A stretch of 64,000 bases of DNA from Sphingobacteriia bacterium (GTDB lineage Bacteria; Bacteroidota; Bacteroidia; Bacteroidales; UBA7960). The position numbers and the translations under genes were made by a program. The stretch lies in contig JAABRR010000005.1 of the NCBI GenBank assembly GCA_011390785.1, forward strand, positions 93,209-157,208. Reading direction: 5' to 3'. The notes below the pieces were generated by a model. That model was not told where the DNA came from. It did no database searches and was given only the letters and a program-made list of their open reading frames with translations. This document shows positions 1 through 64,000 of this stretch, piece after piece (the stretch's first letter is position 1; the number at the start of each line of letters is the position of its first letter).

Positions 1-3000
1 CATCCACAAAAGTACAGTCCTGTAAGGTTACAGTAACGGTAGCAATACCGGGGCATCCATCAGAGTTGGTCACTATAACGGAATAGGTAGATGTTGAGTC
101 GGGTACCAGGGTTATACTTTGCGAAGTTTCGCCAGTACTCCAGAGCCAGGACTCTCCTGCAGAAGCAGTTAGGGTAACTTCGTTGCCTGCACACAGGGTA
201 ACATCATCTCCAGCGCTAACGTTATTGCGTCCAATAATGGTGTAGGTTTGAGGCTGAACAGGCATGGGTTCAGTGTTTCCCACCTTATCGATGCTTCTCA
301 CAAAGAATGCCAGTGAGTCGCAGGTTTGCGCATCTATCAACCACTCAAACTTTCTTTCTTTACCAATAAGAACAGGCGCTTCATCATTTCTCGACATATA
401 CACTTCTATATTGTCCAACCCTGAGCCACCTTCATCATCAGAAGCACTCAGACTCAACAATAGATTTCCTTCTTCAGAGAACCTGGGAAGCTCATCAACA
501 ACTGTTGCAGGCGTAAAGGCATCTATCGTATTGAAATGGGTGTTGGTGGTAATGGGCGGATTGAGATCGAAAAATATATCGGCATAGTGAGCAAGGGTGT
601 CGCCGGTTATTGTCTCCGGGTTGGGCATAAGTGAGAAGTTAACAAATCCTTCACCCACCCCGGTAGAATCGTTAACCTTCAAAAATCCACTGAAAGGATC
701 ATAGGGAATTTGGCCTGTAACCGGATCAATTGTGGTAAACAGCCAGAAAACCTCGTTATTGTTTATGTCCAGCCCACCAATTACATCAAGATAGTAGCCT
801 TCTTTTTCTGTGAGGTCAAATCGTTGATTTACAGACGCTATGTTTACCGGCATATCAAAAACATTATCGGCGAAACCAAAAGAAGATACTCTTACACTCA
901 GCGGATTGGCAAATTCAGAGATAGGAACGCTGATTCTTACCTGTTTAGCTGGTGCAGTTGCCAACTCGGGATCATTTTCAAAAAGCACAGTGTAATTAAC
1001 CCTTTCAGTTTGGGCAATAAACTGTTCATCGCCCAACCCGGCAGGTCCATGAATTTCGTTGGGGTCGCAGGGCTTTACCACCTCCATGCAAATGGCCTCT
1101 TCCACAGATGGGAAAGGGATATCGGTAAAACTAAATGCGCAGCCCAATGCATTGCTTTTACAGGCCATAAAGTAAGTTACCAGGGGAACCACACTTGCTG
1201 CCAAAACCGGAATTCCCACACCACTTAAAACCAGCAATTTAATGGTTATTGCCGCAAGGGGGATGCCCACCAGGCAGGTTGCAGCTACACTACATTGAAA
1301 AACCTGACTTTTAATAATATCGCAATAGGCGTTGGCACCCGCCTGACCCCAACTGTCGCAACCTGATGGAGGATCAGGGAGTAACTTATTACCAGCTTTC
1401 AAAACTATCTCTTTGTTGTCATCGGGGTTGGTAAATAAGTTGAAGTTTTCGGGGAGGTCGCATCCCTCACAATCAAACATGAAATTCAGAAAGTCTGACC
1501 TGCTTACCAGTCCAAAGTTGGCGTATGTTTCAAAAACCTGAAACATATAATCATCAATACTGGCCAGGGAATTATAGAGCTCACTTTGTTGGGCAAAATC
1601 AAACTCCATGTATTCAATAAATTCCGGATTGGAAAGGATATATTCTCTGATGATCATGGCATTATAGGTAAGAAATGTCATCATCTGATCGGTAGTAAGC
1701 AATTCATAGGAAACTCCCAGAGTGAAAACTGCATAGGGAAAGTTCTTAAAAGTAAGGCTGAAGGAGATATTCTGCCCAGGTGCAAGATCTTTAATGTGTA
1801 TAGGAATTATATTTTCAGGAAGATCGCCCTCATTCTTTTCAGGAACCATAGAATAATCATCAAATTCTTCCTGTGGCTGGCCAGTGACCAAGGCTATCAA
1901 CTTACTCTGCGAGAAAAGATTGTCAGGGGCCGATATCCCCATAAGTTCATGTTCTCTCAGGTAATGAAAAGCTGCATTTATATAGGGAATATCTACGTTG
2001 GAAATATTGCGGAAAATGATACCAACAGTTGTGGGATTGCGATCTCCTATAATCTGATTATACAAAGGGTCAAATACAACTTCATAATCTTTGGCTGGTT
2101 CAACTGTAACACCGTTGGTAAGTATTGTTGACTCACTATTGGTATTGGTAATTCGCAAATGATAGATGCCTGTAGGAACTTCATCCAACTGCCATCTTAC
2201 CTTTAACTCCATACTACTTTTGAACTGAAGTATCTGTCCTGTAACAACCGTTTTGTTTTCATTATCAATTAATTCTACAATAGCACCAGGGCGGTATCCT
2301 GCTCCCAAGATCAGTGAGGTAACCCTGCCCTGACCCATTACAGAAGGCGAAATACTATCTATGCCAAAGGGCAGAATATCAGCTTGTATCTCGATACTCT
2401 GCGTTGACATGTTTCTGGTGTTGAAGTTGCTGATTTTTAAGTAGTTTTCTCCTTCCGTAGTTCCGGGAATAAGCAATTTGGGTGATGCCGTGTTTCTACC
2501 TGTATTTCTTTGGTCATACAAGGGACCTTCAGGGACATTATTATGCCTGATAAATAAGGCGTTTTCAGCATAGCCAATATTTGAGTTTACTTTGATTCTC
2601 AAATCAGCATTTTCAGGAAGGTTCAATTTGTAAAAAAGATCTGATCCCAGAGCCAGGGTATCTGAAAATGTTTCATTCAGGGGTAAAACTGTCATCGATG
2701 ATTGAGTAGTTTCCGGTACAAGAAAAGTGTTATTCTCTGTATTATCCTCTCTTACCGATTGGGTTGCATTAGCAATAATCCTGGTTTCTACAGGGCCATC
2801 CTTCATGCCCGGAAATGCTTTTTCAACATTGAATGTAAGAGAATTCCCCGGCTCAAGTCTGAAATAACGGGGCGATAATGGTGACGATAATAAATGAGAA
2901 GGCAGTAATCCTGGTATTCCGTTTCCTTCCAGATAGATATTATTGACAAAGCGACCGGTTGTATAGTTGTTACCCTGGTTGGTAACTGTAAACGACCAGG

Positions 3001-6000
3001 TGTTTTTTCGTCCGGGTATGGCATTCAAGGGAGCAGAAGCATCAGAAATAAACAAATCTGCTGGCTGTGGTTTTGATACACTAATGGCAAAAGAAAGGAT
3101 ATTGTTATCTTCTCTATCATGCTCATAAATCTCATCGAGAATATCAAGAGAAATAATCAAATAATAAGTGCCTTCAAAGTGGAAGGGTGGGGTAACTGAG
3201 ATCTCATCAGTAAAAGTTTCACCAGGTTCTAATATTCTGTTCTGTGCCTTATATCTTACTCCGTGCTGAAAACTTTCCAAAGTGAGAGAAAACCCGGATT
3301 GATCTTGCCAGGGCATTGAAACTGCGGCATCTCCTTCGTTTATTACTGTATAATTTACAAGTAATTCTTCTCCGGCATAAACGAATTCCGGTAAATCAAT
3401 ATTCACCAGTCTTAAGTCCGGTGTGGGTTGCTGAGTTACTGTTACAGGAATATTTATTACGTTATTATCGCGTAATTCGTCATTTTCAACACTTACATTA
3501 TTATCAGCGATAAAATGGAAATAGAAATCTCCATCCATTCCGTTGGGTATCTTTAACGATCCCGATTTTTGATAGGATTCTCCCAACTTCAAACCTTCTT
3601 CGTTTTTTCTTCTGGCCAGACGTATGGTGTCAGCACCAGCCTGCACTGAAGATGATAAATAAACAAGATCAGACCAATTGTTTGAATTTGTAGATCCTTC
3701 ACCATTGTTGGTAACCGTATAGCTGTAATTTATGATTTGGCCGGCATCAACAATCTGTTCAATCAGGACATCGCTAATAACCAAATCAGATGAAATTCTT
3801 GGTAAAAGCTCAAATGGACCATACCGTGTTACGTTGTTATTGATTTGTCCATGTTCATAAAGTAGTGTATCGGCATTGGTATGGGCAAAGATGTACCAAT
3901 TGCCTGGCTCTAAACGGGGTAAATTTACACTTTGGTTTAACTCCATTTTCCCACCACCCTGCAGTGTGTCTCTGATTATCCTGTTGGCAATGAGTTCATT
4001 TATGTTTCCGGTAAAATCAGGATTTTGTGAAAAGAAAATTCTTTCTCGCCAAGGCCCGTGGGCAGGCCCATTTCCAATATTCTCAAGTGTGTATTCTATG
4101 GGCACTACACTTTCTGAACGAATGGGTTCTGTAATCTTAATCTGTGAAGCAAACAGGTCAGGTGGGGGAGTTAATGTTATGCTAACCGGAAGTGCAAAAC
4201 TATTGTTGCTTTCATCAAACTCACAAACAAGTCCCGCGGCATTGGAAACCATAACTAAATACCAGGTACCTTCATAACCTTCAGGAATAAGCAACGATGT
4301 AGAAATTTGGGCTGATTGACCGGGGTTTAGGGTATCGGCTTGTGTAACTGAAATAACTTTCAGGGGTTCATCCGTTTCAGGATTTATTTCAGGCTGAGAA
4401 AGCAGATAAATGTAATCGATCCAATAACCTTCAGCTGGATTGCCAGCTCCATCATTTTTTAAGGTATAGTTTAGTTCAACTCTTTGGCCTGAAAATGCAT
4501 CATCAGTAAGTTCTGCTCCTGTAATGATAAGATCTGGGGGTGGAGTTGTAAGGATTTGGATGGGTTGGGTAATAACGTTGTTTTCAATATCTTCTTCCCA
4601 CACCCAATCTGCATATTCAGTAACAAGATGAAGGTAATATTCTCCTTCCGTGCAATTAGGAAGCGCCAGTTCCATGTTTCTGTTGTAACTCTGCCCTACA
4701 TCAAGATAGTCGGGTATGGATTCCCACAATTCCCGCAATTCCATTCGTTCTGTTAATGAGATAGAGAATTCATCCGGTAGAGGATTGTATCCTGCATCAA
4801 CATAGTTCTGACTTCGCATTTTTATGATTTCAGTTGTAAGCAAAATATCCTGCGCCGGTTCGTGAAATGGGCTGGTTGACAAAAATATACGATCTATCCA
4901 GACAGGTTCATCCAATGTGCAATAAACCAAAGGTTCCTGAACAACAAAGACTGTTTTATCAGGTGTTGGATTATATCCCACGCCAAGGGTTTTACACATA
5001 TAACTCGTTGTAGTAATAATTTTGCTTTGTGCTGGAACCTGTCCATCATTTTCGGCTGAATAAGCTATATTGATAGTATCGCCTGCAAAGGCCAGCTGGG
5101 GCGTGCCAAATGTAACCGGTACAATATCAGGAAGTGGAGGTAAAGAGAATGTAATGGTACTTTCGGTGGGAAGAAAGTTATCGTTAAAGTTGTTTTCATC
5201 AAGCAGATTTTCGCAATTAATCTGGAAATTGGTTCCATCGGCACCAATGGTTTGAATAATACACGTGTTGTTGGTAGCAATAATGAAATTAAAGGGGCCA
5301 AGATACTCTCTTGGAACCGTGATCTCAAGCTCTTGTGTGTAAGATTCACCAGGTAGGAGAAAAACGGGGTTCGGATAACTTCCCAGTAAAATATCTTCTG
5401 TTAGATCCAATTCATTATTCACTGAAAGAAATACTGCATCCATCCATGGTTGCCCGCCTGTTGTTGAATTTCCGGTATTGGTAACCGTAAATGACAAAGA
5501 AAAAGGTTGTCCGCTAAATCCATCTGTTTCTATGGCCAGATCAGAAATTACAAGGTTGGGCAGATCGCGGGTGTGAAAGGATTGTACCGGACCATTGATG
5601 ATTCCGCATTGTGAATTATTTGATACTACCTGCCAGAAGAACTCTGTGGCAGGGGTAGTTTCTTCTGCTTCAAGTCTTATTTGGGCTGCAGTTAGCCCAT
5701 CTCTGATCGGTTCATCGGGAGGGGAAGATGCGGAACCTGTCCAGAGATAAACATCAAAATTGGTGGTATTCTCTCCCGGTATCCAGGAAAGAGTAGGATT
5801 GAGGGAAACATTGATTGCTCCATCCGGAGGTGTCATAGAAGTGACCGGCTCCGGTGGAATATTTTCAAGAACGGTTACAAATATTTCGGAGGTGAAAGAA
5901 CAACCGTTAAAGGCTGTTTCAACACTATATATGCCAGATTCTGATGCAATTACATCGACAGATTGTGTAGTTTCTCCTGTATTCCACATCCACGAATCTC

Positions 6001-8443
6001 CTATATTCACACTTAAGTTAAATGTTAATCCCTCACAGATCATATTACCTGCTTCGGTAAAACCTTCCCCTTCAATTTCAGGAGCATTAATTACTTCAAC
6101 AGTAATTGTAGTTGCCTCGCTAACACAATTTAAGGTATTGATAATGTATAAAACCATGGTTGTATCAGTCTGCGGAGTATAGGATGTTCCGGTTGCCAGC
6201 AATTGGGTAAGATTGGAATTGGCGTACCATGAAACGGTTCCTTCGGGGTTAGAAACAGTTAGTTCCGGCATCGGGCTGCCCTCACAAACAGGGTCGGGTT
6301 GTGCAACAACAGGCGCGGGTGTTAGGCATTGTGTATTTATTTCCAGACTGAATTCAAAGCAATCATCATAAAAATTACTTACCACAAGGTAATAGGTCAT
6401 CCCTTGCATTAAATCGGCTTCCAGAATCCGGTTTGAAGCGGATGAAGCAGAATTGGCAACACATGATCCACCAGAACTTATTAATGGGCAGCCATCAAAC
6501 AGTTTCAACGATGTATAAGTTGAAGTTGTATTTTGAAGGCTAATGGAGTAAAGAGCCGTTTGTGTTGCTTCAAAAACAAACACTCTTTCTTCTCCTGTAA
6601 GATAGCTGTCTGAACCACATTGAACTATATTTGCATAGTTAAGAAAATCTCCCATTCCGCAGGTTGTAAGCCCATTTTCGCTATAAGGTAGTGAAACCAT
6701 ATCCCAGCCGGGGCTTCCTGGTTCAGGGCATGTTGCGGGAACATCGATGGATAAATTGAAGTTAAAACAACCCACATCCCAGTGTGTAACAACCAGGTAG
6801 TAGGTTTGTCCGGCTTCGAGTTCTACGGGGAAGACCCGGTCGGCATCACTCGATTCGGATTGGGCCACACAACTTGCTCCCTGCGAAATAAGAGGGCACC
6901 CGTCATACAGTTTAAGTGAAGAGTAATTATCTGTTGCACCCGTAAGACTGATGTGATACAGTTGGGATACAGGAGCTTCGAAAATAAAAACTATTTCTTC
7001 TCCCTGAAGATAACTATCTGATCCACATTGAATTACATTGGCATATGTTAAGTTATCACCTGCTCCACAGGTGGTTAACCCCTGCTGGTTGAATGGTAAC
7101 GAAATAGCCTGCCAGCCAGGGCTACCGGGCTCCGGGCATGTTACCGGCACATCAATAGATAAATTGAAGTTAAAACATCCTTCATCCCAGTGTGTAACAA
7201 CCAGGTAGTAGGTTTGTCCGGCTTCAAGTTCTACGGGGAAGACCCGGTCGGCATCACTCGATTCCGATTGGGCCACACAACTGGCACCCTGCGAAATAAG
7301 AGGACACCCGTCATAAAGTTTTAGTGAAGAGTAATTATCTGTTGCACCTGAAAGACTGATGTGATACAATTGGGATACAGGAGCTTCAAAAATAAAGACC
7401 ATCTCTTCTCCTTGCAAATAACTGTTTGATCCACATCGAATTGTATTGGCATAAGTTAAGTTATCGCCTGCACCACAGGTGGAAAGTCCTTCCTGACTGT
7501 AAGGTAAAGAAATTGCCTGCCAACCAGGAGTACCGGGTTCAGGGCATGTTGCCGGCACATCAATCGACAAATTAAAGTTAAAACACCCTTCATCCCAGTG
7601 TGTAACAACCAGGTAGTAAGTTTGTCCGGCTTCAAGTTCTACCGGGAAAACCCTGTCGGCATCACTCGATTCGGATTGGGCCACACAGCTGCCATCCTGT
7701 GAAAGGAGTGGACACCCATTGTAAAGTTTCAGGGATGTGTAATTTTCAGTTGTCCCTGTAAGATTTATATGATATAATTGAGTTTCAGGAGCTTCAAAAA
7801 TGAAAACCATTTCCTCTCCCTGTAAATAACTGTTTGAACCACATTGAATTGTATTGGCAGAAGTTAAATTATCTCCTGCACCACAGGTGGTAAGTCCTTG
7901 TTGATTGTAAGGTAATGAAATAGCCTGCCATCCGGGTACTCCGGGTTCAGGGCATGTTTGGGGCAGATCGATGGAAAGATCAAACTGAAAACACTCATCA
8001 TACCAGCGACCTATTGCCAGATAATACGATTTCCCAGTTTCTAGTTCAACCGGTAAAACTTTGTTAGGATTGTTGTTCTCAAGGGTTGCAACACAGGCTC
8101 CATTTTGCTCCTGTAGCGGACATCCATCATAGAGTTTTAACGATGTGTAGTTTTCTGAAGCATTTGTAAGGCTTATATGATAAAGCGTTGATTGAGCAAC
8201 CTGAAAAGTTATGATAAGTTCTTCACCCTGCAGATAACTTGAGCTGCCACAATTGATCGTATTTTCTGAAGTCAGATTGTCGCCGGCACCGCACGTTGTA
8301 AGATCATTACCATAATAGGGTATTGTGCCTGCATCAATGGTAATACCTCCTATATCGCATTGTGCAAAAAGGTTACCCATGCCTAAACTCAACAGAGTAG
8401 CAAATAGAACAGATAATTTTAATCTTTTTATTGGTGCTCTCAT
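1..8443 (-). CDS. Giant secreted multidomain CARDB-repeat protein (partial, 3' end beyond window)
   Basis: The frame is open from ATG 8443 to the window edge, giving at least 2,814 residues, so the C-terminus is missing. Residues 1-27 form a signal peptide ending in NLFAQ. Domains then follow in order: five ~135-residue Cys-containing repeats (8380-6330) resembling PPC or CUB-like modules; two Ig/PKD-like modules (about 6330-5860); an FN3-like module (to 5580); seven CARDB-like repeats (5575-2700, each opening like PDLxIxxxxL and closing in DExNN); a PPC-like segment (2700-2370); an IPT/TIG-like segment (2370-2130); a mixed region with a hydrophobic Cys-flanked hairpin (about 1335-1140); a CDPNEIxGP region (1070-600); and Ig/PKD repeats at the edge. 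Such proteins are usually T9SS cargo, but the sorting domain would lie outside the window. An adhesin or matrix role is inference. It is transcribed divergently from metX. Confidence 0.85.
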   Translation of the reverse strand, partial: MRAPIKRLKLSVLFATLLSLGMGNLFAQCDIGGITIDAGTIPYYGNDLTTCGAGDNLTSENTINCGSSSYLQGEELIITFQVAQSTLYHISLTNASENYTSLKLYDGCPLQEQNGACVATLENNNPNKVLPVELETGKSYYLAIGRWYDECFQFDLSIDLPQTCPEPGVPGWQAISLPYNQQGLTTCGAGDNLTSANTIQCGSNSYLQGEEMVFIFEAPETQLYHINLTGTTENYTSLKLYNGCPLLSQDGSCVAQSESSDADRVFPVELEAGQTYYLVVTHWDEGCFNFNLSIDVPATCPEPGTPGWQAISLPYSQEGLSTCGAGDNLTYANTIRCGSNSYLQGEEMVFIFEAPVSQLYHISLSGATDNYSSLKLYDGCPLISQGASCVAQSESSDADRVFPVELEAGQTYYLVVTHWDEGCFNFNLSIDVPVTCPEPGSPGWQAISLPFNQQGLTTCGAGDNLTYANVIQCGSDSYLQGEEIVFIFEAPVSQLYHISLTGATDNYSSLKLYDGCPLISQGASCVAQSESSDADRVFPVELEAGQTYYLVVTHWDVGCFNFNLSIDVPATCPEPGSPGWDMVSLPYSENGLTTCGMGDFLNYANIVQCGSDSYLTGEERVFVFEATQTALYSISLQNTTSTYTSLKLFDGCPLISSGGSCVANSASSASNRILEADLMQGMTYYLVVSNFYDDCFEFSLEINTQCLTPAPVVAQPDPVCEGSPMPELTVSNPEGTVSWYANSNLTQLLATGTSYTPQTDTTMVLYIINTLNCVSEATTITVEVINAPEIEGEGFTEAGNMICEGLTFNLSVNIGDSWMWNTGETTQSVDVIASESGIYSVETAFNGCSFTSEIFVTVLENIPPEPVTSMTPPDGAINVSLNPTLSWIPGENTTNFDVYLWTGSASSPPDEPIRDGLTAAQIRLEAEETTPATEFFWQVVSNNSQCGIINGPVQSFHTRDLPNLVISDLAIETDGFSGQPFSLSFTVTNTGNSTTGGQPWMDAVFLSVNNELDLTEDILLGSYPNPVFLLPGESYTQELEITVPREYLGPFNFIIATNNTCIIQTIGADGTNFQINCENLLDENNFNDNFLPTESTITFSLPPLPDIVPVTFGTPQLAFAGDTINIAYSAENDGQVPAQSKIITTTSYMCKTLGVGYNPTPDKTVFVVQEPLVYCTLDEPVWIDRIFLSTSPFHEPAQDILLTTEIIKMRSQNYVDAGYNPLPDEFSISLTERMELRELWESIPDYLDVGQSYNRNMELALPNCTEGEYYLHLVTEYADWVWEEDIENNVITQPIQILTTPPPDLIITGAELTDDAFSGQRVELNYTLKNDGAGNPAEGYWIDYIYLLSQPEINPETDEPLKVISVTQADTLNPGQSAQISTSLLIPEGYEGTWYLVMVSNAAGLVCEFDESNNSFALPVSITLTPPPDLFASQIKITEPIRSESVVPIEYTLENIGNGPAHGPWRERIFFSQNPDFTGNINELIANRIIRDTLQGGGKMELNQSVNLPRLEPGNWYIFAHTNADTLLYEHGQINNNVTRYGPFELLPRISSDLVISDVLIEQIVDAGQIINYSYTVTNNGEGSTNSNNWSDLVYLSSSVQAGADTIRLARRKNEEGLKLGESYQKSGSLKIPNGMDGDFYFHFIADNNVSVENDELRDNNVINIPVTVTQQPTPDLRLVNIDLPEFVYAGEELLVNYTVINEGDAAVSMPWQDQSGFSLTLESFQHGVRYKAQNRILEPGETFTDEISVTPPFHFEGTYYLIISLDILDEIYEHDREDNNILSFAISVSKPQPADLFISDASAPLNAIPGRKNTWSFTVTNQGNNYTTGRFVNNIYLEGNGIPGLLPSHLLSSPLSPRYFRLEPGNSLTFNVEKAFPGMKDGPVETRIIANATQSVREDNTENNTFLVPETTQSSMTVLPLNETFSDTLALGSDLFYKLNLPENADLRIKVNSNIGYAENALFIRHNNVPEGPLYDQRNTGRNTASPKLLIPGTTEGENYLKISNFNTRNMSTQSIEIQADILPFGIDSISPSVMGQGRVTSLILGAGYRPGAIVELIDNENKTVVTGQILQFKSSMELKVRWQLDEVPTGIYHLRITNTNSESTILTNGVTVEPAKDYEVVFDPLYNQIIGDRNPTTVGIIFRNISNVDIPYINAAFHYLREHELMGISAPDNLFSQSKLIALVTGQPQEEFDDYSMVPEKNEGDLPENIIPIHIKDLAPGQNISFSLTFKNFPYAVFTLGVSYELLTTDQMMTFLTYNAMIIREYILSNPEFIEYMEFDFAQQSELYNSLASIDDYMFQVFETYANFGLVSRSDFLNFMFDCEGCDLPENFNLFTNPDDNKEIVLKAGNKLLPDPPSGCDSWGQAGANAYCDIIKSQVFQCSVAATCLVGIPLAAITIKLLVLSGVGIPVLAASVVPLVTYFMACKSNALGCAFSFTDIPFPSVEEAICMEVVKPCDPNEIHGPAGLGDEQFIAQTERVNYTVLFENDPELATAPAKQVRISVPISEFANPLSVRVSSFGFADNVFDMPVNIASVNQRFDLTEKEGYYLDVIGGLDINNNEVFWLFTTIDPVTGQIPYDPFSGFLKVNDSTGVGEGFVNFSLMPNPETITGDTLAHYADIFFDLNPPITTNTHFNTIDAFTPATVVDELPRFSEEGNLLLSLSASDDEGGSGLDNIEVYMSRNDEAPVLIGKERKFEWLIDAQTCDSLAFFVRSIDKVGNTEPMPVQPQTYTIIGRNNVSAGDDVTLCAGNEVTLTASAGESWLWSTGETSQSITLVPDSTSTYSVIVTNSDGCPGIATVTVTLQDCTFVD
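6330..8370 (-). repeat. Five tandem ~405-bp coding repeats
   Basis: Five copies of a 135-codon unit lie head to tail inside the giant gene, with boundaries near 7955, 7548, 7138, 6732 and 6328. The second to fourth copies are nearly identical in DNA as well as protein: they share the 'LTTCGAGDNL' opening, a YLQGEE motif, KLYDGCPL (KLYNGCPL in copy 2) and the stretch QSESSDADRVFPVELEAG. The outer copies have diverged more. This pattern fits recent duplication or gene conversion, so copy number may vary between strains and short-read assemblies could collapse it. Confidence 0.9.
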
Positions 8444-8581
8444 ACCATTATGTGTTTGAATGAATAATACTTTACTATTAAGATACAATTTAATTAGGCA
8501 GATAAGCTCATGTCCTGAAAAAAAAAGTTGGATTTTGCATACTTAAGCCCTTGAATTCCTAATCTTATGGAGATACCTGGG

Positions 8582-8611
8582 TTGCCAGTGCCGGGTTTAA
8601 TTTTAAATTTG
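8582..8611 (+). promoter_or_regulatory. Bacteroidota-type promoter for metX
   Basis: TTG (8582-8584) is followed after 19 bases by TAAATTTG (8604-8611), an exact match to the phylum's -33/-7 consensus. Transcription would start near 8618, leaving a leader of about 36 bases before ATG 8654. This decides the metX start: the upstream in-frame ATG at 8567 would lie upstream of the promoter. Confidence 0.7.
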
Positions 8612-8653
8612 CATGATGAAAACCTGGTACCTGTAAATCTTTTACCATTAAAA

Positions 8654-9676
8654 ATGACTCTTATATACAAACACGAACAACCTTTTTTAACAGAATCAGG
8701 ATTTGAATTTCCTGAAATTGAAATAGCCTACAATGTTTGGGGTGATTTGAAACCTTACAAACCAACGGTTTGGGTATGTCACGCCCTTACAGGCAATTCG
8801 AACCCGCTCGATTGGTGGCCTGGCATTGTTGGGCCCGGAAAGTATATTGATACCTTGCGGTATAATGTTGTTTGCGCCAATGTCTTAGGGTCTTCTTACG
8901 GAAGTACCGGGCCATTATCCATTAATCCGAAAACCGCTAAACCCTGGATGTTGGATTTTCCGGTAGTTACCATTCGTGATATGGTAAAGGCCCATGAATT
9001 GTTAAGAAAGCATTTGGGTATTGAATCAATAGATTTGATCATTGGTGCATCATTAGGCGCTTTCCAGGGGTTGGAGTGGAGTATTTTGCAACCCGGGCTC
9101 ATAAAAAAAATGATCTGCCTGGTTGCTTCAGCACGCACAAGTCCCTGGTGTAAAGCCTTTAATGAAGCGCAGCGAATGGCTATGGAAGCAGACCCTACAT
9201 TTTATACTGATGAACCCGGAGCAGGGGCAAGGGGATTGATGGCTGCCCGTGCCATGGGTATGGTAAGCTACAGAAATTATCAAACCTTTTGTGCCACCCA
9301 GCCTGACGATGAAGAATGGAAGATAGAAGGATATCGGGCAAACAGTTATCAGCGTTACCAGGGAGAAAAGCTGGCCAGAAGGTACAGTGCCCATGCTTTC
9401 TGGTATATTCTGAAAGCGTTTGATTCTCATGATGTGGGAAGGGGCAGGGGCGGAGTAGAAAAGGTGCTTTCTGAAGTTAAAACAGATACACTTTGTATCA
9501 GCACGGATTCTGATATTTTATTTCCGGTAGAAGAGGTAAAGTCAGTAGCCGATCAAATGCCCAATGCAACGCATGTTATCTTAAACAGCATGTATGGGCA
9601 TGATGGCTTTTTGATTGAAAATAATAAACTTACGGCTATTCTTGAATCCTGGTTGCCAGAGCTGTCAACATATTAA
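8654..9676 (+). CDS. metX: Homoserine O-acetyltransferase (MetX family)
   Basis: An alpha/beta-hydrolase acyltransferase of 340 residues that activates homoserine with an acyl-CoA for methionine synthesis in the cytoplasm. The nucleophile is Ser133 in GASLGAFQ, where many relatives have GGSMGG. Asp287 (SDILFP) and His316 (GHDGF) complete the triad, and the family segments CHALTGN and SPWCKAFNEAQR are present. The ATG at 8654 is preferred over 8567 because a promoter lies between them and the family usually begins near YKHEQPFLTESG. It is convergent with rfbD, and the two stop codons share the TTAA at 9673-9676. No other met genes are nearby. Acetyl versus succinyl specificity cannot be read from the sequence. 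Confidence 0.88.
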   Translation: MTLIYKHEQPFLTESGFEFPEIEIAYNVWGDLKPYKPTVWVCHALTGNSNPLDWWPGIVGPGKYIDTLRYNVVCANVLGSSYGSTGPLSINPKTAKPWMLDFPVVTIRDMVKAHELLRKHLGIESIDLIIGASLGAFQGLEWSILQPGLIKKMICLVASARTSPWCKAFNEAQRMAMEADPTFYTDEPGAGARGLMAARAMGMVSYRNYQTFCATQPDDEEWKIEGYRANSYQRYQGEKLARRYSAHAFWYILKAFDSHDVGRGRGGVEKVLSEVKTDTLCISTDSDILFPVEEVKSVADQMPNATHVILNSMYGHDGFLIENNKLTAILESWLPELSTY

Positions 9677-10527
9677 ATTTTTGACAAACAAACCTCCAGG
9701 CTATCCCACCAATGAGGTATGGTAATACCAAAGTCTTTTTTTACTCTTGATTTGTTGAGAACCGCATAATGGGGGCGCTGAGCTTCTGTAGTAAAATCTT
9801 TTGTTAAAATAGGTTCAACTTTACAATCGAGATTTTGAATTTTTACAATGGCTTTGGCAAAATCATACCAACTGGTAACCCCTTCATTGGAGTAGTTGTA
9901 AATTTCTGTACGAATTTTAGACGGAACTTTAGGGATTATGTCAAGAATGGCTTTTGCCAGATCACCTGCATAGGTTGGGGTTCCGATCTGGTCGTAAATG
10001 ACTTTTAATTCTTTGGACGTCTTCGCTTTTTCTGCAATGGTTTTTACGAAATTTTTACCGTACGAAGAATATAACCATGAAGTACGGAAAATCAGTGCCC
10101 TTTTGGCATTAAATATTACTTCGATTTCACCATCGAGTTTGGTTTTGCCATAGATACTCTTTGGGCTCGCTGTATCGTTTTCTGTGTAGGGTTTAAAACT
10201 TTTCCCTTCAAAAACGTAGTCTGTTGAAATATGGATAAGTAAAATATTGGCTTTGCCGCAAACCTGTGCCAAGTATTTAACTGCGGTAGCATTAATAAGC
10301 ATTGCCTGGGGTTTATCTGATTCTGCTTTGTCAACATTGGTAAAGGCTGCACAGTTAATTACTGCTTCAATTTTGTTCGATTTAAGGTATTTGGAGATGT
10401 CTTCTTCTTTGGTTATATCCAGATCTTCAATATCTGTAAAGAAAAATTTATATTGCGGGTAATCACTTTCAAGGGCTTTTAATTCTGATCCAAGTTGCCC
10501 GTTGCTACCTGTTACAAGTACATTCAT
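9673..10527 (-). CDS. rfbD: dTDP-4-dehydrorhamnose reductase
   Basis: A 284-residue short-chain dehydrogenase/reductase that reduces dTDP-4-dehydro-L-rhamnose to dTDP-L-rhamnose with NAD(P)H, supplying rhamnose for surface polysaccharide. The nucleotide fold motif GSNGQLGSEL (residues 7-16), the STDYVFEG segment and the catalytic YGKTK signature (Tyr-x3-Lys) are all visible, and the length is typical. It starts at ATG 10527. It stands alone here without rfbA, rfbB or rfbC, which must be elsewhere if the pathway is complete. A possible promoter on this strand is weak (TTTG, 16 bases, AATTTTTG). Confidence 0.9.
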   Translation of the reverse strand: MNVLVTGSNGQLGSELKALESDYPQYKFFFTDIEDLDITKEEDISKYLKSNKIEAVINCAAFTNVDKAESDKPQAMLINATAVKYLAQVCGKANILLIHISTDYVFEGKSFKPYTENDTASPKSIYGKTKLDGEIEVIFNAKRALIFRTSWLYSSYGKNFVKTIAEKAKTSKELKVIYDQIGTPTYAGDLAKAILDIIPKVPSKIRTEIYNYSNEGVTSWYDFAKAIVKIQNLDCKVEPILTKDFTTEAQRPHYAVLNKSRVKKDFGITIPHWWDSLEVCLSKI

Positions 10528-10674
10528 TTATACTGTTTTTATTGATTTTGGTGATAATTCTGTACTTAAATTTTTCGTGAAATTAGGAATTTATTTGCTA
10601 TTACTCCTAAGTTTTTCAAAAATTATTAGCCAAACGGGAACAAATTTGTAATTTCGACCATATTTTACAAAACT

Positions 10675-12129
10675 ATGACAGAAAATAATATAGAGCGAGA
10701 AGTTTTTGATGCTAATCGAAAAGCATTGTTTATTAATCTTGACGATACGATTTATGGATCGTTTGCCGAAATAGGCGGAGGGCAGGAAGTTGCCCGATTC
10801 TTTTTTCAGTCGGGTGGTGCTTCTGGTACAGTTGCAAAAACCATTTCTGCCTATGATATGGTTTTTAGTGATTCCCTTTATGGCAGAACCCCCACCGGAC
10901 GGTATGTATCTGAAGCAAGATTATTGCAAATGCTCGATTATGAGTATAATAGCCTTGTAAAAGTTTTGGGCAAAGAGCGTACTGGTAATACTCGTTTCTT
11001 TGCATTTGCCAATACTGTAACTACAATTAATTACCAAAAAACCAACGAAGGCCATGGCTGGGTGGGTGTGCGTTTTCAATTAACTCCCAAATCGAAACCC
11101 AATGAAGTAGTATTGCATGTAAAATTGCGCGAAACTGATAATCTCCTGCAGCAGAAAACGTTGGGAATTTTAGGTGTAAATCTCATTTACGCTTGTTTTT
11201 ATAATTACCAGTACCCTAATAGTTTTCTGAAATCGCTGGTTGAATTAAACCTGGAAGATCGTATAGAAATTGACATGATACGCATGCAGGGCCCTGATCT
11301 TGATTATGTTGATAACCGATTGCTGGCAGTACAGTTAGTGAAAAATAACATGACCACAGTAACCATGTTCGACAGGTATGGCAGTGTAAAACCCCCATCA
11401 GAACTATTATACAAAAAGAATGTAATGTTGCTGAGAGGGAGTTTTCGTCCAATTACTTACGTGGGCTTCGATATGTTAAAGTCGGGGTTTTCATTGTTTA
11501 AGAAAGAAGTGGGTTTTGATAAAAAGAACACGATTGTACTCTGCGAAATGACCCTGAAAAATCTTATTGAAGAAGGTGTTTTTGATGAGAGAGATTTTCT
11601 GGACAGGGTTGATATTCTTTGTGGTATGGGTCAAAATGTAATGATCACTAACTTTAAAGAATTTTACAAGGTTTCCAACTGGTTTCGGCAGTTTCGTATT
11701 CAAAATATCCGGATTCTGGTTGGGGCGCTTACTTTTCGAAAAATTTTGGAAAAGAAATATTATACCAATCTGAAAGGGGGAATTCTGGAAGCTATGGGAA
11801 AGCTATTTACCGAAAATCTGAAAGTATATCTTTATCCCGGTAGAGAAAAGGAAACCCATGAAATACTTGCTTCCAGTAATTTACCAGTTGAGGATGATGT
11901 GAAGTTTTTGTATCAGCATTTGCTCGAAACAGGACTAATCTTTGACATACCCAATTACCGAAAAGAGATTTTACCGTTTTTTTCCTATAAAGTTTTGGCT
12001 AAATTAAATGCCAATGACCCGGAATGGGAGGCCATGGTGCCAAAGTATGTTTCGGGTTTTATAAAAAGAAAAAATCTGTTTGGCTATGGAAAGGATAACA
12101 AAGACACAGCAAAGGTTGACGAATGTTAA
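10675..12129 (+). CDS. Conserved protein of unknown function (IYGSFAEIGGGQEVARFFF family)
   Basis: A 484-residue protein with no signal peptide or membrane segment, so probably cytoplasmic. Its N-terminus has a highly conserved-looking block, FAEIGGGQEVARFFF, followed by GGASGTVAKTISAYDM. From memory, relatives occur in Bacteroidota and cyanobacteria and carry inconsistent labels (nicotinate-nucleotide adenylyltransferase, TonB-dependent receptor). Neither is supported here: there is no HxGH nucleotidyltransferase motif and no beta-barrel or plug. It stands between rfbD (divergent) and fbpC (convergent), so context does not suggest a role. Start at ATG 10675. I cannot assign a function. Confidence 0.75.
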   Translation: MTENNIEREVFDANRKALFINLDDTIYGSFAEIGGGQEVARFFFQSGGASGTVAKTISAYDMVFSDSLYGRTPTGRYVSEARLLQMLDYEYNSLVKVLGKERTGNTRFFAFANTVTTINYQKTNEGHGWVGVRFQLTPKSKPNEVVLHVKLRETDNLLQQKTLGILGVNLIYACFYNYQYPNSFLKSLVELNLEDRIEIDMIRMQGPDLDYVDNRLLAVQLVKNNMTTVTMFDRYGSVKPPSELLYKKNVMLLRGSFRPITYVGFDMLKSGFSLFKKEVGFDKKNTIVLCEMTLKNLIEEGVFDERDFLDRVDILCGMGQNVMITNFKEFYKVSNWFRQFRIQNIRILVGALTFRKILEKKYYTNLKGGILEAMGKLFTENLKVYLYPGREKETHEILASSNLPVEDDVKFLYQHLLETGLIFDIPNYRKEILPFFSYKVLAKLNANDPEWEAMVPKYVSGFIKRKNLFGYGKDNKDTAKVDEC

Positions 12130-12185
12130 TTCATGCAATATTGACGAATGTCTTTTTTAGGCTGTTATAAAATGCAGTTACCGGG

Positions 12186-13250
12186 TTAATCATCCTTGTT
12201 TTTCAGGATGTTAATCTCCCCATCTCCCGGTTTAAAGTAGCATTTGTTGTCTTTGCAGGGATGATGGGGTGAAGCATAAAGGATAATGTCAGTATCTTCT
12301 CCTTCCGAATCGTTAACTTTTAAGGTAATTTCTTTGTATTCTCCTAGAAATTTTTCTTTTACCACTTCACCGCAGATACAACCATGTTTATTTGTCGAAA
12401 TTTGCAATTGTTCGGGACGAATAGTAAGAAAGACTTCTTCATCAGAGTTAAGCTCTTTTTGCGATGTTATAAAAGTTCCCAAAGGCGAACTAAGTCCTTG
12501 CTTTGTAACCCTGGCCTTTACCACATTGGTTTTTCCGAAAAAGTCAGCAACATATCTGTTTACCGGGAAATAATAAACTTTTTCAGGAGTATCAGTCTGC
12601 AGATTGTTGCCGTTTCTTATTACAGAAACCTTGTCGGCAATAGCCAAAACATCTTTGGTATCGTGGGTTACAAAAATGGCAGTGGCTCCGTTTTTCCTGA
12701 TTATGTCACGAATGTCATCACGCATTTGGTTTTTTCGGATGCTGTCTAAGTTGCTGAATGGCTCATCAAATAATATGATTTCCGGTTCAGGCGCCATAGC
12801 CCTTGCCAGAGCCACTCTTTGTTTCTGGCCGCCCGAAAGTTGGTGGGGAAATCGTTTCTCAAAACCTTCTAAACCTGCTATAGATAAGATGTTGTTAGCC
12901 CTTTGCGTTGCTTCAGTATTGCTGTATTGTGATAATCCGTAGGTTATGTTTTCCCAAACAGTTTTATGTGGAAACAGTGCATAGTCCTGAAAAACGATTC
13001 CTACTTTTCTTTTTTGAGGCTCCACAAAAACGCCATCCCCTGCAACCACACTGCTATTTAAATAAATACTTCCTTCTGAAGGTGTTTCAAAGCCTGCAAT
13101 TATTCTGAGAATTGTTGTTTTTCCACAGCCACTTTCTCCCAATAATGCTACTATTTCACCTTTTGCTACTGTCAGGCTGAAATTTTTCACCGCCCATGAT
13201 GGAGAGCCAGCGAATTGTTTTCCTATATTTTTTAAATCCAGTATTTCCAT
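12186..13250 (-). CDS. fbpC: Iron(III) ABC transporter ATP-binding protein
   Basis: A 354-residue ATPase of the FbpC/PotA type powering ferric iron uptake at the inner membrane. The Walker A motif GESGCGKTT is at residues 38-46. The ABC signature LSGGQKQ is near 139 and the Walker B region ILFDEPF near 160; the Q-loop (VFQDYALFPH) and H-loop (FVTHD) are present. The C-terminal third is a TOBE-like regulatory domain, ending in a Cys/His-rich stretch, HHPCKDNKCYF, that could bind metal (inference). It is the last gene of fbpA-fbpB-fbpC, three bases after fbpB. Confidence 0.9.
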   Translation of the reverse strand: MEILDLKNIGKQFAGSPSWAVKNFSLTVAKGEIVALLGESGCGKTTILRIIAGFETPSEGSIYLNSSVVAGDGVFVEPQKRKVGIVFQDYALFPHKTVWENITYGLSQYSNTEATQRANNILSIAGLEGFEKRFPHQLSGGQKQRVALARAMAPEPEIILFDEPFSNLDSIRKNQMRDDIRDIIRKNGATAIFVTHDTKDVLAIADKVSVIRNGNNLQTDTPEKVYYFPVNRYVADFFGKTNVVKARVTKQGLSSPLGTFITSQKELNSDEEVFLTIRPEQLQISTNKHGCICGEVVKEKFLGEYKEITLKVNDSEGEDTDIILYASPHHPCKDNKCYFKPGDGEINILKNKDD

Positions 13251-13253
13251 ATG

Positions 13254-14915
13254 TTAAAACTTGTTCTCTCTGCCCATTAATTTATTGAGAAGAATTACAG
13301 GAATTAGTCCGGCAAAAACTATGATCAGGGACGCTGGAGCAGCTTCTGCCACACGTTCGTCTGATGCAAACTCAAAAGCGCGAATTGCCAAAGTGTCAAA
13401 ATTAAAAGGCCTTAAAATTAAGGTAAGGGGCAATTCTTTTAATACATCAATAAAAACAAGCAGTGCAGCGCCAAGAAGAGAACTTTTCAATAAGGGGATA
13501 TTTATTTTTATCAAAGTTTTCAGATTTGATACACCTAATGAGCGGGAAGCCTCATCCAAAGAAACCGATATTTTTTCGAAACCACTTTCAATGCTGTTAT
13601 AGCCTACCGCCATAAACCGCACTATGTAAGCATATATTAGTGCAAACCAGGTTCCTGTAAACGCAATCCTAATCTCGTTTGAAAGTGCTATGTTAATCTG
13701 GTTTTCGAGCCAGATAAATGGTATTAGAATTCCTATGGCAACAACTGCACCCGGAAGAGCATAGCCCAATGTGGCAGTTTGGGTAAGAAATTTTACTGTT
13801 ATTCCGGGGAAACTTCTTACCGAAAAGGCAATTATTGTTGCCAGTACTACCACAAGGACCGAACTAATTGCTGCAAGCAAAAAACTATTTCCAAGTAATT
13901 CCCAAAATCTGTAATTAACAACCATAGCAGCAGTTTGGTATGCCCAGTACAATAACATACTTACCGGTATTAAGAACCCAAGAGCGAAGGGAATAATACA
14001 AACTACCAAAGCAACGGATGCGTGTAAGGGCTTTAGTCTTCTTATTTTTAAAGGGTTGTATGAATTACCCACTGTATCGAACCGCATTTTTCTGCGTTGA
14101 AACTTTTCCGCCAATATCAGGATCAAAACAAATACCATAAGAAAAGCTGAAAGTTTTAGTGTTGCTGCTGAGTTGGCAAAAGCAAACCATGCTGTAAAAA
14201 TACCAGTTGTAAAGGTGTCAATACCAAAATATCGCACCAGTCCGTACTCATTTAAAACCTCCATAAGTGCCAGCGAGATACCGGCTACTATGGCCGGGCG
14301 GGCCAGGGGCAAAGCTACTCCCCAGAAAATGGAACCGGATTTCTTACCCAATGAAGCAGCAACTTCCAGCAATACAGATGATTGTCGGATAAAATAAGCC
14401 CTGGTTATCAGGTAAACATAAGGATATAGTGCCAGCGAAAGAATTAAAATACCCCCCTTCATGGAAAGGATATTGAAAAATAAAAATTGGCCCGTATCAA
14501 CACCAAAATTGTTGCGTAAAAAGACATAAATGGGAGATGTGTAGTCCAAAATTCCCGCCCATGTAAATCCACTTATGTAAGCCGGTAATGCAATAGGCAA
14601 AATAAGGGCCCAGCTGAAAAACCGACGCCCCGGAAAATCATAAACACTAACCAGCCATGCAGTACTGACCCCCATTATGAAAGTGAGAAATGCTACCCCC
14701 AGCATTAATATTATCGTATTCCAAACATAGCCAGGTATGAGATTTTTTACAATATGCTGCCAGGTATCTCCGGCATCCGAGTTAATGTTGTAAAAAATGA
14801 CTATTAGTGGAAGGGCTATTATAAGGGCTATAATGAATGTCCAGCCAATCCATCCGTTCAATAATTGCGGATTGTTTAAGCTTGGAAATAGTTTATTTTT
14901 TAAGGATAATGCCAT
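13254..14915 (-). CDS. fbpB: Iron(III) ABC transporter permease
   Basis: A 553-residue FbpB-type permease built as two fused permease halves, about 12 membrane segments in total. Both halves carry the cytoplasmic EAA loop that docks the ATPase: EVAASLGKKSG in the first and DEASRSLGVSN in the second. The start is taken as ATG 14915 (MALSLKNK), four bases after the fbpA stop. An upstream in-frame start at 14948 would overlap fbpA by 29 bases and add an unconserved-looking peptide, so it is less likely. Substrate is inferred from the FbpA partner. Confidence 0.88.
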   Translation of the reverse strand: MALSLKNKLFPSLNNPQLLNGWIGWTFIIALIIALPLIVIFYNINSDAGDTWQHIVKNLIPGYVWNTIILMLGVAFLTFIMGVSTAWLVSVYDFPGRRFFSWALILPIALPAYISGFTWAGILDYTSPIYVFLRNNFGVDTGQFLFFNILSMKGGILILSLALYPYVYLITRAYFIRQSSVLLEVAASLGKKSGSIFWGVALPLARPAIVAGISLALMEVLNEYGLVRYFGIDTFTTGIFTAWFAFANSAATLKLSAFLMVFVLILILAEKFQRRKMRFDTVGNSYNPLKIRRLKPLHASVALVVCIIPFALGFLIPVSMLLYWAYQTAAMVVNYRFWELLGNSFLLAAISSVLVVVLATIIAFSVRSFPGITVKFLTQTATLGYALPGAVVAIGILIPFIWLENQINIALSNEIRIAFTGTWFALIYAYIVRFMAVGYNSIESGFEKISVSLDEASRSLGVSNLKTLIKINIPLLKSSLLGAALLVFIDVLKELPLTLILRPFNFDTLAIRAFEFASDERVAEAAPASLIIVFAGLIPVILLNKLMGRENKF

Positions 14916-14919
14916 AGAT

Positions 14920-15945
14920 TTATTTCCAACCAACTTCATTGAAAACAATGGTGGCTGGCGTAAGGTGTTTTCCTAATTGGTATAGTGGTATGGTATCTGG
15001 TTTAAATGTTCCCCATTCCTGAAGTAATGGCGGCCATTCAACAAATGAATTAACCGGATATTCATAATTTTCATTGGCCAAAGCTGTTTGCGAATCTTCC
15101 GACAATAAAAATTCGATTAGTTTTTGCGCATTTTCTTTGTTGGGTGCATGGCGGGTAATTCCTATTCCGCTGATGTTAATATGTGTACCACGGTCGGTTT
15201 GGTTAGGAAAGAATATACCCATTTGCCGGGCAACGTTTTGTTCTTCAGGGTTTGATGAATTGAGCAACAAGCCCATATAATATGTGTTTACAATGGCCAC
15301 ATCACCTACCCCGGCAGCAATTGCCTTTACCTGATCGCGATCATTACCAGTGGGTGGTTGGGCCATATTGTTTACGATTCCCTGAGCCCAGTTTTTTGCA
15401 CCATCCGACCCGTTGGCTGCAAGTATAGAAGCCATTAATGTTTGATTGTATGGATTTTGCGATGATCGGACCAAAACCCTTTTATTCCATTCGGGGGTTA
15501 CCAGATTTTCGTAGGTAGATAATTCGTCTGGAGTTACCCTTTCCTTGCTGTAAACTATTACCCTGGCTCTTTTGGTAAAGCCAGTCCAATGGTTCATGGC
15601 ATCGCGGTATTGAGAAGGAACTATGGGTGCTATCTTTTCCATTTTCATGGGTTGTAAAAGGTCTTTGTCAAGGCAAAGAATCATATGCCCTGCATCAGCT
15701 GTTATAATTAAATCAGCAGGAGAATTTGCCCCTTCCATTTCCAACCGATTGATTAACTGATCGGTATTGGCTTTTACCAGGTTTACTTCAATACCTGTTT
15801 CTCTGGTAAACTTTCTGAAAAGATCTTCATCAACCTGGTAATGGCGACCAGAATAAACATTGACTTCTGGTTTTTCGGATTGACAGGATATTAAAAGCAC
15901 CGTGGTTAAAATAAGTATCAGCTTGTTAATTTGGCTACGTTTCAT
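14920..15945 (-). CDS. fbpA: Iron(III)-binding lipoprotein of ABC importer
   Basis: A 341-residue extracytoplasmic solute-binding protein of the FbpA/FutA group. The signal peptide ends in a lipobox (LLISC, lipidated Cys21), so it is anchored to a membrane. NVYSGRHYQ opens the mature fold, as in ferric-binding relatives, and the Tyr222-Tyr223 pair in NTYYMG matches the iron-ligating tyrosines of the family. It leads the operon fbpA-fbpB-fbpC. The 5' region holds an inverted repeat (15965-16010) that could be an iron-responsive operator. Other metals or phosphonates are less likely because of the YY motif. Confidence 0.88.
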   Translation of the reverse strand: MKRSQINKLILILTTVLLISCQSEKPEVNVYSGRHYQVDEDLFRKFTRETGIEVNLVKANTDQLINRLEMEGANSPADLIITADAGHMILCLDKDLLQPMKMEKIAPIVPSQYRDAMNHWTGFTKRARVIVYSKERVTPDELSTYENLVTPEWNKRVLVRSSQNPYNQTLMASILAANGSDGAKNWAQGIVNNMAQPPTGNDRDQVKAIAAGVGDVAIVNTYYMGLLLNSSNPEEQNVARQMGIFFPNQTDRGTHINISGIGITRHAPNKENAQKLIEFLLSEDSQTALANENYEYPVNSFVEWPPLLQEWGTFKPDTIPLYQLGKHLTPATIVFNEVGWK

Positions 15946-15964
15946 TGGGTATTAATTTCATTAA

Positions 15965-16010
15965 CTAAGGTTATGTAACTCGTTTGTATTTTATTAACGA
16001 AGTTACTTAG
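15965..16010. promoter_or_regulatory. Inverted repeat upstream of fbpA
   Basis: GTAACTCGTT (15975-15984) can pair with AACGAAGTTAC (15996-16006) with one bulge, and flanking CTAA and TTAG extend the dyad. TAAGGTTA at 15966-15973 resembles a DtxR/IdeR half-site. It could be an operator or leader hairpin for the iron operon. No exact -7 box was found on this strand. Confidence 0.3.
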
Positions 16011-16185
16011 ATTTAGTCTTAATAAATATAAATTGAACTTTAAAACTTTAATGAAGAAGAATAAATCTGCCAGGAATGGTTCATATTGTTATGTCTGTTA
16101 AAGGAAGATCATTTTGTGAATTCATGAAATATCGTCACTCGTCTGTAAATTCAGGTATAATTTTACTTTATAACAGCTTTATCAA

Positions 16186-16217
16186 TTTGTTTATAACCTG
16201 TATTAGCACTACTTTTA
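16186..16217 (+). promoter_or_regulatory. Probable promoter of the 16304 gene, in the 358-base gap 15946-16303
   Basis: TTTG (16186-16189), a 20-base spacer and TACTTTTA (16210-16217, one mismatch from TAnnTTTG) would start a transcript near 16224, about 80 bases before ATG 16304. Apart from this and the fbpA-side inverted repeat I see no gene or RNA in the gap 15946-16303, which is AT-rich. Confidence 0.45.
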
Positions 16218-16303
16218 TAGCCGATTAACAGAAATTTTTAATAAATATAACTCTCTCCTTTTTAAGTTTTTCAACGGAAATATTATTTAAATCCTACATA
16301 CTA

Positions 16304-18808
16304 ATGATAAGATTCTTTACTTTTTTACTTTTGCAGGTAGCTGCTCTTGTGCTTCTTTCCCAGGAAACCCAGCTTAAATGGTCCGCACACGGCACCAGTC
16401 CTGGAACATTATTCGGAGAAGGAGTTTCCGTTGATCCTGCCGGAAACGCCTACCTTACCGGATTTTTCAATAGTCAGTATGTTTTAATGGGAGATACAGT
16501 AAATGTATCTTCTATCCGAAATAGTTTGTTCCTTTCCAAAGTATCAGCTGATAATAAGTTTCAATGGACGGTTTCCGCTGTTGCTGATGGCATAAATGGT
16601 GTTAACGGTTTTAAATCTGTTTATAAAAATGGCTTTATATACCTGGTTGGCGATTTCAGGGGTACCGCTACCTTTGGTTCCAGAGACTTTACTGAAATTA
16701 CGGTTTCGGGCAATGAAAACCGAAGCATGTTTCTAGCAAAATATACAGATAATGGTGTTCTTGAATGGGTAAAGACAGTCACTACAGACAACTCTATAGG
16801 TATAGTACTTACGGGGGGCACACATGATTTACTGGTTGATGGCGAAGGATCTGTATATGTTTCTACTCAATTCAGGAATTCGGTGAATATTGCAGGCGTA
16901 CAAGTTGATGATCCCACCCCTGAAGAGAATTTATACAACGCCCTATTGTTTAAACTCGATGCAAACGGGGCCTATCAATGGCATTGGAATACAATAAACA
17001 GTGGCACAGACCAGGGGCAAGCCATGGCACTCTCACCGGCTAATACCATTTATGTTGCTGTAAGATACTCCGATAGCCTAACCGTAGGAGAGAATGTTCA
17101 TGCCAGAGAAGGCTTGGGTGGTTTTGCATTGCTTGAATTTGATTTATTGGGCAATTACGTTTCACACAAGTTTATGAACACAGCATCCAACCTATCTACT
17201 GGTGTTCGCTGTTTTGATTTGTCTATCGGGAATAATGGTGAAATATTCATGGCCGGGTCTTACCGAACAGCTATTACCGGTGGACAGGGCCAATTTCTTG
17301 ATGCCATAAATACATCTAGAAGTGATGGTTTTATCATAAAAATTAATTCTGAAACATATCTTTGGGAATGGACCAAAGCCATGGGCGATCCAGGTGAGAA
17401 TGACGATATTAAAGGGATAAGTATTTTAAATAATGATACTATTTTTATTGCCGGGAGCTTTAAAGGATCAATGGTTTTAAATGATGAATTAACCTTAAAC
17501 TCTTTTGAAGAATCTACTGATGGTTTTTGGGCCAAACTGAACGAAAATGGTGTTGTTTCTGGTGGTGCATCCTTTGGCGGAGGTAGTAACGAGTGGTTCA
17601 GTGAACTGGCTGTAACATCAGCTGGGGATGCATTAATGATAGGCCGTTTTCAAAATGATTTCAGGTACAATCCTGATGAAGTTCTATTTAACTCATGGAA
17701 TAGCTTTGACTACTTTTTGATTAAGGTAGGTGAGCCCTCCTCTGATACATCCCTGAGTGAAATTCTGATTGATGGAGCTGCTTTAAACGACTTTGATGCG
17801 GAGATTTTCGGGTATTCTTATCCACTGGTAGCTCTTACATCCGAAGTACCCGTTGTTACTGCTATTCCTAATTATCCAGGAGCTGTGGTAGAAGTTGAAC
17901 AAGCCGTTTCATTAACCGGAACCCCGGAGGAAAGAACCGCTACCATAACTGTTACGCCAGAAACCGGAGATGATAGTTCTGTTTATACAGTAACTTTTAG
18001 CCTTATGAGCAATGATGCCAATCTTTCAGCCATCTATCTCGATGGCGTTGCTTTAAATGATTTCGATCCGGAAACAATGTCATATCTCATCACAATTGAA
18101 TCATTTGAAAATTTCCCGGCGGTTACTGCCGAGCCAGCTAACGAAAATGCAACTGTAGATATATCTGATGTTTTAACCATAACTACCAACAAAGAAAACC
18201 TCCGACATGTGCTCATTAATGTTGTTTCTGAAGATCAAACACAACAGAAAGAGTATGTTTTAAATTTTCGCGAACAATCTGTAAACGCTTATCTGGCTGC
18301 TATTTTTGTGAATAATGAACCTTTAGATGGTTTTAGTCCTGTAACTTTAGATTATATTGTATATTGGCCATACGAGTATGAAGGCATGCCCCTGGTTGAT
18401 GCATTGGTACAAAGTGAACATTCCCAATTAGCCATTACTCAGATGGTAGCTTTTGATGGTAACGATGAAAACCAAACAGCAACCCTTGAGGTTATTGCCG
18501 AAAATGAAAATTACTCGAAAACTTATACCGTTTATTTCAATGAAATTGTCAATGATGTGGCCATTGTGTCAGAAGAATCGCAAAAGGTTTATCCCAACCC
18601 TGTTCAAAGCGATCTCAACATTGTTTTAAATAATACCGTGCAAAGGGTTAGCCTGTATAATGCTTTTGGGCAGGAATTGGCAGCCTTTTCAAGGCCAGCT
18701 TCGATCCTTACAATTGATATGAGTGCCTACCCGGATGGAATTTATTTTATTAAGCTTTCCGATGTCAATCAACAAATCATTTCCACAAAATCTGTTTTAA
18801 AAAACTAA
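16304..18808 (+). CDS. T9SS-exported beta-propeller/cadherin-like protein
   Basis: An 834-residue secreted protein. A signal peptide occupies about residues 1-20. Residues 25-480 hold propeller-like repeats of the SBBP kind (GNAYLTGFF, GSVYVSTQF, NTIYVAVRY, GEIFMAGSY, DTIFIAGSF). Residues 485-750 hold three copies of a cadherin-like beta-sandwich opening LSEILIDGAALNDFD, LSAIYLDGVALNDFD and LAAIFVNNEPLDGFS. The last ~75 residues are a type A T9SS sorting domain with VYPNPV and a terminal GIYFIKL strand. It is followed 179 bases later by the S8 protease on the same strand. A surface or extracellular role is expected; no catalytic site is recognised. Confidence 0.85.
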   Translation: MIRFFTFLLLQVAALVLLSQETQLKWSAHGTSPGTLFGEGVSVDPAGNAYLTGFFNSQYVLMGDTVNVSSIRNSLFLSKVSADNKFQWTVSAVADGINGVNGFKSVYKNGFIYLVGDFRGTATFGSRDFTEITVSGNENRSMFLAKYTDNGVLEWVKTVTTDNSIGIVLTGGTHDLLVDGEGSVYVSTQFRNSVNIAGVQVDDPTPEENLYNALLFKLDANGAYQWHWNTINSGTDQGQAMALSPANTIYVAVRYSDSLTVGENVHAREGLGGFALLEFDLLGNYVSHKFMNTASNLSTGVRCFDLSIGNNGEIFMAGSYRTAITGGQGQFLDAINTSRSDGFIIKINSETYLWEWTKAMGDPGENDDIKGISILNNDTIFIAGSFKGSMVLNDELTLNSFEESTDGFWAKLNENGVVSGGASFGGGSNEWFSELAVTSAGDALMIGRFQNDFRYNPDEVLFNSWNSFDYFLIKVGEPSSDTSLSEILIDGAALNDFDAEIFGYSYPLVALTSEVPVVTAIPNYPGAVVEVEQAVSLTGTPEERTATITVTPETGDDSSVYTVTFSLMSNDANLSAIYLDGVALNDFDPETMSYLITIESFENFPAVTAEPANENATVDISDVLTITTNKENLRHVLINVVSEDQTQQKEYVLNFREQSVNAYLAAIFVNNEPLDGFSPVTLDYIVYWPYEYEGMPLVDALVQSEHSQLAITQMVAFDGNDENQTATLEVIAENENYSKTYTVYFNEIVNDVAIVSEESQKVYPNPVQSDLNIVLNNTVQRVSLYNAFGQELAAFSRPASILTIDMSAYPDGIYFIKLSDVNQQIISTKSVLKN

Positions 18809-18987
18809 GGGTAGTTTTTCAGTTTTTCAAATCAAATAAAGACTACACTCTAAAAAATCTATTGTCCACAAATTACACTAACTGACACAATTTTTAATGT
18901 CTGATATTCAAACAATTAAAATCATAATATTTTCATAAATTTTCCGAAATCGATTTTTCGGAGTGGTCTCCATAAAATTTCTTTACA

Positions 18988-21900
18988 ATGAATAAAATCC
19001 GTACAACTGTTTCATGGCTTATCCTTTTATTGGCTGTTAATTTGTCTTTACCTGTTGCCGCCCAACAATTTCGTGAATCGGAAGTAATAACAGCACAGGA
19101 AGCTGAGAAACTGCGAGAACTTTGGGGCGATATTTCTTTTAAATGGGAAAAAAATCGCCAAAGTCTTACTTTAAAGAGTGGCGAAAGATTTGGCCAGACT
19201 TATGAAAAGGATACTACCATGGTAGTCAGATTTATGGGCTTTGATAATTCAGATGCCCCCATATATTACCAAACCTATAATCTTTTTGGTGCTTATACTT
19301 TAAATAGCCATCATTTATGGAGTGGAGGCAGATCAGAGCTCAATCTCAACGGCGAAGGGATTACCCTGAATATTTGGGATGGCGGGCAAATACGCCATTC
19401 TCACCAGGAATTTGGAAACCGCACTACCCAAATGGATACCGACGGTTATATGGTTGGTCATGCTACCCATGTGGCTGGTACCATGGTTTCTGCCGGGCTG
19501 GTGCCTACTGCCAAAGGTATGGCCCCTGAGGCCTTGCTTCATGTGTATACATTTAATGATGATGAAGTTGAAATGATTGAAGCCGCTGCCAATGGTGCAT
19601 TGCTTTCAAACCACTCTTACGGAAGACCATCAGGATGGGTATTTCATACCAACCAATGGTGGTGGCATGGCGATACACGCATCAGTGAACTGGAAGACTA
19701 TAAATTTGGATTTTATTCTGAAGAAACACGTGTTCGAGATGAAATTACCTATTTGGCACCCTATTATCTTCAGGTACATGCCGCCGGAAACGACAGGATT
19801 GATAATGGTCCTGGAGTGGGCGAAGAACATAATGTTTTTGATTACGACCTTGGCGTGTGGGTAAAATCAACAACCAATCGTTTACGCGATGGGGGAGAAG
19901 ATGGTTTTGATGCTATATCAACCCTGGTACTTGGAAAAAATATACTTACCGTAGGGGCAATCTCTGAATTAATTGATTACCAGGGAGCTGAAGATGTGCT
20001 ATTAACAGAGTTCAGCAGCACAGGTCCTACCGATGATGGCCGTGTTAAGCCTGATGTTGTAGCCAAAGGGTTGGGTGTGCTTTCCACCTGGGTTGATAGC
20101 AACAGCAGTTACGCAGGATTAGCCGGAACCTCTATGGCTGCTCCCACAGTTACCGGATCATTGGGCTTAATTCAACAGTTAAATCAAAGACTTTTTGGTT
20201 CTTACCTTAGAGCATCTACATTAAAGGCATTGCTCATTCATACCACACGCGAAGCCGGTCTAAATTCCGGACCCGATTATCGGCATGGATGGGGAATAGC
20301 TGATCTTGAAGCAGCTGCCACTTTGCTACTTCAAAAAGATAATTCAGCAATTATTCAGGAAAGAAACCTGGTGCAGGATATTGTACCCACATGGGTCAGA
20401 ACGGTCTATTCAACCGGTACTGAACCCCTTATTGCCACTTTGGTTTGGACAGATGTACCAGCAGAAGAACCCGATGCCGCTCTTAACAGCCGGGCCCCCA
20501 GTCTGGTAAATGATCTCGATATCAGGCTAACCCGTATTAGCGACCAGCAGGTATTTTATCCCTGGAAGCTTAACCCCGATAGCCCATTGGAGCCAGCAAC
20601 ACAGGGCGATAACCTGGTAGATAATGTTGAGAAAATCTTTGTTGAATTACCAGAGCCCGGAGAATATCTGGTGGAAGTTTCCCACAAAGGAGAATTGGTT
20701 GATCTCATCTATGAAACCAATAAAAGACAGTCTTTCTCTGTGGTGATTTCTGGTATTGCTGAAAGGGCAGTGGAATTAGCTGTTACTGATGCTGATATTG
20801 CCGTATCTGGTTGCGATTTTTCTTCAGAAACGCCAGCATTCATGGTGGTAGAAAATAGCGGACAGCAATCACTCTCCAATATTGAAGTTTTTTACGAAGT
20901 CACCAACAAAACACAAACTGTTGTTTCATCGGGAAGTGTTGAGATTGACGAAATTGAAGCAGGGGCAAGTGAAATGGCGGATATCCTTATTGATCTTAGT
21001 GATGGATTTGAATTCGAATTCAAGGCATGGGTAAACTATCCGGGAGATCAATTGCCGGTCAACAATATGTTTACAAGAACTTTGGAATCTGATAGCTGGA
21101 TTTTAAGTGATGAAACCTATCGTGCTAGTTTTGAAGGTATTATTATTCCTGAGCAGATTGGTTGGCAGATATATAATGAAAATGATGACGCCTCGGGCTG
21201 GATGTTGCGGATTGCCAATAGTGAAAATCAATTTGCCAGTGATGGCTTCAATTCTATGCGTTATGGCGTGCTTAATCCTGATGTAGACGGATTGATAACA
21301 GAAGAACAGGCAGATGACTGGTTAATTTCCAGTTGTATTTATATGATTCCGGGTGAGTTTTACCGCTTGTCTTTTGATTACCGGGCCTGGAACGCAGATT
21401 TCCCGGAGAAAATCCGGGCTTTTATTGGTGCAAGCCCGGATCCGGCAGAAATGACCGAACTGTTATTTGATGCAGGCAGTTTTAATAATCTTGAGTTTAT
21501 AACATCCATGCAACAGTTTTCCGTAGAAGAAGAAGGAACTTATTATATTGGTTTCCAGGTTTATAGTGAGCCTGACCATCGTTTCCTGTATCTCGATAAT
21601 GTTGTTTTGGAAAGAATGGTTTTCAATGATGTAGCTCCCATGTCAATAACTGTAGATGTTGAAGGATGTGATTTTTCAGCCCAAACACCTGTGGATGTTG
21701 CTTTCACTAATCTGGGACTCGACACCCAGGAATCATTTGATCTGGAACTACATACCACCCATCTGGAAACAGGAGCAACGCAGATTCTTTCCTATGGTTT
21801 TAATGGTTCCCTTGAAACTGGCGAAATAGCAGAATACCAGTTTTTTGCCGATATGGGGCTTTTCGGAAAATATGAATTGGTGCTGGTTTCTAAGCTAACA

Positions 21901-24900
21901 AGCGATGAGAATCCATTAAATGATACCATTACAGAGGAAGTAATAAATACCAGTGTTAATTTATCCTTGAATAACTACTTTACTAATTTTGATGACGTTA
22001 CAGAACTGGAACAAATGGGTTGGTCTGTTTTTACCAGTACAGACCTTTTCCCTGGCTGGCGGTTAAATAATCTGGCAGGTCAATCCTACTCCCGGCCAAA
22101 CAGCCTTAACATGTACAGAGTAGAGGGGAATCCCGACGAATGGGCCTTTTCAAACTGTATGGTAATGGAAGAAGGGGTGCAGTACCGTGTTAAGTTTTAT
22201 ACCTCAACCCAGGGAACAAATACCTATGAGCAATTTAAAATTTATCTTTTAGATGAGCCTTTGCCTGCAGAATCAGGGCTTTTAGTAGGTGAAGTTGAAA
22301 TAGATCATTTTGAGTATGAGATAAGAGAATATGTTTTTACCGCTCCTTCCACTGGGAATTTCTTTTTGGGGTTGCATGCAGATTTTGACGGGCCCGATAC
22401 TTTTCAGATTTTTGTTGATGATTTTGCTGTTGAAAAGGTTCTGGAAAATGATGCTGCCATTGCCGATATCATGCAACAGGTATGGGGCTGCAATTCTTTT
22501 ACTGATCTAACGCCCGTAAAAGTTGTTGTTGAGAATAAAGGAAACCAATTACTTGCACAGGCCCAGGTGCATCTATCCGTAGCAGACGAACAAGGTACCG
22601 AAACAGTTTATTCTCTTAATTCTGAATTAAATCTGGCACTTACCGAAACAGATACACTGGATTTTGTGGTTGATATGTCTACATTTAATACAATCTATAC
22701 CCTAACGGCAGAAGTTGTTTTGGAAGATGATCAGGACCTTGAAAATAACATCTTTTTTACGCAGATGAGAAATACAACCGTTGATCTTGCAGCAGGCCAG
22801 GTTTATGCAACAGATTTTGAAGGTGTTGAAATTGATGGACACTCTTCTTTGATACAACCCCAAACCGGGTGGTGGTATGAAAATTCCAACAACGATTTTG
22901 CAAGTGATGGATCGCCTATTTTGTGGGTGATGAGAAAGAATGCTCCATTTGCCTTGTCGGGTGAAGTTTCGTTAAGATCGGGAAGAAGTCTGGAAAATTC
23001 AGCCAATGACTGGGGTTTTTCAAACTGCTACATGATGGAAGCCGGAGAAAATTACCTGTTGAAATTTAATTACACCGGAAGAACCACCAGTTCAACAGAA
23101 AAAATGGGCGTTTATCTTGGCACGGAGCAAAATTCACAATCCATGTCACAGTCTCTTTGGAATCAATCTTTCAGCACAGGACTTACCTACCAGGAAGCTA
23201 ATGTTACTTTGTCTCCTGAAGAAACAGGAATTTACTATGTTGGGTTTCATCATTACAGCGATCCTGACCAGGGATGGATTTATATGGATGATGTAAGTAT
23301 TCAAAAGAATGCAGACCTTGATGTGGAATTAAGAGACGTCTCGGTGCTTACTACCACCTGCGATTTTTCTGAGAATACACCTTTTCAACTGGAAATAAGA
23401 AATACAGGTAACGCCGAAATTGAACATCCCTTGGATTTAACCATAACGGTTTTTAACCCTGATGGTGAGATTATTTCATCAACCGAACAGGAAATTAGCC
23501 AGGTTCTTGCCGTTAATGAATCCTTACTTATTGATTTTATGGCTGACTTAAGACTTTATGGCCTTTACAGGGTTGAAGCATTGGTTAACCTGCCCGATGA
23601 AGCTAATGAAGAGCTGAAAGAAAATAACCAGTTCGTTTTCGAAGTTCGTAATACCAGCATGTTCCCGGAACTCGAAAACATTTACATTTCCTTTGAAGAT
23701 TTCAACGATTTCTCCGAAACAAACTTTGGTTTCTCTGATCTCAACCAGGATGGTTTAAGCTGGGGTTTGGGCACTACTTTCACCAGTTTCTCTTTTTCGG
23801 GAAGTTCCGTTTTGTATTATTCTTTTAGCCAGAATAATAGTGCCAACGATTGGCTGTTCTCTTCCTGTGCTCACCTGCAGTCTGGGGTTACCTACAACCT
23901 TAGTTACTACTACAGAGTTTATTCTGCCGATTTTCCTGAAGATATGAAGGTGGGAATAGCTACTTCTCCCCATCACGATGATGTAATTGAAATCTTCGAT
24001 ACCAAAGAAGAGATGGTAAATTATAATTTCCGGCGAATAACCTATGCTTTTACAGTTCCTGATGATGGGATTTATTATTTTGCATGGCATGCATTCAGCC
24101 CCAAATATCACCGGTATATGTTTATCGATGACCTTTATTTGGAAGTTGCACCTGCCATAGATGGAACTGTACAACATGTAGCTTCTGCTTTCGACGTTTT
24201 TGAAACCGGCCCCCAAACTCCCTTTACAGCAACCATAGCCAATACTGGCTCTGAAACTCTGCCGGCAGGCACTTTGCAGGTAAGGGTAAACAGCCCCGAT
24301 GGAGAACAGAATATTTCTGTACCTACTCTACAGATTCCTGTATTGGGAAAATCAAAAGTAGATTTTAATATTTCAATTTTGAATCCCAACAGGCATGTTT
24401 TTACTTACGAGCTAATTGTTCCGGGAGATATGGTAGCTGCCAATAACACCGGCACTACAAGTTACTTTGGTCAAAAAGTAGATTTAACCCAACCTGGTAG
24501 CTGGTTCATTCAAGACCTGGAAACGATTTTTGCTTTCCAGGAGATTGGCTGGTCTTCTCATAACATTAATGAAGATAATCGCTATTGGGGACTAAGAGTA
24601 AACGATCCCGGTTTGTCAAATAGTGGTCATAATTATGCCGTTTATTTCACCGGAAATACTACCAACCAGGCCAACGACTGGTTGATAAGCAGTGGGTATC
24701 AACTTTCTCATGAACGGAAATACAAGGCTGCATTCTTTTACCGGTTAGGATCGGGTAACCATAACATGATTATGTTTACGGGTACATCTCCCATCCCTTC
24801 TGCATTAACCAAACCTGTCTGGACAGGCCTTTTGATGTCTGCTCCATCGAGTCAGCCTTATTTACCTGTAGGATCTAATTTTCAGATAGATGAAACCGGA

Positions 24901-25479
24901 ACGTATTTCTTTGGTTTAAGACAGTTTAGTGCTGCCAGCGCGGGTTCATCCCTTTTCGATGATTTTGTAATGATTGCTCAACCTGACATCCTTCCTTTGC
25001 CTGGTGCTTTAACGGAGGGTATGTCAATAACCCTTGAAGCTCTTGGCAGTGATTCTCTTCGCTGGTTTGCCGATGAAGCGCTCACCCAGGAAATAGGCTC
25101 GGGACTTACCTTTGAAACTACCGTTTCCCAGGATACAGTTACCTATTATGCTGCAGAGTCTGTCTACGGAGTTATAGGGCCATCTGCATCTGTTGAAGTA
25201 TCTCCATTCTCTGATGTTTCAGTGGATAATCTTTTGTTTGGTGAAATAAGCATTTATCCGAATCCGGCCATTGATAACATTAGAATAGAAATGCCTGGTG
25301 AGCTTATTGCCGGAACTCAGATAGAAATTATAACCATTACCGGCGAAGTATTGTTAACAAAAGCCATTGGATCAGAAGACGATCTTAATATTGATATAAA
25401 TAATTTAAGTACAGGTGTTTACCTGGTTGTTCTAACCCATATTAAAGGGCAATGGCAGCAAAGTTTCATAAAACATTAA
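18988..25479 (+). CDS. T9SS-exported subtilisin-like (S8) protease with five MAM-like modules
   Basis: A 2,163-residue secreted protease. The signal peptide ends near VAAQQ. The S8 catalytic residues are Asp131 (IWDGG), His158 (GHATHVAGT), oxyanion Asn268 (HAAGND) and Ser382 (GTSMAAP). A beta-rich post-catalytic domain runs to about residue 600. Five ~280-residue units follow, each a CARDB-like strand region plus a MAM/jelly-roll-like domain; the MAM-like parts begin near residues 710, 994, 1274, 1567 and 1844, and four of them (all but the second) contain NDWxxS or DDWxxS. An Ig-like segment (about 2010-2080) and a T9SS sorting domain (IYPNPA, TGVYLVVL) close the protein. His-Ala-Thr-His replaces the usual His-Gly-Thr-His. 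The 3' neighbour, 18 bases on, is an outer-membrane receptor-like gene. The natural substrate is unknown. Confidence 0.9.
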   Translation: MNKIRTTVSWLILLLAVNLSLPVAAQQFRESEVITAQEAEKLRELWGDISFKWEKNRQSLTLKSGERFGQTYEKDTTMVVRFMGFDNSDAPIYYQTYNLFGAYTLNSHHLWSGGRSELNLNGEGITLNIWDGGQIRHSHQEFGNRTTQMDTDGYMVGHATHVAGTMVSAGLVPTAKGMAPEALLHVYTFNDDEVEMIEAAANGALLSNHSYGRPSGWVFHTNQWWWHGDTRISELEDYKFGFYSEETRVRDEITYLAPYYLQVHAAGNDRIDNGPGVGEEHNVFDYDLGVWVKSTTNRLRDGGEDGFDAISTLVLGKNILTVGAISELIDYQGAEDVLLTEFSSTGPTDDGRVKPDVVAKGLGVLSTWVDSNSSYAGLAGTSMAAPTVTGSLGLIQQLNQRLFGSYLRASTLKALLIHTTREAGLNSGPDYRHGWGIADLEAAATLLLQKDNSAIIQERNLVQDIVPTWVRTVYSTGTEPLIATLVWTDVPAEEPDAALNSRAPSLVNDLDIRLTRISDQQVFYPWKLNPDSPLEPATQGDNLVDNVEKIFVELPEPGEYLVEVSHKGELVDLIYETNKRQSFSVVISGIAERAVELAVTDADIAVSGCDFSSETPAFMVVENSGQQSLSNIEVFYEVTNKTQTVVSSGSVEIDEIEAGASEMADILIDLSDGFEFEFKAWVNYPGDQLPVNNMFTRTLESDSWILSDETYRASFEGIIIPEQIGWQIYNENDDASGWMLRIANSENQFASDGFNSMRYGVLNPDVDGLITEEQADDWLISSCIYMIPGEFYRLSFDYRAWNADFPEKIRAFIGASPDPAEMTELLFDAGSFNNLEFITSMQQFSVEEEGTYYIGFQVYSEPDHRFLYLDNVVLERMVFNDVAPMSITVDVEGCDFSAQTPVDVAFTNLGLDTQESFDLELHTTHLETGATQILSYGFNGSLETGEIAEYQFFADMGLFGKYELVLVSKLTSDENPLNDTITEEVINTSVNLSLNNYFTNFDDVTELEQMGWSVFTSTDLFPGWRLNNLAGQSYSRPNSLNMYRVEGNPDEWAFSNCMVMEEGVQYRVKFYTSTQGTNTYEQFKIYLLDEPLPAESGLLVGEVEIDHFEYEIREYVFTAPSTGNFFLGLHADFDGPDTFQIFVDDFAVEKVLENDAAIADIMQQVWGCNSFTDLTPVKVVVENKGNQLLAQAQVHLSVADEQGTETVYSLNSELNLALTETDTLDFVVDMSTFNTIYTLTAEVVLEDDQDLENNIFFTQMRNTTVDLAAGQVYATDFEGVEIDGHSSLIQPQTGWWYENSNNDFASDGSPILWVMRKNAPFALSGEVSLRSGRSLENSANDWGFSNCYMMEAGENYLLKFNYTGRTTSSTEKMGVYLGTEQNSQSMSQSLWNQSFSTGLTYQEANVTLSPEETGIYYVGFHHYSDPDQGWIYMDDVSIQKNADLDVELRDVSVLTTTCDFSENTPFQLEIRNTGNAEIEHPLDLTITVFNPDGEIISSTEQEISQVLAVNESLLIDFMADLRLYGLYRVEALVNLPDEANEELKENNQFVFEVRNTSMFPELENIYISFEDFNDFSETNFGFSDLNQDGLSWGLGTTFTSFSFSGSSVLYYSFSQNNSANDWLFSSCAHLQSGVTYNLSYYYRVYSADFPEDMKVGIATSPHHDDVIEIFDTKEEMVNYNFRRITYAFTVPDDGIYYFAWHAFSPKYHRYMFIDDLYLEVAPAIDGTVQHVASAFDVFETGPQTPFTATIANTGSETLPAGTLQVRVNSPDGEQNISVPTLQIPVLGKSKVDFNISILNPNRHVFTYELIVPGDMVAANNTGTTSYFGQKVDLTQPGSWFIQDLETIFAFQEIGWSSHNINEDNRYWGLRVNDPGLSNSGHNYAVYFTGNTTNQANDWLISSGYQLSHERKYKAAFFYRLGSGNHNMIMFTGTSPIPSALTKPVWTGLLMSAPSSQPYLPVGSNFQIDETGTYFFGLRQFSAASAGSSLFDDFVMIAQPDILPLPGALTEGMSITLEALGSDSLRWFADEALTQEIGSGLTFETTVSQDTVTYYAAESVYGVIGPSASVEVSPFSDVSVDNLLFGEISIYPNPAIDNIRIEMPGELIAGTQIEIITITGEVLLTKAIGSEDDLNIDINNLSTGVYLVVLTHIKGQWQQSFIKH

Positions 25480-25497
25480 TCTGAAAATAAATTTTCT

Positions 25498-27915
25498 ATG
25501 TTACGTTTTTTTTTTCTTGTAAGCCTTTTGCTTTTGAGCATGGCAGGCTATAGTCAATCCATTGAAGCCGTTGTTTCTGGTTCTGTTTCTGATTCTGAAA
25601 ATCGCGAATTTCTTCCTTTCGTTAATCTTATTGTACTCCAGCCCGATAGTTCATTTGTAACGGGTACTGTTGCCAATGATGCCGGCAGGTTTACTCTACC
25701 CAAAATTAAAACCGGCGATTATATTCTGAAAGCGAGTTTTATTGGTTATGAAGATCAATACCAGAATTTCCATGTAGGGCGTTTGAATCCCTTTCTCGAT
25801 CTCGGTAATATCACCCTATTGCCAGGTTCTACCATGCTCGAAGGTGTTACCGTAAGTGGAATCCGGCAGGAAGTGCTTTCTTCGATGGATCGAAAGGTTT
25901 ACGACATTGAGGAAAACATTAGCCAGCAAGGTGGTTCTGTTGCCCAGATAATGAAAAATCTTCCAGGTATTACGGTTGATCAGGAGGGAAAGGTTTTTCT
26001 AAGAGGCAGCGACAAGGTTTCTATTCTTATTGATGGCAAACAGACAGCTATTACGGGTATGGGTTCGCAATCAGGTCTTGAAAATATTCCGGCAAGTGCA
26101 ATCCAAAGTATTGAGATAATCAACAATCCATCGGCAAAATATGATGCCAGTGGTATGGCCGGGGTAGTCAACATCATATTTAAAAAAGAACGGCAACAAG
26201 GTTGGAACGGTAGGGCCGGCTTAACCCTTGGTGCCGGGGCGTTAGTGGAGAAAAATCCTAATCTGGTACCTACCATAAGAAACCAGTATAGTTTTACGCC
26301 AAAAATAAACCCATCCCTATCTCTCAATTATCGTAAAGATGCGTTTAACTTTTTCGTAAGTGGTGATTTGCTCTATCACCAACAAATGATGAAAAACGAG
26401 TTTTTTGTTCGCACCTCCAATGATGGGTCTATGATAAACCAGCAATGGCTCGAAAACCGAACCCAACCCATTTATAACCTACGTGCCGGACTTGATTATG
26501 AAATCAATAGCAAGAATTTACTAACCTTTTCAGCCCTTTTTAATTACAGAGCATATACCGATTTGGGTGATTTGCCCTATTCCAATATGCTATCAAGTTC
26601 TATGTTATCACGATTTTGGGAGTATTACGAAGAGGAGATCAATCAAACGTTATTTCTTTCTCTTACTCATAAATATCTTTTTGACCAACCGGGCCACGAG
26701 TTAGTTTCATCCTTTAATTATTCCTTCCGCCGAAAAGATGAAGTATTTTATTTTACCAATCAAAATTTTGCTGAGAACTTTACCGGTACTGATACCACAG
26801 GGCTTATTGCTGACGAAAATATTTTTGACCTTACCCTGGATTACCAGCGGCCTCTGCGTTCAGGCCGTATTGAAATAGGTACCAAGCAAAGAGCACGTAT
26901 TTTCCCTAATTTCATAACCTTTACCCCTGGCTTAAATTCTATCCTTGATATGGGTCTCGATGGAAGTGCCGAATACCAGGATTATCTCTCAGCCTTATAT
27001 ACCAACTACATTTACGAATTAAAAAATCTTGAATTGGAAGCAGGACTGAGAGCGGAATATGCCAGGGTAGATTACCTGGTTGATCCTGATCACTCTGTTT
27101 ACGAAAGCAGTGGCTTTGATTATCTGGGTTTGTTCCCTAACTTAAGAGCATCGTGGTTGATTAATGAAAACAGCAGATTAACAGCTTTTTATAACCGTAG
27201 GGTTGACCGTCCTGAAGAGAAGAACCTCAGGGTTTTCCCCACTTATGCCGATCCTGAAATATTGAGCATGGGTAATCCCGGATTGGTTCCACAGTTTACT
27301 AATTCAGTTGAGTTAGGTTACCGGCAGTCGTGGGATAAAGGATATATTTATGGAGCGGCATACCATAGAATCTCAGAAAATATTCTCACCAAAATTATTA
27401 CTGAAGTACCCGGCACCAATCGTTTTGCATCTGTTGATCAGAATGCGGGTATGGGCTACAACTCAGGTATTGAATTGGTGGCATCGCAACAGTTGGGGCA
27501 AAAAATAAAAGTGAGTGCCAATACCAATTACTATCTTAACCGGATTGCCGCTTTTACCATCGTTAATGCTTATCCATCAAATATTCCTTTTTCTCGTGAT
27601 GAGCAATCTGCATGGGCAGGTAATTTTAAACTAAACACGGATTTTGATCTGCCATCAGAATTTAAAATTCAACTGGCAGGTATATACTTTACCCCAGATA
27701 TCATTCCACAGGGAAAAATTCTGGAAAGATATTCTGTTGATTTGGGTATTACTAAAGCTCTTTGGGGTGGAAAGGGAGAAGTTTTTCTCAATGCAACAGA
27801 TGTTTTTAACACCATGATTAATAAATATGAACTTCAAGGTCCGGGCTTTTCTATAAATTCAACCGATTATTACGAAACTCAGGTAGTTAGAATTGGTCTT
27901 CAATATCGGTTTTGA
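25498..27915 (+). CDS. TonB-dependent-receptor-like outer-membrane beta-barrel protein
   Basis: An 805-residue outer-membrane protein. After a signal peptide (to about residue 19) there is a carboxypeptidase-regulatory-like beta-sandwich (residues 24-110, ending in KASFIGYED). A plug domain follows (115-230), containing MKNLPGITVD and VSILIDGK, then a barrel of the OMP_b-brl_3 type to the terminal aromatic residue of GLQYRF. That ending is typical of barrel insertion signals. It begins 18 bases after the S8 protease and is probably co-transcribed. A cognate SusD-like lipoprotein is absent, so this is not a standard polysaccharide utilisation pair. Its substrate, or whether it transports at all, is not evident. 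Confidence 0.88.
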   Translation: MLRFFFLVSLLLLSMAGYSQSIEAVVSGSVSDSENREFLPFVNLIVLQPDSSFVTGTVANDAGRFTLPKIKTGDYILKASFIGYEDQYQNFHVGRLNPFLDLGNITLLPGSTMLEGVTVSGIRQEVLSSMDRKVYDIEENISQQGGSVAQIMKNLPGITVDQEGKVFLRGSDKVSILIDGKQTAITGMGSQSGLENIPASAIQSIEIINNPSAKYDASGMAGVVNIIFKKERQQGWNGRAGLTLGAGALVEKNPNLVPTIRNQYSFTPKINPSLSLNYRKDAFNFFVSGDLLYHQQMMKNEFFVRTSNDGSMINQQWLENRTQPIYNLRAGLDYEINSKNLLTFSALFNYRAYTDLGDLPYSNMLSSSMLSRFWEYYEEEINQTLFLSLTHKYLFDQPGHELVSSFNYSFRRKDEVFYFTNQNFAENFTGTDTTGLIADENIFDLTLDYQRPLRSGRIEIGTKQRARIFPNFITFTPGLNSILDMGLDGSAEYQDYLSALYTNYIYELKNLELEAGLRAEYARVDYLVDPDHSVYESSGFDYLGLFPNLRASWLINENSRLTAFYNRRVDRPEEKNLRVFPTYADPEILSMGNPGLVPQFTNSVELGYRQSWDKGYIYGAAYHRISENILTKIITEVPGTNRFASVDQNAGMGYNSGIELVASQQLGQKIKVSANTNYYLNRIAAFTIVNAYPSNIPFSRDEQSAWAGNFKLNTDFDLPSEFKIQLAGIYFTPDIIPQGKILERYSVDLGITKALWGGKGEVFLNATDVFNTMINKYELQGPGFSINSTDYYETQVVRIGLQYRF

Positions 27916-27996
27916 AAAAACTGTTGTTTATGATTTACTATTTCGTAATTGGTAGCTTTGATTATCTAAACAATGAGTCCACCCTGAAAAGCAGCA

Positions 27997-28022
27997 GCCC
28001 CCCGGCCCCCTATAAGGGGGAG
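27997..28022. repeat. GC-rich palindromic intergenic repeat
   Basis: A C/G-rich block holds CCCCCT (28006-28011), a three-base ATA loop and AGGGGG (28015-28020). It stands out sharply in an AT-rich intergenic region between the receptor gene and tcdA. C/G-rich elements with a short CCCCC/GGGGG hairpin are familiar dispersed repeats in Bacteroidota. It may act as a terminator stem for the upstream genes, although no T-run follows. Confidence 0.6.
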
Positions 28023-28122
28023 TTCGCAACTAATTAAATTATAAAGAATTGCGAATTCGGATTTGATGATAATCATAAAAAAATATACTTTTCAAAGTGT
28101 ACTCAATAATAATTTTTTTACA

Positions 28123-28887
28123 ATGGATGAATTCCTTGACTGGCAGCAGCGAACTTTATTGTTACTTGATCAGGATAAAATTAATATTTTGCAGAAATCA
28201 CATGTCCTGATTGCCGGATTAGGTGGAGTAGGAGGGTTTGCTGCCGAAATGCTATGCCGGTCGGGCATAGGGAAAATGACCATTATTGATGCTGATACGA
28301 TTCACAACACCAACAGAAATCGCCAGTTGCTGGCACTTACCAGTACAATCGGAAAACCGAAAGCTACTTTAATGAAAGACAGATTGCTGGATATAAATCC
28401 CCACATACAACTAACAGTTTTAAACGAGTTTATCCGCGATGAGCGGACCAATGAAATTCTGGAAACCCCATTTGATTATGTGGTAGATGCTATTGATACG
28501 CTATCGCCAAAAATATTTCTTATCAAACAAACGCTGCACAAAGGCTATCCCCTGGTGAGCAGCATGGGGGCAGGAGGTAAAACAGATCCTTTACAGGTAA
28601 AAGTGGCTGATTTTTCTCAGACCTACCAATGTAATCTGGCCCGGATGTTACGAAAGCGATTGAAAAATCTGGGGGTTAGAACCGGCTTTAAAACCGTTTT
28701 TTCTCCTGAAATAATTGATGATTCTGCCGTACTTCCCATAGTCAATGAACCCAACAAAAAAACAACAGTGGGCACCATCAGTTATATGCCTGCAATCTTT
28801 GGCTGTGTAATGGCATCTGTGGTTATCAGAGATTTGCTTTCTATACCTGTTGAATTAGCAAAAAGACCCTGTAAAACATCTGGTTAA
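28123..28887 (+). CDS. tcdA: tRNA threonylcarbamoyladenosine dehydratase (TcdA, ThiF/E1 family)
   Basis: A 254-residue ATP-dependent enzyme of the E1-like superfamily that cyclises t6A37 to ct6A in tRNA. GLGGVGG forms the nucleotide-binding turn. NRNRQLLAL contains the conserved arginine and glutamine, and SMGAGGKTDPLQV is the segment that separates TcdA from ThiF and MoeB. No CxxC zinc pair is present, as expected for TcdA. The start is placed at ATG 28123 (MDEFLDWQQR). The frame extends upstream to a TTG at 28063, but that peptide (rich in I, K, F and N) looks non-coding. Confidence 0.85.
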   Translation: MDEFLDWQQRTLLLLDQDKINILQKSHVLIAGLGGVGGFAAEMLCRSGIGKMTIIDADTIHNTNRNRQLLALTSTIGKPKATLMKDRLLDINPHIQLTVLNEFIRDERTNEILETPFDYVVDAIDTLSPKIFLIKQTLHKGYPLVSSMGAGGKTDPLQVKVADFSQTYQCNLARMLRKRLKNLGVRTGFKTVFSPEIIDDSAVLPIVNEPNKKTTVGTISYMPAIFGCVMASVVIRDLLSIPVELAKRPCKTSG

Positions 28888-28934
28888 TTGCTTTTTATCC
28901 TTTATCTGATTCTGGAAGTTGTAATTGCTTTGGT

Positions 28935-28942
28935 TATCTTTG
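28935..28942 (+). promoter_or_regulatory. Probable -7 element for ettA
   Basis: TATCTTTG is an exact TAnnTTTG match. No good TTG lies at the expected distance upstream, so only the -7 half is supported. The leader to ATG 29049 would be about 100 bases. Confidence 0.4.
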
Positions 28943-29048
28943 CACACGAATTTGCTTGTCCTGGCAACCGGGTCATTTTGATCTGCTCTTCTATGATAGT
29001 AAACAAGTTCTGTTTCTAATATACTATAATCGAATAATTTATAAAAAT

Positions 29049-30725
29049 ATGAGTGACGATAAGAAGATTATTTTCTCAATGGTGGGTGTAAGCAAAGTAA
29101 TTCCTCCATCCCGACAAATTCTAAAAGATATTTATCTTTCCTTTTTTTATGGTGCCAAAATCGGCATTATTGGTTTGAATGGTTCCGGTAAATCAACTTT
29201 GATGAAGATCATTGCCGGTGTTGAAAAGTCTTACCAGGGTAACGTGGTTTTCTCTCCTGGTTATTCCGTAGGCTATCTTGAACAGGAGCCTTATCTCGAT
29301 AAAACCAAAACGGTAAAGGAAATTGTAGAAGAAGGTGTGCAAAATGTGGTTGACATCATGAAAGAGTATGAAGAGGTGAATCTAAAATTTGCCGAACCCA
29401 TGAGCGATGATGAAATGAATAGTCTCATTGAACGACAGGGAGAGCTTTCAGACCTAATTGAGCAATACAATGGATGGGACCTTGACAGCCGCCTGGACCG
29501 CGCAATGGATGCCTTAAGATGCCCTGAGCCGGACCAGAATGTAGAACACCTCAGTGGTGGTGAACGCAGAAGAATAGCCCTATGTAGATTATTGCTACAG
29601 GAACCAGACATTTTACTTCTCGACGAACCAACCAACCATCTGGATGCTGAATCTGTTGAATGGCTCGAAATGCACCTGAAACAATACAAGGGAACCGTTA
29701 TTGCCATTACCCACGACCGCTATTTTCTCGATAACGTGGCAGGCTGGATTCTGGAACTCGACAGGGGAGAAGGTATACCCTGGAAAGGTAACTACAGCAG
29801 TTGGCTTGAGCAAAAAACCAAACGCCTTGCACAGGAAGAAAAAACGGAAAGTAAACGCCGAAAAACCCTTGAAAGGGAACTTGATTGGGTGCGCATGAAT
29901 CCTAAAGGACGACAGGCCAAATCAAAAGCCAGGCTAAACTCTTACGACAAACTTCTTAATGAAGATGTAAAACAGAAAGAAGATAAACTTGAGATTTTTA
30001 TTCCCAATGGCCCCAGACTTGGAACCCAGGTTGTTGAAGCGGAGAGCATTAGTAAAGCTTTTGGAGATAAAATATTGTTCGAAAATTTTAGTTTTTCATT
30101 GCCACCAGCAGGTATTGTAGGAATTATAGGGCCTAATGGTGCTGGTAAAACCACCCTTTTTCGGATGGTTATGGGGCAGGAAAATCCTGATAATGGTACT
30201 TTTTCAATTGGTGAAACAGTACAACTGGGATACGTTGATCAGGCTCACACAGCCATTGATCCTGAAAAATCTGTGTGGGAAGTAATTTCAGAAGGAAATG
30301 AACTCATCAACTTGAGCGGAAGACAAATAAACAGCAGGGCATACGTATCCAGATTTAACTTCAGTGGTGCCGATCAGGGTAAAAAATGTGGTGTATTATC
30401 TGGTGGTGAACGCAACCGGCTGCACCTTGCTCTTACGTTGAAAAGTGAAGCCAATGTTTTGCTGCTCGATGAGCCTACCAACGATATTGATGTAAACACC
30501 CTGAGAGCTTTGGAAGAGGGTTTGGAAAGTTTTGCCGGGTGTGCAGTAATTATTACGCACGATAGATGGTTTCTAGATAGAGTGGCGACACACATTATCT
30601 CTTTCGAAGGAAACTCAGAAGTAGTTTTCTTTGAAGGTTCCTACTCTGAATACGAAGAAAGTAAAAAGAAAAGACTTGGCGATTCACAACCCAGACGTAT
30701 TAAATATAAAAAACTAATTTCCTGA
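29049..30725 (+). CDS. ettA: Energy-dependent translational throttle protein EttA (ABC-F)
   Basis: A 558-residue ABC-F ATPase that acts on ribosomes at the E site and gates entry into elongation by ATP/ADP level. It has two ABC domains: Walker A GLNGSGKST with signature LSGGERRR in the first, and GPNGAGKTT with LSGGERNR in the second. DEPTNHLD and DEPTNDID are the Walker B regions. The linker between them is charged (KESKR-like helices ending ARLNSYDKLL), as in EttA. There is no membrane domain, so it is not a transporter. Start at ATG 29049, since an upstream in-frame start at 28956 adds unlikely sequence. The sigma-54 activator begins six bases downstream, indicating co-transcription. Confidence 0.92.
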   Translation: MSDDKKIIFSMVGVSKVIPPSRQILKDIYLSFFYGAKIGIIGLNGSGKSTLMKIIAGVEKSYQGNVVFSPGYSVGYLEQEPYLDKTKTVKEIVEEGVQNVVDIMKEYEEVNLKFAEPMSDDEMNSLIERQGELSDLIEQYNGWDLDSRLDRAMDALRCPEPDQNVEHLSGGERRRIALCRLLLQEPDILLLDEPTNHLDAESVEWLEMHLKQYKGTVIAITHDRYFLDNVAGWILELDRGEGIPWKGNYSSWLEQKTKRLAQEEKTESKRRKTLERELDWVRMNPKGRQAKSKARLNSYDKLLNEDVKQKEDKLEIFIPNGPRLGTQVVEAESISKAFGDKILFENFSFSLPPAGIVGIIGPNGAGKTTLFRMVMGQENPDNGTFSIGETVQLGYVDQAHTAIDPEKSVWEVISEGNELINLSGRQINSRAYVSRFNFSGADQGKKCGVLSGGERNRLHLALTLKSEANVLLLDEPTNDIDVNTLRALEEGLESFAGCAVIITHDRWFLDRVATHIISFEGNSEVVFFEGSYSEYEESKKKRLGDSQPRRIKYKKLIS

Positions 30726-30731
30726 TAAGTA

Positions 30732-32702
30732 ATGGATAATGCTCCTACCCATTATGAGCAACGGGATATTGTAAAGGCTTCCTTTAAAAGAAGTCTTTAC
30801 TATGGTGTTGAAAGAGAACGGGTTCAACCCATTAAAGTAATTTCAGGCATTGAGTTGGACAGACGCCTTGACAAAAACAAGAGGCTTTTGAAAGCAGCTC
30901 AACCGTTTGTTAATTTATTAAACGAATTCGTTGCTGAAAGTGGGTTTATTGTTCTGTTAACAGATAATACCGGATGTATTGTGGCGCTGGCGGGTGATCC
31001 TGCCATATTAGGCAAATCAACTACCTTTGGTCTTGATTCCGGTGTTTTTATGAGTGAACAGAGTATAGGCACAAATGCCATCAGCGTTGCCTTGCACGAG
31101 AATGCTCCAATTCAAATTACCGGGAAAGAGCACTTTGTAAGATTATTTCACGACTGGAGCTGTTCTGCTGCCCCTATTCATGATGAAAAAGGAAATACGA
31201 TTGGATGTATTAATTTAAGTGGCAGTAGTTTAAGGGTCTATCCTCACCTGCTCGCGCTGGTTATTTCAGCTGCAAAAGCTATAGAATACCAGGTTGTCAG
31301 TTCCTTTTCCGAAATGCGCCAAAAGGAAGCATACCGTTTCGTTTCCCAAATACTTAATACCCTTGAATTTGGGGTTTTGGCAACTGATACCGACGGCAAA
31401 ATCAAAAGGGCAAACAATCTCTCATCTAAATTGCTTAAAGTGCCCGTTGATCAAATCGAAAACCGACAATTGGATGATTTTATACCTTCATGGCCTGACT
31501 ATTTAAGGCAGGTTAAAAAGCATGAGATCATAATTGATGAAGAGGTTCAGCTTATTCGCAATGGCAATCCTGATACAGCTAATCTCAGCATTTATCCTTT
31601 AACAGATGGCGATGGTACCATAAGCGGTACTGTAGTTACTTTAAGGGATATGAAACGGGTATATAAAATTGTAAACAAATATACGGGTATGCAGGCCCGC
31701 TATAATTTTGATGATTTGATTGGCGAAAGCGATGAGATGAAAAGGATTATTGACTATTGTAGAAATATTTCCGATAGTCCCAGTACAGTGCTGATTCAGG
31801 GCGAAAGTGGAACAGGAAAAGAAGTATTGGCACAATCCATTCATAATTATAGTTTTCGTCGCGACGGAGGTTTTGTGGCTCTTAATTGTGGTGCTATTCC
31901 TGAATCATTGATCGAAAGCGAATTGTTTGGCTATACCGAAGGTGCATTTACCAGCGCCAGAAAGGGCGGAAAACCCGGTAAATTTGAGCTTGCCAACGGA
32001 GGTACTCTTTTCCTGGATGAAATTGGTGAAATGCCACTTGATATGCAGGTAAAACTATTACGAGCCCTTCAGGAAAGAAATATTACCCGGGTGGGTGGCG
32101 ATAAGGCAATCGATGTTGATGTGAGAATCATTGCAGCTACCAACAGAAATTTACTTGAGTTGGTTAACGAAGGTAAATTTCGTCTCGATTTATATTACAG
32201 GCTTAGCGTAATTCCTGTATACATTCCTCCTTTGCGCAATAGAAGGGAAGATATTCCTATGCTGATCAATTTCTTTTTAAATTTGAAATCGGTGAAATTG
32301 AGAAAACAACTTCCCGATATGGATAACAAGTTGTTTAAAAAGCTGGTTTTTTATGATTGGGCCGGTAATGTGCGCGAACTGGAAAACTTCATTGAGAAGT
32401 ACGTAAATTTGAATGGTAACCTGGATTGGGCAGATGAAATAATGAGCCCGAAGGTTCAACCATCAAAAGTAAGTCCTATAGCAGAAACTCAGGATTTACT
32501 TGCTGAACAGAGCCAGAAGAACGAGAATTCTTTGATAGAAAATGGAGAGATTCTTTCACTCGAAGAGCTTGAAAAACGAGCCATTGAAAATGCAATCAGT
32601 CACTATAACCGAAATATGACCAGAGTGGCTGCTTCTCTGGGAATTAGCAGAAATGCTCTTTATCAAAAAGTAAAAAAATACCAGAGTAAGGGTTGGAATT
32701 AA
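30732..32702 (+). CDS. Sigma-54-dependent transcriptional activator (AcoR-like)
   Basis: A 656-residue enhancer-binding protein. The N-terminal part carries a GAF-type sensor (about 80-200, with EQSIGTNAI as in AcoR) and a PAS-like domain (about 210-310). The AAA+ domain (about 330-560) has Walker A GESGTGKE and Walker [12 protein letters not shown]. The sigma-54 contact loop reads GAFTSA (404-409) instead of the usual GAFTGA. A Fis-type helix-turn-helix closes the protein ([19 protein letters not shown]). It follows ettA by six bases. No target operon or -24/-12 promoter was recognised nearby, so its regulon is unknown. It is convergent with yciH, the stops sharing TTAA. Confidence 0.88.
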
Positions 32703-33043
32703 CCACCGGCTTTTTTCGCTTTATAGCCATCTTTGGTAAGTATTTCAATCATTTTATCGCGGTGATCGCCTTGCAAAAGAATTTCTCCATCCTTTACGGA
32801 TCCACCCACTCCACATCTGCTTTTTAATAGTTTGCCGAGTTTTTCCAGATCAGTCTCATTTCCTGTGAAGCCACTAACCAGACTAACCGTTTTACCACCA
32901 CGACCCTTTTTACTTAACATAACCTTAAGGTTTTGTTGCTGTGGGGGTAAAGTTTCTAGTTCTTCTTTTGGAAGGTTAAAATCAAGATTTTTATTGGTTG
33001 AATAAACGATATTGCCTTTAGTGGGAGTTGATTTTTTTGCCAT
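32699..33043 (-). CDS. yciH: SUI1/eIF1-like translation factor (YciH family)
   Basis: A 114-residue small basic protein. The C-terminal ~75 residues are an SUI1 fold: [41 protein letters not shown] and a [10 protein letters not shown] tail. Bacterial homologues resemble eukaryotic eIF1 and influence initiation fidelity, though their role in bacteria is not settled. The N-terminal 40 residues are polar and probably disordered. Start at ATG 33043; it overlaps the sigma-54 activator stop by four bases on the opposite strand. Confidence 0.9.
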
Positions 33044-33111
33044 TTTACAAAGGTTTAACTGGTTGAATACAGATTATGAAATACCTTGATAACTTTTAGA
33101 TTTGCATGGTT

Positions 33112-33984
33112 TCATATCAACACATTCAAAGATAGTGGATTTATTTTTACTGAGAAATATGCTGATGTGAGAATGGGATCACCATCGATGTGAACCTTGG
33201 ATAATGATGGGTTTTCTATGATAAATTCTTTGAGTTTAAAGTATTTCATGATCTTTAATCTGTTTATTTTACCGGTAATCATTGTAAAGCCCAACAATGG
33301 TGCTTTTAGCAGAGAAACTTTTTCCAGCAAACAAACATCTAAATAACCATCCGAAATATTGGCTTGGGGAGCTATCTGGGCACCGTTACCAAATTGATTG
33401 GAGTTGGCTATAGCCAATAAAAGTGGTTTTGTAACATATTCAGTATTATTATAAATAATTTTGTAAAAAACTGGTTGGTAAGATGCGTAAAGTTTAAAAA
33501 TTAATTTTAAATAAGACAGTAAACCTCGTATCTTAACTTTTGCAAATTCATGAGCTACAAGGGCGTCAAAACCAATGCCAGCTAAATTACAGGCAAATTG
33601 CCCGTTTATGCTAAAAGTATCTATGGTTATACTCTTGAATTTATTGATTCTGTGAATACTTTCAACAGGGTTGAGTGGAATTTTTAAATGGCGGGCGAGT
33701 CCGTTTCCCGAACCATTTGGAATAATTCCCAATGCCAGAGAAGTATTGCTTAAAGCTGAAGCAGTTTCATTTACTGAACCATCTCCTCCAGCAACAATAA
33801 CTGCATTAAATTTTTCTTTCACAGCATTCATTGCCAATTCACGGCCATGCCCGGCATAAAGGGTATATTTAATATCGATGGTATACCTATCTTTGCTTAC
33901 ATAATCTTTTATCAGCTCATGTATCCTGGATTGGTCTCCAACCCCTGAAATGGGATTTATTAGAAATAAAAGCTTGTTCTTCAA
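33112..33984 (-). CDS. Diacylglycerol/lipid kinase family protein
   Basis: A 290-residue member of the DAGK/YegS catalytic family, which phosphorylates lipid alcohols with ATP at the membrane. The nucleotide-binding signature GGDGSVNE and the segment GIIPNGSGNGLARHL are both present, and LINPISG starts the fold. Only a TTG at 33984 can open the frame before an upstream stop, so translation probably begins there (MKNKLLFLINP). Whether the substrate is diacylglycerol, sphingosine-like lipid or another lipid cannot be told; sphingolipid kinases in some Bacteroidota belong to the same superfamily. Confidence 0.82.
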   Translation of the reverse strand: MKNKLLFLINPISGVGDQSRIHELIKDYVSKDRYTIDIKYTLYAGHGRELAMNAVKEKFNAVIVAGGDGSVNETASALSNTSLALGIIPNGSGNGLARHLKIPLNPVESIHRINKFKSITIDTFSINGQFACNLAGIGFDALVAHEFAKVKIRGLLSYLKLIFKLYASYQPVFYKIIYNNTEYVTKPLLLAIANSNQFGNGAQIAPQANISDGYLDVCLLEKVSLLKAPLLGFTMITGKINRLKIMKYFKLKEFIIENPSLSKVHIDGDPILTSAYFSVKINPLSLNVLI

Positions 33985-34008
33985 GGTTTAACACTACGGA
34001 TTAAAAAT

Positions 34009-34041
34009 AAAACCGGGAAATCCAAATAAGATCCCGGTTTT
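34009..34041 (-). terminator. Rho-independent terminator after ferritin
   Basis: AAAACCGGGA and TCCCGGTTTT form a perfect 10-bp stem around a 13-base loop. Read on the minus strand it is followed by ATTTTTAA, so it ends the ferritin transcript before the lipid-kinase gene. Confidence 0.8.
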
Positions 34042-34067
34042 GAAATACTGCTAAAGATAAAAAAATC

Positions 34068-34571
34068 TTATTCTTCAGTTGCTCCTGCTGATCTGAGCGA
34101 CATGATATCCCGGTCAAACATATAAAGGTTTCCGGTTCCAATGAGGTTGAGTTTATCAAGAATTTTCTGAACTGCTGATTCCTCTTCCAATTGTTCATCA
34201 ACAAACCATTGAATCCAATTGTGTGTGGTAAAATCTTTTTCTTCCAGGCAAATACTTACAATATTATTGATTGAAGCTGTAACCATTTGTTCATGTTCCA
34301 TAGATGCTTCAAAAACCTGTTTAATATTTTCAAAATCTGTCGGGGGTTGTTTTACAGAAGGAACAACGGCTTTTCCGCCTCTTTCGTTTACGTATTTGAT
34401 GATTTTCAGCATATGTTCTGTTTCTTCTTTGTGCTGAGCATAAAACCATCCTGAAGTTCCTTCATATCCTTTGGTTTCTGTCCATGAAGCCATAGCCAGA
34501 TATAACTGTGCTGCATAACCTTCCTTTTCAACCTGTTCATTCAATATACTCTCTACTTTTTTTGGTAACAT
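34068..34571 (-). CDS. ftnA: Ferritin (FtnA type)
   Basis: A 167-residue non-haem ferritin that oxidises Fe(II) and stores iron in a 24-subunit shell. Ferroxidase ligands are visible in the first helix (EKEGYAAQLYLAMASW), the EExEH motif of the second helix (KEETEHML), the glutamate-rich third helix and the DEQLEEE motif of the fourth. No haem-ligand methionine of the bacterioferritin type is evident. It has its own promoter and terminator, so it is monocistronic. Together with fbpABC it represents iron handling in this segment, although the two are 18 kb apart. Confidence 0.93.
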   Translation of the reverse strand: MLPKKVESILNEQVEKEGYAAQLYLAMASWTETKGYEGTSGWFYAQHKEETEHMLKIIKYVNERGGKAVVPSVKQPPTDFENIKQVFEASMEHEQMVTASINNIVSICLEEKDFTTHNWIQWFVDEQLEEESAVQKILDKLNLIGTGNLYMFDRDIMSLRSAGATEE

Positions 34572-34612
34572 TTTTTTTAATATTAATGATTAGTAATTCT
34601 GTTTTAATCATT

Positions 34613-34644
34613 CAAAGTTAATAAATAAAAAACCGGAAACACAA
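34613..34644 (-). promoter_or_regulatory. Ferritin promoter
   Basis: On the minus strand TTG (34644-34642) is followed after 21 bases by TAACTTTG (34620-34613), an exact -7 match. The -33 element lies inside the stem-loop that terminates the ATP synthase operon. Confidence 0.65.
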
Positions 34645-34672
34645 GTCATTGGCAAAATTTGTGTATCCGGTT
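34631..34672 (-). terminator. Terminator of the ATP synthase operon
   Basis: Minus strand: AACCGGA-t-ACACAA, a 14-base loop, then TTGTGT-t-TCCGGTT followed by TTTTATTT. The stem is 13 bp with one mismatch. It lies 20 bases after the atpG stop. Confidence 0.85.
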
Positions 34673-34691
34673 ATAAAAGTCTTTTGATAGA

Positions 34692-35582
34692 TCAGGCATT
34701 AAGTGCTTCTGCACCTCCCACAATCTCAACAATTTCGTTGGTTATTGAGGATTGCCGTACTTTATTGTAAGTAATGGTTAGATTTTTAAGCAGTTCAGTA
34801 GCATTATCTGTTGCCTTATGCATAGAAGTCATTCTTGCTCCCTGTTCGCTGGCGTAAGAATCCAAAAGAATTCTATAAATGTAGGTTTGAATAACTTTGG
34901 GAACCAGCTCATTCATAATTTCTTTTTTGGAAGGTTCCAGAATGTACTCTACTTCTTCGCCTTTTTTTACACTCCTTCCCATATCATCAGAGTTATTTTC
35001 AAGCGTAAGGGGTAATATTTGTTCTGCAATAATATCGTAGGTTGCAGCATTTACAAAGCGATTATAAACAAAATCGATTCTCTGAAATGTACCGTTTTCA
35101 ATATTAACCATCGCCTGATTGGCAAATTTAAAAGCATTTTCAAAAGTTACCTTATCGATCAAATCATGAAACAATCCGTCAACAGGGTAATTGGTTTTTT
35201 TGAAAAAATCTTCAGCCTTTTTTCCAATGATCCAAAGTTTAACCTTAAAGCCTTGTTCTTTGAGTATAAGTATGTGCTTTACTGTTTTTTTCAGAAGGTG
35301 CGAATTAAAAGTTCCGCACAAACCCTTGTTGGAAGCAACCACTACAACAAGAGCATCAGAAACTGGTTTGGGAGAGCATAAAATATTTTTGTCCTCTTCT
35401 TTAAGCCCTTTGTTAACATTATTCAGAATGAGTCGTAACTGTTCTTCATAAGGTCTTAAATTATGAATGGCATTTTGTCCTTTTCTTAATTTGGATGCAG
35501 ATACCATTTTCATGGCACTTGTAATCTGCCGAGTAGATTTTATGGATGCAATTCTGCTTCTAACTTCTTTAAGGTTGGCCAT
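34692..35582 (-). CDS. atpG: ATP synthase F1 subunit gamma
   Basis: A 296-residue central stalk subunit that rotates inside the alpha3beta3 ring. The N-terminal coiled-coil helix (EVRSRIASIKSTRQITSAMKMV) and the C-terminal helix (RMTSMHKATDNATELL, ending NEIVEIVGGAEAL) show the classic gamma pattern. The central segment has SNKGLCGTFN. It is the last gene of the operon, 33 bases after atpA. The length is typical for the phylum. Confidence 0.95.
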   Translation of the reverse strand: MANLKEVRSRIASIKSTRQITSAMKMVSASKLRKGQNAIHNLRPYEEQLRLILNNVNKGLKEEDKNILCSPKPVSDALVVVVASNKGLCGTFNSHLLKKTVKHILILKEQGFKVKLWIIGKKAEDFFKKTNYPVDGLFHDLIDKVTFENAFKFANQAMVNIENGTFQRIDFVYNRFVNAATYDIIAEQILPLTLENNSDDMGRSVKKGEEVEYILEPSKKEIMNELVPKVIQTYIYRILLDSYASEQGARMTSMHKATDNATELLKNLTITYNKVRQSSITNEIVEIVGGAEALNA

Positions 35583-35615
35583 TTTGTAAAGAGATTTTTT
35601 CTAAGTTTAAAATCC

Positions 35616-37196
35616 TTAACCTAGCCTGGTAAGGGTTTCAGTTGCTGCATTTTCAAGGACTTTTATGATATCATCGTTTAAAATACCTTTTCTTAGCTCT
35701 TCAAGAGTCTCTTTATGTTCCTTTTCAAGGAGATCAAGGTATAATTTTTCAAATCTTTCAACTTGTCTTAATTCAACTTTTTTTAACAAGCCCTTTGTTC
35801 CGCAGTATACTATAGCAACCTGTTTTTCTACCGACATGGGTCTAAACTGGCCCTGCTTGAGAATTTCAACATTTCTTGCCCCTTTATCAAGAACGGCTTT
35901 TGTAGTTGGATCCAAATCAGATCCAAACTTTGAAAAAGCTTCCAATTCGCGGTATTGAGCCTGATCTAGTTTAAGGGTACCGGCTATTTTCTTCATGGAT
36001 TTGATCTGGGCATTACCTCCCACACGTGATACGGAAATACCTACATTAATTGCAGGCCTGATTCCAGAGTTAAAAAGATTGGATTCGAGAAATATCTGAC
36101 CATCAGTAATGGAAATAACATTGGTAGGAATATATGCCGAAACATCGCCAGCCTGTGTTTCAATAATGGGAAGTGCTGTTAGTGATCCGCCACCTTTAAC
36201 CTTTCCAACCAATGAGTCGGGAACATCATTCATTTGAGCAGCAATTTCATCGGAGTTAATTATTTTGGCAGCTCTTTCAAGTAATCTTGAGTGAAGATAA
36301 AATACGTCACCAGGATAAGCTTCTCTTCCAGGAGGTCTTCTAAGTAACAAGGAAACCTCCCTATACGAAACGGCTTGTTTTGAAAGGTCATCAAAAACAA
36401 CCAACGCTGGTCTTCCGGTATCTCTGAAATACTCTCCTATGGCTGCCCCTGCAAAGGGTGCAAAAAATTGCATAGCGGCCGGATCACTGGCATTTGCTGA
36501 AATGATAGTTGTATATGCCATAGCACCATGTTTCTCAAGGGTGCTCATAATGTTGGCTACTGTAGAACCTTTTTGCCCAACAGCAACATAAATACAGTAA
36601 ACGGGTTCACCTTTGTCGTAAAATTCGCGCTGGTTGATGATGGTATCAAGAGCAATGGCACTTTTCCCTGTTTGGCGGTCTCCAATAATAAGCTCTCTTT
36701 GCCCTCTTCCAATAGGAATCATAGAGTCAATGGCTTTGATACCCGTTTGCATGGGCTCATTAACAGGTTGTCTGTAAATTACTCCGGGTGCCTTTCTTTC
36801 CAAAGGCATCTGAAACAACTCACCTTCAATGGGCCCTTTCCCGTCAATAGGGGTACCCAGCGTGTTAATAACTCTTCCCAGCAAACCTTCTCCTACTTTT
36901 ATTGACGCTATTCGTTTGGTCCTTTTTACAAGGTGTCCTTCTTTTACATCATGAGTTTCGCCCAACAAAACAACCCCAACATTATCTTCTTCAAGGTTTA
37001 GGACTACTCCCTGCAGATTGGTATCATCAAATTCTACCAACTCACCACTTTGGGCGCTGGAAAGGCCATAGATACGAGCAATTCCATCACCAATTTGTAA
37101 AACTGTTCCGGTTTCCTCCAACTCAGTTTGCATTTGGAGGCCCATCATTTCTTTTCGCAAAATCGCAGATATCTCTGCGGGTTTTATTTCTGCCAT
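35616..37196 (-). CDS. atpA: ATP synthase F1 subunit alpha
   Basis: A 526-residue non-catalytic nucleotide-binding subunit. The P-loop GDRQTGKSA, the [20 protein letters not shown] stretch and the [14 protein letters not shown] motif are all conserved. The N-terminus starts at ATG 37196 ([10 protein letters not shown]). Its catalytic partner atpD (beta) is not in this operon or window. Confidence 0.96.
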
Positions 37197-37257
37197 AATA
37201 TTTTTATTTTTCTGGGATAAGGGTGCAAAGAATAATCAATAATGATTTCCTGAAATT

Positions 37258-37800
37258 TTAGTTTTCAAGAAGTTGTTTTTTAATCATGGATAGCTTCCGT
37301 TTTATGCTTGCATTGTATTGTATATCTCCGATTCTAAGAATAAATCCTCCCAGGATTGAAGGATCTGTAACATGCTCAAATTCAATGTATTTTCTTTTGG
37401 TTAAAGTTTTTGCAATGTTTTGGGCTTTACTCATTAATGAATCATCAATTTCGCCAGCTGTAACCAACATAACCATTTCAACATCCATCCTTTCTCTATG
37501 GATGTTTAAGTATTCAAAAGCAATTCCCTTAAGCAATGAGGCGCGTTTCTTTTTTGTTACCAGATTCATATAACGCAGGGTAACAGGATGAATTTTTCCA
37601 TCAAATATGGTGTTGAGGATTGTGAGTTTTTTACTTACCCTAACAATAGGACTTTTAAGTAAAACTTCAAGTTCCTTATTTATTTCAAAAACCTGGTAGG
37701 CAAGTTTCATGTCATTAAAGGCCTGCTCCTGAAAATTATTTTCTTCGGCAAGCCCTAACAAGGCTTTTGCATAACGGTTTGCAACGCGCAAATTTTTCAC
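37258..37800 (-). CDS. atpH: ATP synthase F1 subunit delta
   Basis: A 180-residue OSCP-like subunit connecting the peripheral stalk to F1. The N-terminal helical domain (ANRYAKALLGLAEE) and the C-terminal segment (DPSILGGFILRIGDIQYNASIKRKL) match the family. The start codon is GTG at 37800. It lies 38 bases after atpF and 61 bases before atpA. Confidence 0.93.
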   Translation of the reverse strand: MKNLRVANRYAKALLGLAEENNFQEQAFNDMKLAYQVFEINKELEVLLKSPIVRVSKKLTILNTIFDGKIHPVTLRYMNLVTKKKRASLLKGIAFEYLNIHRERMDVEMVMLVTAGEIDDSLMSKAQNIAKTLTKRKYIEFEHVTDPSILGGFILRIGDIQYNASIKRKLSMIKKQLLEN

Positions 37801-37838
37801 AGGGTTTTGTTTTGATTTCTACTAAAAATCACGTTAGT

Positions 37839-38333
37839 TTAATTTAATTGTATGTCTTCCAGTAATTTGTTAATATATTGATTCTTCTTTTCTACATCTT
37901 TAAACTCTTCTCTGATCACCTTCTGTGCAACATCTATAGAAAGCCGAACTATTTGCTGTCTGATCTCCCGTTCTGCGGCTTTTCTCTCTGCCAAAATGCT
38001 GTTTTTAGCAGATTCAATTATCTGATCAGCCTCTTTGCGGGCTTGTTGATGAGCTTTCTGGATAATATCTTCTCCACCTGCTTTGGCTTGTTTAAGCATT
38101 TCATCGGCTTTATTGCGTGTTTGTTGCAGCATTTTTTCTTTTGTTGCATCCAATTCTTCAAGCTCACGATGAATCTTTTTACTATGCCTGATGGAATTAG
38201 CGATGTAACTTTCTCTCTCTTTAATGGTAGATAAAATAGGTTTCCATGCAAATTTACCCAGGACGTATAATACGATTCCAAAAGAAAGGGTCATCCAAAA
38301 AATTAGTCCGATACCGGGAGTTACCAGTTCCAT
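37839..38333 (-). CDS. atpF: ATP synthase Fo subunit b
   Basis: A 164-residue peripheral stalk subunit. One N-terminal membrane helix (PGIGLIFWMTLSFGIVLYVLGKFAW) is followed by a long charged helix rich in K, E and A that forms the dimeric stalk. The start is placed at ATG 38333 (MELVTPG), the usual family start. An upstream in-frame TTG at 38360 would add nine hydrophobic residues without support. Confidence 0.92.
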   Translation of the reverse strand: MELVTPGIGLIFWMTLSFGIVLYVLGKFAWKPILSTIKERESYIANSIRHSKKIHRELEELDATKEKMLQQTRNKADEMLKQAKAGGEDIIQKAHQQARKEADQIIESAKNSILAERKAAEREIRQQIVRLSIDVAQKVIREEFKDVEKKNQYINKLLEDIQLN

Positions 38334-38439
38334 AGTAATTAATATTAAATTCAGATACAATCAGAACAAACAAGAGAGAATGTTCTGTTTTTAACTTATT
38401 CTACAGCGATTAAAAAAATTATTTATCTTAATCATCCGT

Positions 38440-38718
38440 TTAAACAAATAATACCAGCAAACAAACTACAATTGCAAAGAAAGTTGCACCTTCAATAAGA
38501 GCTGCGGCAACAATCATAGAAGATCTCAGGTCGTTGGCCGCTTCAGGCTGACGAGCTATTGATTCCAGGGCAGTACCTCCGATTTTTCCAATTCCAAAAG
38601 CTGCTCCAATAACAGCAATCGAAGCTGCCAGGGCAGCACCCATTTTCATGTAATTTGAAGCTATTTCTGCAGCAAATTCAGTAGCTCCTGCCTGCAACAA
38701 TACAAATAAATCTTGCAT
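38440..38718 (-). CDS. atpE: ATP synthase Fo subunit c
   Basis: A 92-residue proteolipid forming the rotor ring. It has two membrane helices joined by the polar ARQPEA loop, with the ion-carrying glutamate in the second helix (AALIEGATFF). The first helix contains the glycine-rich packing motif (AFGIGKIGG). The absence of an obvious Na+-coordinating ES/ET pair next to the glutamate suggests proton coupling (inference). The ~17-residue N-terminal extension (MQDLFVLLQAGATEFAA) is moderately long. Confidence 0.94.
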   Translation of the reverse strand: MQDLFVLLQAGATEFAAEIASNYMKMGAALAASIAVIGAAFGIGKIGGTALESIARQPEAANDLRSSMIVAAALIEGATFFAIVVCLLVLFV

Positions 38719-38773
38719 AATTAGTAATTTTTAAATTTAACGTAAAATAGTTAGTTAATAAGTAATTGTATAA

Positions 38774-39904
38774 TTAATGATGTTCTTGTGGTACGGCCAT
38801 ACCAAAGAATATGGCACTAAAAAATGTAAATACATATGCCTGGATAAATGCAACCAATAATTCAAGGAAATTCATAAAAATTACGAAAATAACTGATAAG
38901 GGAGCAATAGCAAAGCCAGCAATATGGTTTGATGATCCCATAACAAAAATCAGGCTAACAAAACCCAAAATAATCATATGTCCTGCACTAATATTGGCAA
39001 ATAATCTGAGTGTTAAAACTATAGGTTTGATAAAGACACCTACAATTTCAATTATTGGCATCAATGGAATGGGTAATTTTAACCAAACGGGAACTCCAGG
39101 CGTATTAAATATGTGCTTCCAGTATTCTTTGTTAGCAGAAAAATGCAGCATAAAGAAAGTAAATCCTGCTAAAGTTAAGGTTATACTGATATTTCCTGTA
39201 ACATTGGCCCCACCTGGGAAAAAGGGTACAAGGCCTAATAAGTTGTTAAAAAAGATAAAGAAAAACAAAGTAAGTAAATAAGGTAAAAACCTGTCAACCT
39301 TATTTTCCGGGATAGCGGCCCTGGCAATATCATCCCGAACAAACAAAATGAGGGGTTCCAGAAAAGCTGATATTCCTCTTGGAGCACGTTTAAAACCGCA
39401 GTGACTGTAATTTCGGCCAACAGATATTAGTAGCACCGAAAGTAATATTGAAGCTATAATCAGAGAGAAAACATTTTTTGTAATTGATAGGTCCAGTAAA
39501 AAAGCAGCTTCCGGATCGGGCGTTACCCCATCATCCAATACCTTGATAATTTTTCCTTTTTTTGGCCCTTCTTTGGCAATTCTGAAATCCTTGTAGGCAT
39601 CATGGCCATGATGAAATTTACTACTTAGAAAAAAATACCATTCACCCTTATAATTGAGAATTACCGGTAGAGGAATGCTCAGGTGTTTGTCTCCATAATC
39701 TGCAATATGCCAATCGTATGAATCCAGAATATGATCAATAATAACCTTGCCGGCATCAAAGTCTTTTACATTATCTTCTGAGTGACTTTCAGCAGCGTGA
39801 ACAGATGTAAATCCCATCAGAAAAAATACAAAAACTGATAACAATAAAGCGAATGGTTTGCGCGTGCATAAAAGTTTACATGTTCTACCTTGACTACCAA
39901 TCAT
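38774..39904 (-). CDS. atpB: ATP synthase Fo subunit a (with N-terminal extension)
   Basis: A 376-residue stator channel subunit. The essential arginine is in LRLFANISAGH, and the last helices carry the conserved polar residues (NFLELLVAFIQAYVFTFFSA). Unlike the ~270-residue enterobacterial protein it has about 130 extra N-terminal residues: a signal-like hydrophobic segment (residues 17-36) and a His/Asp/Glu-rich presumably periplasmic stretch (ESHSEDN, KFHHGHDAY). Long AtpB forms are familiar in Bacteroidota. It lies 182 bases after the AtpI-like gene. Confidence 0.93.
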   Translation of the reverse strand: MIGSQGRTCKLLCTRKPFALLLSVFVFFLMGFTSVHAAESHSEDNVKDFDAGKVIIDHILDSYDWHIADYGDKHLSIPLPVILNYKGEWYFFLSSKFHHGHDAYKDFRIAKEGPKKGKIIKVLDDGVTPDPEAAFLLDLSITKNVFSLIIASILLSVLLISVGRNYSHCGFKRAPRGISAFLEPLILFVRDDIARAAIPENKVDRFLPYLLTLFFFIFFNNLLGLVPFFPGGANVTGNISITLTLAGFTFFMLHFSANKEYWKHIFNTPGVPVWLKLPIPLMPIIEIVGVFIKPIVLTLRLFANISAGHMIILGFVSLIFVMGSSNHIAGFAIAPLSVIFVIFMNFLELLVAFIQAYVFTFFSAIFFGMAVPQEHH

Positions 39905-40086
39905 ATTATTTATAATTTTTGATGCGCAATTTATAAATTATTTTTGTTTTTAAAGTAAGTGATAGTACTGTAGATCTGTATTTTTTGTAAAAATATAATT
40001 GGTAAATGGTTTGGGGTTTTACAAACAAATGGTTATCAGTATCTTATTGAATATTCGTAAAGATACATTTATTAAAATTAAGTGTT

Positions 40087-40464
40087 TCACTTAGTAAATT
40101 TACTAATTAAGCTTTTTACATCTAAATATGTGTAAATCAGGTAAAAAACCAAAAAGCTTATAAAAAATGGCAGTACATCATCATTCTTAAATACTCCATA
40201 AATAATAAGAATTATAAAGTACAAAGCCAGTTTAATTGCGATAGATGTAAGATGGAAATTTTTAAAATGAACAGGATTTTTCTTTTCAACCCTTAAATGA
40301 AATAATACTGAAAGGATTGATACAATATAAAAGAAAGGGACAATAAATAATAAAAAATCACTTACCAGATTTTTCGGTGCCTTGTAATAAAAAATAATGG
40401 TTACTAAAAAAAAGATAATGGAAAGGAATGTTATTCTTTTGAAGGGTGAATAATAAATCTTCAT
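40087..40464 (-). CDS. Small membrane protein in the AtpI position
   Basis: A 125-residue protein with four predicted membrane helices (near residues 12-28, 35-55, 70-95 and 100-118) separated by short basic loops. It sits directly upstream of atpB, where AtpI-like proteins that help assemble the c-ring are found. Sequence motifs are too weak to prove this. Start is ATG 40464; a GTG precedes it at 40467. A separate AtpZ-like gene was not found in the 0.1 kb before it. Confidence 0.65.
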   Translation of the reverse strand: MKIYYSPFKRITFLSIIFFLVTIIFYYKAPKNLVSDFLLFIVPFFYIVSILSVLFHLRVEKKNPVHFKNFHLTSIAIKLALYFIILIIYGVFKNDDVLPFFISFLVFYLIYTYLDVKSLISKFTK

Positions 40465-40527
40465 CACTTTGCCGCGTCTTTTAGTTATTTTGTATGCTGA
40501 TGGGGTAGATTTAATTTAGTACAAAAA

Positions 40528-40558
40528 ATCCGGAAAATTTATTCAATCTATTCCGGAT
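40528..40558 (-). terminator. Terminator of the bactofilin gene
   Basis: Minus strand: ATCCGGAA, a 15-base loop, TTCCGGAT, followed by TTTTTTG. It separates bactofilin transcription from the AtpI-like/ATP synthase operon. Confidence 0.8.
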
Positions 40559-40574
40559 AATTTAGGTTGATTTT

Positions 40575-41003
40575 TTATTTTTTTTGCTGGTCGGGTTTAG
40601 GATCAAGCTTCGGATTTGTTGACGCTTCTTTATCCATTGTGCAAGCACCTGTAAATCTGGCGCCAGGCTCGATGGCCAGTTTGTTGGTGATAATTTCTCC
40701 TTTTAAACGTGAAGTTGCTTTGAGAGTGAGCAATTCAGAAACTTCAACTTTGGCTGAAATATTACCTGAAAAATCAGCATTCTGGCAATAAATTTCTCCT
40801 TCAATAACTCCTGTATTTCCAACTACTATCTTTCCTTTAGAATATACTTGTCCTACAAGTGTTCCGTCTACACGAATATCTCCATTGCTTTTTATTTCAC
40901 CTTTAATCGTTGTTCCGTTGCCTATAAGGTTTATAGATGTGTGTTCTGCTTCGTTATTACTTTTTGACATAGTAGTATTTGTTGATTTTTTATTTCCAAA
41001 CAT
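40575..41003 (-). CDS. Bactofilin (polymer-forming cytoskeletal protein)
   Basis: A 142-residue bactofilin. A central beta-helix of short repeats (IKGEIKSNGDIRVDGTLVGQV, IVVGNTGVIEGEIYC, LKATSRLKGEII, LAIEPGARFTGA) is flanked by polar tails, the last rich in Pro and Lys. Bactofilins polymerise without nucleotide and often scaffold cell-wall enzymes; here an M23 peptidase is coded 3 kb away on the opposite strand, past porW. Start is ATG 41003; an upstream in-frame TTG at 41015 is less likely. It has its own promoter and terminator. Confidence 0.88.
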   Translation of the reverse strand: MFGNKKSTNTTMSKSNNEAEHTSINLIGNGTTIKGEIKSNGDIRVDGTLVGQVYSKGKIVVGNTGVIEGEIYCQNADFSGNISAKVEVSELLTLKATSRLKGEIITNKLAIEPGARFTGACTMDKEASTNPKLDPKPDQQKK

Positions 41004-41114
41004 TGTAAAGTTCAATTATTAAAGAAAATCAGATGTCAGCGTTAATCTTTTTGAGTATAGGTTTTAAGAAGAAATTTTAGCCAACATCATTTAATTCTTT
41101 ATTTATTTTTAAAG

Positions 41115-41145
41115 CAAAAGTAAAATAAAAATCCTGCAAACAAAA
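41115..41145 (-). promoter_or_regulatory. Bactofilin promoter
   Basis: Minus strand TTTTG (41145-41141), 18-base spacer, TACTTTTG (41122-41115), an exact -7 match. It starts immediately past the porW stop codon and gives a leader of about 100 bases. Confidence 0.6.
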
Positions 41146-41149
41146 GATT

Positions 41150-43798
41150 TTATTCAAGGCGAGAGTAAGAATAGTTAAAAAACTCGATGTATTCATCTAG
41201 TTTTCGTTCCTGGTAGAAAACAGGATAGTTTTCAACACTAATGGCAAATCCATCAAATGTGGTTTCAGAATAGTCTTTGGCGAGTAACTCTGTTTTTATC
41301 TGCTGCCCATATTTAAGTGCATCTGTTGCATTGGCAAAGTTGGTTACTGTAATGAGCTGCTTGTTTGAATCAAAAAACAAAGTACTCATATTTAGTTTGT
41401 TATCAATATAATTAGCATTGTTATAGGAGTTTAAATCACCTCTTATTTGCCTAATCTGAACTTCACGGGTATTGACCACAAAAACATAAAAATGTACCGC
41501 ATCCGGGTTAAACGAAAATATAGAACTTTCATTTGAGAGCTCATTTAAAGGTATATTATCACCCGATCCTGCCTCTGAATTATTTTTACTAATGTCATCG
41601 GCTCTGCTTATAAGGTCTCTATCATCCAGATAGGCTAATAAATTGGTGGCTGGTACGTGGACCTGGGTTTCGGTAAAGTTTTCCGTTAAAAATGTTAGCT
41701 TTTTTACCAAAGAATCCATTTGGTTGGTTTTTGCCAATACCAGAGCATGCAAAAAGTTAAATTTAGCCTGGTCTTCTTTCGAAATTTCAAGGGAGTCCTG
41801 AAGGGCCTGAGCATAAAAGCTGGTTACGATCGTATAATTGCCTGCAGAATACGCATTATATGCTTGCGAGTAAAGATTCTGGACACGATTTTGCCTTTCA
41901 ATCATGTTATATCTGTAAGAAGGATCGGAAAGTATTTTAGCAAAATCTGTTTCAGGAAACTCCCTGATAATCATATTTTTATAAATATTTGCTCTTGTAC
42001 TGTTGGATGTCTGATCAAAGATGTTATGCAGAAAATAAGCGCTTAGAAGCTTGTTTTCATTATCCGGAAACCGATTTATTAATGCTTCAAAGTATTCAAT
42101 AGCCGCCTGGTTATCTTTTAACCTATCTTTGAAAATCAGAGCAACATTATAATATGCGCTGGCAATTTGTTTATAAGAATTTTCAAGTTTCTCGGGGGTA
42201 GTTGGTATTGTTTCCATAAGACTTGCTCTAGTCACTTTCCCACCTGATTGATTAGAAATGGAGTCTTCTAATATTTCACCATTTACATTAAAAGCCATAA
42301 CTCTCTTATTACTAATACGCCAAAGATCTGCCAACTCTCTCTCTCCCCATTTTGCATAAAATTCGTTTTGCCCAAAACTTTTTGCTGATTGGTTATAAAA
42401 GTACCAACCTTCGTCGCTGCCTGCCTGTGACTGGTTTCTGCCTGCTCTGGCCATTTGTTGACGCATAAGTGCCCTTTCCTGTTCACGTTCTTTTTCCAAC
42501 CGGTCTTCTTCTTCTATTTGGGCAATTATAGCATCCAGAATGGCATTTCGTTGATCAGGATTCATAGAAGCTAATCTTTGAAGAGAATCCTGATGTTCAA
42601 TCCTGATTAAATTGGTTGATAGTTCATTGAGTAACTGGCTTTTTTGACCGGCATCAGTGTAAGATGGATATTCTTGCGACAGATAAGTCATAGTGCTATC
42701 ATAGAGCTGTGCAGCCTCTACGTAATTCTTTTTGTTAAAGCTGATTTCTGCCAGTCTTAAAAATGTTACGCCTTTTTGAGATCTGTTGTCTTTATAATTT
42801 TCGAGGGCGAGATTATAGTTTTCAATGGCTTTAGCTTCCATGTTTTGCCGCATGTAAAACTGAGCCAGGGCATAATAAATCTGGTCGCGAAACTCTTTGT
42901 TTTTGTTATCTCGTAGCATTTTATTGAGTTCACCGAGAATAAAATTGCTATCACCTGTTTTTGTATCAAAGGCCATAGCCATGTTGATACGGGCTTGAAA
43001 AGCCATTTGAAAATCAGGGTTTAACTTCAGAACCCTGGCATAACTTTGTTGTGCCTGAGCGTAATTTTCTTCTTCATGCTGTGCTTGTGCAAGAATAAAA
43101 GTAAGCCTTGTTTTAGCTTTTCGTTTGGTGGCAAATTGGGTTGTTTTTTCCAGGTATGGAATAGCCCCTGCAAAGTTTCGTTGTTGCAGGTAATAATGGG
43201 CATAAACCATGTTATATAATAAAAGTGTTTCATTATCAAGTAGTCCGGCTTCAATATCCTGTTTAATCAGTTCCAGTATTTTTAAGGCATTACCATATTG
43301 CTCTGCCTTTATATATGACTTGGCTATCCAAACCTTTGATTTATATGCAATGGGTGTTTGAAATTGCCTGATAATGTATTGAAAGGTAAGAATGGCCAGG
43401 TTGAAATCTTGTTTAAAATAATGGCTTCGGGCAATCAGGTAATATGAATCGTCAATCCATTTGTTATATTCGATACCTTTAATATTCATAGAGTGCCGCC
43501 TTATGGCAGTACTGGATTTCTGGTAAGCAGTTTCCATATTGCCGGCAACCGTTGACAGTTGTTGAGTGCTGCCATACCTAAAAATACTAAGTACATCTTC
43601 GTAGTTGTCTTCATGCAATTCATCCAATCGTTTCAATCCATCCCTGTAACTTTCGCGGGCATTAAAATAACCATTGTATTTGGTGGTAGTGCTGTGAAAG
43701 GTGCGATTAACAAAAGTGTTTTTTTGGGTTGAACACGAATTGATAATTAAGAAAGTAAGAAAGAGTAAAAATGGGGTGAGATATTTATGTTTATTCAC
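41150..43798 (-). CDS. porW: TPR lipoprotein of the type IX secretion/gliding machinery (PorW/SprE-like)
   Basis: An 882-residue lipoprotein, signal peptide to Cys22 (INSCS). Straight after the lipidation site comes FVNRTFHSTTTKYNGYFNARES, the hallmark start of PorW/SprE. Many tetratricopeptide repeats follow (for example YYLIARSHYFKQDFNLAILTF and IYYALAQFYMRQNMEAKAI). A charged coiled-coil stretch lies near residues 430-455 (EEEDRLEKEREQER), then further TPRs and a C-terminal domain. PorW/SprE supports T9SS function by linking the core complex to other parts. The start codon is GTG, placed just after an exact promoter. Its presence fits the T9SS cargo genes at 16-25 kb. Confidence 0.85.
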   Translation of the reverse strand: MNKHKYLTPFLLFLTFLIINSCSTQKNTFVNRTFHSTTTKYNGYFNARESYRDGLKRLDELHEDNYEDVLSIFRYGSTQQLSTVAGNMETAYQKSSTAIRRHSMNIKGIEYNKWIDDSYYLIARSHYFKQDFNLAILTFQYIIRQFQTPIAYKSKVWIAKSYIKAEQYGNALKILELIKQDIEAGLLDNETLLLYNMVYAHYYLQQRNFAGAIPYLEKTTQFATKRKAKTRLTFILAQAQHEEENYAQAQQSYARVLKLNPDFQMAFQARINMAMAFDTKTGDSNFILGELNKMLRDNKNKEFRDQIYYALAQFYMRQNMEAKAIENYNLALENYKDNRSQKGVTFLRLAEISFNKKNYVEAAQLYDSTMTYLSQEYPSYTDAGQKSQLLNELSTNLIRIEHQDSLQRLASMNPDQRNAILDAIIAQIEEEDRLEKEREQERALMRQQMARAGRNQSQAGSDEGWYFYNQSAKSFGQNEFYAKWGERELADLWRISNKRVMAFNVNGEILEDSISNQSGGKVTRASLMETIPTTPEKLENSYKQIASAYYNVALIFKDRLKDNQAAIEYFEALINRFPDNENKLLSAYFLHNIFDQTSNSTRANIYKNMIIREFPETDFAKILSDPSYRYNMIERQNRVQNLYSQAYNAYSAGNYTIVTSFYAQALQDSLEISKEDQAKFNFLHALVLAKTNQMDSLVKKLTFLTENFTETQVHVPATNLLAYLDDRDLISRADDISKNNSEAGSGDNIPLNELSNESSIFSFNPDAVHFYVFVVNTREVQIRQIRGDLNSYNNANYIDNKLNMSTLFFDSNKQLITVTNFANATDALKYGQQIKTELLAKDYSETTFDGFAISVENYPVFYQERKLDEYIEFFNYSYSRLE

Positions 43799-43853
43799 TT
43801 TATAAACCTGATTTTATTTAATATATTTAGCTCTAATTATAACTTGGAAAATG

Positions 43854-43884
43854 CAAATTTATTTCAATTTAAACTTTAATTCAA
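43854..43884 (-). promoter_or_regulatory. Promoter of porW
   Basis: Minus strand TTG (43884-43882), 20-base spacer, TAAATTTG (43861-43854), exact at -7. The transcript would start near 43847, about 49 bases before the GTG start. Confidence 0.65.
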
Positions 43885-44080
43885 ATTATTTTTATTTTGC
43901 CTACAAATTGGTCTCAGGTAATGAAAAAATAATAACAATGCATTAATTCTGAATTTGTTAAAGCTTACTTCAGAAACTTTCTTTAATTTGGTAACAAAAG
44001 GATTAAATTTGCGATATTTGCACTTTGCTTTAAAGTTGGTTTTATAGACCACTAGTTAAGATGCATTAATTACTCGATAA

Positions 44081-44962
44081 ATGTCAGAGATTAAGAATAA
44101 GGTCAAAAGTGGTTTTTTCTCAAAACTTCATGACAAGTATAGGCTTGTTTTGATGAACGATGATACATTTGAAGAAAAAATATCTTTTAGCCTTACCCGT
44201 TTTAATGTATTTGTTTTTTTTGGCACACTGGTAATTTTTCTCGTTGTTGCTACAATTTACATTATCGCATTTACTCCTCTTAAAGAATATATTCCGGGTT
44301 ATGCAGATTTTAACACCCGCAAAGTATTGCGCGATCTCAATATTAAGGCTGACTCTTTAGAAGCTGAATTAAGAAGTAAGGATTTGTATATTGTAAACTT
44401 CAGAAACATTATTGAAGGCCGCGAACTGGTTGAAGAAATAACAGACTCGCTTGGCAATAAGGAATTTTTTGAAATTTCAGAACTTACCCGATCCCGCGAA
44501 GACTCCATTTTAAGGGCTCAGGTAGAAAGCGAAGCTCAATTTACCCAGATGATACAGGAGGAGTATTCATCAACCGAAATTACCGGAGCATCACAATTCT
44601 TCTTTTTTCCTCCAGTGCAGGGAATTATTACAAATTATTACAATTCAGCTCAGAAGCATTTCGGAATTGATATTGTTGCTGATGAGGGTTCCCCGATAAA
44701 GGCTACTTTAGACGGAACCGTAATTTTTTCTACCTGGTCGCTTACTACAGGATATACAATAGGAATTCAGCATGCCAATAATCTTCTTTCGGTTTATAAA
44801 CATAACGATGTAATCTTAAAGAGTGAAGGGAGCTATGTTAAAGCTGGCGAAGTAATCGCTATTATTGGTAATACAGGAACTTTATCGTCAGGGACACATC
44901 TACACTTTGAACTTTGGTTTAATGGAAATCCTGTTAATCCATTGGATCATATTGTTTTCTGA
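44081..44962 (+). CDS. M23 (LytM-type) metallopeptidase, membrane-anchored
   Basis: A 293-residue peptidoglycan peptidase. A cytoplasmic N-terminus of about 42 residues precedes one membrane helix (about 43-66). A coiled-coil-like stretch lies at 85-165 in the periplasm. The M23 domain has zinc ligands His193 and Asp197 (HFGID) and the catalytic pair His273-x-His275 (THLHFEL), so it appears active. Upstream TAAATTTG (44004-44011) is an exact -7 box, but the nearest TTTG is only 13 bases away, so the promoter is uncertain. dxr follows after 47 bases. Confidence 0.9.
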   Translation: MSEIKNKVKSGFFSKLHDKYRLVLMNDDTFEEKISFSLTRFNVFVFFGTLVIFLVVATIYIIAFTPLKEYIPGYADFNTRKVLRDLNIKADSLEAELRSKDLYIVNFRNIIEGRELVEEITDSLGNKEFFEISELTRSREDSILRAQVESEAQFTQMIQEEYSSTEITGASQFFFFPPVQGIITNYYNSAQKHFGIDIVADEGSPIKATLDGTVIFSTWSLTTGYTIGIQHANNLLSVYKHNDVILKSEGSYVKAGEVIAIIGNTGTLSSGTHLHFELWFNGNPVNPLDHIVF

Positions 44963-45009
44963 TTTTGTCATCAACAACAAGTTCTATTTATAAGTAATCC
45001 ATATCTATT

Positions 45010-46191
45010 GTGAATAAAAAAAAAGTAGCCATTCTAGGTTCTACGGGTTCTATTGGTACACAGGCACTGGAAGTGATAGAATCTAATCCGCAGTATTTTG
45101 AAGTTGAAATACTTACAGCGCAGAATAATGCCGGGCTTCTGATAAAACAAGCCATAAAGCATCGTCCAAACGCCGTTGTTATTGGCAATGAAGAATTGTA
45201 CAAAAAGGTAAAGGAAGCTCTTGAACCTCTGTATATTAAAGTTTTCTGCGGAGAAAAGGCCCTTGAAGAAATTGTTGAGTTTGATTCTATTGATATTATA
45301 CTTACCGCTATGGTGGGCTTTGCCGGATTAAAACCTACCATAAAAGCTATTGAAGCAAAGAAGAATATTGCCCTGGCAAACAAAGAAACACTAGTAGTGG
45401 CCGGAAAGATGATTACAGAAAAGGCTCGTAAAGCCGGTATAAACATCTATCCTGTTGACTCGGAACATTCAGCTATTTTTCAATGTCTGGCCGGTGAATT
45501 TTATAACCCCATTGAGAAAATCTATTTAACAGCATCTGGTGGACCTTTCAGGGGGAAAGACCGGGATTTCCTTAAAAATGTAAAAAAGGAAGCCGCACTT
45601 AAACATCCTAACTGGGATATGGGTTGTAAAATCACTATTGATTCAGCAACGCTAATGAATAAAGGTCTTGAAGTTATAGAAGCAAAATGGCTATTTGAAC
45701 TAAACACAGATCAGATTGATGTGATCGTTCATCCACAATCAATTATTCATTCTATTGTTCAATTTAAAGATGGCTCAATGAAAGCTCAAATGGGATTACC
45801 CGATATGAAATTACCTATTCAGTATGCCCTGGCGTATCCCAAACGAATTTATTCTGATTTTAAACGATTTAATTTTCTTGATTTTCCTGAACTTACCTTT
45901 GAACAACCCGATAGAGAGAGTTTCCGAAATCTTGATCTGGCTTTTTATGCAATGAAAAAGGATGGAAATATGCCCTGTATTTTAAATGCTGCCAACGAAG
46001 TGGCTGTAGCTGCGTTTTTAAAAGATCAGGTAGGTTTTTTACGGATGCCCGAAATAATTGAAAAAACAATGGCATCAGTATGTTTTCTTCCGGAACCGGA
46101 ATATGATGATCTGGTTAGAAGTGATAAAGAAGCAAGGATTTTTGCCAGGGAGCTTATTTACGGGCCCTCGCATAAGGAGTCTTGTTTGTAA
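45010..46191 (+). CDS. dxr: 1-deoxy-D-xylulose 5-phosphate reductoisomerase
   Basis: A 393-residue enzyme of the MEP isoprenoid pathway that converts DXP to MEP with NADPH. GSTGSIGTQ is the nucleotide-binding turn. SEHSAIFQCL carries acidic metal and substrate residues, and LTASGGPFRG is the active-site segment. The C-terminal NAANEVAVAAFL helix is also typical. The start is GTG 45010, since an in-frame stop lies at 44995 and no ATG is available between. It lies between the M23 peptidase and rseP, a dxr-rseP pairing that is common in bacteria. Confidence 0.95.
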   Translation: MNKKKVAILGSTGSIGTQALEVIESNPQYFEVEILTAQNNAGLLIKQAIKHRPNAVVIGNEELYKKVKEALEPLYIKVFCGEKALEEIVEFDSIDIILTAMVGFAGLKPTIKAIEAKKNIALANKETLVVAGKMITEKARKAGINIYPVDSEHSAIFQCLAGEFYNPIEKIYLTASGGPFRGKDRDFLKNVKKEAALKHPNWDMGCKITIDSATLMNKGLEVIEAKWLFELNTDQIDVIVHPQSIIHSIVQFKDGSMKAQMGLPDMKLPIQYALAYPKRIYSDFKRFNFLDFPELTFEQPDRESFRNLDLAFYAMKKDGNMPCILNAANEVAVAAFLKDQVGFLRMPEIIEKTMASVCFLPEPEYDDLVRSDKEARIFARELIYGPSHKESCL

Positions 46192-46223
46192 ATTCTTCCT
46201 GGTACGTTCTTACTTTAAATGAC

Positions 46224-46231
46224 TACTTTTG
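46224..46231 (+). promoter_or_regulatory. Possible -7 element before rseP
   Basis: TACTTTTG is an exact TAnnTTTG match in the 82-base dxr-rseP gap. No TTG stands at the right distance, so rseP may have an internal promoter or simply read through from dxr. Confidence 0.35.
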
Positions 46232-46273
46232 CAAGCTAAAATAAAAATAATTAATTTACTCATAAAACAATAA

Positions 46274-47596
46274 ATGGAAATAGCGATTAAAATTATTCAG
46301 TTTATACTGAGTCTCTCAATACTTATCATAATTCATGAATTAGGACACTTCCTTGCTGCCAGATATTTCAATACACGGGTAGAGAAGTTTTATCTTTTCT
46401 TTAACCCCTGGTTTTCTATTTTTAAAATGAAAATAGGTGATACCGAATATGGAATCGGTTGGTTACCCCTCGGAGGCTATGTGAAAATATCAGGTATGAT
46501 AGACGAGTCTATGGACAAGGAACAAATGAATAAACCCGCTCAACCATGGGAGTTCAGATCGAAACCGGCCTGGCAAAGACTAATTGTTATGTTGGGTGGT
46601 GTAACCTTTAATGTTATACTGGCAGTAATTATTTATATTGTGATGCTTTCATTAATTGGTGAACAATACTTGCCTGCCCGCAATGTTAAATACGGAATTG
46701 TCGCAGATACTCTTGCTCAGGATATTGGTTTAAGAACAGGTGATAAAATCATCCTGATGAATGGTGAAGAAGTAGACGATTTTACAGAAATTCCGCGCGA
46801 ATTTGTTATGGGTAGTGTAAGTAACGTAACTGTAGAACGTGATGGTGAGATGATGAATCTGAATGTACCTGATGATTTTTTTGCTAAAATAATATCCAAC
46901 AGAGGTGCTAATTTTATGAGCATTCGCTTTCCTTTTATCGCTGCCGGATTTTTGGATGGCTCTGTTGCTGAAAAAGCCGGAGTAAAACAAGGGGATCATA
47001 TAATCGGTATAAACGACATCGAAACCTGGTCTTTTGAAGAGTTTCGTTCGGTTATTGGTCAGTATGCCGGTATGGATATTACCTTGCAAGTTTTGAGAGA
47101 TGACCAGCGAATATCGTTTCCGGTTTCCCTGCCAGAAACAGGATTGATTGGCGTTTATCTTAAACCAATGAATGAAATGTTTGAGTTCGAAAAGCGCGAG
47201 TATTCTTTTTTGGCAGCTATACCTGCCGGTACTGCTAAAGCATGGGATACTACAGTTAATTACCTTCAGGAACTGCGCCTCTTATTCAGACCCGAAGTAA
47301 AAGCTCATGAAAGTCTGGGTGGATTTATTACCATTGGAAGTATATTTGCCCCAACGTGGGATTGGGTTCATTTCTGGACCATTACTGCGTTCCTGTCAAT
47401 TATCCTGGCTATCATGAATATTTTGCCAATACCTGCTCTTGATGGGGGTCATGTGATGTTTTTATTCTATGAAATTATTGTAGGTCGCAAACCTTCAGAT
47501 AAATTTATGGAGTATGCTCAAACAGTGGGTATGGTATTGCTTCTCGGACTTATTCTCTTTGCAAATTTTAATGATGTAATGAGGCTGATCAATTAG
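46274..47596 (+). CDS. rseP: Site-2 zinc metalloprotease RseP
   Basis: A 440-residue intramembrane protease that cleaves anti-sigma factors or other membrane substrates. The zinc-binding HELGH lies at residues 21-25 in the first membrane helix. The third ligand is in PALDGGH (Asp390) near the C-terminus. Two PDZ-like domains lie between (about 130-205 and 220-300: KYGIVADTLAQDIGLRTGD and GSVAEKAGVKQGDHI). The length is typical for the family. It follows dxr on the same strand. Confidence 0.93.
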   Translation: MEIAIKIIQFILSLSILIIIHELGHFLAARYFNTRVEKFYLFFNPWFSIFKMKIGDTEYGIGWLPLGGYVKISGMIDESMDKEQMNKPAQPWEFRSKPAWQRLIVMLGGVTFNVILAVIIYIVMLSLIGEQYLPARNVKYGIVADTLAQDIGLRTGDKIILMNGEEVDDFTEIPREFVMGSVSNVTVERDGEMMNLNVPDDFFAKIISNRGANFMSIRFPFIAAGFLDGSVAEKAGVKQGDHIIGINDIETWSFEEFRSVIGQYAGMDITLQVLRDDQRISFPVSLPETGLIGVYLKPMNEMFEFEKREYSFLAAIPAGTAKAWDTTVNYLQELRLLFRPEVKAHESLGGFITIGSIFAPTWDWVHFWTITAFLSIILAIMNILPIPALDGGHVMFLFYEIIVGRKPSDKFMEYAQTVGMVLLLGLILFANFNDVMRLIN

Positions 47597-47645
47597 ATTG
47601 TTTTCGGATTCTGGTAAAAAGCTTTTCCCAGATCAGAATAAAAAA

Positions 47646-47675
47646 AAGGTAATCTTAATAATTTAAGATTACCTT
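47646..47675 (-). terminator. Terminator of the DUF4114 lipoprotein gene
   Basis: AAGGTAATCTTA and TAAGATTACCTT form a perfect 12-bp stem around ATAATT. On the minus strand it runs into eight Ts. On the plus strand no T-run follows, so it serves mainly the minus-strand gene. Confidence 0.85.
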
Positions 47676-47700
47676 CTCCGTTTTGGATATATGACTGCCG

Positions 47701-49602
47701 TTACTTTTCCTCTGATGATAAGTCAAGACCTGGTATCCCATCAACGTTGAACTTCGTGTTGGGCAATTCTTCCTGATTATCTTTTATAACAATGATAATA
47801 TCATTAAAATCTTTATCACCACTCGGCAAGCGTACATCTTCATAGGCAAGCACTAAATCCTGACAACCTTCTTCAATAAACAGAATATGTTGCTGGGTAT
47901 TTTGCGGATTTAATTCAATATCAGTATAATGTGTATATGAACCATTTACCATTTGTCCATTTGCCCATCCTTTGGCTACTATATAAAAGCCTATAACAGT
48001 GTTAGCAGGGAAGGGTTCATTACCAAGACGTACCATATCACCAGGTTCGAGTCCACCTCCTTCGTTTACCATGGAAACATTAGGAAAAACAACGTATTTT
48101 CCCAGATCTTCTATGGTTGTTGGAGGCTCATCTGCGGGGTATGCATAATAACCAAATGTATTTCTCCAACCAGCCCCTTCAAAAATGAATGTAACGTAAA
48201 CATCAGTCTCGTCTGATGTAATTACATTCAGTGAATTATTAGGATCAAATAGCCAGGGACTATGATTCATAGCATTTTCCCGTTCTGGTAATGATATGGC
48301 TATACTAGTCATAAGTGTTGGACAGGGCAAAGTTGGAATAATATCATCTGGAATACCTTCATCAATACTTATAGAAAGTATTTTTAAGCCACCAAGCCCG
48401 CTGGCAACAAAAACAACACTATCGCGGGCCATTACGTAATTTGATGATTGCATATCTTCAAACACCATGCTACCTAACACTACTACAGTATCGTTAAGTT
48501 GTGGAACAATTTCTCCCACTGATATTCCTGCATGTCCATTGGCCATAAATACCAGTTGATTATTGAGTGATAAACTGTTGGTAACATAATTTTCATCCAA
48601 TTCTCCTTCAGGGGTATTGGGTCTGGGGAAGTGTCTTAATAAATCACCCGAATTTGAGAACATCTTAGCTCCTTCTTCGCTTAATGGAGCAAAAATGAAT
48701 TCTTCGTTAACTGCCAATTGCGATTTCGAGTAAGGAATATTCGCACCACCCGTTTCTATCTGGAATGAGAACTGGTTTGTAATATTATCATAAATATCTA
48801 TTTTCCCGGGTAAACCAGAAAAAACATAAGTGTTTGAACTGTTTGTGTCTATCGATCTGGCATCAATGGTTGGTATATAGTCAATTTGTTCGTAGGTGAA
48901 TTTATCGAAAATAGTGAAACCACCTTCATCGCCGCTGGTTACATAAATTTTATCTTCAGTAACCTTTATAGAGTTGGCAGAATAAGAAATTACATCAACT
49001 ACTTCATCAACATCAACAATTTGCATTTGCTCGTTAACTGAAATTACCCAAAATAATGCAGGGCCATTAAATTCAAGCTGTTCGTAATTTAATAATGCTC
49101 CGGCAATATAAATCTTACCATCAGAATAATCAACAGCATTAATATCAGCATAGGGAAAAACACCCTGCGAAACAATATAAGGTTGTGCCGGATCGGAAAC
49201 ATTGAATATTTCAACGGCACCACCATATTCATTGCCACGGGTATTATAAGAAACAAATGCGAAATTGTCTTTTATGGCTACATGAGTTGCCATTAGAGCG
49301 TTTCCGTCTATAGTAGGCGGGTTGACATCTGCCCTGAGTTTAAAGGCAAAGTTTTTTGTAAAGTCGTATTCTTCTACCATACTGCTTTTAATGATATTCT
49401 CATAAGATGGTATCATTTTTACGACATCATTTTTAATACTGAGCCGGTTGTTTAGGTCAACGATATTATTGTTTATAATTAGTTCCTGGTTATCAGCCGG
49501 ATTTTTACTTTTGGGAATTTCGCTTTCATCTTTATTGCATGAAATCATCATAGCAACAAAAATTAAAATAATAAATAAGTGCAGATTGTTAAGTTTTTTC
49601 AT
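47701..49602 (-). CDS. Lipoprotein with LVIVD-type beta-propeller and C-terminal DUF4114
   Basis: A 633-residue lipoprotein, lipidated at Cys22 (MMISCNKDE); the acidic residues after the cysteine resemble surface-export signals of the phylum. Residues 85-420 form repeated short blades of the LVIVD kind (GGAVEIFNVSDPAQPYIVS, GLGGLKILSI). The C-terminal ~190 residues match DUF4114: FGYYAYP, VFPNVS, LEPGDMVRLGNEPFPANTVIGFYIVA, and LAYEDVRLPSGDKDFNDII, an acidic Ca2+-like loop at the end. It is monocistronic, with its own terminator. The function is unknown; a surface-exposed, possibly calcium-stabilised binding protein is inference. Confidence 0.82.
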   Translation of the reverse strand: MKKLNNLHLFIILIFVAMMISCNKDESEIPKSKNPADNQELIINNNIVDLNNRLSIKNDVVKMIPSYENIIKSSMVEEYDFTKNFAFKLRADVNPPTIDGNALMATHVAIKDNFAFVSYNTRGNEYGGAVEIFNVSDPAQPYIVSQGVFPYADINAVDYSDGKIYIAGALLNYEQLEFNGPALFWVISVNEQMQIVDVDEVVDVISYSANSIKVTEDKIYVTSGDEGGFTIFDKFTYEQIDYIPTIDARSIDTNSSNTYVFSGLPGKIDIYDNITNQFSFQIETGGANIPYSKSQLAVNEEFIFAPLSEEGAKMFSNSGDLLRHFPRPNTPEGELDENYVTNSLSLNNQLVFMANGHAGISVGEIVPQLNDTVVVLGSMVFEDMQSSNYVMARDSVVFVASGLGGLKILSISIDEGIPDDIIPTLPCPTLMTSIAISLPERENAMNHSPWLFDPNNSLNVITSDETDVYVTFIFEGAGWRNTFGYYAYPADEPPTTIEDLGKYVVFPNVSMVNEGGGLEPGDMVRLGNEPFPANTVIGFYIVAKGWANGQMVNGSYTHYTDIELNPQNTQQHILFIEEGCQDLVLAYEDVRLPSGDKDFNDIIIVIKDNQEELPNTKFNVDGIPGLDLSSEEK

Positions 49603-49646
49603 TTTGCCAGTTTTTATATTAAATATAAGTTTTAATCATATCTGAA

Positions 49647-49654
49647 CAAAAGTA
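49647..49654 (-). promoter_or_regulatory. Probable -7 element of the DUF4114 lipoprotein gene
   Basis: Minus-strand TACTTTTG is an exact -7 match about 45 bases before the start codon. No TTG is found at the -33 distance. Confidence 0.4.
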
Positions 49655-49777
49655 AAACTACATTCACTTATGTAATAGAGGGGAATTACCTGTTTTTTTA
49701 CCGAAGTAAACTATGGGTTGGTCTAAAGTGCCGCAATTTTTATAAATCTATTTTTACAACAGTATGGCTAAAGCTTT

Positions 49778-49793
49778 TGAAGAGTTTGATCCT
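49778..49793 (+). other. 16-base match to the 5' end of 16S rRNA
   Basis: TGAAGAGTTTGATCCT is the well-known start of Bacteroidales 16S rRNA (it includes the 27F primer site). The match stops abruptly; the following bases do not continue the rRNA. It sits in the 276-base gap 49603-49878, where I see no gene. Confidence 0.4.
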
Positions 49794-49878
49794 TAAAAAC
49801 TACTATTTAAATAGAAATCAGGCTTTTAATAATCAGATAATGATGCAATTAAAAAGCAGGTCGATAATTTGGAATAAA

Positions 49879-50526
49879 CTAAAACCGACTTAAGATTATT
49901 TGATAGTCTTTTTCAATATTAAACTCAGAAAGTGTATTCTGAAGTATTATTCCTTTCTTTTCATCCAAAGGGGTTTGGGTAAAATTCCATATAATACCTA
50001 CGCCGGCATTAATGGCTGCCTGGCTTGCCTGATAAGCATTTTCTGGTGTTGTGGCAATCATAGCCATTTTTATATGCATTTGTTTTACAAACTGGAGGAG
50101 TTTTTCCATACTCTGAACTTTAATTCCCCCGATAACAGTTCCGATTTTATCAGGATCAATTTCAAAGGCGGCTACAATCCTGAGTCCACTTCCGGCTATA
50201 CTTTCATTTTTTAAAAGGGAAGTCCCAAGTTTACCTAATCCAATAAGAATGGTTTCTTTAATATTTCTCTCCCCAAGAAAAATATCGATGCAGTTAATAA
50301 TATTATCAATATCAATTGCCATATCTGGCTTCATATTCCATTTAAAACAATAGGAGAAGTCTTTATATATGGTTTGTTGATCAATATCGAGAATTTCGGA
50401 AATGATAGAAATATTAAGAATTTTATTTTGTTTATATTTCCAAAGTTTTACTAACGGTTGGTAAAGCCGAAATCGACTTAAGGTTTCTTCTGGGGGTAAT
50501 TCGTTTTTTTTATACTTTTTCTGCAT
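49879..50526 (-). CDS. rex: Redox-sensing transcriptional repressor Rex
   Basis: A 215-residue regulator that in this family senses the NADH/NAD+ ratio and represses fermentative or respiratory genes. The N-terminal winged helix begins ETLSRFRLYQPLVKLW and has a recognition region IDQQTIYKDFSYCFKW. The Rossmann turn is GLGKLGTSLL. The C-terminal IIWNFTQTPL corresponds to the family's INFxPxxL segment. The DNA-binding half departs from the usual QxRKDLSxFG, reading QTIYKDFSYCF, so the operator may differ from the textbook TTGTGAA form. It lies about 1.2 kb from hydE. No promoter was identified. Confidence 0.82.
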   Translation of the reverse strand: MQKKYKKNELPPEETLSRFRLYQPLVKLWKYKQNKILNISIISEILDIDQQTIYKDFSYCFKWNMKPDMAIDIDNIINCIDIFLGERNIKETILIGLGKLGTSLLKNESIAGSGLRIVAAFEIDPDKIGTVIGGIKVQSMEKLLQFVKQMHIKMAMIATTPENAYQASQAAINAGVGIIWNFTQTPLDEKKGIILQNTLSEFNIEKDYQIILSRF

Positions 50527-50596
50527 ACTTTCTTGTTTGGTAAATAATCCAGGTCATACTTATTTAGCTCATTTTTTTAAAAAAGTGAGTAAAAAA

Positions 50597-50633
50597 CCGG
50601 TAGTCATGATTTTTCACGAATCAAGACTACCGG
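50597..50633 (-). terminator. Strong hairpin with T-run (terminator-like), minus strand
   Basis: CCGGTAGTC and GACTACCGG pair perfectly (9 bp), with an inner TGAT/ATCA stem. On the minus strand the stem is followed by TTTTTTAC. No annotated gene lies immediately upstream on that strand, so it implies a short transcript from 50.64-50.9 kb. Confidence 0.6.
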
Positions 50634-50766
50634 AAACCAAAACCAAAAACACACATGAAGAGATTGAGGTATTTGAAGAATATTGTTTAAAAACTATTGT
50701 CGGATGGAGGAATTTAAATTTCTTCAAAAACTCATCAGCTTCCAGAAAAAGAACAAAATCCGACAT
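50614..50766 (-). CDS. Possible 50-residue small protein (doubtful)
   Basis: ATG 50766 opens a 50-codon frame (MSDFVLFLEADEFLKKFKFL and onward) that stops inside the hairpin at 50597-50633. Acidic then basic residues and a hydrophobic C-terminal run (CVFLVLV) are visible. I recognise no family. The region may instead be non-coding; an 8-bp dyad, TGTCGGAT/ATCCGACA (50698-50705 and 50758-50765), spans most of it. Confidence 0.25.
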   Translation of the reverse strand: MSDFVLFLEADEFLKKFKFLHPTIVFKQYSSNTSISSCVFLVLVSGSLDS

Positions 50767-50887
50767 TTTTTATTAACAATATATGTGCCATAGTTTATAA
50801 ATATCATTAAATAAGCAATATGAAAATTATTGCTAATTTTTATATTTAAAAAAGACGGCTGATGTGTGCTAATTTATTACATATTTC

Positions 50888-50922
50888 TGTCATTAATAAT
50901 TACATTGTAATAAATAATGACA
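50888..50922. promoter_or_regulatory. 35-bp near-perfect palindrome (operator candidate)
   Basis: Arms of 17 bases, 50888-50904 and 50906-50922, are inverted copies with two mismatches around a central T. Each arm is itself partly palindromic (TGT...ACA ends). It sits in the 50527-51232 gap and could bind Rex or another dimeric repressor. Confidence 0.5.
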
Positions 50923-50968
50923 ATAATTTCTACTATAGTTGTAATTCAATTTTATCTTTTTTTCATTT

Positions 50969-51017
50969 TTCAATTTTACGATGCTTTAGATAAATGCAGC
51001 ATCGTGCAAAAATTGAA
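50969..51017 (+). terminator. Long stem-loop with T-run in the 50527-51232 gap
   Basis: TTCAATTTT plus ACGATGCT pair with AGCATCGT plus AAAATTGAA (17 bp in two segments separated by a short bulge, 12-base loop). CTTCTTTTTT follows at 51021-51030. It could end a plus-strand transcript or be a structured leader element of the 51233 gene. The rest of the gap (51031-51232) is AT-rich and I see nothing in it. Confidence 0.45.
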
Positions 51018-51232
51018 CAGCTTCTTTTTTAGACTTCTATTGATAATAAATTAATTAACCGGCAAAAAAATCGGGAAAACATAAAAAACTTAGCTCTTTT
51101 GTATAACCAAATCGGCAACATGTCGTATAAACATTAAATTTTAAAAAACTTTTTTGATTAAAAATTAATTAAAAAAAATAATATTTCTTTCCCCAAGAAA
51201 GGATTGACTCACCAAAACTAATTCTATTGATC

Positions 51233-51670
51233 ATGAAAAACTGGGATGTTTTTATTATTGTATCTACATTTATAATTGCTTTGGCATTATTTTCCAGCGG
51301 AAGAATAACCTTTGACAATATGTTAAATAATTTGCAACTTTCCGAAACCATAATAGTAATGTTTAAAACTATCACCATTGCTTTACTGGGGAGTTTTGCC
51401 CTTGCGCTTATGATAATATTCATTTTGATAGATATTATCGTAACCTTTATCTCGGGTGTTGAATTTCCTATTATACAGTTTTTTTACAATACTGTCTATA
51501 TGGGTTTTTTCCATAATTGGTATTGGGAATTACACAGCGGGAGCCATATTTTTATGGCTTGCATAATTCTTTTTGGGGTAGGGTTGATTAATACTTACCT
51601 GGGGCCAATTTATCGTAGAAAAACTTTTGTGTATTACAAAAGCAAGCAGAATAATTATATAAAGCATTGA
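51233..51670 (+). CDS. Uncharacterised small membrane protein
   Basis: A 145-residue protein with four likely membrane helices (about 5-22, 42-68, 68-90 and 105-122). A conserved-looking loop, YMGFFHNWYWELHSGSH, lies between the third and fourth, and a basic C-terminus follows (GPIYRRKTFVYYKSKQNN). I do not recognise the family. The His/Trp-rich loop could bind metal or haem (inference). Start is ATG 51233; an upstream in-frame TTG at 51227 adds only two residues. It is preceded by a 0.7 kb structured region and is convergent with hydE. Confidence 0.6.
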   Translation: MKNWDVFIIVSTFIIALALFSSGRITFDNMLNNLQLSETIIVMFKTITIALLGSFALALMIIFILIDIIVTFISGVEFPIIQFFYNTVYMGFFHNWYWELHSGSHIFMACIILFGVGLINTYLGPIYRRKTFVYYKSKQNNYIKH

Positions 51671-51674
51671 TTCC

Positions 51675-51697
51675 GGATTACCTTCTAGGGTTAATCC
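51675..51697 (+). terminator. Hairpin after the 51233 gene
   Basis: GGATTACCT, a TCT loop and AGGgTTAATCC form a compact stem with one bulged G, five bases after the stop. The following TTATTAAG is only a weak T-run. Confidence 0.4.
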
Positions 51698-51756
51698 TTA
51701 TTAAGTATTCTGCAATATTTTTAAGAATTTCATTTTAAAGATTGTTCGGAATATTT

Positions 51757-52854
51757 CTATTTAATTTCGTCTTTTTTCCGCTTTTTAAAATGGGTGGAGT
51801 CGCCCCATTCTCCATAACCTATATCTCCACCGGCCATGTGAATACGGGCTTCCAGACATTGTTTGCAATCATTGGCATCTTCATCCAAACAGGGCTTGTC
51901 TTCATATAGAAGATAATCTTCACGATATTTTGATGGGGTAAGGTTAGGCATAATGATATTGGCACCTACCTTAATTGCCTTTTCTCTGCCTAACGGATCA
52001 ATGGCTTGCATGGCCGTAGTAGCAGCAATATTTATATCCTTCATCATAATTCTAAGTATAGCAACCATTTTCAGGCTAAGATAAAACCTCTCTGATTTTG
52101 ATAAAAGCTCATCCTTATATTGGTATAACGGGGTATTTTCGTGTTCTATAAATGGCCCCATTCCTACCATGTCAATATCAAAATTGCGAAAGAAAATAAG
52201 GTCATCAGCCAAATCATGAACAGTTTGAAACGGCAAACCGATCATAACGCCGGTTCCAACCTGGTAACCTACTTTTCTTAAAAGGTGTAAACTCTCTAGT
52301 CGTGCGAAATAATCATGTTTCTTATCGTTTGGATGATACTTCAGATACAATTCGGGGTTTGATACTTCAATTCTAAGAAGATAACGATGAGCGCCACTAT
52401 CAAACCAACTTTTGTAGGTTTCTTCGGTTTGTTCTCCCATTGATAGTGTTATGCCCAGATCTCCATTACTCAACTTCTTTATTCTTGAAACGAGAGATGC
52501 AATCCGTTTTACAAAACTTTTATCGGAGCGCTCTCCCGATTGAATTACCAAACTTCCGTATTTATTCTCGTAGGCATAGCGTGCAGCTTCCAGGATTTCA
52601 TCCTCGGTAATTTCGTACCTGTTTGTTTGCTTATTTCCAGCTCTGATACCGCAATAGTAGCAGTTTTTTGCGCATAAATTTGAAAACTCAATTAAACCAC
52701 GATAAAAAACCCTTTTTCCAACATATTTTTCTTTTATCATGGCAGATCGTTCAAAAAGCAGGTTTCTATCTTGTTCATTAGCAGATAGAAGTGTAACAAT
52801 ATCTTGTTTTTCGAAGTGATCCTGATCGAGTATTTCGGAGATGGTTTTTGTCAT
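51757..52854 (-). CDS. hydE: [FeFe]-hydrogenase H-cluster radical SAM maturase HydE
   Basis: A 365-residue radical SAM enzyme that acts on the organometallic product of HydG during H-cluster assembly. The SAM-cluster motif is CAKNCYYC (Cys61, Cys65, Cys68). The C-terminal Cx7Cx2C motif for a second FeS cluster is also present (Cys322, Cys330, Cys333), as in Thermotoga HydE. The TIM-barrel segments GLPFQTVHDLADDL and FIEHENTPL fit the family. It is the last gene of aspartase-hydF-hydE, 30 bases after hydF. No hydrogenase large subunit or hydG is in the window. Confidence 0.93.
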   Translation of the reverse strand: MTKTISEILDQDHFEKQDIVTLLSANEQDRNLLFERSAMIKEKYVGKRVFYRGLIEFSNLCAKNCYYCGIRAGNKQTNRYEITEDEILEAARYAYENKYGSLVIQSGERSDKSFVKRIASLVSRIKKLSNGDLGITLSMGEQTEETYKSWFDSGAHRYLLRIEVSNPELYLKYHPNDKKHDYFARLESLHLLRKVGYQVGTGVMIGLPFQTVHDLADDLIFFRNFDIDMVGMGPFIEHENTPLYQYKDELLSKSERFYLSLKMVAILRIMMKDINIAATTAMQAIDPLGREKAIKVGANIIMPNLTPSKYREDYLLYEDKPCLDEDANDCKQCLEARIHMAGGDIGYGEWGDSTHFKKRKKDEIK

Positions 52855-52884
52855 GGAAGCTGTATAATTGTGTTGCCGGTGAAA

Positions 52885-54111
52885 TTACAAATAATCTGTG
52901 GTATGGCTATCAATTTTCATAAAAGGGGCTATCGACCGGGTAAAAGTTCCGTGCATCCAGGCAATGGCCATTCCATAGTTGGTTACAGGTATATCTGCAT
53001 CTATAGCAGGTTTAAGACGTCCTTTGATCTGTTTTGGAGTAATTACACACCCACCGCATTGTACCACCAGTGCATAGTCGTTCATGGGGCGGGGCAGTTC
53101 GTTAAGTCCTGAAACTACATCATAGTGAAGTTTTTTGCCGGTAAAGCTATTCATCCAACGTGGAATCTTTACTCTTCCTATGTCGTCGCAGGCAACATGA
53201 TGGGTACAGCTTTCCAGTAGAAGAACCCTATCGTTATCTTTCAAATCAGATATTCTGGGAGTTCCTTTTACATAATTTTCAAAGTCGCCTTTTTGCCTGG
53301 CCAACATTATACTGAAACTGGTAAGGGGTATTTCTTTGGGAATAGATGCGTCTGCTTTCAGAAAAACCTGGCTGTCGGTTACAACAAGTGCTGGTTTGGG
53401 GTTGAGAACTTTTATAAGAGAATCTACTTCCCGTTCTTTCGCCACTACACAGATGCAGTCATTGTCGAGTATATCTCTGATAGCCTGCACCTGGGGGAGA
53501 ATCAGCCTGCCTTCCGGAGCTTCAATATCAATGGGTGTAATCAGCAGCACAAGGTCTCCGTAAGACAGCAAATCGCCCAACAGACTGCTCTTTTTCCAAG
53601 CTGATGGTGGAATGGTTTTTCGTAAAGATGCAATAATTTCTTCCCGGTTAAACGGATCTATGGTTGAAAATTCCATAACCGGAATCTCTGGAAAATCTCT
53701 TGATAATACTTGTTTTAATTCTTTGTTAATTGCAGCAAGGTCTGATTTGTTATGAATAATTACTGTGGGAATATTTTGTTGGGTAAAATCTGTAAGCAAC
53801 TGTTTTTCAAATTCACCAAAAATATTTTGGGCTATGATCAATATGGCCAGATCAACGGTTTTAATAATTGATCTGGTTTTTGCTATTCTTTTTGCACCCA
53901 ATTCGCCCACATCATCGATTCCAGCTGTATCCACAAGTATTACAGGACCAATACCCGAAATCTCCATCGATTTCTTTACAGGGTCGGTGGTAGTTCCGGC
54001 AAAATCGGATACTATGGCTATTTCCTGGCCTGCAATGGCATTGATAAACGAACTTTTCCCATTATTACGTCGTCCAAAAATACCTATGTGGGGTTTGCTT
54101 TCCTTTCCCAT
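52885..54111 (-). CDS. hydF: [FeFe]-hydrogenase maturation GTPase HydF
   Basis: A 408-residue scaffold that assembles the diiron precursor and delivers it to apo-hydrogenase. The GTPase domain (1-170) has P-loop GRRNNGKSS (13-21), DTAG (61-64) and NKSD (121-124). A dimerisation domain follows. The C-terminal cluster domain has CTH (Cys302, His304) and QCGGC (Cys352, Cys355). The family motif is CxH...HCxxC, so the second histidine is Gln351 here; the codon at 53061-53059 reads CAA. The cysteines themselves are intact. It lies between the aspartase gene and hydE. Confidence 0.93.
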   Translation of the reverse strand: MGKESKPHIGIFGRRNNGKSSFINAIAGQEIAIVSDFAGTTTDPVKKSMEISGIGPVILVDTAGIDDVGELGAKRIAKTRSIIKTVDLAILIIAQNIFGEFEKQLLTDFTQQNIPTVIIHNKSDLAAINKELKQVLSRDFPEIPVMEFSTIDPFNREEIIASLRKTIPPSAWKKSSLLGDLLSYGDLVLLITPIDIEAPEGRLILPQVQAIRDILDNDCICVVAKEREVDSLIKVLNPKPALVVTDSQVFLKADASIPKEIPLTSFSIMLARQKGDFENYVKGTPRISDLKDNDRVLLLESCTHHVACDDIGRVKIPRWMNSFTGKKLHYDVVSGLNELPRPMNDYALVVQCGGCVITPKQIKGRLKPAIDADIPVTNYGMAIAWMHGTFTRSIAPFMKIDSHTTDYL

Positions 54112-54149
54112 ACAAATTACTTTATGTTTTTTACTCTTAATATCTTAAT

Positions 54150-55604
54150 TCAGGAAGAACTATTTGAATCAATATCATTTAGCGAATAACCCAGTTTTAG
54201 CAGGTTCTCAGGAAGCAAAAGTTTCTCAAGGAGTTTAAGATCAATATAACCCATTCTTTCATTGGCCTGATAAATATTAATGTTATCCTTTTTCATTAAT
54301 AATGCCAGTTCCGTTGCCTTTTTATACCCGATTACCGGAAGTAGAATTGTTGTAATTGCCGGGCTGTGGAATAATTTTTCATGGGCTGTTTCTGACTTCA
54401 CTTCAAGTTCGTTTACAAGATTGGCCAGCATCGACTGATCTGCTTTGATAAGCAGATGAATACTTTCCAGCATAGCATTTCCTATAACTGGCAGATATGC
54501 GTTCAAATCAAGTGAGCCTTGCCCACAAAGGTTACTTATGAGCATATCGTTGGCATAAACTTTATGGGCACAACTGATAATAAATTCACTGATCACTGGA
54601 TTTACTTTTCCCGGCATAATGCTACTCCCAGTTTGCTTTTGGGGTAAATAAATTTCAGGTGTACCTGTTATGTCGGAAGCAAGCAATCGCAGATCAGCCG
54701 CAATTTTTTCGAGGTTAACGGCATGCGCTTTTAAGATGGCACTAACTTCCACTATAGTGTCAAGGTTTTGTGTGGAATCAGTATGATTTTCGCTTCGGGT
54801 AACAGGCAAACCGGTAATTTTTCTGAGATTTTCTGTCACTTCCATAATAAAGTAACGCGGAATTGACATACCCGTTCCGGTGGCACCGCCTCCGAGATTG
54901 GTTACTTTAATTCGTTCAAAACATTTGGATACGCGCCACCAGTCTCTCGATAAAGCATCGGCCCAGGCACCAAAAAGCAATCCGAAAGATGATGGCACTG
55001 CCTGCTGCATTTGAGTATAAGCTATTCGCAACTGTTTGCGCGAAAGTTGTTCATGTTTTTCAAAAGATGAACGAAGTTCATTAATGCTGGTTTCCAGTAT
55101 ATTGAGCTGGTTCATCATAGCCACCTTTAAGGCAGTTGGAATAACATCGTTGGTAGATTGAAAAATATTGGCGTGCAGAAAAGGATCAATTTTATCGTAA
55201 GACCCAGAATCAAGACCCAATTTTTGTAATCCTGCATTGCAAATAATCTCGTTAATATTCATGTTAATGGCTGTACCTGCTCCACCTTGTATGGCTGGTA
55301 CCACAAAGTGATTAAAGTATTCGCCCTGAGAAATTTTGATCGCAATTTCTTCCAGTAACTCCAAAATAGAAATATCCTTGCATCCCGGGGGTAATTCTTT
55401 TTCAGGGTATTTAAGCTCCGCAGCCCGCGAAAAGGAAATGGCTGTAACATAACAGGCTTGCTTTACAATGCCAATAGCTTTGTACCATTCCAGATTAAAA
55501 GGGCTGTTATTATTGAAGTTTTGCATGGCCCGCCAGGAATGAATCCCATACAACGCATCATGCGGTAGTTCTGCTTCGCCAATAAAGTCTCGTTCTTTTC
55601 GCAT
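54150..55604 (-). CDS. aspA: Aspartate ammonia-lyase (aspartase/fumarase superfamily), first gene of the hyd operon
   Basis: A 484-residue lyase that would convert aspartate to fumarate and ammonia. The catalytic serine loop is GSSIMPGKVNP. Substrate segments are GGAGTAINMNINEI (usually GTSTNMN), QSTNDVIPTA and YTQMQQAVP. The Gln after Thr in the last segment is aspartase-like rather than fumarase-like. Some substitutions (GTAI; SSFGLLFGAW) leave the exact substrate open. It begins the minus-strand operon, 38 bases before hydF. From general knowledge, aspartase-like genes do occur beside hyd maturation genes in other anaerobes. Supply of ammonia for the bridging amine is an inference discussed in the findings. 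Confidence 0.8.
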   Translation of the reverse strand: MRKERDFIGEAELPHDALYGIHSWRAMQNFNNNSPFNLEWYKAIGIVKQACYVTAISFSRAAELKYPEKELPPGCKDISILELLEEIAIKISQGEYFNHFVVPAIQGGAGTAINMNINEIICNAGLQKLGLDSGSYDKIDPFLHANIFQSTNDVIPTALKVAMMNQLNILETSINELRSSFEKHEQLSRKQLRIAYTQMQQAVPSSFGLLFGAWADALSRDWWRVSKCFERIKVTNLGGGATGTGMSIPRYFIMEVTENLRKITGLPVTRSENHTDSTQNLDTIVEVSAILKAHAVNLEKIAADLRLLASDITGTPEIYLPQKQTGSSIMPGKVNPVISEFIISCAHKVYANDMLISNLCGQGSLDLNAYLPVIGNAMLESIHLLIKADQSMLANLVNELEVKSETAHEKLFHSPAITTILLPVIGYKKATELALLMKKDNINIYQANERMGYIDLKLLEKLLLPENLLKLGYSLNDIDSNSSS

Positions 55605-55642
55605 AATATCTGCTCAATTTTTTTATAAAATTAGACAATTAC

Positions 55643-55671
55643 TTTGTATCTACAGGATAATTGTATTTTTG
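55643..55671 (+). promoter_or_regulatory. Promoter of dus
   Basis: TTTG (55643-55646), 17 bases, TATTTTTG (55664-55671), exact at both elements. The start near 55678 leaves a 30-base leader to ATG 55708 and rules out the upstream TTG start at 55669. Confidence 0.65.
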
Positions 55672-55707
55672 CCGTTACCAAAAATCAATATCCTAATTTT
55701 TATTTTA

Positions 55708-56724
55708 ATGTCGATACAGGTTTCTTTAGCCCCATTCAAAGGATTAACTCAAAAGGAATATCGCACTTCTTACGTTCGTCATTTTCCGGGCCTTGATAAG
55801 ATCTTTGCTCCGTTTATTTCAGGTGTTAACCCTGATAAGATAAATCTTTCAAAATTTACTGATGTGTTACCTGTCCCGGAAAACGATATCCAAACCATTC
55901 CACAATTTGTAAGTGTTGATTATAAAGAGATTATTGCTATTGCTGAAACATTTGCTAATTTGGGTTACCAGGAGATTAACTGGAATATGGGATGCCCTTT
56001 TTCGCGAATTGCCAATAAAATGAGAGGTTGCGGAATCTTGCCTCATCCTGATAAAATAAGGAGTATGATGGATCATATTATGCCTGGAATACCTGTAAAA
56101 CTTTCTGTTAAAACCCGTTTAGGCTATTACAGTACAAATGAATTGCCCCGTGTAATTGAAGTTTTTAACGACTATCCCATTTCTGAACTCATCATTCATG
56201 CCCGCACAGGGAGACAACTTTATTCAGGAAAAACTGATCCGGACAGCTTTTTAAATTGTGCCGCTTTAAGCAAGATTCCCGTTACCTATAATGGTGATAT
56301 ATACAATGCCGATAGTTTTGAAATTTTACAGCAACTGTTGCCTGCAATAAATAGCTGGATGGTTGGCCGGGGTGCATTGATCAATCCTTTTTTACCATCC
56401 CAGATTAAAAAACTGAATATGAACGAAACAGAAAAAAGAAGGCGATTATGTGCTTTTCATGAAGAAGTTTTTGAGAGTTTGCAATCAAAAATATTAGATG
56501 AAAGAAAATTATTAGGCCAGATGAAAGCTATTTGGTACTATATGCATGGGATATTTGATGGTGGAAAACAACTTTTTAATGATTTGAAAGTTAGTAAGGA
56601 TAAACGATCTTACCTTAATTTTGTAGAAATATTATTACAGCTACCTTTTGCGGATAATGTTGCCATTGTAAATCACTGGATGAAGGGTTTGAGACAAGTG
56701 GGAGCGGAAATAGGAGGATTGTAA
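55708..56724 (+). CDS. tRNA-dihydrouridine synthase
   Basis: A 338-residue FMN enzyme that reduces uridines in tRNA with NADPH. The catalytic cysteine lies in NMGCPF, followed by the family's basic/glycine segment (RIANKMRGCGIL). VKLSVKTRLGY and IHARTGRQLYSG bind FMN and tRNA, and VGRGALINPF is the phosphate-binding turn. The C-terminal helical domain contains KAIWYYMHG. It resembles the DusC/DusA-like branch, but the target position in tRNA is not decidable. Transcribed divergently from the aspartase-hyd operon. Confidence 0.88.
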   Translation: MSIQVSLAPFKGLTQKEYRTSYVRHFPGLDKIFAPFISGVNPDKINLSKFTDVLPVPENDIQTIPQFVSVDYKEIIAIAETFANLGYQEINWNMGCPFSRIANKMRGCGILPHPDKIRSMMDHIMPGIPVKLSVKTRLGYYSTNELPRVIEVFNDYPISELIIHARTGRQLYSGKTDPDSFLNCAALSKIPVTYNGDIYNADSFEILQQLLPAINSWMVGRGALINPFLPSQIKKLNMNETEKRRRLCAFHEEVFESLQSKILDERKLLGQMKAIWYYMHGIFDGGKQLFNDLKVSKDKRSYLNFVEILLQLPFADNVAIVNHWMKGLRQVGAEIGGL

Positions 56725-56802
56725 GTAGCTGGCAATCTATTGTTCAATAGTAGTAATAGCATACAAATCATTAATTTTTAATCTTACAAATAATTTTTTA
56801 AA

Positions 56803-57219
56803 ATGGAAACTCGATTTTTATTATTAATTACGCTAATGTTTATGGCTGGAAGCTTTTCTTCTATGGCTCAACGTGGTTATACCGACTTTAAAACCGAAGA
56901 TGGAGTAAAAGTAATGTATAGCTGGCAGAAGGTTTCTCCCTTAAAAAAAGATAGCGATGTAAGCCTAAACCTGAGAGTTACCAACGAGAATGAATATCCG
57001 GTAAATTGGTCATTCACAGTTACCTTTTATAATGATAAAATGGCTTTTCAGGAAAGTGAGCTTACTGAAGTTTGTCTAAAACCTGGTCAGAGCCTTAGAG
57101 GCGGACTTGCGGGTTTGCGTTTTACCTCTGATGGATTGAAAATGGAAGTGGTTAATTCTGATTATTTTGAATGGGATATTGAAATATTTGACGTAGAACA
57201 AGTTGAAGCTTGTGATTAG
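56803..57219 (+). CDS. Small secreted protein of unknown function
   Basis: A 138-residue protein with a signal peptide cleaved after SSMAQ (about residue 23). The mature part is a single beta-rich domain (VSLNLRVTNENEYPVNWSFTVTFYND) resembling an Ig-like or FixG-like fold. There is one cysteine in the middle and one near the end (VEACD), perhaps a disulfide. I recognise no family. It sits 48 bases before hutU on the same strand and could be co-transcribed, though no functional link is evident. Confidence 0.7.
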   Translation: METRFLLLITLMFMAGSFSSMAQRGYTDFKTEDGVKVMYSWQKVSPLKKDSDVSLNLRVTNENEYPVNWSFTVTFYNDKMAFQESELTEVCLKPGQSLRGGLAGLRFTSDGLKMEVVNSDYFEWDIEIFDVEQVEACD

Positions 57220-57266
57220 TCAGGAAGATTATTAACCCTAATATAATTAATAATTCATCCTTTATC

Positions 57267-59285
57267 ATGCACCAAAACATTACATTACAACAATTTCAGG
57301 ATCTTATCAGGCGAGGTATTCCTGATGAGCTCCCCGAGCCGAAAAGTTTTGAATCTTCACTTAATCACGCTCCTGTTCGTAAAGATATTTTAACCCTTGA
57401 GGAAAAAAGGCTTGCATTGAAAAATGCTCTTAGGTATTTTCCTAAGCGTCATCACAATATACTGGCTTTGGAGTTTGCCAGCGAATTAAAAAATTACGGT
57501 AGGATATACATGCATCGTTTCAGACCCGATTATAAGATTTATGCCCGAAGAATTAATGATTTTCCACATAAATCGAAGCAGGCTGCGGCAATTATGCTTA
57601 TGATCAGTAATAACCTGGATCATTCTGTAGCACAACATCCTCATGAACTGATTACCTATGGTGGAAATGGGGCGGTTTTTCAAAATTGGGCCCAGTATCT
57701 TTTGTGTATGCAATATCTTTCAGAAATGACTGATGAGCAAACCCTGGTAATGTATTCCGGCCATCCTATGGGATTGTTTCCATCGCATAAAGATGCTCCC
57801 CGTGTTGTTGTTACCAATGGAATGATGATTCCCAATTATTCTAAACCTGATGATTGGGAACGCTTTAACGCTCTGGGAGTAACCCAATACGGGCAAATGA
57901 CAGCGGGTTCGTTCATGTATATTGGACCACAGGGAATTGTACATGGAACAGCTATTACCGTACTTAACGCCGGCAGGATGTTTACCAAAGGAAGTGAAGG
58001 TTTGGCCGGTAAACTTTTTGTTACCAGCGGGTTGGGTGGCATGTCGGGGGCACAACCCAAAGCTGCAGTTATTGCAGGTGCTGTTTGTGTTGTGGCTGAA
58101 GTGAATCCCAAAGCTACCCAGATAAGACATTCGCAAGGTTGGGTAGATGAAGTTTTTGATGATCTGGATGCCTTAATAGACCGGATTAGATTAGCCAAAA
58201 GTAACAAAGAAGCCGTTTCACTGGCATACCAGGGCAACATTGTTGATTTGTGGGAAGCACTGGTTGATCATCAAATCGAAGTTGAATTGGGATCTGATCA
58301 AACCAGCTTGCATAATCCGTGGGCTGGAGGGTATTATCCGGCAGGTTTATCTTTTGATGAGGCAAATACAATGATGGCTGGTAATACAGAGCTCTTCAGA
58401 CAAAAAGTACATGAATCACTTATTCGGCAGGTGAAAGCCATAAATACACTTACCCAACGGGGAATGTATTTTTGGGATTACGGCAATGCTTTTTTACTGG
58501 AAGCCGGAAGAGCAGGGGCGGATGTTTTTTCTGATACTGGAAAATATAAATATCCATCCTACGTACAGGATATTATGGGACCGATGTGCTTCGATTATGG
58601 GTTTGGCCCTTTCCGCTGGGTATGTGCATCATCAGACCCGGCAGATCTGAAAGCTACCGACGAAATTGCTGCCAATATACTGGAAGAGATGATGAAGGAT
58701 GCTCCCGAAGAAATCAGGCAACAATTAGCTGATAACTTGTTGTGGATTAAGAATGCAGAAGAAAATAAGCTTGTGGTTGGTTCGCAGGCACGTATTTTAT
58801 ATGCGGATGCGGAAGGCAGGATTAAAATTGCTGCTGCATTCAACAAAGCAATAAAGGAAGGGATAATTTCGGCTCCTGTTATTCTGGGCCGTGATCACCA
58901 CGATGTTTCCGGCACAGATTCTCCTTATCGAGAAACATCAAACATTTATGACGGATCGCAGTTCACTGCTGATATGGCTATTCAAAATGTAATTGGTGAT
59001 AGTTTTCGCGGGGCTACCTGGGTTTCGATACACAATGGTGGTGGAGTAGGATGGGGGGAAGTGATTAACGGCGGTTTTGGTTTGATGGTTGATGGTACTG
59101 ATGATGCAGAAAGAAGATTACGGTCTATGCTTTTTTGGGATGTAAATAACGGCATTTCCAGGCGAAGCTGGGCCCGGAATGATGAAGCTATATTTGCTAT
59201 AAAAAGAGCCATGAAGGCCGAGCCAGCGCTTAAGATTACTTTACCCAATATAGCTGATGATCAGCTTTTAGACAGTGTATTGTAA
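57267..59285 (+). CDS. hutU: Urocanate hydratase
   Basis: A 672-residue NAD+-dependent enzyme of histidine degradation, converting urocanate to imidazolonepropionate. YGGNGAVFQNWAQYLL, YSGHPMGLFPSHKDAPRVVVTNGMMIPNY and GPQGIVHGT are the conserved urocanase blocks. HNGGGVGWGEVINGGFG near the end is the NAD-binding family segment. It is longer than the ~555-residue Pseudomonas form, as is usual for the long subgroup. The other histidine-utilisation genes (hutH, hutI, ftcD) are not in the window. Confidence 0.93.
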   Translation: MHQNITLQQFQDLIRRGIPDELPEPKSFESSLNHAPVRKDILTLEEKRLALKNALRYFPKRHHNILALEFASELKNYGRIYMHRFRPDYKIYARRINDFPHKSKQAAAIMLMISNNLDHSVAQHPHELITYGGNGAVFQNWAQYLLCMQYLSEMTDEQTLVMYSGHPMGLFPSHKDAPRVVVTNGMMIPNYSKPDDWERFNALGVTQYGQMTAGSFMYIGPQGIVHGTAITVLNAGRMFTKGSEGLAGKLFVTSGLGGMSGAQPKAAVIAGAVCVVAEVNPKATQIRHSQGWVDEVFDDLDALIDRIRLAKSNKEAVSLAYQGNIVDLWEALVDHQIEVELGSDQTSLHNPWAGGYYPAGLSFDEANTMMAGNTELFRQKVHESLIRQVKAINTLTQRGMYFWDYGNAFLLEAGRAGADVFSDTGKYKYPSYVQDIMGPMCFDYGFGPFRWVCASSDPADLKATDEIAANILEEMMKDAPEEIRQQLADNLLWIKNAEENKLVVGSQARILYADAEGRIKIAAAFNKAIKEGIISAPVILGRDHHDVSGTDSPYRETSNIYDGSQFTADMAIQNVIGDSFRGATWVSIHNGGGVGWGEVINGGFGLMVDGTDDAERRLRSMLFWDVNNGISRRSWARNDEAIFAIKRAMKAEPALKITLPNIADDQLLDSVL

Positions 59286-59372
59286 TGTGGTCCGGAAATT
59301 GCAGTTATAGTAGTTCTAAGAGCGGTTTTCAATAATCGCGCAAATTGGTTCCCATTTCTAAATTTCTTAACT

Positions 59373-59798
59373 ATGAAAATACGACCCCGTTTTCTCAGCC
59401 TGCTTTTTGTTATTATTCTTGCAATCTCTTTTACTTCTTGTGAAGAAGATGACCTGGACGGCATGTTTGGCGACCCGGTTGAAAATTTTCTTGGTACCTG
59501 GAATTGTTTTGAAACAGGAGATATTTTCGGTGATTTTGGGCCTTTTACCGTGCAGATTATCCGAAATCCTGATAACTCATCTGAAGTGTTGATCAAAAAC
59601 TTCAATTATCAGGGAATGGATGTAAGTGCCAGAGCCATTATTGCAGGCAATACCATTACTATTCCCCGTCAGGGAATCTGCGATGATACCATTGAAATAA
59701 AAGGTTCGGGAGCTTTTGGAAGGGGCGAAATATCTCTTACTTACACCACAGATGATGGGGCTGATCTGGAGAATATTACAGCAAGATTTTATAAATAG
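59373..59798 (+). CDS. Small lipoprotein of unknown function
   Basis: A 141-residue lipoprotein lipidated at Cys23 (FTSCEEDDLDG). The acidic run right after the cysteine resembles the surface-export signal described in Bacteroidota lipoproteins. The mature domain is a small beta-barrel-like fold (FLGTWNCFETGD, ARAIIAGNTITIPRQ, ISLTYTTDDG) of the general lipocalin-like kind. Two cysteines (NC and IC) could pair. It has a clear terminator. No specific function can be assigned. Confidence 0.72.
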   Translation: MKIRPRFLSLLFVIILAISFTSCEEDDLDGMFGDPVENFLGTWNCFETGDIFGDFGPFTVQIIRNPDNSSEVLIKNFNYQGMDVSARAIIAGNTITIPRQGICDDTIEIKGSGAFGRGEISLTYTTDDGADLENITARFYK

Positions 59799-59826
59799 AA
59801 CAATGCTATTTTACTCCTCATTCATT

Positions 59827-59862
59827 AAAGAAGACAGGTTTATTCCTGGTCTTCTTTTTTTT
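59827..59862 (+). terminator. Terminator of the 59373 lipoprotein gene
   Basis: AAAGAAGACAGG pairs with CCTGGTCTTCTTT (12 bp, one bulged G) around TTTATT and continues into TTTTTCG. The stem overlaps the last codons of the convergent DUF4296 gene. Confidence 0.8.
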
Positions 59863-60211
59863 CGTCAATTTTACTTTGGATGATGCTAAGAGAGCTTAAA
59901 ACTTCATCCATAATCCAGGCCATATTTTCCTGATCTAAAAGATAGCATTTATAAGCTTTTTCAAATTCTTCGGAAGTAACATTATGTTTGTGAAATACTC
60001 CGGAATAATAATATTCGAGCGAGTCTCTTAATTCAATGGTAGCCTGCACATTACCTACCTGCGCTTCTAATAAAAAAACATCAGTAAGCAGGGCTACCAT
60101 GGCTCGTTTTTCAATTATCTTTTCACAGGAACTTCTTGATGAGAATAAACCACAACTTCCCATAATCAATAAAAAGCCAGTGGTAAATACAACGATCTTT
60201 CTTTGTGCCAT
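59840..60211 (-). CDS. DUF4296-like lipoprotein
   Basis: A 123-residue lipoprotein with lipidated Cys20 (LIMGSCGLF). The mature part is helical and follows the DUF4296 pattern: a leading segment about mutants/maturation-like MVALLTDVFLLEAQ, then YYSGVFHKHNVTSEEFEKAYKCYLLDQENMAWIMDEVLSSL. The C-terminus is acidic/basic. Start is ATG 60211, 13 bases after rpe; an in-frame start at 60244 would overlap rpe. Function is unknown, but genes of this family are characteristic of Bacteroidota. Confidence 0.7.
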   Translation of the reverse strand: MAQRKIVVFTTGFLLIMGSCGLFSSRSSCEKIIEKRAMVALLTDVFLLEAQVGNVQATIELRDSLEYYYSGVFHKHNVTSEEFEKAYKCYLLDQENMAWIMDEVLSSLSIIQSKIDEKKEDQE

Positions 60212-60224
60212 AATAATATCTGGT

Positions 60225-60875
60225 TTAGTATTTCTTAAGGTCACTTATTGTTTGTGCAGGATTAATAGATTTGAATACAAAACTACCAGCTACCAATACA
60301 TCAGCTCCCCGTTTAATAAGTTCTCTGGCGTTAGATGTGTCTACACCGCCATCAATCTCTATCAGTGCGTGGCTGTTTTTGGCCAGTAAAAGGTCTTTTA
60401 AACGGGATATGCGATCGTAGGTATTGCCAATAAACTTCTGGCCCCCAAATCCGGGATTAACAGACATCAGCAAAACCAGATCAACATCGGCAACAATTTC
60501 AGAGAGAAGATTTACCGGATTATGAGGATTTATAACCACTCCGGGTTTCATGCCCGCCTTTCTAATCTGGTCAATGGTTCGGTGCAAATGGGTGCTGGTT
60601 TCATAGTGAACTGTAAGTCCATAGGCACCGGCATCTTTGCATACATCAATAAACTGATCAGGATTGGAGATCATAAGATGTACATCGAGGGGTTTTTTAG
60701 CAATGGTATTTATCTGTGAAATAATTGAAAATCCGAATGAGATATTAGGAACAAAATGGCCATCCATTACATCAACATGAAACCAATCGGCATCGCTGTT
60801 ATTAACCATTTCTATATCATCGGCCAGCTTAAGGAAATTGGCAGCCAGCAAAGATGGAGCTACAAGATGCGACAT
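60225..60875 (-). CDS. rpe: Ribulose-phosphate 3-epimerase
   Basis: A 216-residue TIM-barrel enzyme of the pentose phosphate pathway that interconverts ribulose-5-P and xylulose-5-P. APSLLAANF starts the barrel, DWFHVDVMDGHFVPN has metal-binding His and Asp, and DVHLMI and MSVNPGFGGQKF follow. IEIDGGVD carries the catalytic Asp. The start is ATG 60875 (MSHLVAPS); an upstream in-frame start at 60935 adds residues with no family match. Confidence 0.94.
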   Translation of the reverse strand: MSHLVAPSLLAANFLKLADDIEMVNNSDADWFHVDVMDGHFVPNISFGFSIISQINTIAKKPLDVHLMISNPDQFIDVCKDAGAYGLTVHYETSTHLHRTIDQIRKAGMKPGVVINPHNPVNLLSEIVADVDLVLLMSVNPGFGGQKFIGNTYDRISRLKDLLLAKNSHALIEIDGGVDTSNARELIKRGADVLVAGSFVFKSINPAQTISDLKKY

Positions 60876-60950
60876 GTGTAAGTTTTTAAAATTAGTGGCT
60901 AAAATTAGTAAGATTTTCTCTGCTTCCCTAATCAAAAGAAAGGGTAAAGT

Positions 60951-60987
60951 AAAACCCGCTGCTTTGAAAAAACAGGCAGCGGGTTTT
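60951..60987 (-). terminator. Terminator after pnp
   Basis: AAAACCCGCTGC and GCAGCGGGTTTT form a perfect 12-bp stem around a 13-base loop, 24 bases after the pnp stop. Ts at both ends make it usable in either direction, though only the minus strand has a gene ending here. Confidence 0.85.
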
Positions 60988-61011
60988 TATTGCATTGATA
61001 ATAAGATGTTT

Positions 61012-63186
61012 CTAATTGTTATTGTCTTGTTTTCTATCGTCTCCGGCAGGTTTATCTCTTGGCAGAAGAACTTTTCTGGAAAGTTTAAATTTACCTGTTT
61101 TCTTGTCAACATCAAGAAGCTTAACTTCGATAGAATCTCCTACTTTTATCTTGCTATCTTCGATGGTTTCCAGTCTTTTCCATGCAATTTCAGAAATATG
61201 AAGCAAACCTTCCTTACCAGGAATGATTTCAACAAACAAACCAAAAGGAACAACACTTTTAACGGTTCCCTGATAAATTTCTCCAATTTCAGGAATGGCT
61301 GTAATACCTTTGATTCTGTTTATTACAAAATCGATTGATTCTTTGTTTTCGGAAACGATATCAATTACACCGTAATCGCCAACTTCTTCAATTACTATGG
61401 TAGTGCCACTTTCTTTCTGCATTTCCTGAATTACTTTTCCTCCCGGTCCAATGATAGCACCAATAAATTCTTTGGGAACAGTCATTTTCACGATGCGTGG
61501 AACATGAGGTTTGTAGTCTTCTCGTGGTTCGCTAAGAACTTCTTCCATTTTAGATAATATGTGCAATCTGCCTACCTTCGCCTGTTCCAGGGCGTTTTCA
61601 AGAATCTCGTGGCTAAGTCCATCTATTTTAATATCCATCTGGCAGGCGGTAATACCGTTGCGGGTGCCGGTTACTTTAAAGTCCATATCGCCCAGATGAT
61701 CTTCATCACCCAAAATATCAGACAATATAGCATACTTTCCACTTTTCTGATCAGCAATCAAACCCATGGCAATACCAGAAACGGGTTTTGTTATTTTAAC
61801 ACCGGCATCCATCAGAGCAAGGGTTCCGGCACATACGGTTGCCATAGAAGATGAACCGTTTGATTCGAGAACATCAGATACAACCCTTATTGTATATGGG
61901 TTATCATTTCCACTGGGTAAAACACCTTTAAGTGCGCGATGAGCCAGGTTTCCATGTCCTATTTCACGGCGACTGGTTCCTCTTAAAAACTTCGCTTCTC
62001 CGGTACAGAAAGGGGGGAAATTATAGTGGAGCATGAATTTACTCTTTCCTTCAACAACAGCTCCGTCCAGAATTTGCTCATCGAGCTTGGTTCCCAGGGT
62101 AGCAGTGGTCAGAGATTGGGTTTCACCCCTTGTAAAAACGGCAGAACCATGAGCCATGGGCAGGTAATCCACTTCGCACCAAATATCTCTGATCTCGTCG
62201 GGTTTACGACCATCTAAACGAATCTGCTCGTTTACAACCATTTGCCGAACGGCTTCTTTCTCAATATCGTGGAAATATTCTTTGGCGAGAGATTTCTTTT
62301 CTGCTAAAGTTTCTTCATCATATTTCTCGAGATATGAATCCAGTATTGCACCAAAGGCTTCATATCTTTCATGCTTATTGGAAACTATGGAACGGGCAGT
62401 ATCATAAACTTTCTGATACAATTCGCGATGCATCTCTTCTTTTAATTCGATGTCTTCAGCTGCAGGAGCAACTTCTCTTTTTACCTGAGCTTTTTCAACC
62501 ATCGCGGCGAGCTCTAATTGAGCGGTGCATTGCAGCTTGATGGCTTCGTGCGCTACTTTAATGGCTTCGAGCATATCTTTTTCACCAACTTCTTTCATCT
62601 CACCTTCTACCATAACAATGTTTTCCATGGTGCCGGCAACAATCATTTCAAGATCGGAATCTGCCAGTTCTGAAATGGATGGATTGATAACATATTCGCC
62701 ATTTATGCGTGCCACTCTTACTTCAGAGATGGGGCCGTTGAAAGGAATGTCAGATACCATTAGGGCTGCTGAAGCGGCAAAACCAGCTAAAGCATCAGGT
62801 AACGTGTTTTTATCGGCAGAAATCAGGTATATCAAAACCTGTGTTTCGCACATGTAACCGTCAGGAAACATGGGCCTTAGGGCTCTGTCAACCAAACGTG
62901 ATATAAGAATTTCATATTCTGATGGGCGGGCTTCTCTTTTGAAAAAACCACCGGGAAAACGGCCTGCTGCTGCATATTTTTCCTGATAATCAACAGATAA
63001 AGGGAAAAAATTCTGTCCCTCTGCTGCTTCTTTTCTTGAAACTACTGTAGCCAGCAACATGGTGTTGCCCATTCGCACTACTACAGAGCCATCGGCCTGT
63101 TTGGCAAGTTTGCCGGTTTCAATGGTAATAGACTGTCCGTTACCCATTTCAAAGGTCTTCTGAATTCCTCTTGTCATGCTCGTCAT
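61012..63186 (-). CDS. pnp: Polyribonucleotide nucleotidyltransferase
   Basis: A 724-residue 3'-5' exoribonuclease of RNA decay. There are two RNase PH domains: the first with [21 protein letters not shown], and the second carrying the active site ([34 protein letters not shown]). A KH domain ([12 protein letters not shown]) and an S1 domain ([18 protein letters not shown]) follow. It is downstream of rpsO, the common bacterial order. The start may be 63186 or the ATG three codons later (63177). Confidence 0.96.
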
Positions 63187-63292
63187 AATTCTTCTTTTTT
63201 GTTACTATTTTTCTAAAGTTTACGCTTATTTAAACACTATGATTAAGTTAATGGTTTAAAAAGAGTGCAATTTCGATTAGCTATATAAAAAA

Positions 63293-63316
63293 AGGCAATT
63301 AAAAAGTTAATTGCCT
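63293..63316 (-). terminator. Terminator between rpsO and pnp
   Basis: AGGCAATTAA pairs with TTAATTGCCT (10 bp) around a four-base loop, and on the minus strand is followed by TTTTTTA. It lies 23 bases after the rpsO stop, so pnp needs its own promoter or readthrough; I found no exact -7 box for pnp. Confidence 0.85.
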
Positions 63317-63338
63317 CTTTCCAATTTTCCGAAAAGTA

Positions 63339-63608
63339 TTATTTTCTTAAGTTAAGTTTCTTTATGATATCGCGATACCTGTTAATCTCATTATCCTTGA
63401 GATAATCCAGTAATCTTCTTCTTTTTCCAACCAGACTTATGAGTGCTCTTTGTGTACCTTTATCTTTTTTATTGGCTTTTAGATGGCCTGTAAGATGGGT
63501 AATTCTGGCGGTAAATAGGGCAATTTGACTTTCTGATGACCCGGTATCTGTATCAGATTTGCCATAGGTTTTAAAAATTTCTTTTTTCTTCTCCTGGTCG
63601 ATATACAT
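63339..63608 (-). CDS. rpsO: 30S ribosomal protein S15
   Basis: An 89-residue small-subunit protein that binds the 16S rRNA central domain. DTGSSESQIALFTARI, HLTGHLKANKKD and the LISLVGKRRRLLDYLK helix are hallmark S15 segments. The length is standard. It has its own promoter (63668-63698) and terminator and precedes pnp. Confidence 0.97.
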   Translation of the reverse strand: MYIDQEKKKEIFKTYGKSDTDTGSSESQIALFTARITHLTGHLKANKKDKGTQRALISLVGKRRRLLDYLKDNEINRYRDIIKKLNLRK

Positions 63609-63667
63609 GATTATTAATAAGTTTTATTGTCAATAACGATTATTGATACTCCTTCATTTTAGGCCTG

Positions 63668-63698
63668 CAAAGTTACAATTTACTTTTTTATCAGCCAA
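63668..63698 (-). promoter_or_regulatory. Promoter of rpsO
   Basis: Minus strand TTG (63698-63696), 20 bases, TAACTTTG (63675-63668), exact. The transcript would start near 63661, about 53 bases before ATG 63608. Confidence 0.7.
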
Positions 63699-63822
63699 AA
63701 AAATATTATTCTTTTTTAATTATTAATAAAAATCGTATTTCCATTCAATTTATTTGAAATACTATTTTGTTTCATATAAAATATAAACCCCTTTAAATCA
63801 TAAAGATAAAAAGGGATTTTAG

Positions 63823-63896
63823 TAGCGGGGACGAGAGTTGAACTCGTGACCTTCGGGTTATGAATCCGACGCTCTAACCACCTGAGCTACCCCGCC
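63823..63896 (-). tRNA. tRNA-Met (anticodon CAT)
   Basis: The minus strand folds as a 74-base cloverleaf. The acceptor GGCGGGG pairs with CCCCGCT (G1-U72 wobble), discriminator A. The D-stem is GCTC/GAGC and the T-arm ACGAG-TTCAACT-CTCGT. The anticodon loop TTCATAA places CAT at 63862-63860. The anticodon stem has a mismatch next to the loop (A31-C39). There is no C1-A72 mismatch, so it is the elongator rather than the initiator; a CAT-anticodon tRNA-Ile is less likely. CCA is not encoded. Confidence 0.93.
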
Positions 63897-63964
63897 TTGT
63901 ATTGTTATTTAAAGGAACTTTAATTGATTGAAGACATAAAAAAGGGCCTTCGTTTTGAGTGGTG

Positions 63965-63993
63965 CAAAAATAGTAAAGAAATTTAATATACAA
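63965..63993 (-). promoter_or_regulatory. Promoter of tRNA-Met
   Basis: Minus strand TTG (63993-63991), 18 bases, TATTTTTG (63972-63965), exact. It leaves about 60 bases before the mature tRNA end at 63896. Confidence 0.65.
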
Positions 63994-64000
63994 GAGATAA

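Follow-up and report, generated by a model that had tools for sequence, protein, structure and literature searches.

A predicted small RNA gene upstream of rex, probably under sigma-54 control, in one genus of Bacteroidales

What is encoded in the 700-nt gap between rex and a divergently oriented membrane protein gene in a bacterium of the order Bacteroidales? The gap lies in the window analysed here, a 64,000-nt stretch of the Sphingobacteriia bacterium assembly GCA_011390785.1. An earlier note, made from the sequence alone, had read its dyads and terminator-like hairpins as signs of one or two short transcripts, perhaps regulatory RNAs, and on re-checking the sequence all features it named were found where it had placed them. 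To our knowledge, post-transcriptional control in Bacteroidota is little understood: many sRNAs have been catalogued, few of them with a known input. Our comparisons indicate that the gap is very probably a previously undescribed gene for a redox-linked regulatory small RNA of about 175 bases, since all 12 sequenced genomes of the genus share the same switch, consisting of three predicted activator-binding sites, a sigma-54-type promoter and a matching activator gene.

Results

On each strand, all 20 dinucleotide shuffles of the gap fold less well than the gap itself (z -5.6 and -6.9). Since it is AT-rich and palindrome-rich, good folding means little on its own, and we therefore compared relatives in a DNA search covering 59 genomes (the window genome and 58 relatives). 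Each of the 11 other genomes of the genus has about 100 nt (window 50591-50694) in common with the gap, at 74-87% identity (mostly 82-87%), and nothing comparable was found outside the genus among the 59 genomes. Rex protein identity in the same 11 relatives is 53-60%, far below that of the noncoding stretch. Read along the minus strand, the order is consistent across the alignment: three dyads, a TGGCAC-N5-TTG box, the RNA-like region, a terminator and rex. This full arrangement is present in 12/12 genomes of the genus and absent from 35 other genomes of the family; as far as searched, the RNA is restricted to one genus. The relatives carrying the same loci are recorded as metagenome-assembled Bacteroidales, and we take the isolate codes of these records to stand for soda-lake sediments and mats. 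The features, in window coordinates, are as follows.

49879-50526, minus strand: rex, NAD(H)-responsive repressor (NCBIfam NF003994, 138.9 bits, above the cut-off)
50764-50591, minus strand: predicted small RNA, about 174 nt, its start placed from promoter spacing and helix P1
50591-50633, minus strand: intrinsic terminator CCGGTAGTC...GACTACCGG plus TTTTTT; stem invariant in 12/12 genomes, followed by T6-T7
50632-50662, minus strand: 31-nt near-invariant stretch CTCTTCATGTGTGTTTTTGGTTTTGGTTTCC, the same in 12/12 except for one base in one genome
50728-50722 and 50678-50672, minus strand: TTTGAAG and CTTCAAA, a complementary near-invariant pair in the alignment
50681-50694, minus strand: small hairpin P3, GTTGTT/AACAAC in relatives and weak in the window genome; 97% of cells paired
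50764-50758 with 50705-50699, minus strand: helix P1, GTCGGAT/ATCCGAC, forming in 12/12 genomes with 7-11 pairs
50790-50775, minus strand: sigma-54-type -24/-12 promoter TGGCACATATATTGTT (TGGCAC-N5-TTG, GG-N10-G spacing)
50865-50881, minus strand: activator dyad 3, TGTAATAAATTAGCACA, degenerate in the window genome; -90 to -93 in 12/12
50888-50904, minus strand: activator dyad 2, exactly 18 bp from dyad 1
50906-50922, minus strand: distal activator dyad 1, TGTCATTATTTATTACA on the minus strand; -131 to -135 from TGGC in 12/12
51233-51670, plus strand: membrane protein of about 145 aa, ATG at 51233 preferred over TTG at 51227
30732-32702, plus strand: predicted cognate enhancer-binding protein, 656 aa, S clade (by Pfam and clade membership)

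A covariance model of the RNA matched 12/12 genomes of the genus (E 1e-22 to 1e-34) and gave only two weak matches elsewhere in the family, in other gene contexts. Within the RNA, helix P1 joins the predicted 5' end to RNA position ~60-66. Its strands correspond to the dyad TGTCGGAT/ATCCGACA at 50698-50705/50758-50765, formerly read, together with the T6 that follows it on the plus strand, as a plus-strand terminator. The dyad is instead the 5' helix of the minus-strand RNA, and the supposed T-run is merely an A-run just upstream of the predicted start. A model-free, per-sequence helix search in the 12 genomes found P1 in all of them, in differing sequences such as GAAATCGGA/TCCGGTTTC, ACAACCGGA/TCCGGTTGT, CAGTCGG/CCGACTG, GTAACCGGA/TCCGGTTAC and GTCGGAT/ATCCGAC. 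The covariation analysis of homologous intergenic regions that the earlier note had proposed supports the helix as well: in the alignment, which was fitted to the structure, 8 of 9 pairs changed on both sides, for each of the five measures 0 of 500 shuffles reached the observed value, and the measures collapsed once the partner was slid by one base. That a structured RNA exists here is very likely.

Other parts of the RNA vary less. P3 and the terminator stem are nearly invariant and therefore provide no covariation support. The terminator hairpin (CCGGTAGTC/GACTACCGG, 50597-50633, with the minus-strand T6 at 50596-50591) had already been recognized as terminator-like, a reading that its conservation bears out. 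A simple terminator scan missed the hairpins because of loop length and thus neither supports nor refutes them. TTTGAAG lies inside the P1 loop and CTTCAAA downstream of P3; the pair does not vary, and a pseudoknot with P1 is possible. The 5' strand of P1 has a second possible partner in the invariant stretch, at its UUUUGGUUUC end, which makes it uncertain which fold is active. The 31-nt stretch itself is a putative target-pairing and/or chaperone-binding segment, of which viral contigs contained no copy. Searching Rfam 15 at gathering and relaxed thresholds, 6S RNA included, gave chance matches alone in the gap, none above cut-off, and the one match in the window was a tRNA. The RNA family is new in that it has no Rfam match; its predicted kind, the sigma-54-controlled sRNA, is already known.

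Two coding readings of the region were discarded. The minus-strand 50-codon frame at 50614-50766, once named as the candidate small protein, is not conserved, and 10 of the 12 genomes have no ATG frame of more than 40 codons inside the RNA. On the plus strand the invariant stretch can be read as an MKRREYLK-like peptide, but two relatives have frameshifts that interrupt this frame.

Just upstream of the RNA, TGGCA-N6-TTG with sigma-54 spacing is present in 12/12 genomes. The -12 element is TTGAA or TTGTT in all loci, not the canonical TTGC. rpoN was detected in 12/12 genomes, in two of them as fragments only. The same promoter form, TTGGCAC-N5-TTGAAA, stands upstream of dnaK in the window genome (TTGGCACAATCATTGAAA, L065 1501-1518), which suggests that dnaK may be under sigma-54 heat-shock control here as in Flavobacterium. 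For Flavobacterium psychrophilum, dnaK and the putative sRNA Rfp36 are placed behind sigma-54 promoters in PMC9723704.

The dyads share the 17-bp consensus TGTCAT-N5-ATGACA, with three copies spanning 50922-50865. They start at -132, -114 and -91 relative to TGGC in 12/12 genomes (spread at most 4 bp), distances within the ~80-200 bp expected of upstream activator sites. Dyad 3 scores 9-12 of 12 across the 12 genomes. Dyads 1 and 2 together form the 35-bp near-palindrome TGTCATTAATAATTACATTGTAATAAATAATGACA at 50888-50922; the palindrome noticed earlier is thus present, but as two of three predicted activator-binding dyads and not as an RNA hairpin. The tandem-dyad pattern was found in 12/12 genomes of the genus, in 0 of the 35 other genomes of the family and never in the reversed controls, and none of 600 shuffles of the regions yielded such a pair. 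Each genome of the genus has a single copy, apart from G006, which has one more site. Single dyads with one mismatch were at chance level genome-wide (10 versus 11 in the control), so that only the tandem arrangement is informative.

A search with the activator beside the extra G006 site returned three clades. Each of the 12 genomes encodes a single activator of the S clade, and in six its gene lies beside the RNA gene, in the order activator, membrane gene, dyads, RNA, rex; in the window genome it is 18 kb away. By Pfam the window activator comprises PAS, AAA and Fis-type HTH domains, and a GAF domain was detected in a sister-clade relative. All S-clade proteins (the window activator and 11 orthologues) carry GAFTSA rather than GAFTGA in the loop. 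Sequence comparison establishes the RNA structure, the promoter and dyad geometry and the co-occurrence with one activator clade; control of the RNA by sigma-54 and the S-clade protein is, on these grounds, quite likely.

A link to hydrogen metabolism comes from the H clade, which is present in four genomes and located at an [FeFe]-hydrogenase operon. The extra tandem site in G006 lies between the sister activator gene and this operon, which encodes two [FeFe]-hydrogenase-type proteins, two 2Fe-2S thioredoxin-like proteins and a SpoIIE-type phosphatase. Comparison also establishes that the same dyads recur there with a Rex operator: the four hydrogenase loci show, in sequence, the dyad, a TTGGCA-type box ~132 bp further along and then a Rex operator without mismatch (TTGTTAA-N4-TTAACAA, 14/14 at each). 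A single hydrogenase promoter thus seems to be served by both the activator and the Rex repressor. No Rex operator was found at the 12 RNA loci. At the hydrogenase loci, the operators are positioned just downstream of the sigma-54-type promoters (L108:6237-6254, L110:3104-3121, L111:3608-3625 and L112:3731-3748).

The membrane gene, divergent from the RNA gene, encodes a protein with no match in Pfam or NCBIfam. Its orthologues share NW[DN] and WYWD.HSG motifs and are 42-57% identical in relatives; the AlphaFold model is helical, and with a mean pLDDT of 62.5 it is too poor for a fold search. The gene adjoins the S-clade activator in nine loci and is a neighbour of the activator gene in most relatives; our guess from this neighbourhood is that the protein may be a partner of the activator. 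On its leader side lies a strong stem-loop (CAATTTT..ACGATGC/GCATCGT..AAAATTG, 50969-51017, with a T-run to 51023), found solely in the window genome's copy and perhaps a recent insertion. Conservation of the dyads therefore holds for three of the four, which are kept genus-wide in 12/12; the fourth, this stem-loop, is confined to the window copy, and its former reading as a plus-strand terminator is not supported. Beside the membrane gene, a minus-strand cluster at 51757-55604 (a hydE-like radical SAM gene, hydF and an aspartase/fumarase-type gene) brings [FeFe]-hydrogenase maturation close to rex and the small RNA gene. On the rex side, the start codon of rex in most relatives (L010-L019) directly follows a GATTTTTT-ACC-AAT-AAAAAATC hairpin, possibly a translational control element of rex.

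We then looked for targets. The invariant stretch is complementary to ...AAAAACACACAUGAAGAG, and the genome holds no second complement of the 31 nt with up to 3 mismatches. SusC-type receptor starts in two genomes, and the starts of two other exported proteins, match a 14-base complement, ACACACATGAAGAG, which spans a start codon (one mismatch). These matches are weakened by the background, as SusC/exported-type starts are AC-rich in general; the predicted pairings come mostly from pattern-selected matches, and 259 background starts yielded one comparable exported-protein gene that was not pattern-selected (L085). Start-codon pairing of the stretch with SusC-type and exported-protein genes is thus a lead. 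Pairing of the RNA with the leaders of window genes gave no significant energies. Overall, no target stands out. A base-pairing role for the RNA appears reasonably likely.

The 3' module of the RNA has look-alikes. At the 3' ends of unrelated genes, (CTCTTCATGTGT..)GTTTTGGTT..CCGG is followed by a terminator (L176 and L182 around 1500, L081 ~230, L082 ~1610), and in G006 and G007 such a stretch plus terminator ends another mRNA (L176, L182). L081 and L082, weak matches of the covariance model in a sister genus, were considered as RNA homologues and rejected: they have the GTTTTGGTTTCCGG-terminator end alone in common with the RNA and lie in another gene context.

Discussion

We consider it probable that the gap encodes a trans-acting sRNA which is controlled by sigma-54 and an enhancer-binding protein and belongs to a redox/hydrogen regulon with Rex. 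What we infer about its transcription, about activator binding and the signal, and about base pairing and targets is as follows. Sigma-54 RNA polymerase would transcribe the ~174-nt RNA from the minus strand, with the dedicated enhancer-binding protein (30732-32702) bound to the three dyads ~90-130 bp upstream. When its sensory N-terminal domains allow, the activator would contact sigma-54 through the GAFTSA loop and switch the RNA on. The RNA would then fold its 5' helix, expose the 31-nt invariant stretch and end at the intrinsic terminator, short of rex. Most likely it pairs with mRNAs, probably near start codons, and it would share a redox/hydrogen regulon with Rex.

Against sigma-54 control count the noncanonical -12 element, the GAFTSA loop, the distance of 18 kb to the activator gene and the degenerate dyad 3. 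The first two would suit a real sRNA served by another sigma factor, or by a classical activator or repressor at the dyads, with TGGCAC...TTG a coincidence. But the GG-N10-G spacing is exact in 12/12 genomes, a PF00158 activator is linked to the RNA gene, the dyads stand at enhancer-like distance, the same pair of dyad and promoter recurs at the sister activator's operon and the same promoter form at dnaK; we regard such a coincidence as very unlikely. Still less can be said for several independent transcripts (at least two), among them plus-strand RNAs that would terminate at the stem-loops at 50758-50771 and 50969-51017. Both structures exist in the window genome, but the former is helix P1 of the RNA on the minus strand and covaries in that role, and the latter is missing in relatives, which makes this reading extremely improbable. 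Of the one or two short RNAs that the earlier note had envisaged, one minus-strand RNA gene is thus supported, with covariation behind it, and a second transcript is not.

Since the RNA lies just upstream of rex, it could also be a cis-acting leader or attenuator: structured RNA and terminator would form the rex 5' UTR, and regulated read-through would set the level of Rex. The order of RNA and rex on the same strand is kept in 12/12 genomes, and a switch could arise if the 5' strand of P1 alternated between this helix and the invariant stretch. However, terminator and rex start are 64 to 337 nt apart, depending on the genome, the invariant terminator stem has no conserved anti-terminator partner, some relatives carry a TAAATTTG box (sigma-A -7 type) between terminator and rex, and attenuation leaves the 31-nt stretch unexplained. 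We judge a leader role unlikely. Rather unlikely, too, is an RNA that mainly sequesters or recruits a protein (an RNA chaperone or translation regulator) via its GUUUUUGGUUUUGGUUU stretch instead of base pairing. GGUUU repeats do adjoin the terminator, and similar GUUUUGGUU...CCGG-terminator 3' ends are found at other genes (L081, L082, L176, L182), but the CUCUUCAUGUGUG part upstream is just as invariant and lacks any obvious protein-binding repeat.

Under the sigma-54-controlled sRNA that we prefer, the sequence allows the promoter, the activator sites and the activator to be named, so that input and output are directly testable. The locus also supplies a predicted DNA site, TGTCAT-N5-ATGACA, for one sigma-54 activator clade linked to Rex and hydrogenase genes. 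More tentatively, and with considerable doubt, a module of membrane protein, 'loosened' GAFTSA activator and private sRNA might join redox sensing, Rex and [FeFe]-hydrogenase control to post-transcriptional control of exported and outer-membrane proteins via a start-codon seed, a seed shared with related 3'-end modules of mRNAs.

Among known systems, the enterobacterial and vibrio sRNAs GlmY/GlmZ and Qrr (the latter with LuxO) are similar in being intergenic sRNAs with a -24/-12 promoter, upstream activator sites, an intrinsic terminator and an activator gene near or linked (PMC7073468, PMC10162802). In contrast to these, the RNA described here belongs to a different phylum and has no Rfam match, and its predicted activator is of the one-component sensor type with GAFTSA, not a response regulator. 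Rfp36 of Flavobacterium psychrophilum is likewise a putative Bacteroidota sRNA behind a sigma-54-type (SM4) promoter; the text consulted of PMC9723704 reports no activator sites, structure or linked activator for it.

The S- and H-clade activators resemble DhaR/AcoR-type activators in domain order and length. NCBIfam PRK11388 (DhaR) is their best match, at 408 bits and thus below the cut-off of 551, so they are not DhaR equivalogs. NorR recognizes GT-N7-AC, as against TGTCAT-N5-ATGACA here. In the NorR-norVW system, too, a GAF-AAA-HTH activator works with three enhancer sites that precede a sigma-54 promoter, but NorR controls protein genes (PMC2941729). Serine at the second glycine of GAFTGA renders NorR active and partly signal-independent, with GAF control loosened (PMC2941729). 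The natural GAFTSA loop of the S clade offers a test of what this variant does outside mutant NorR.
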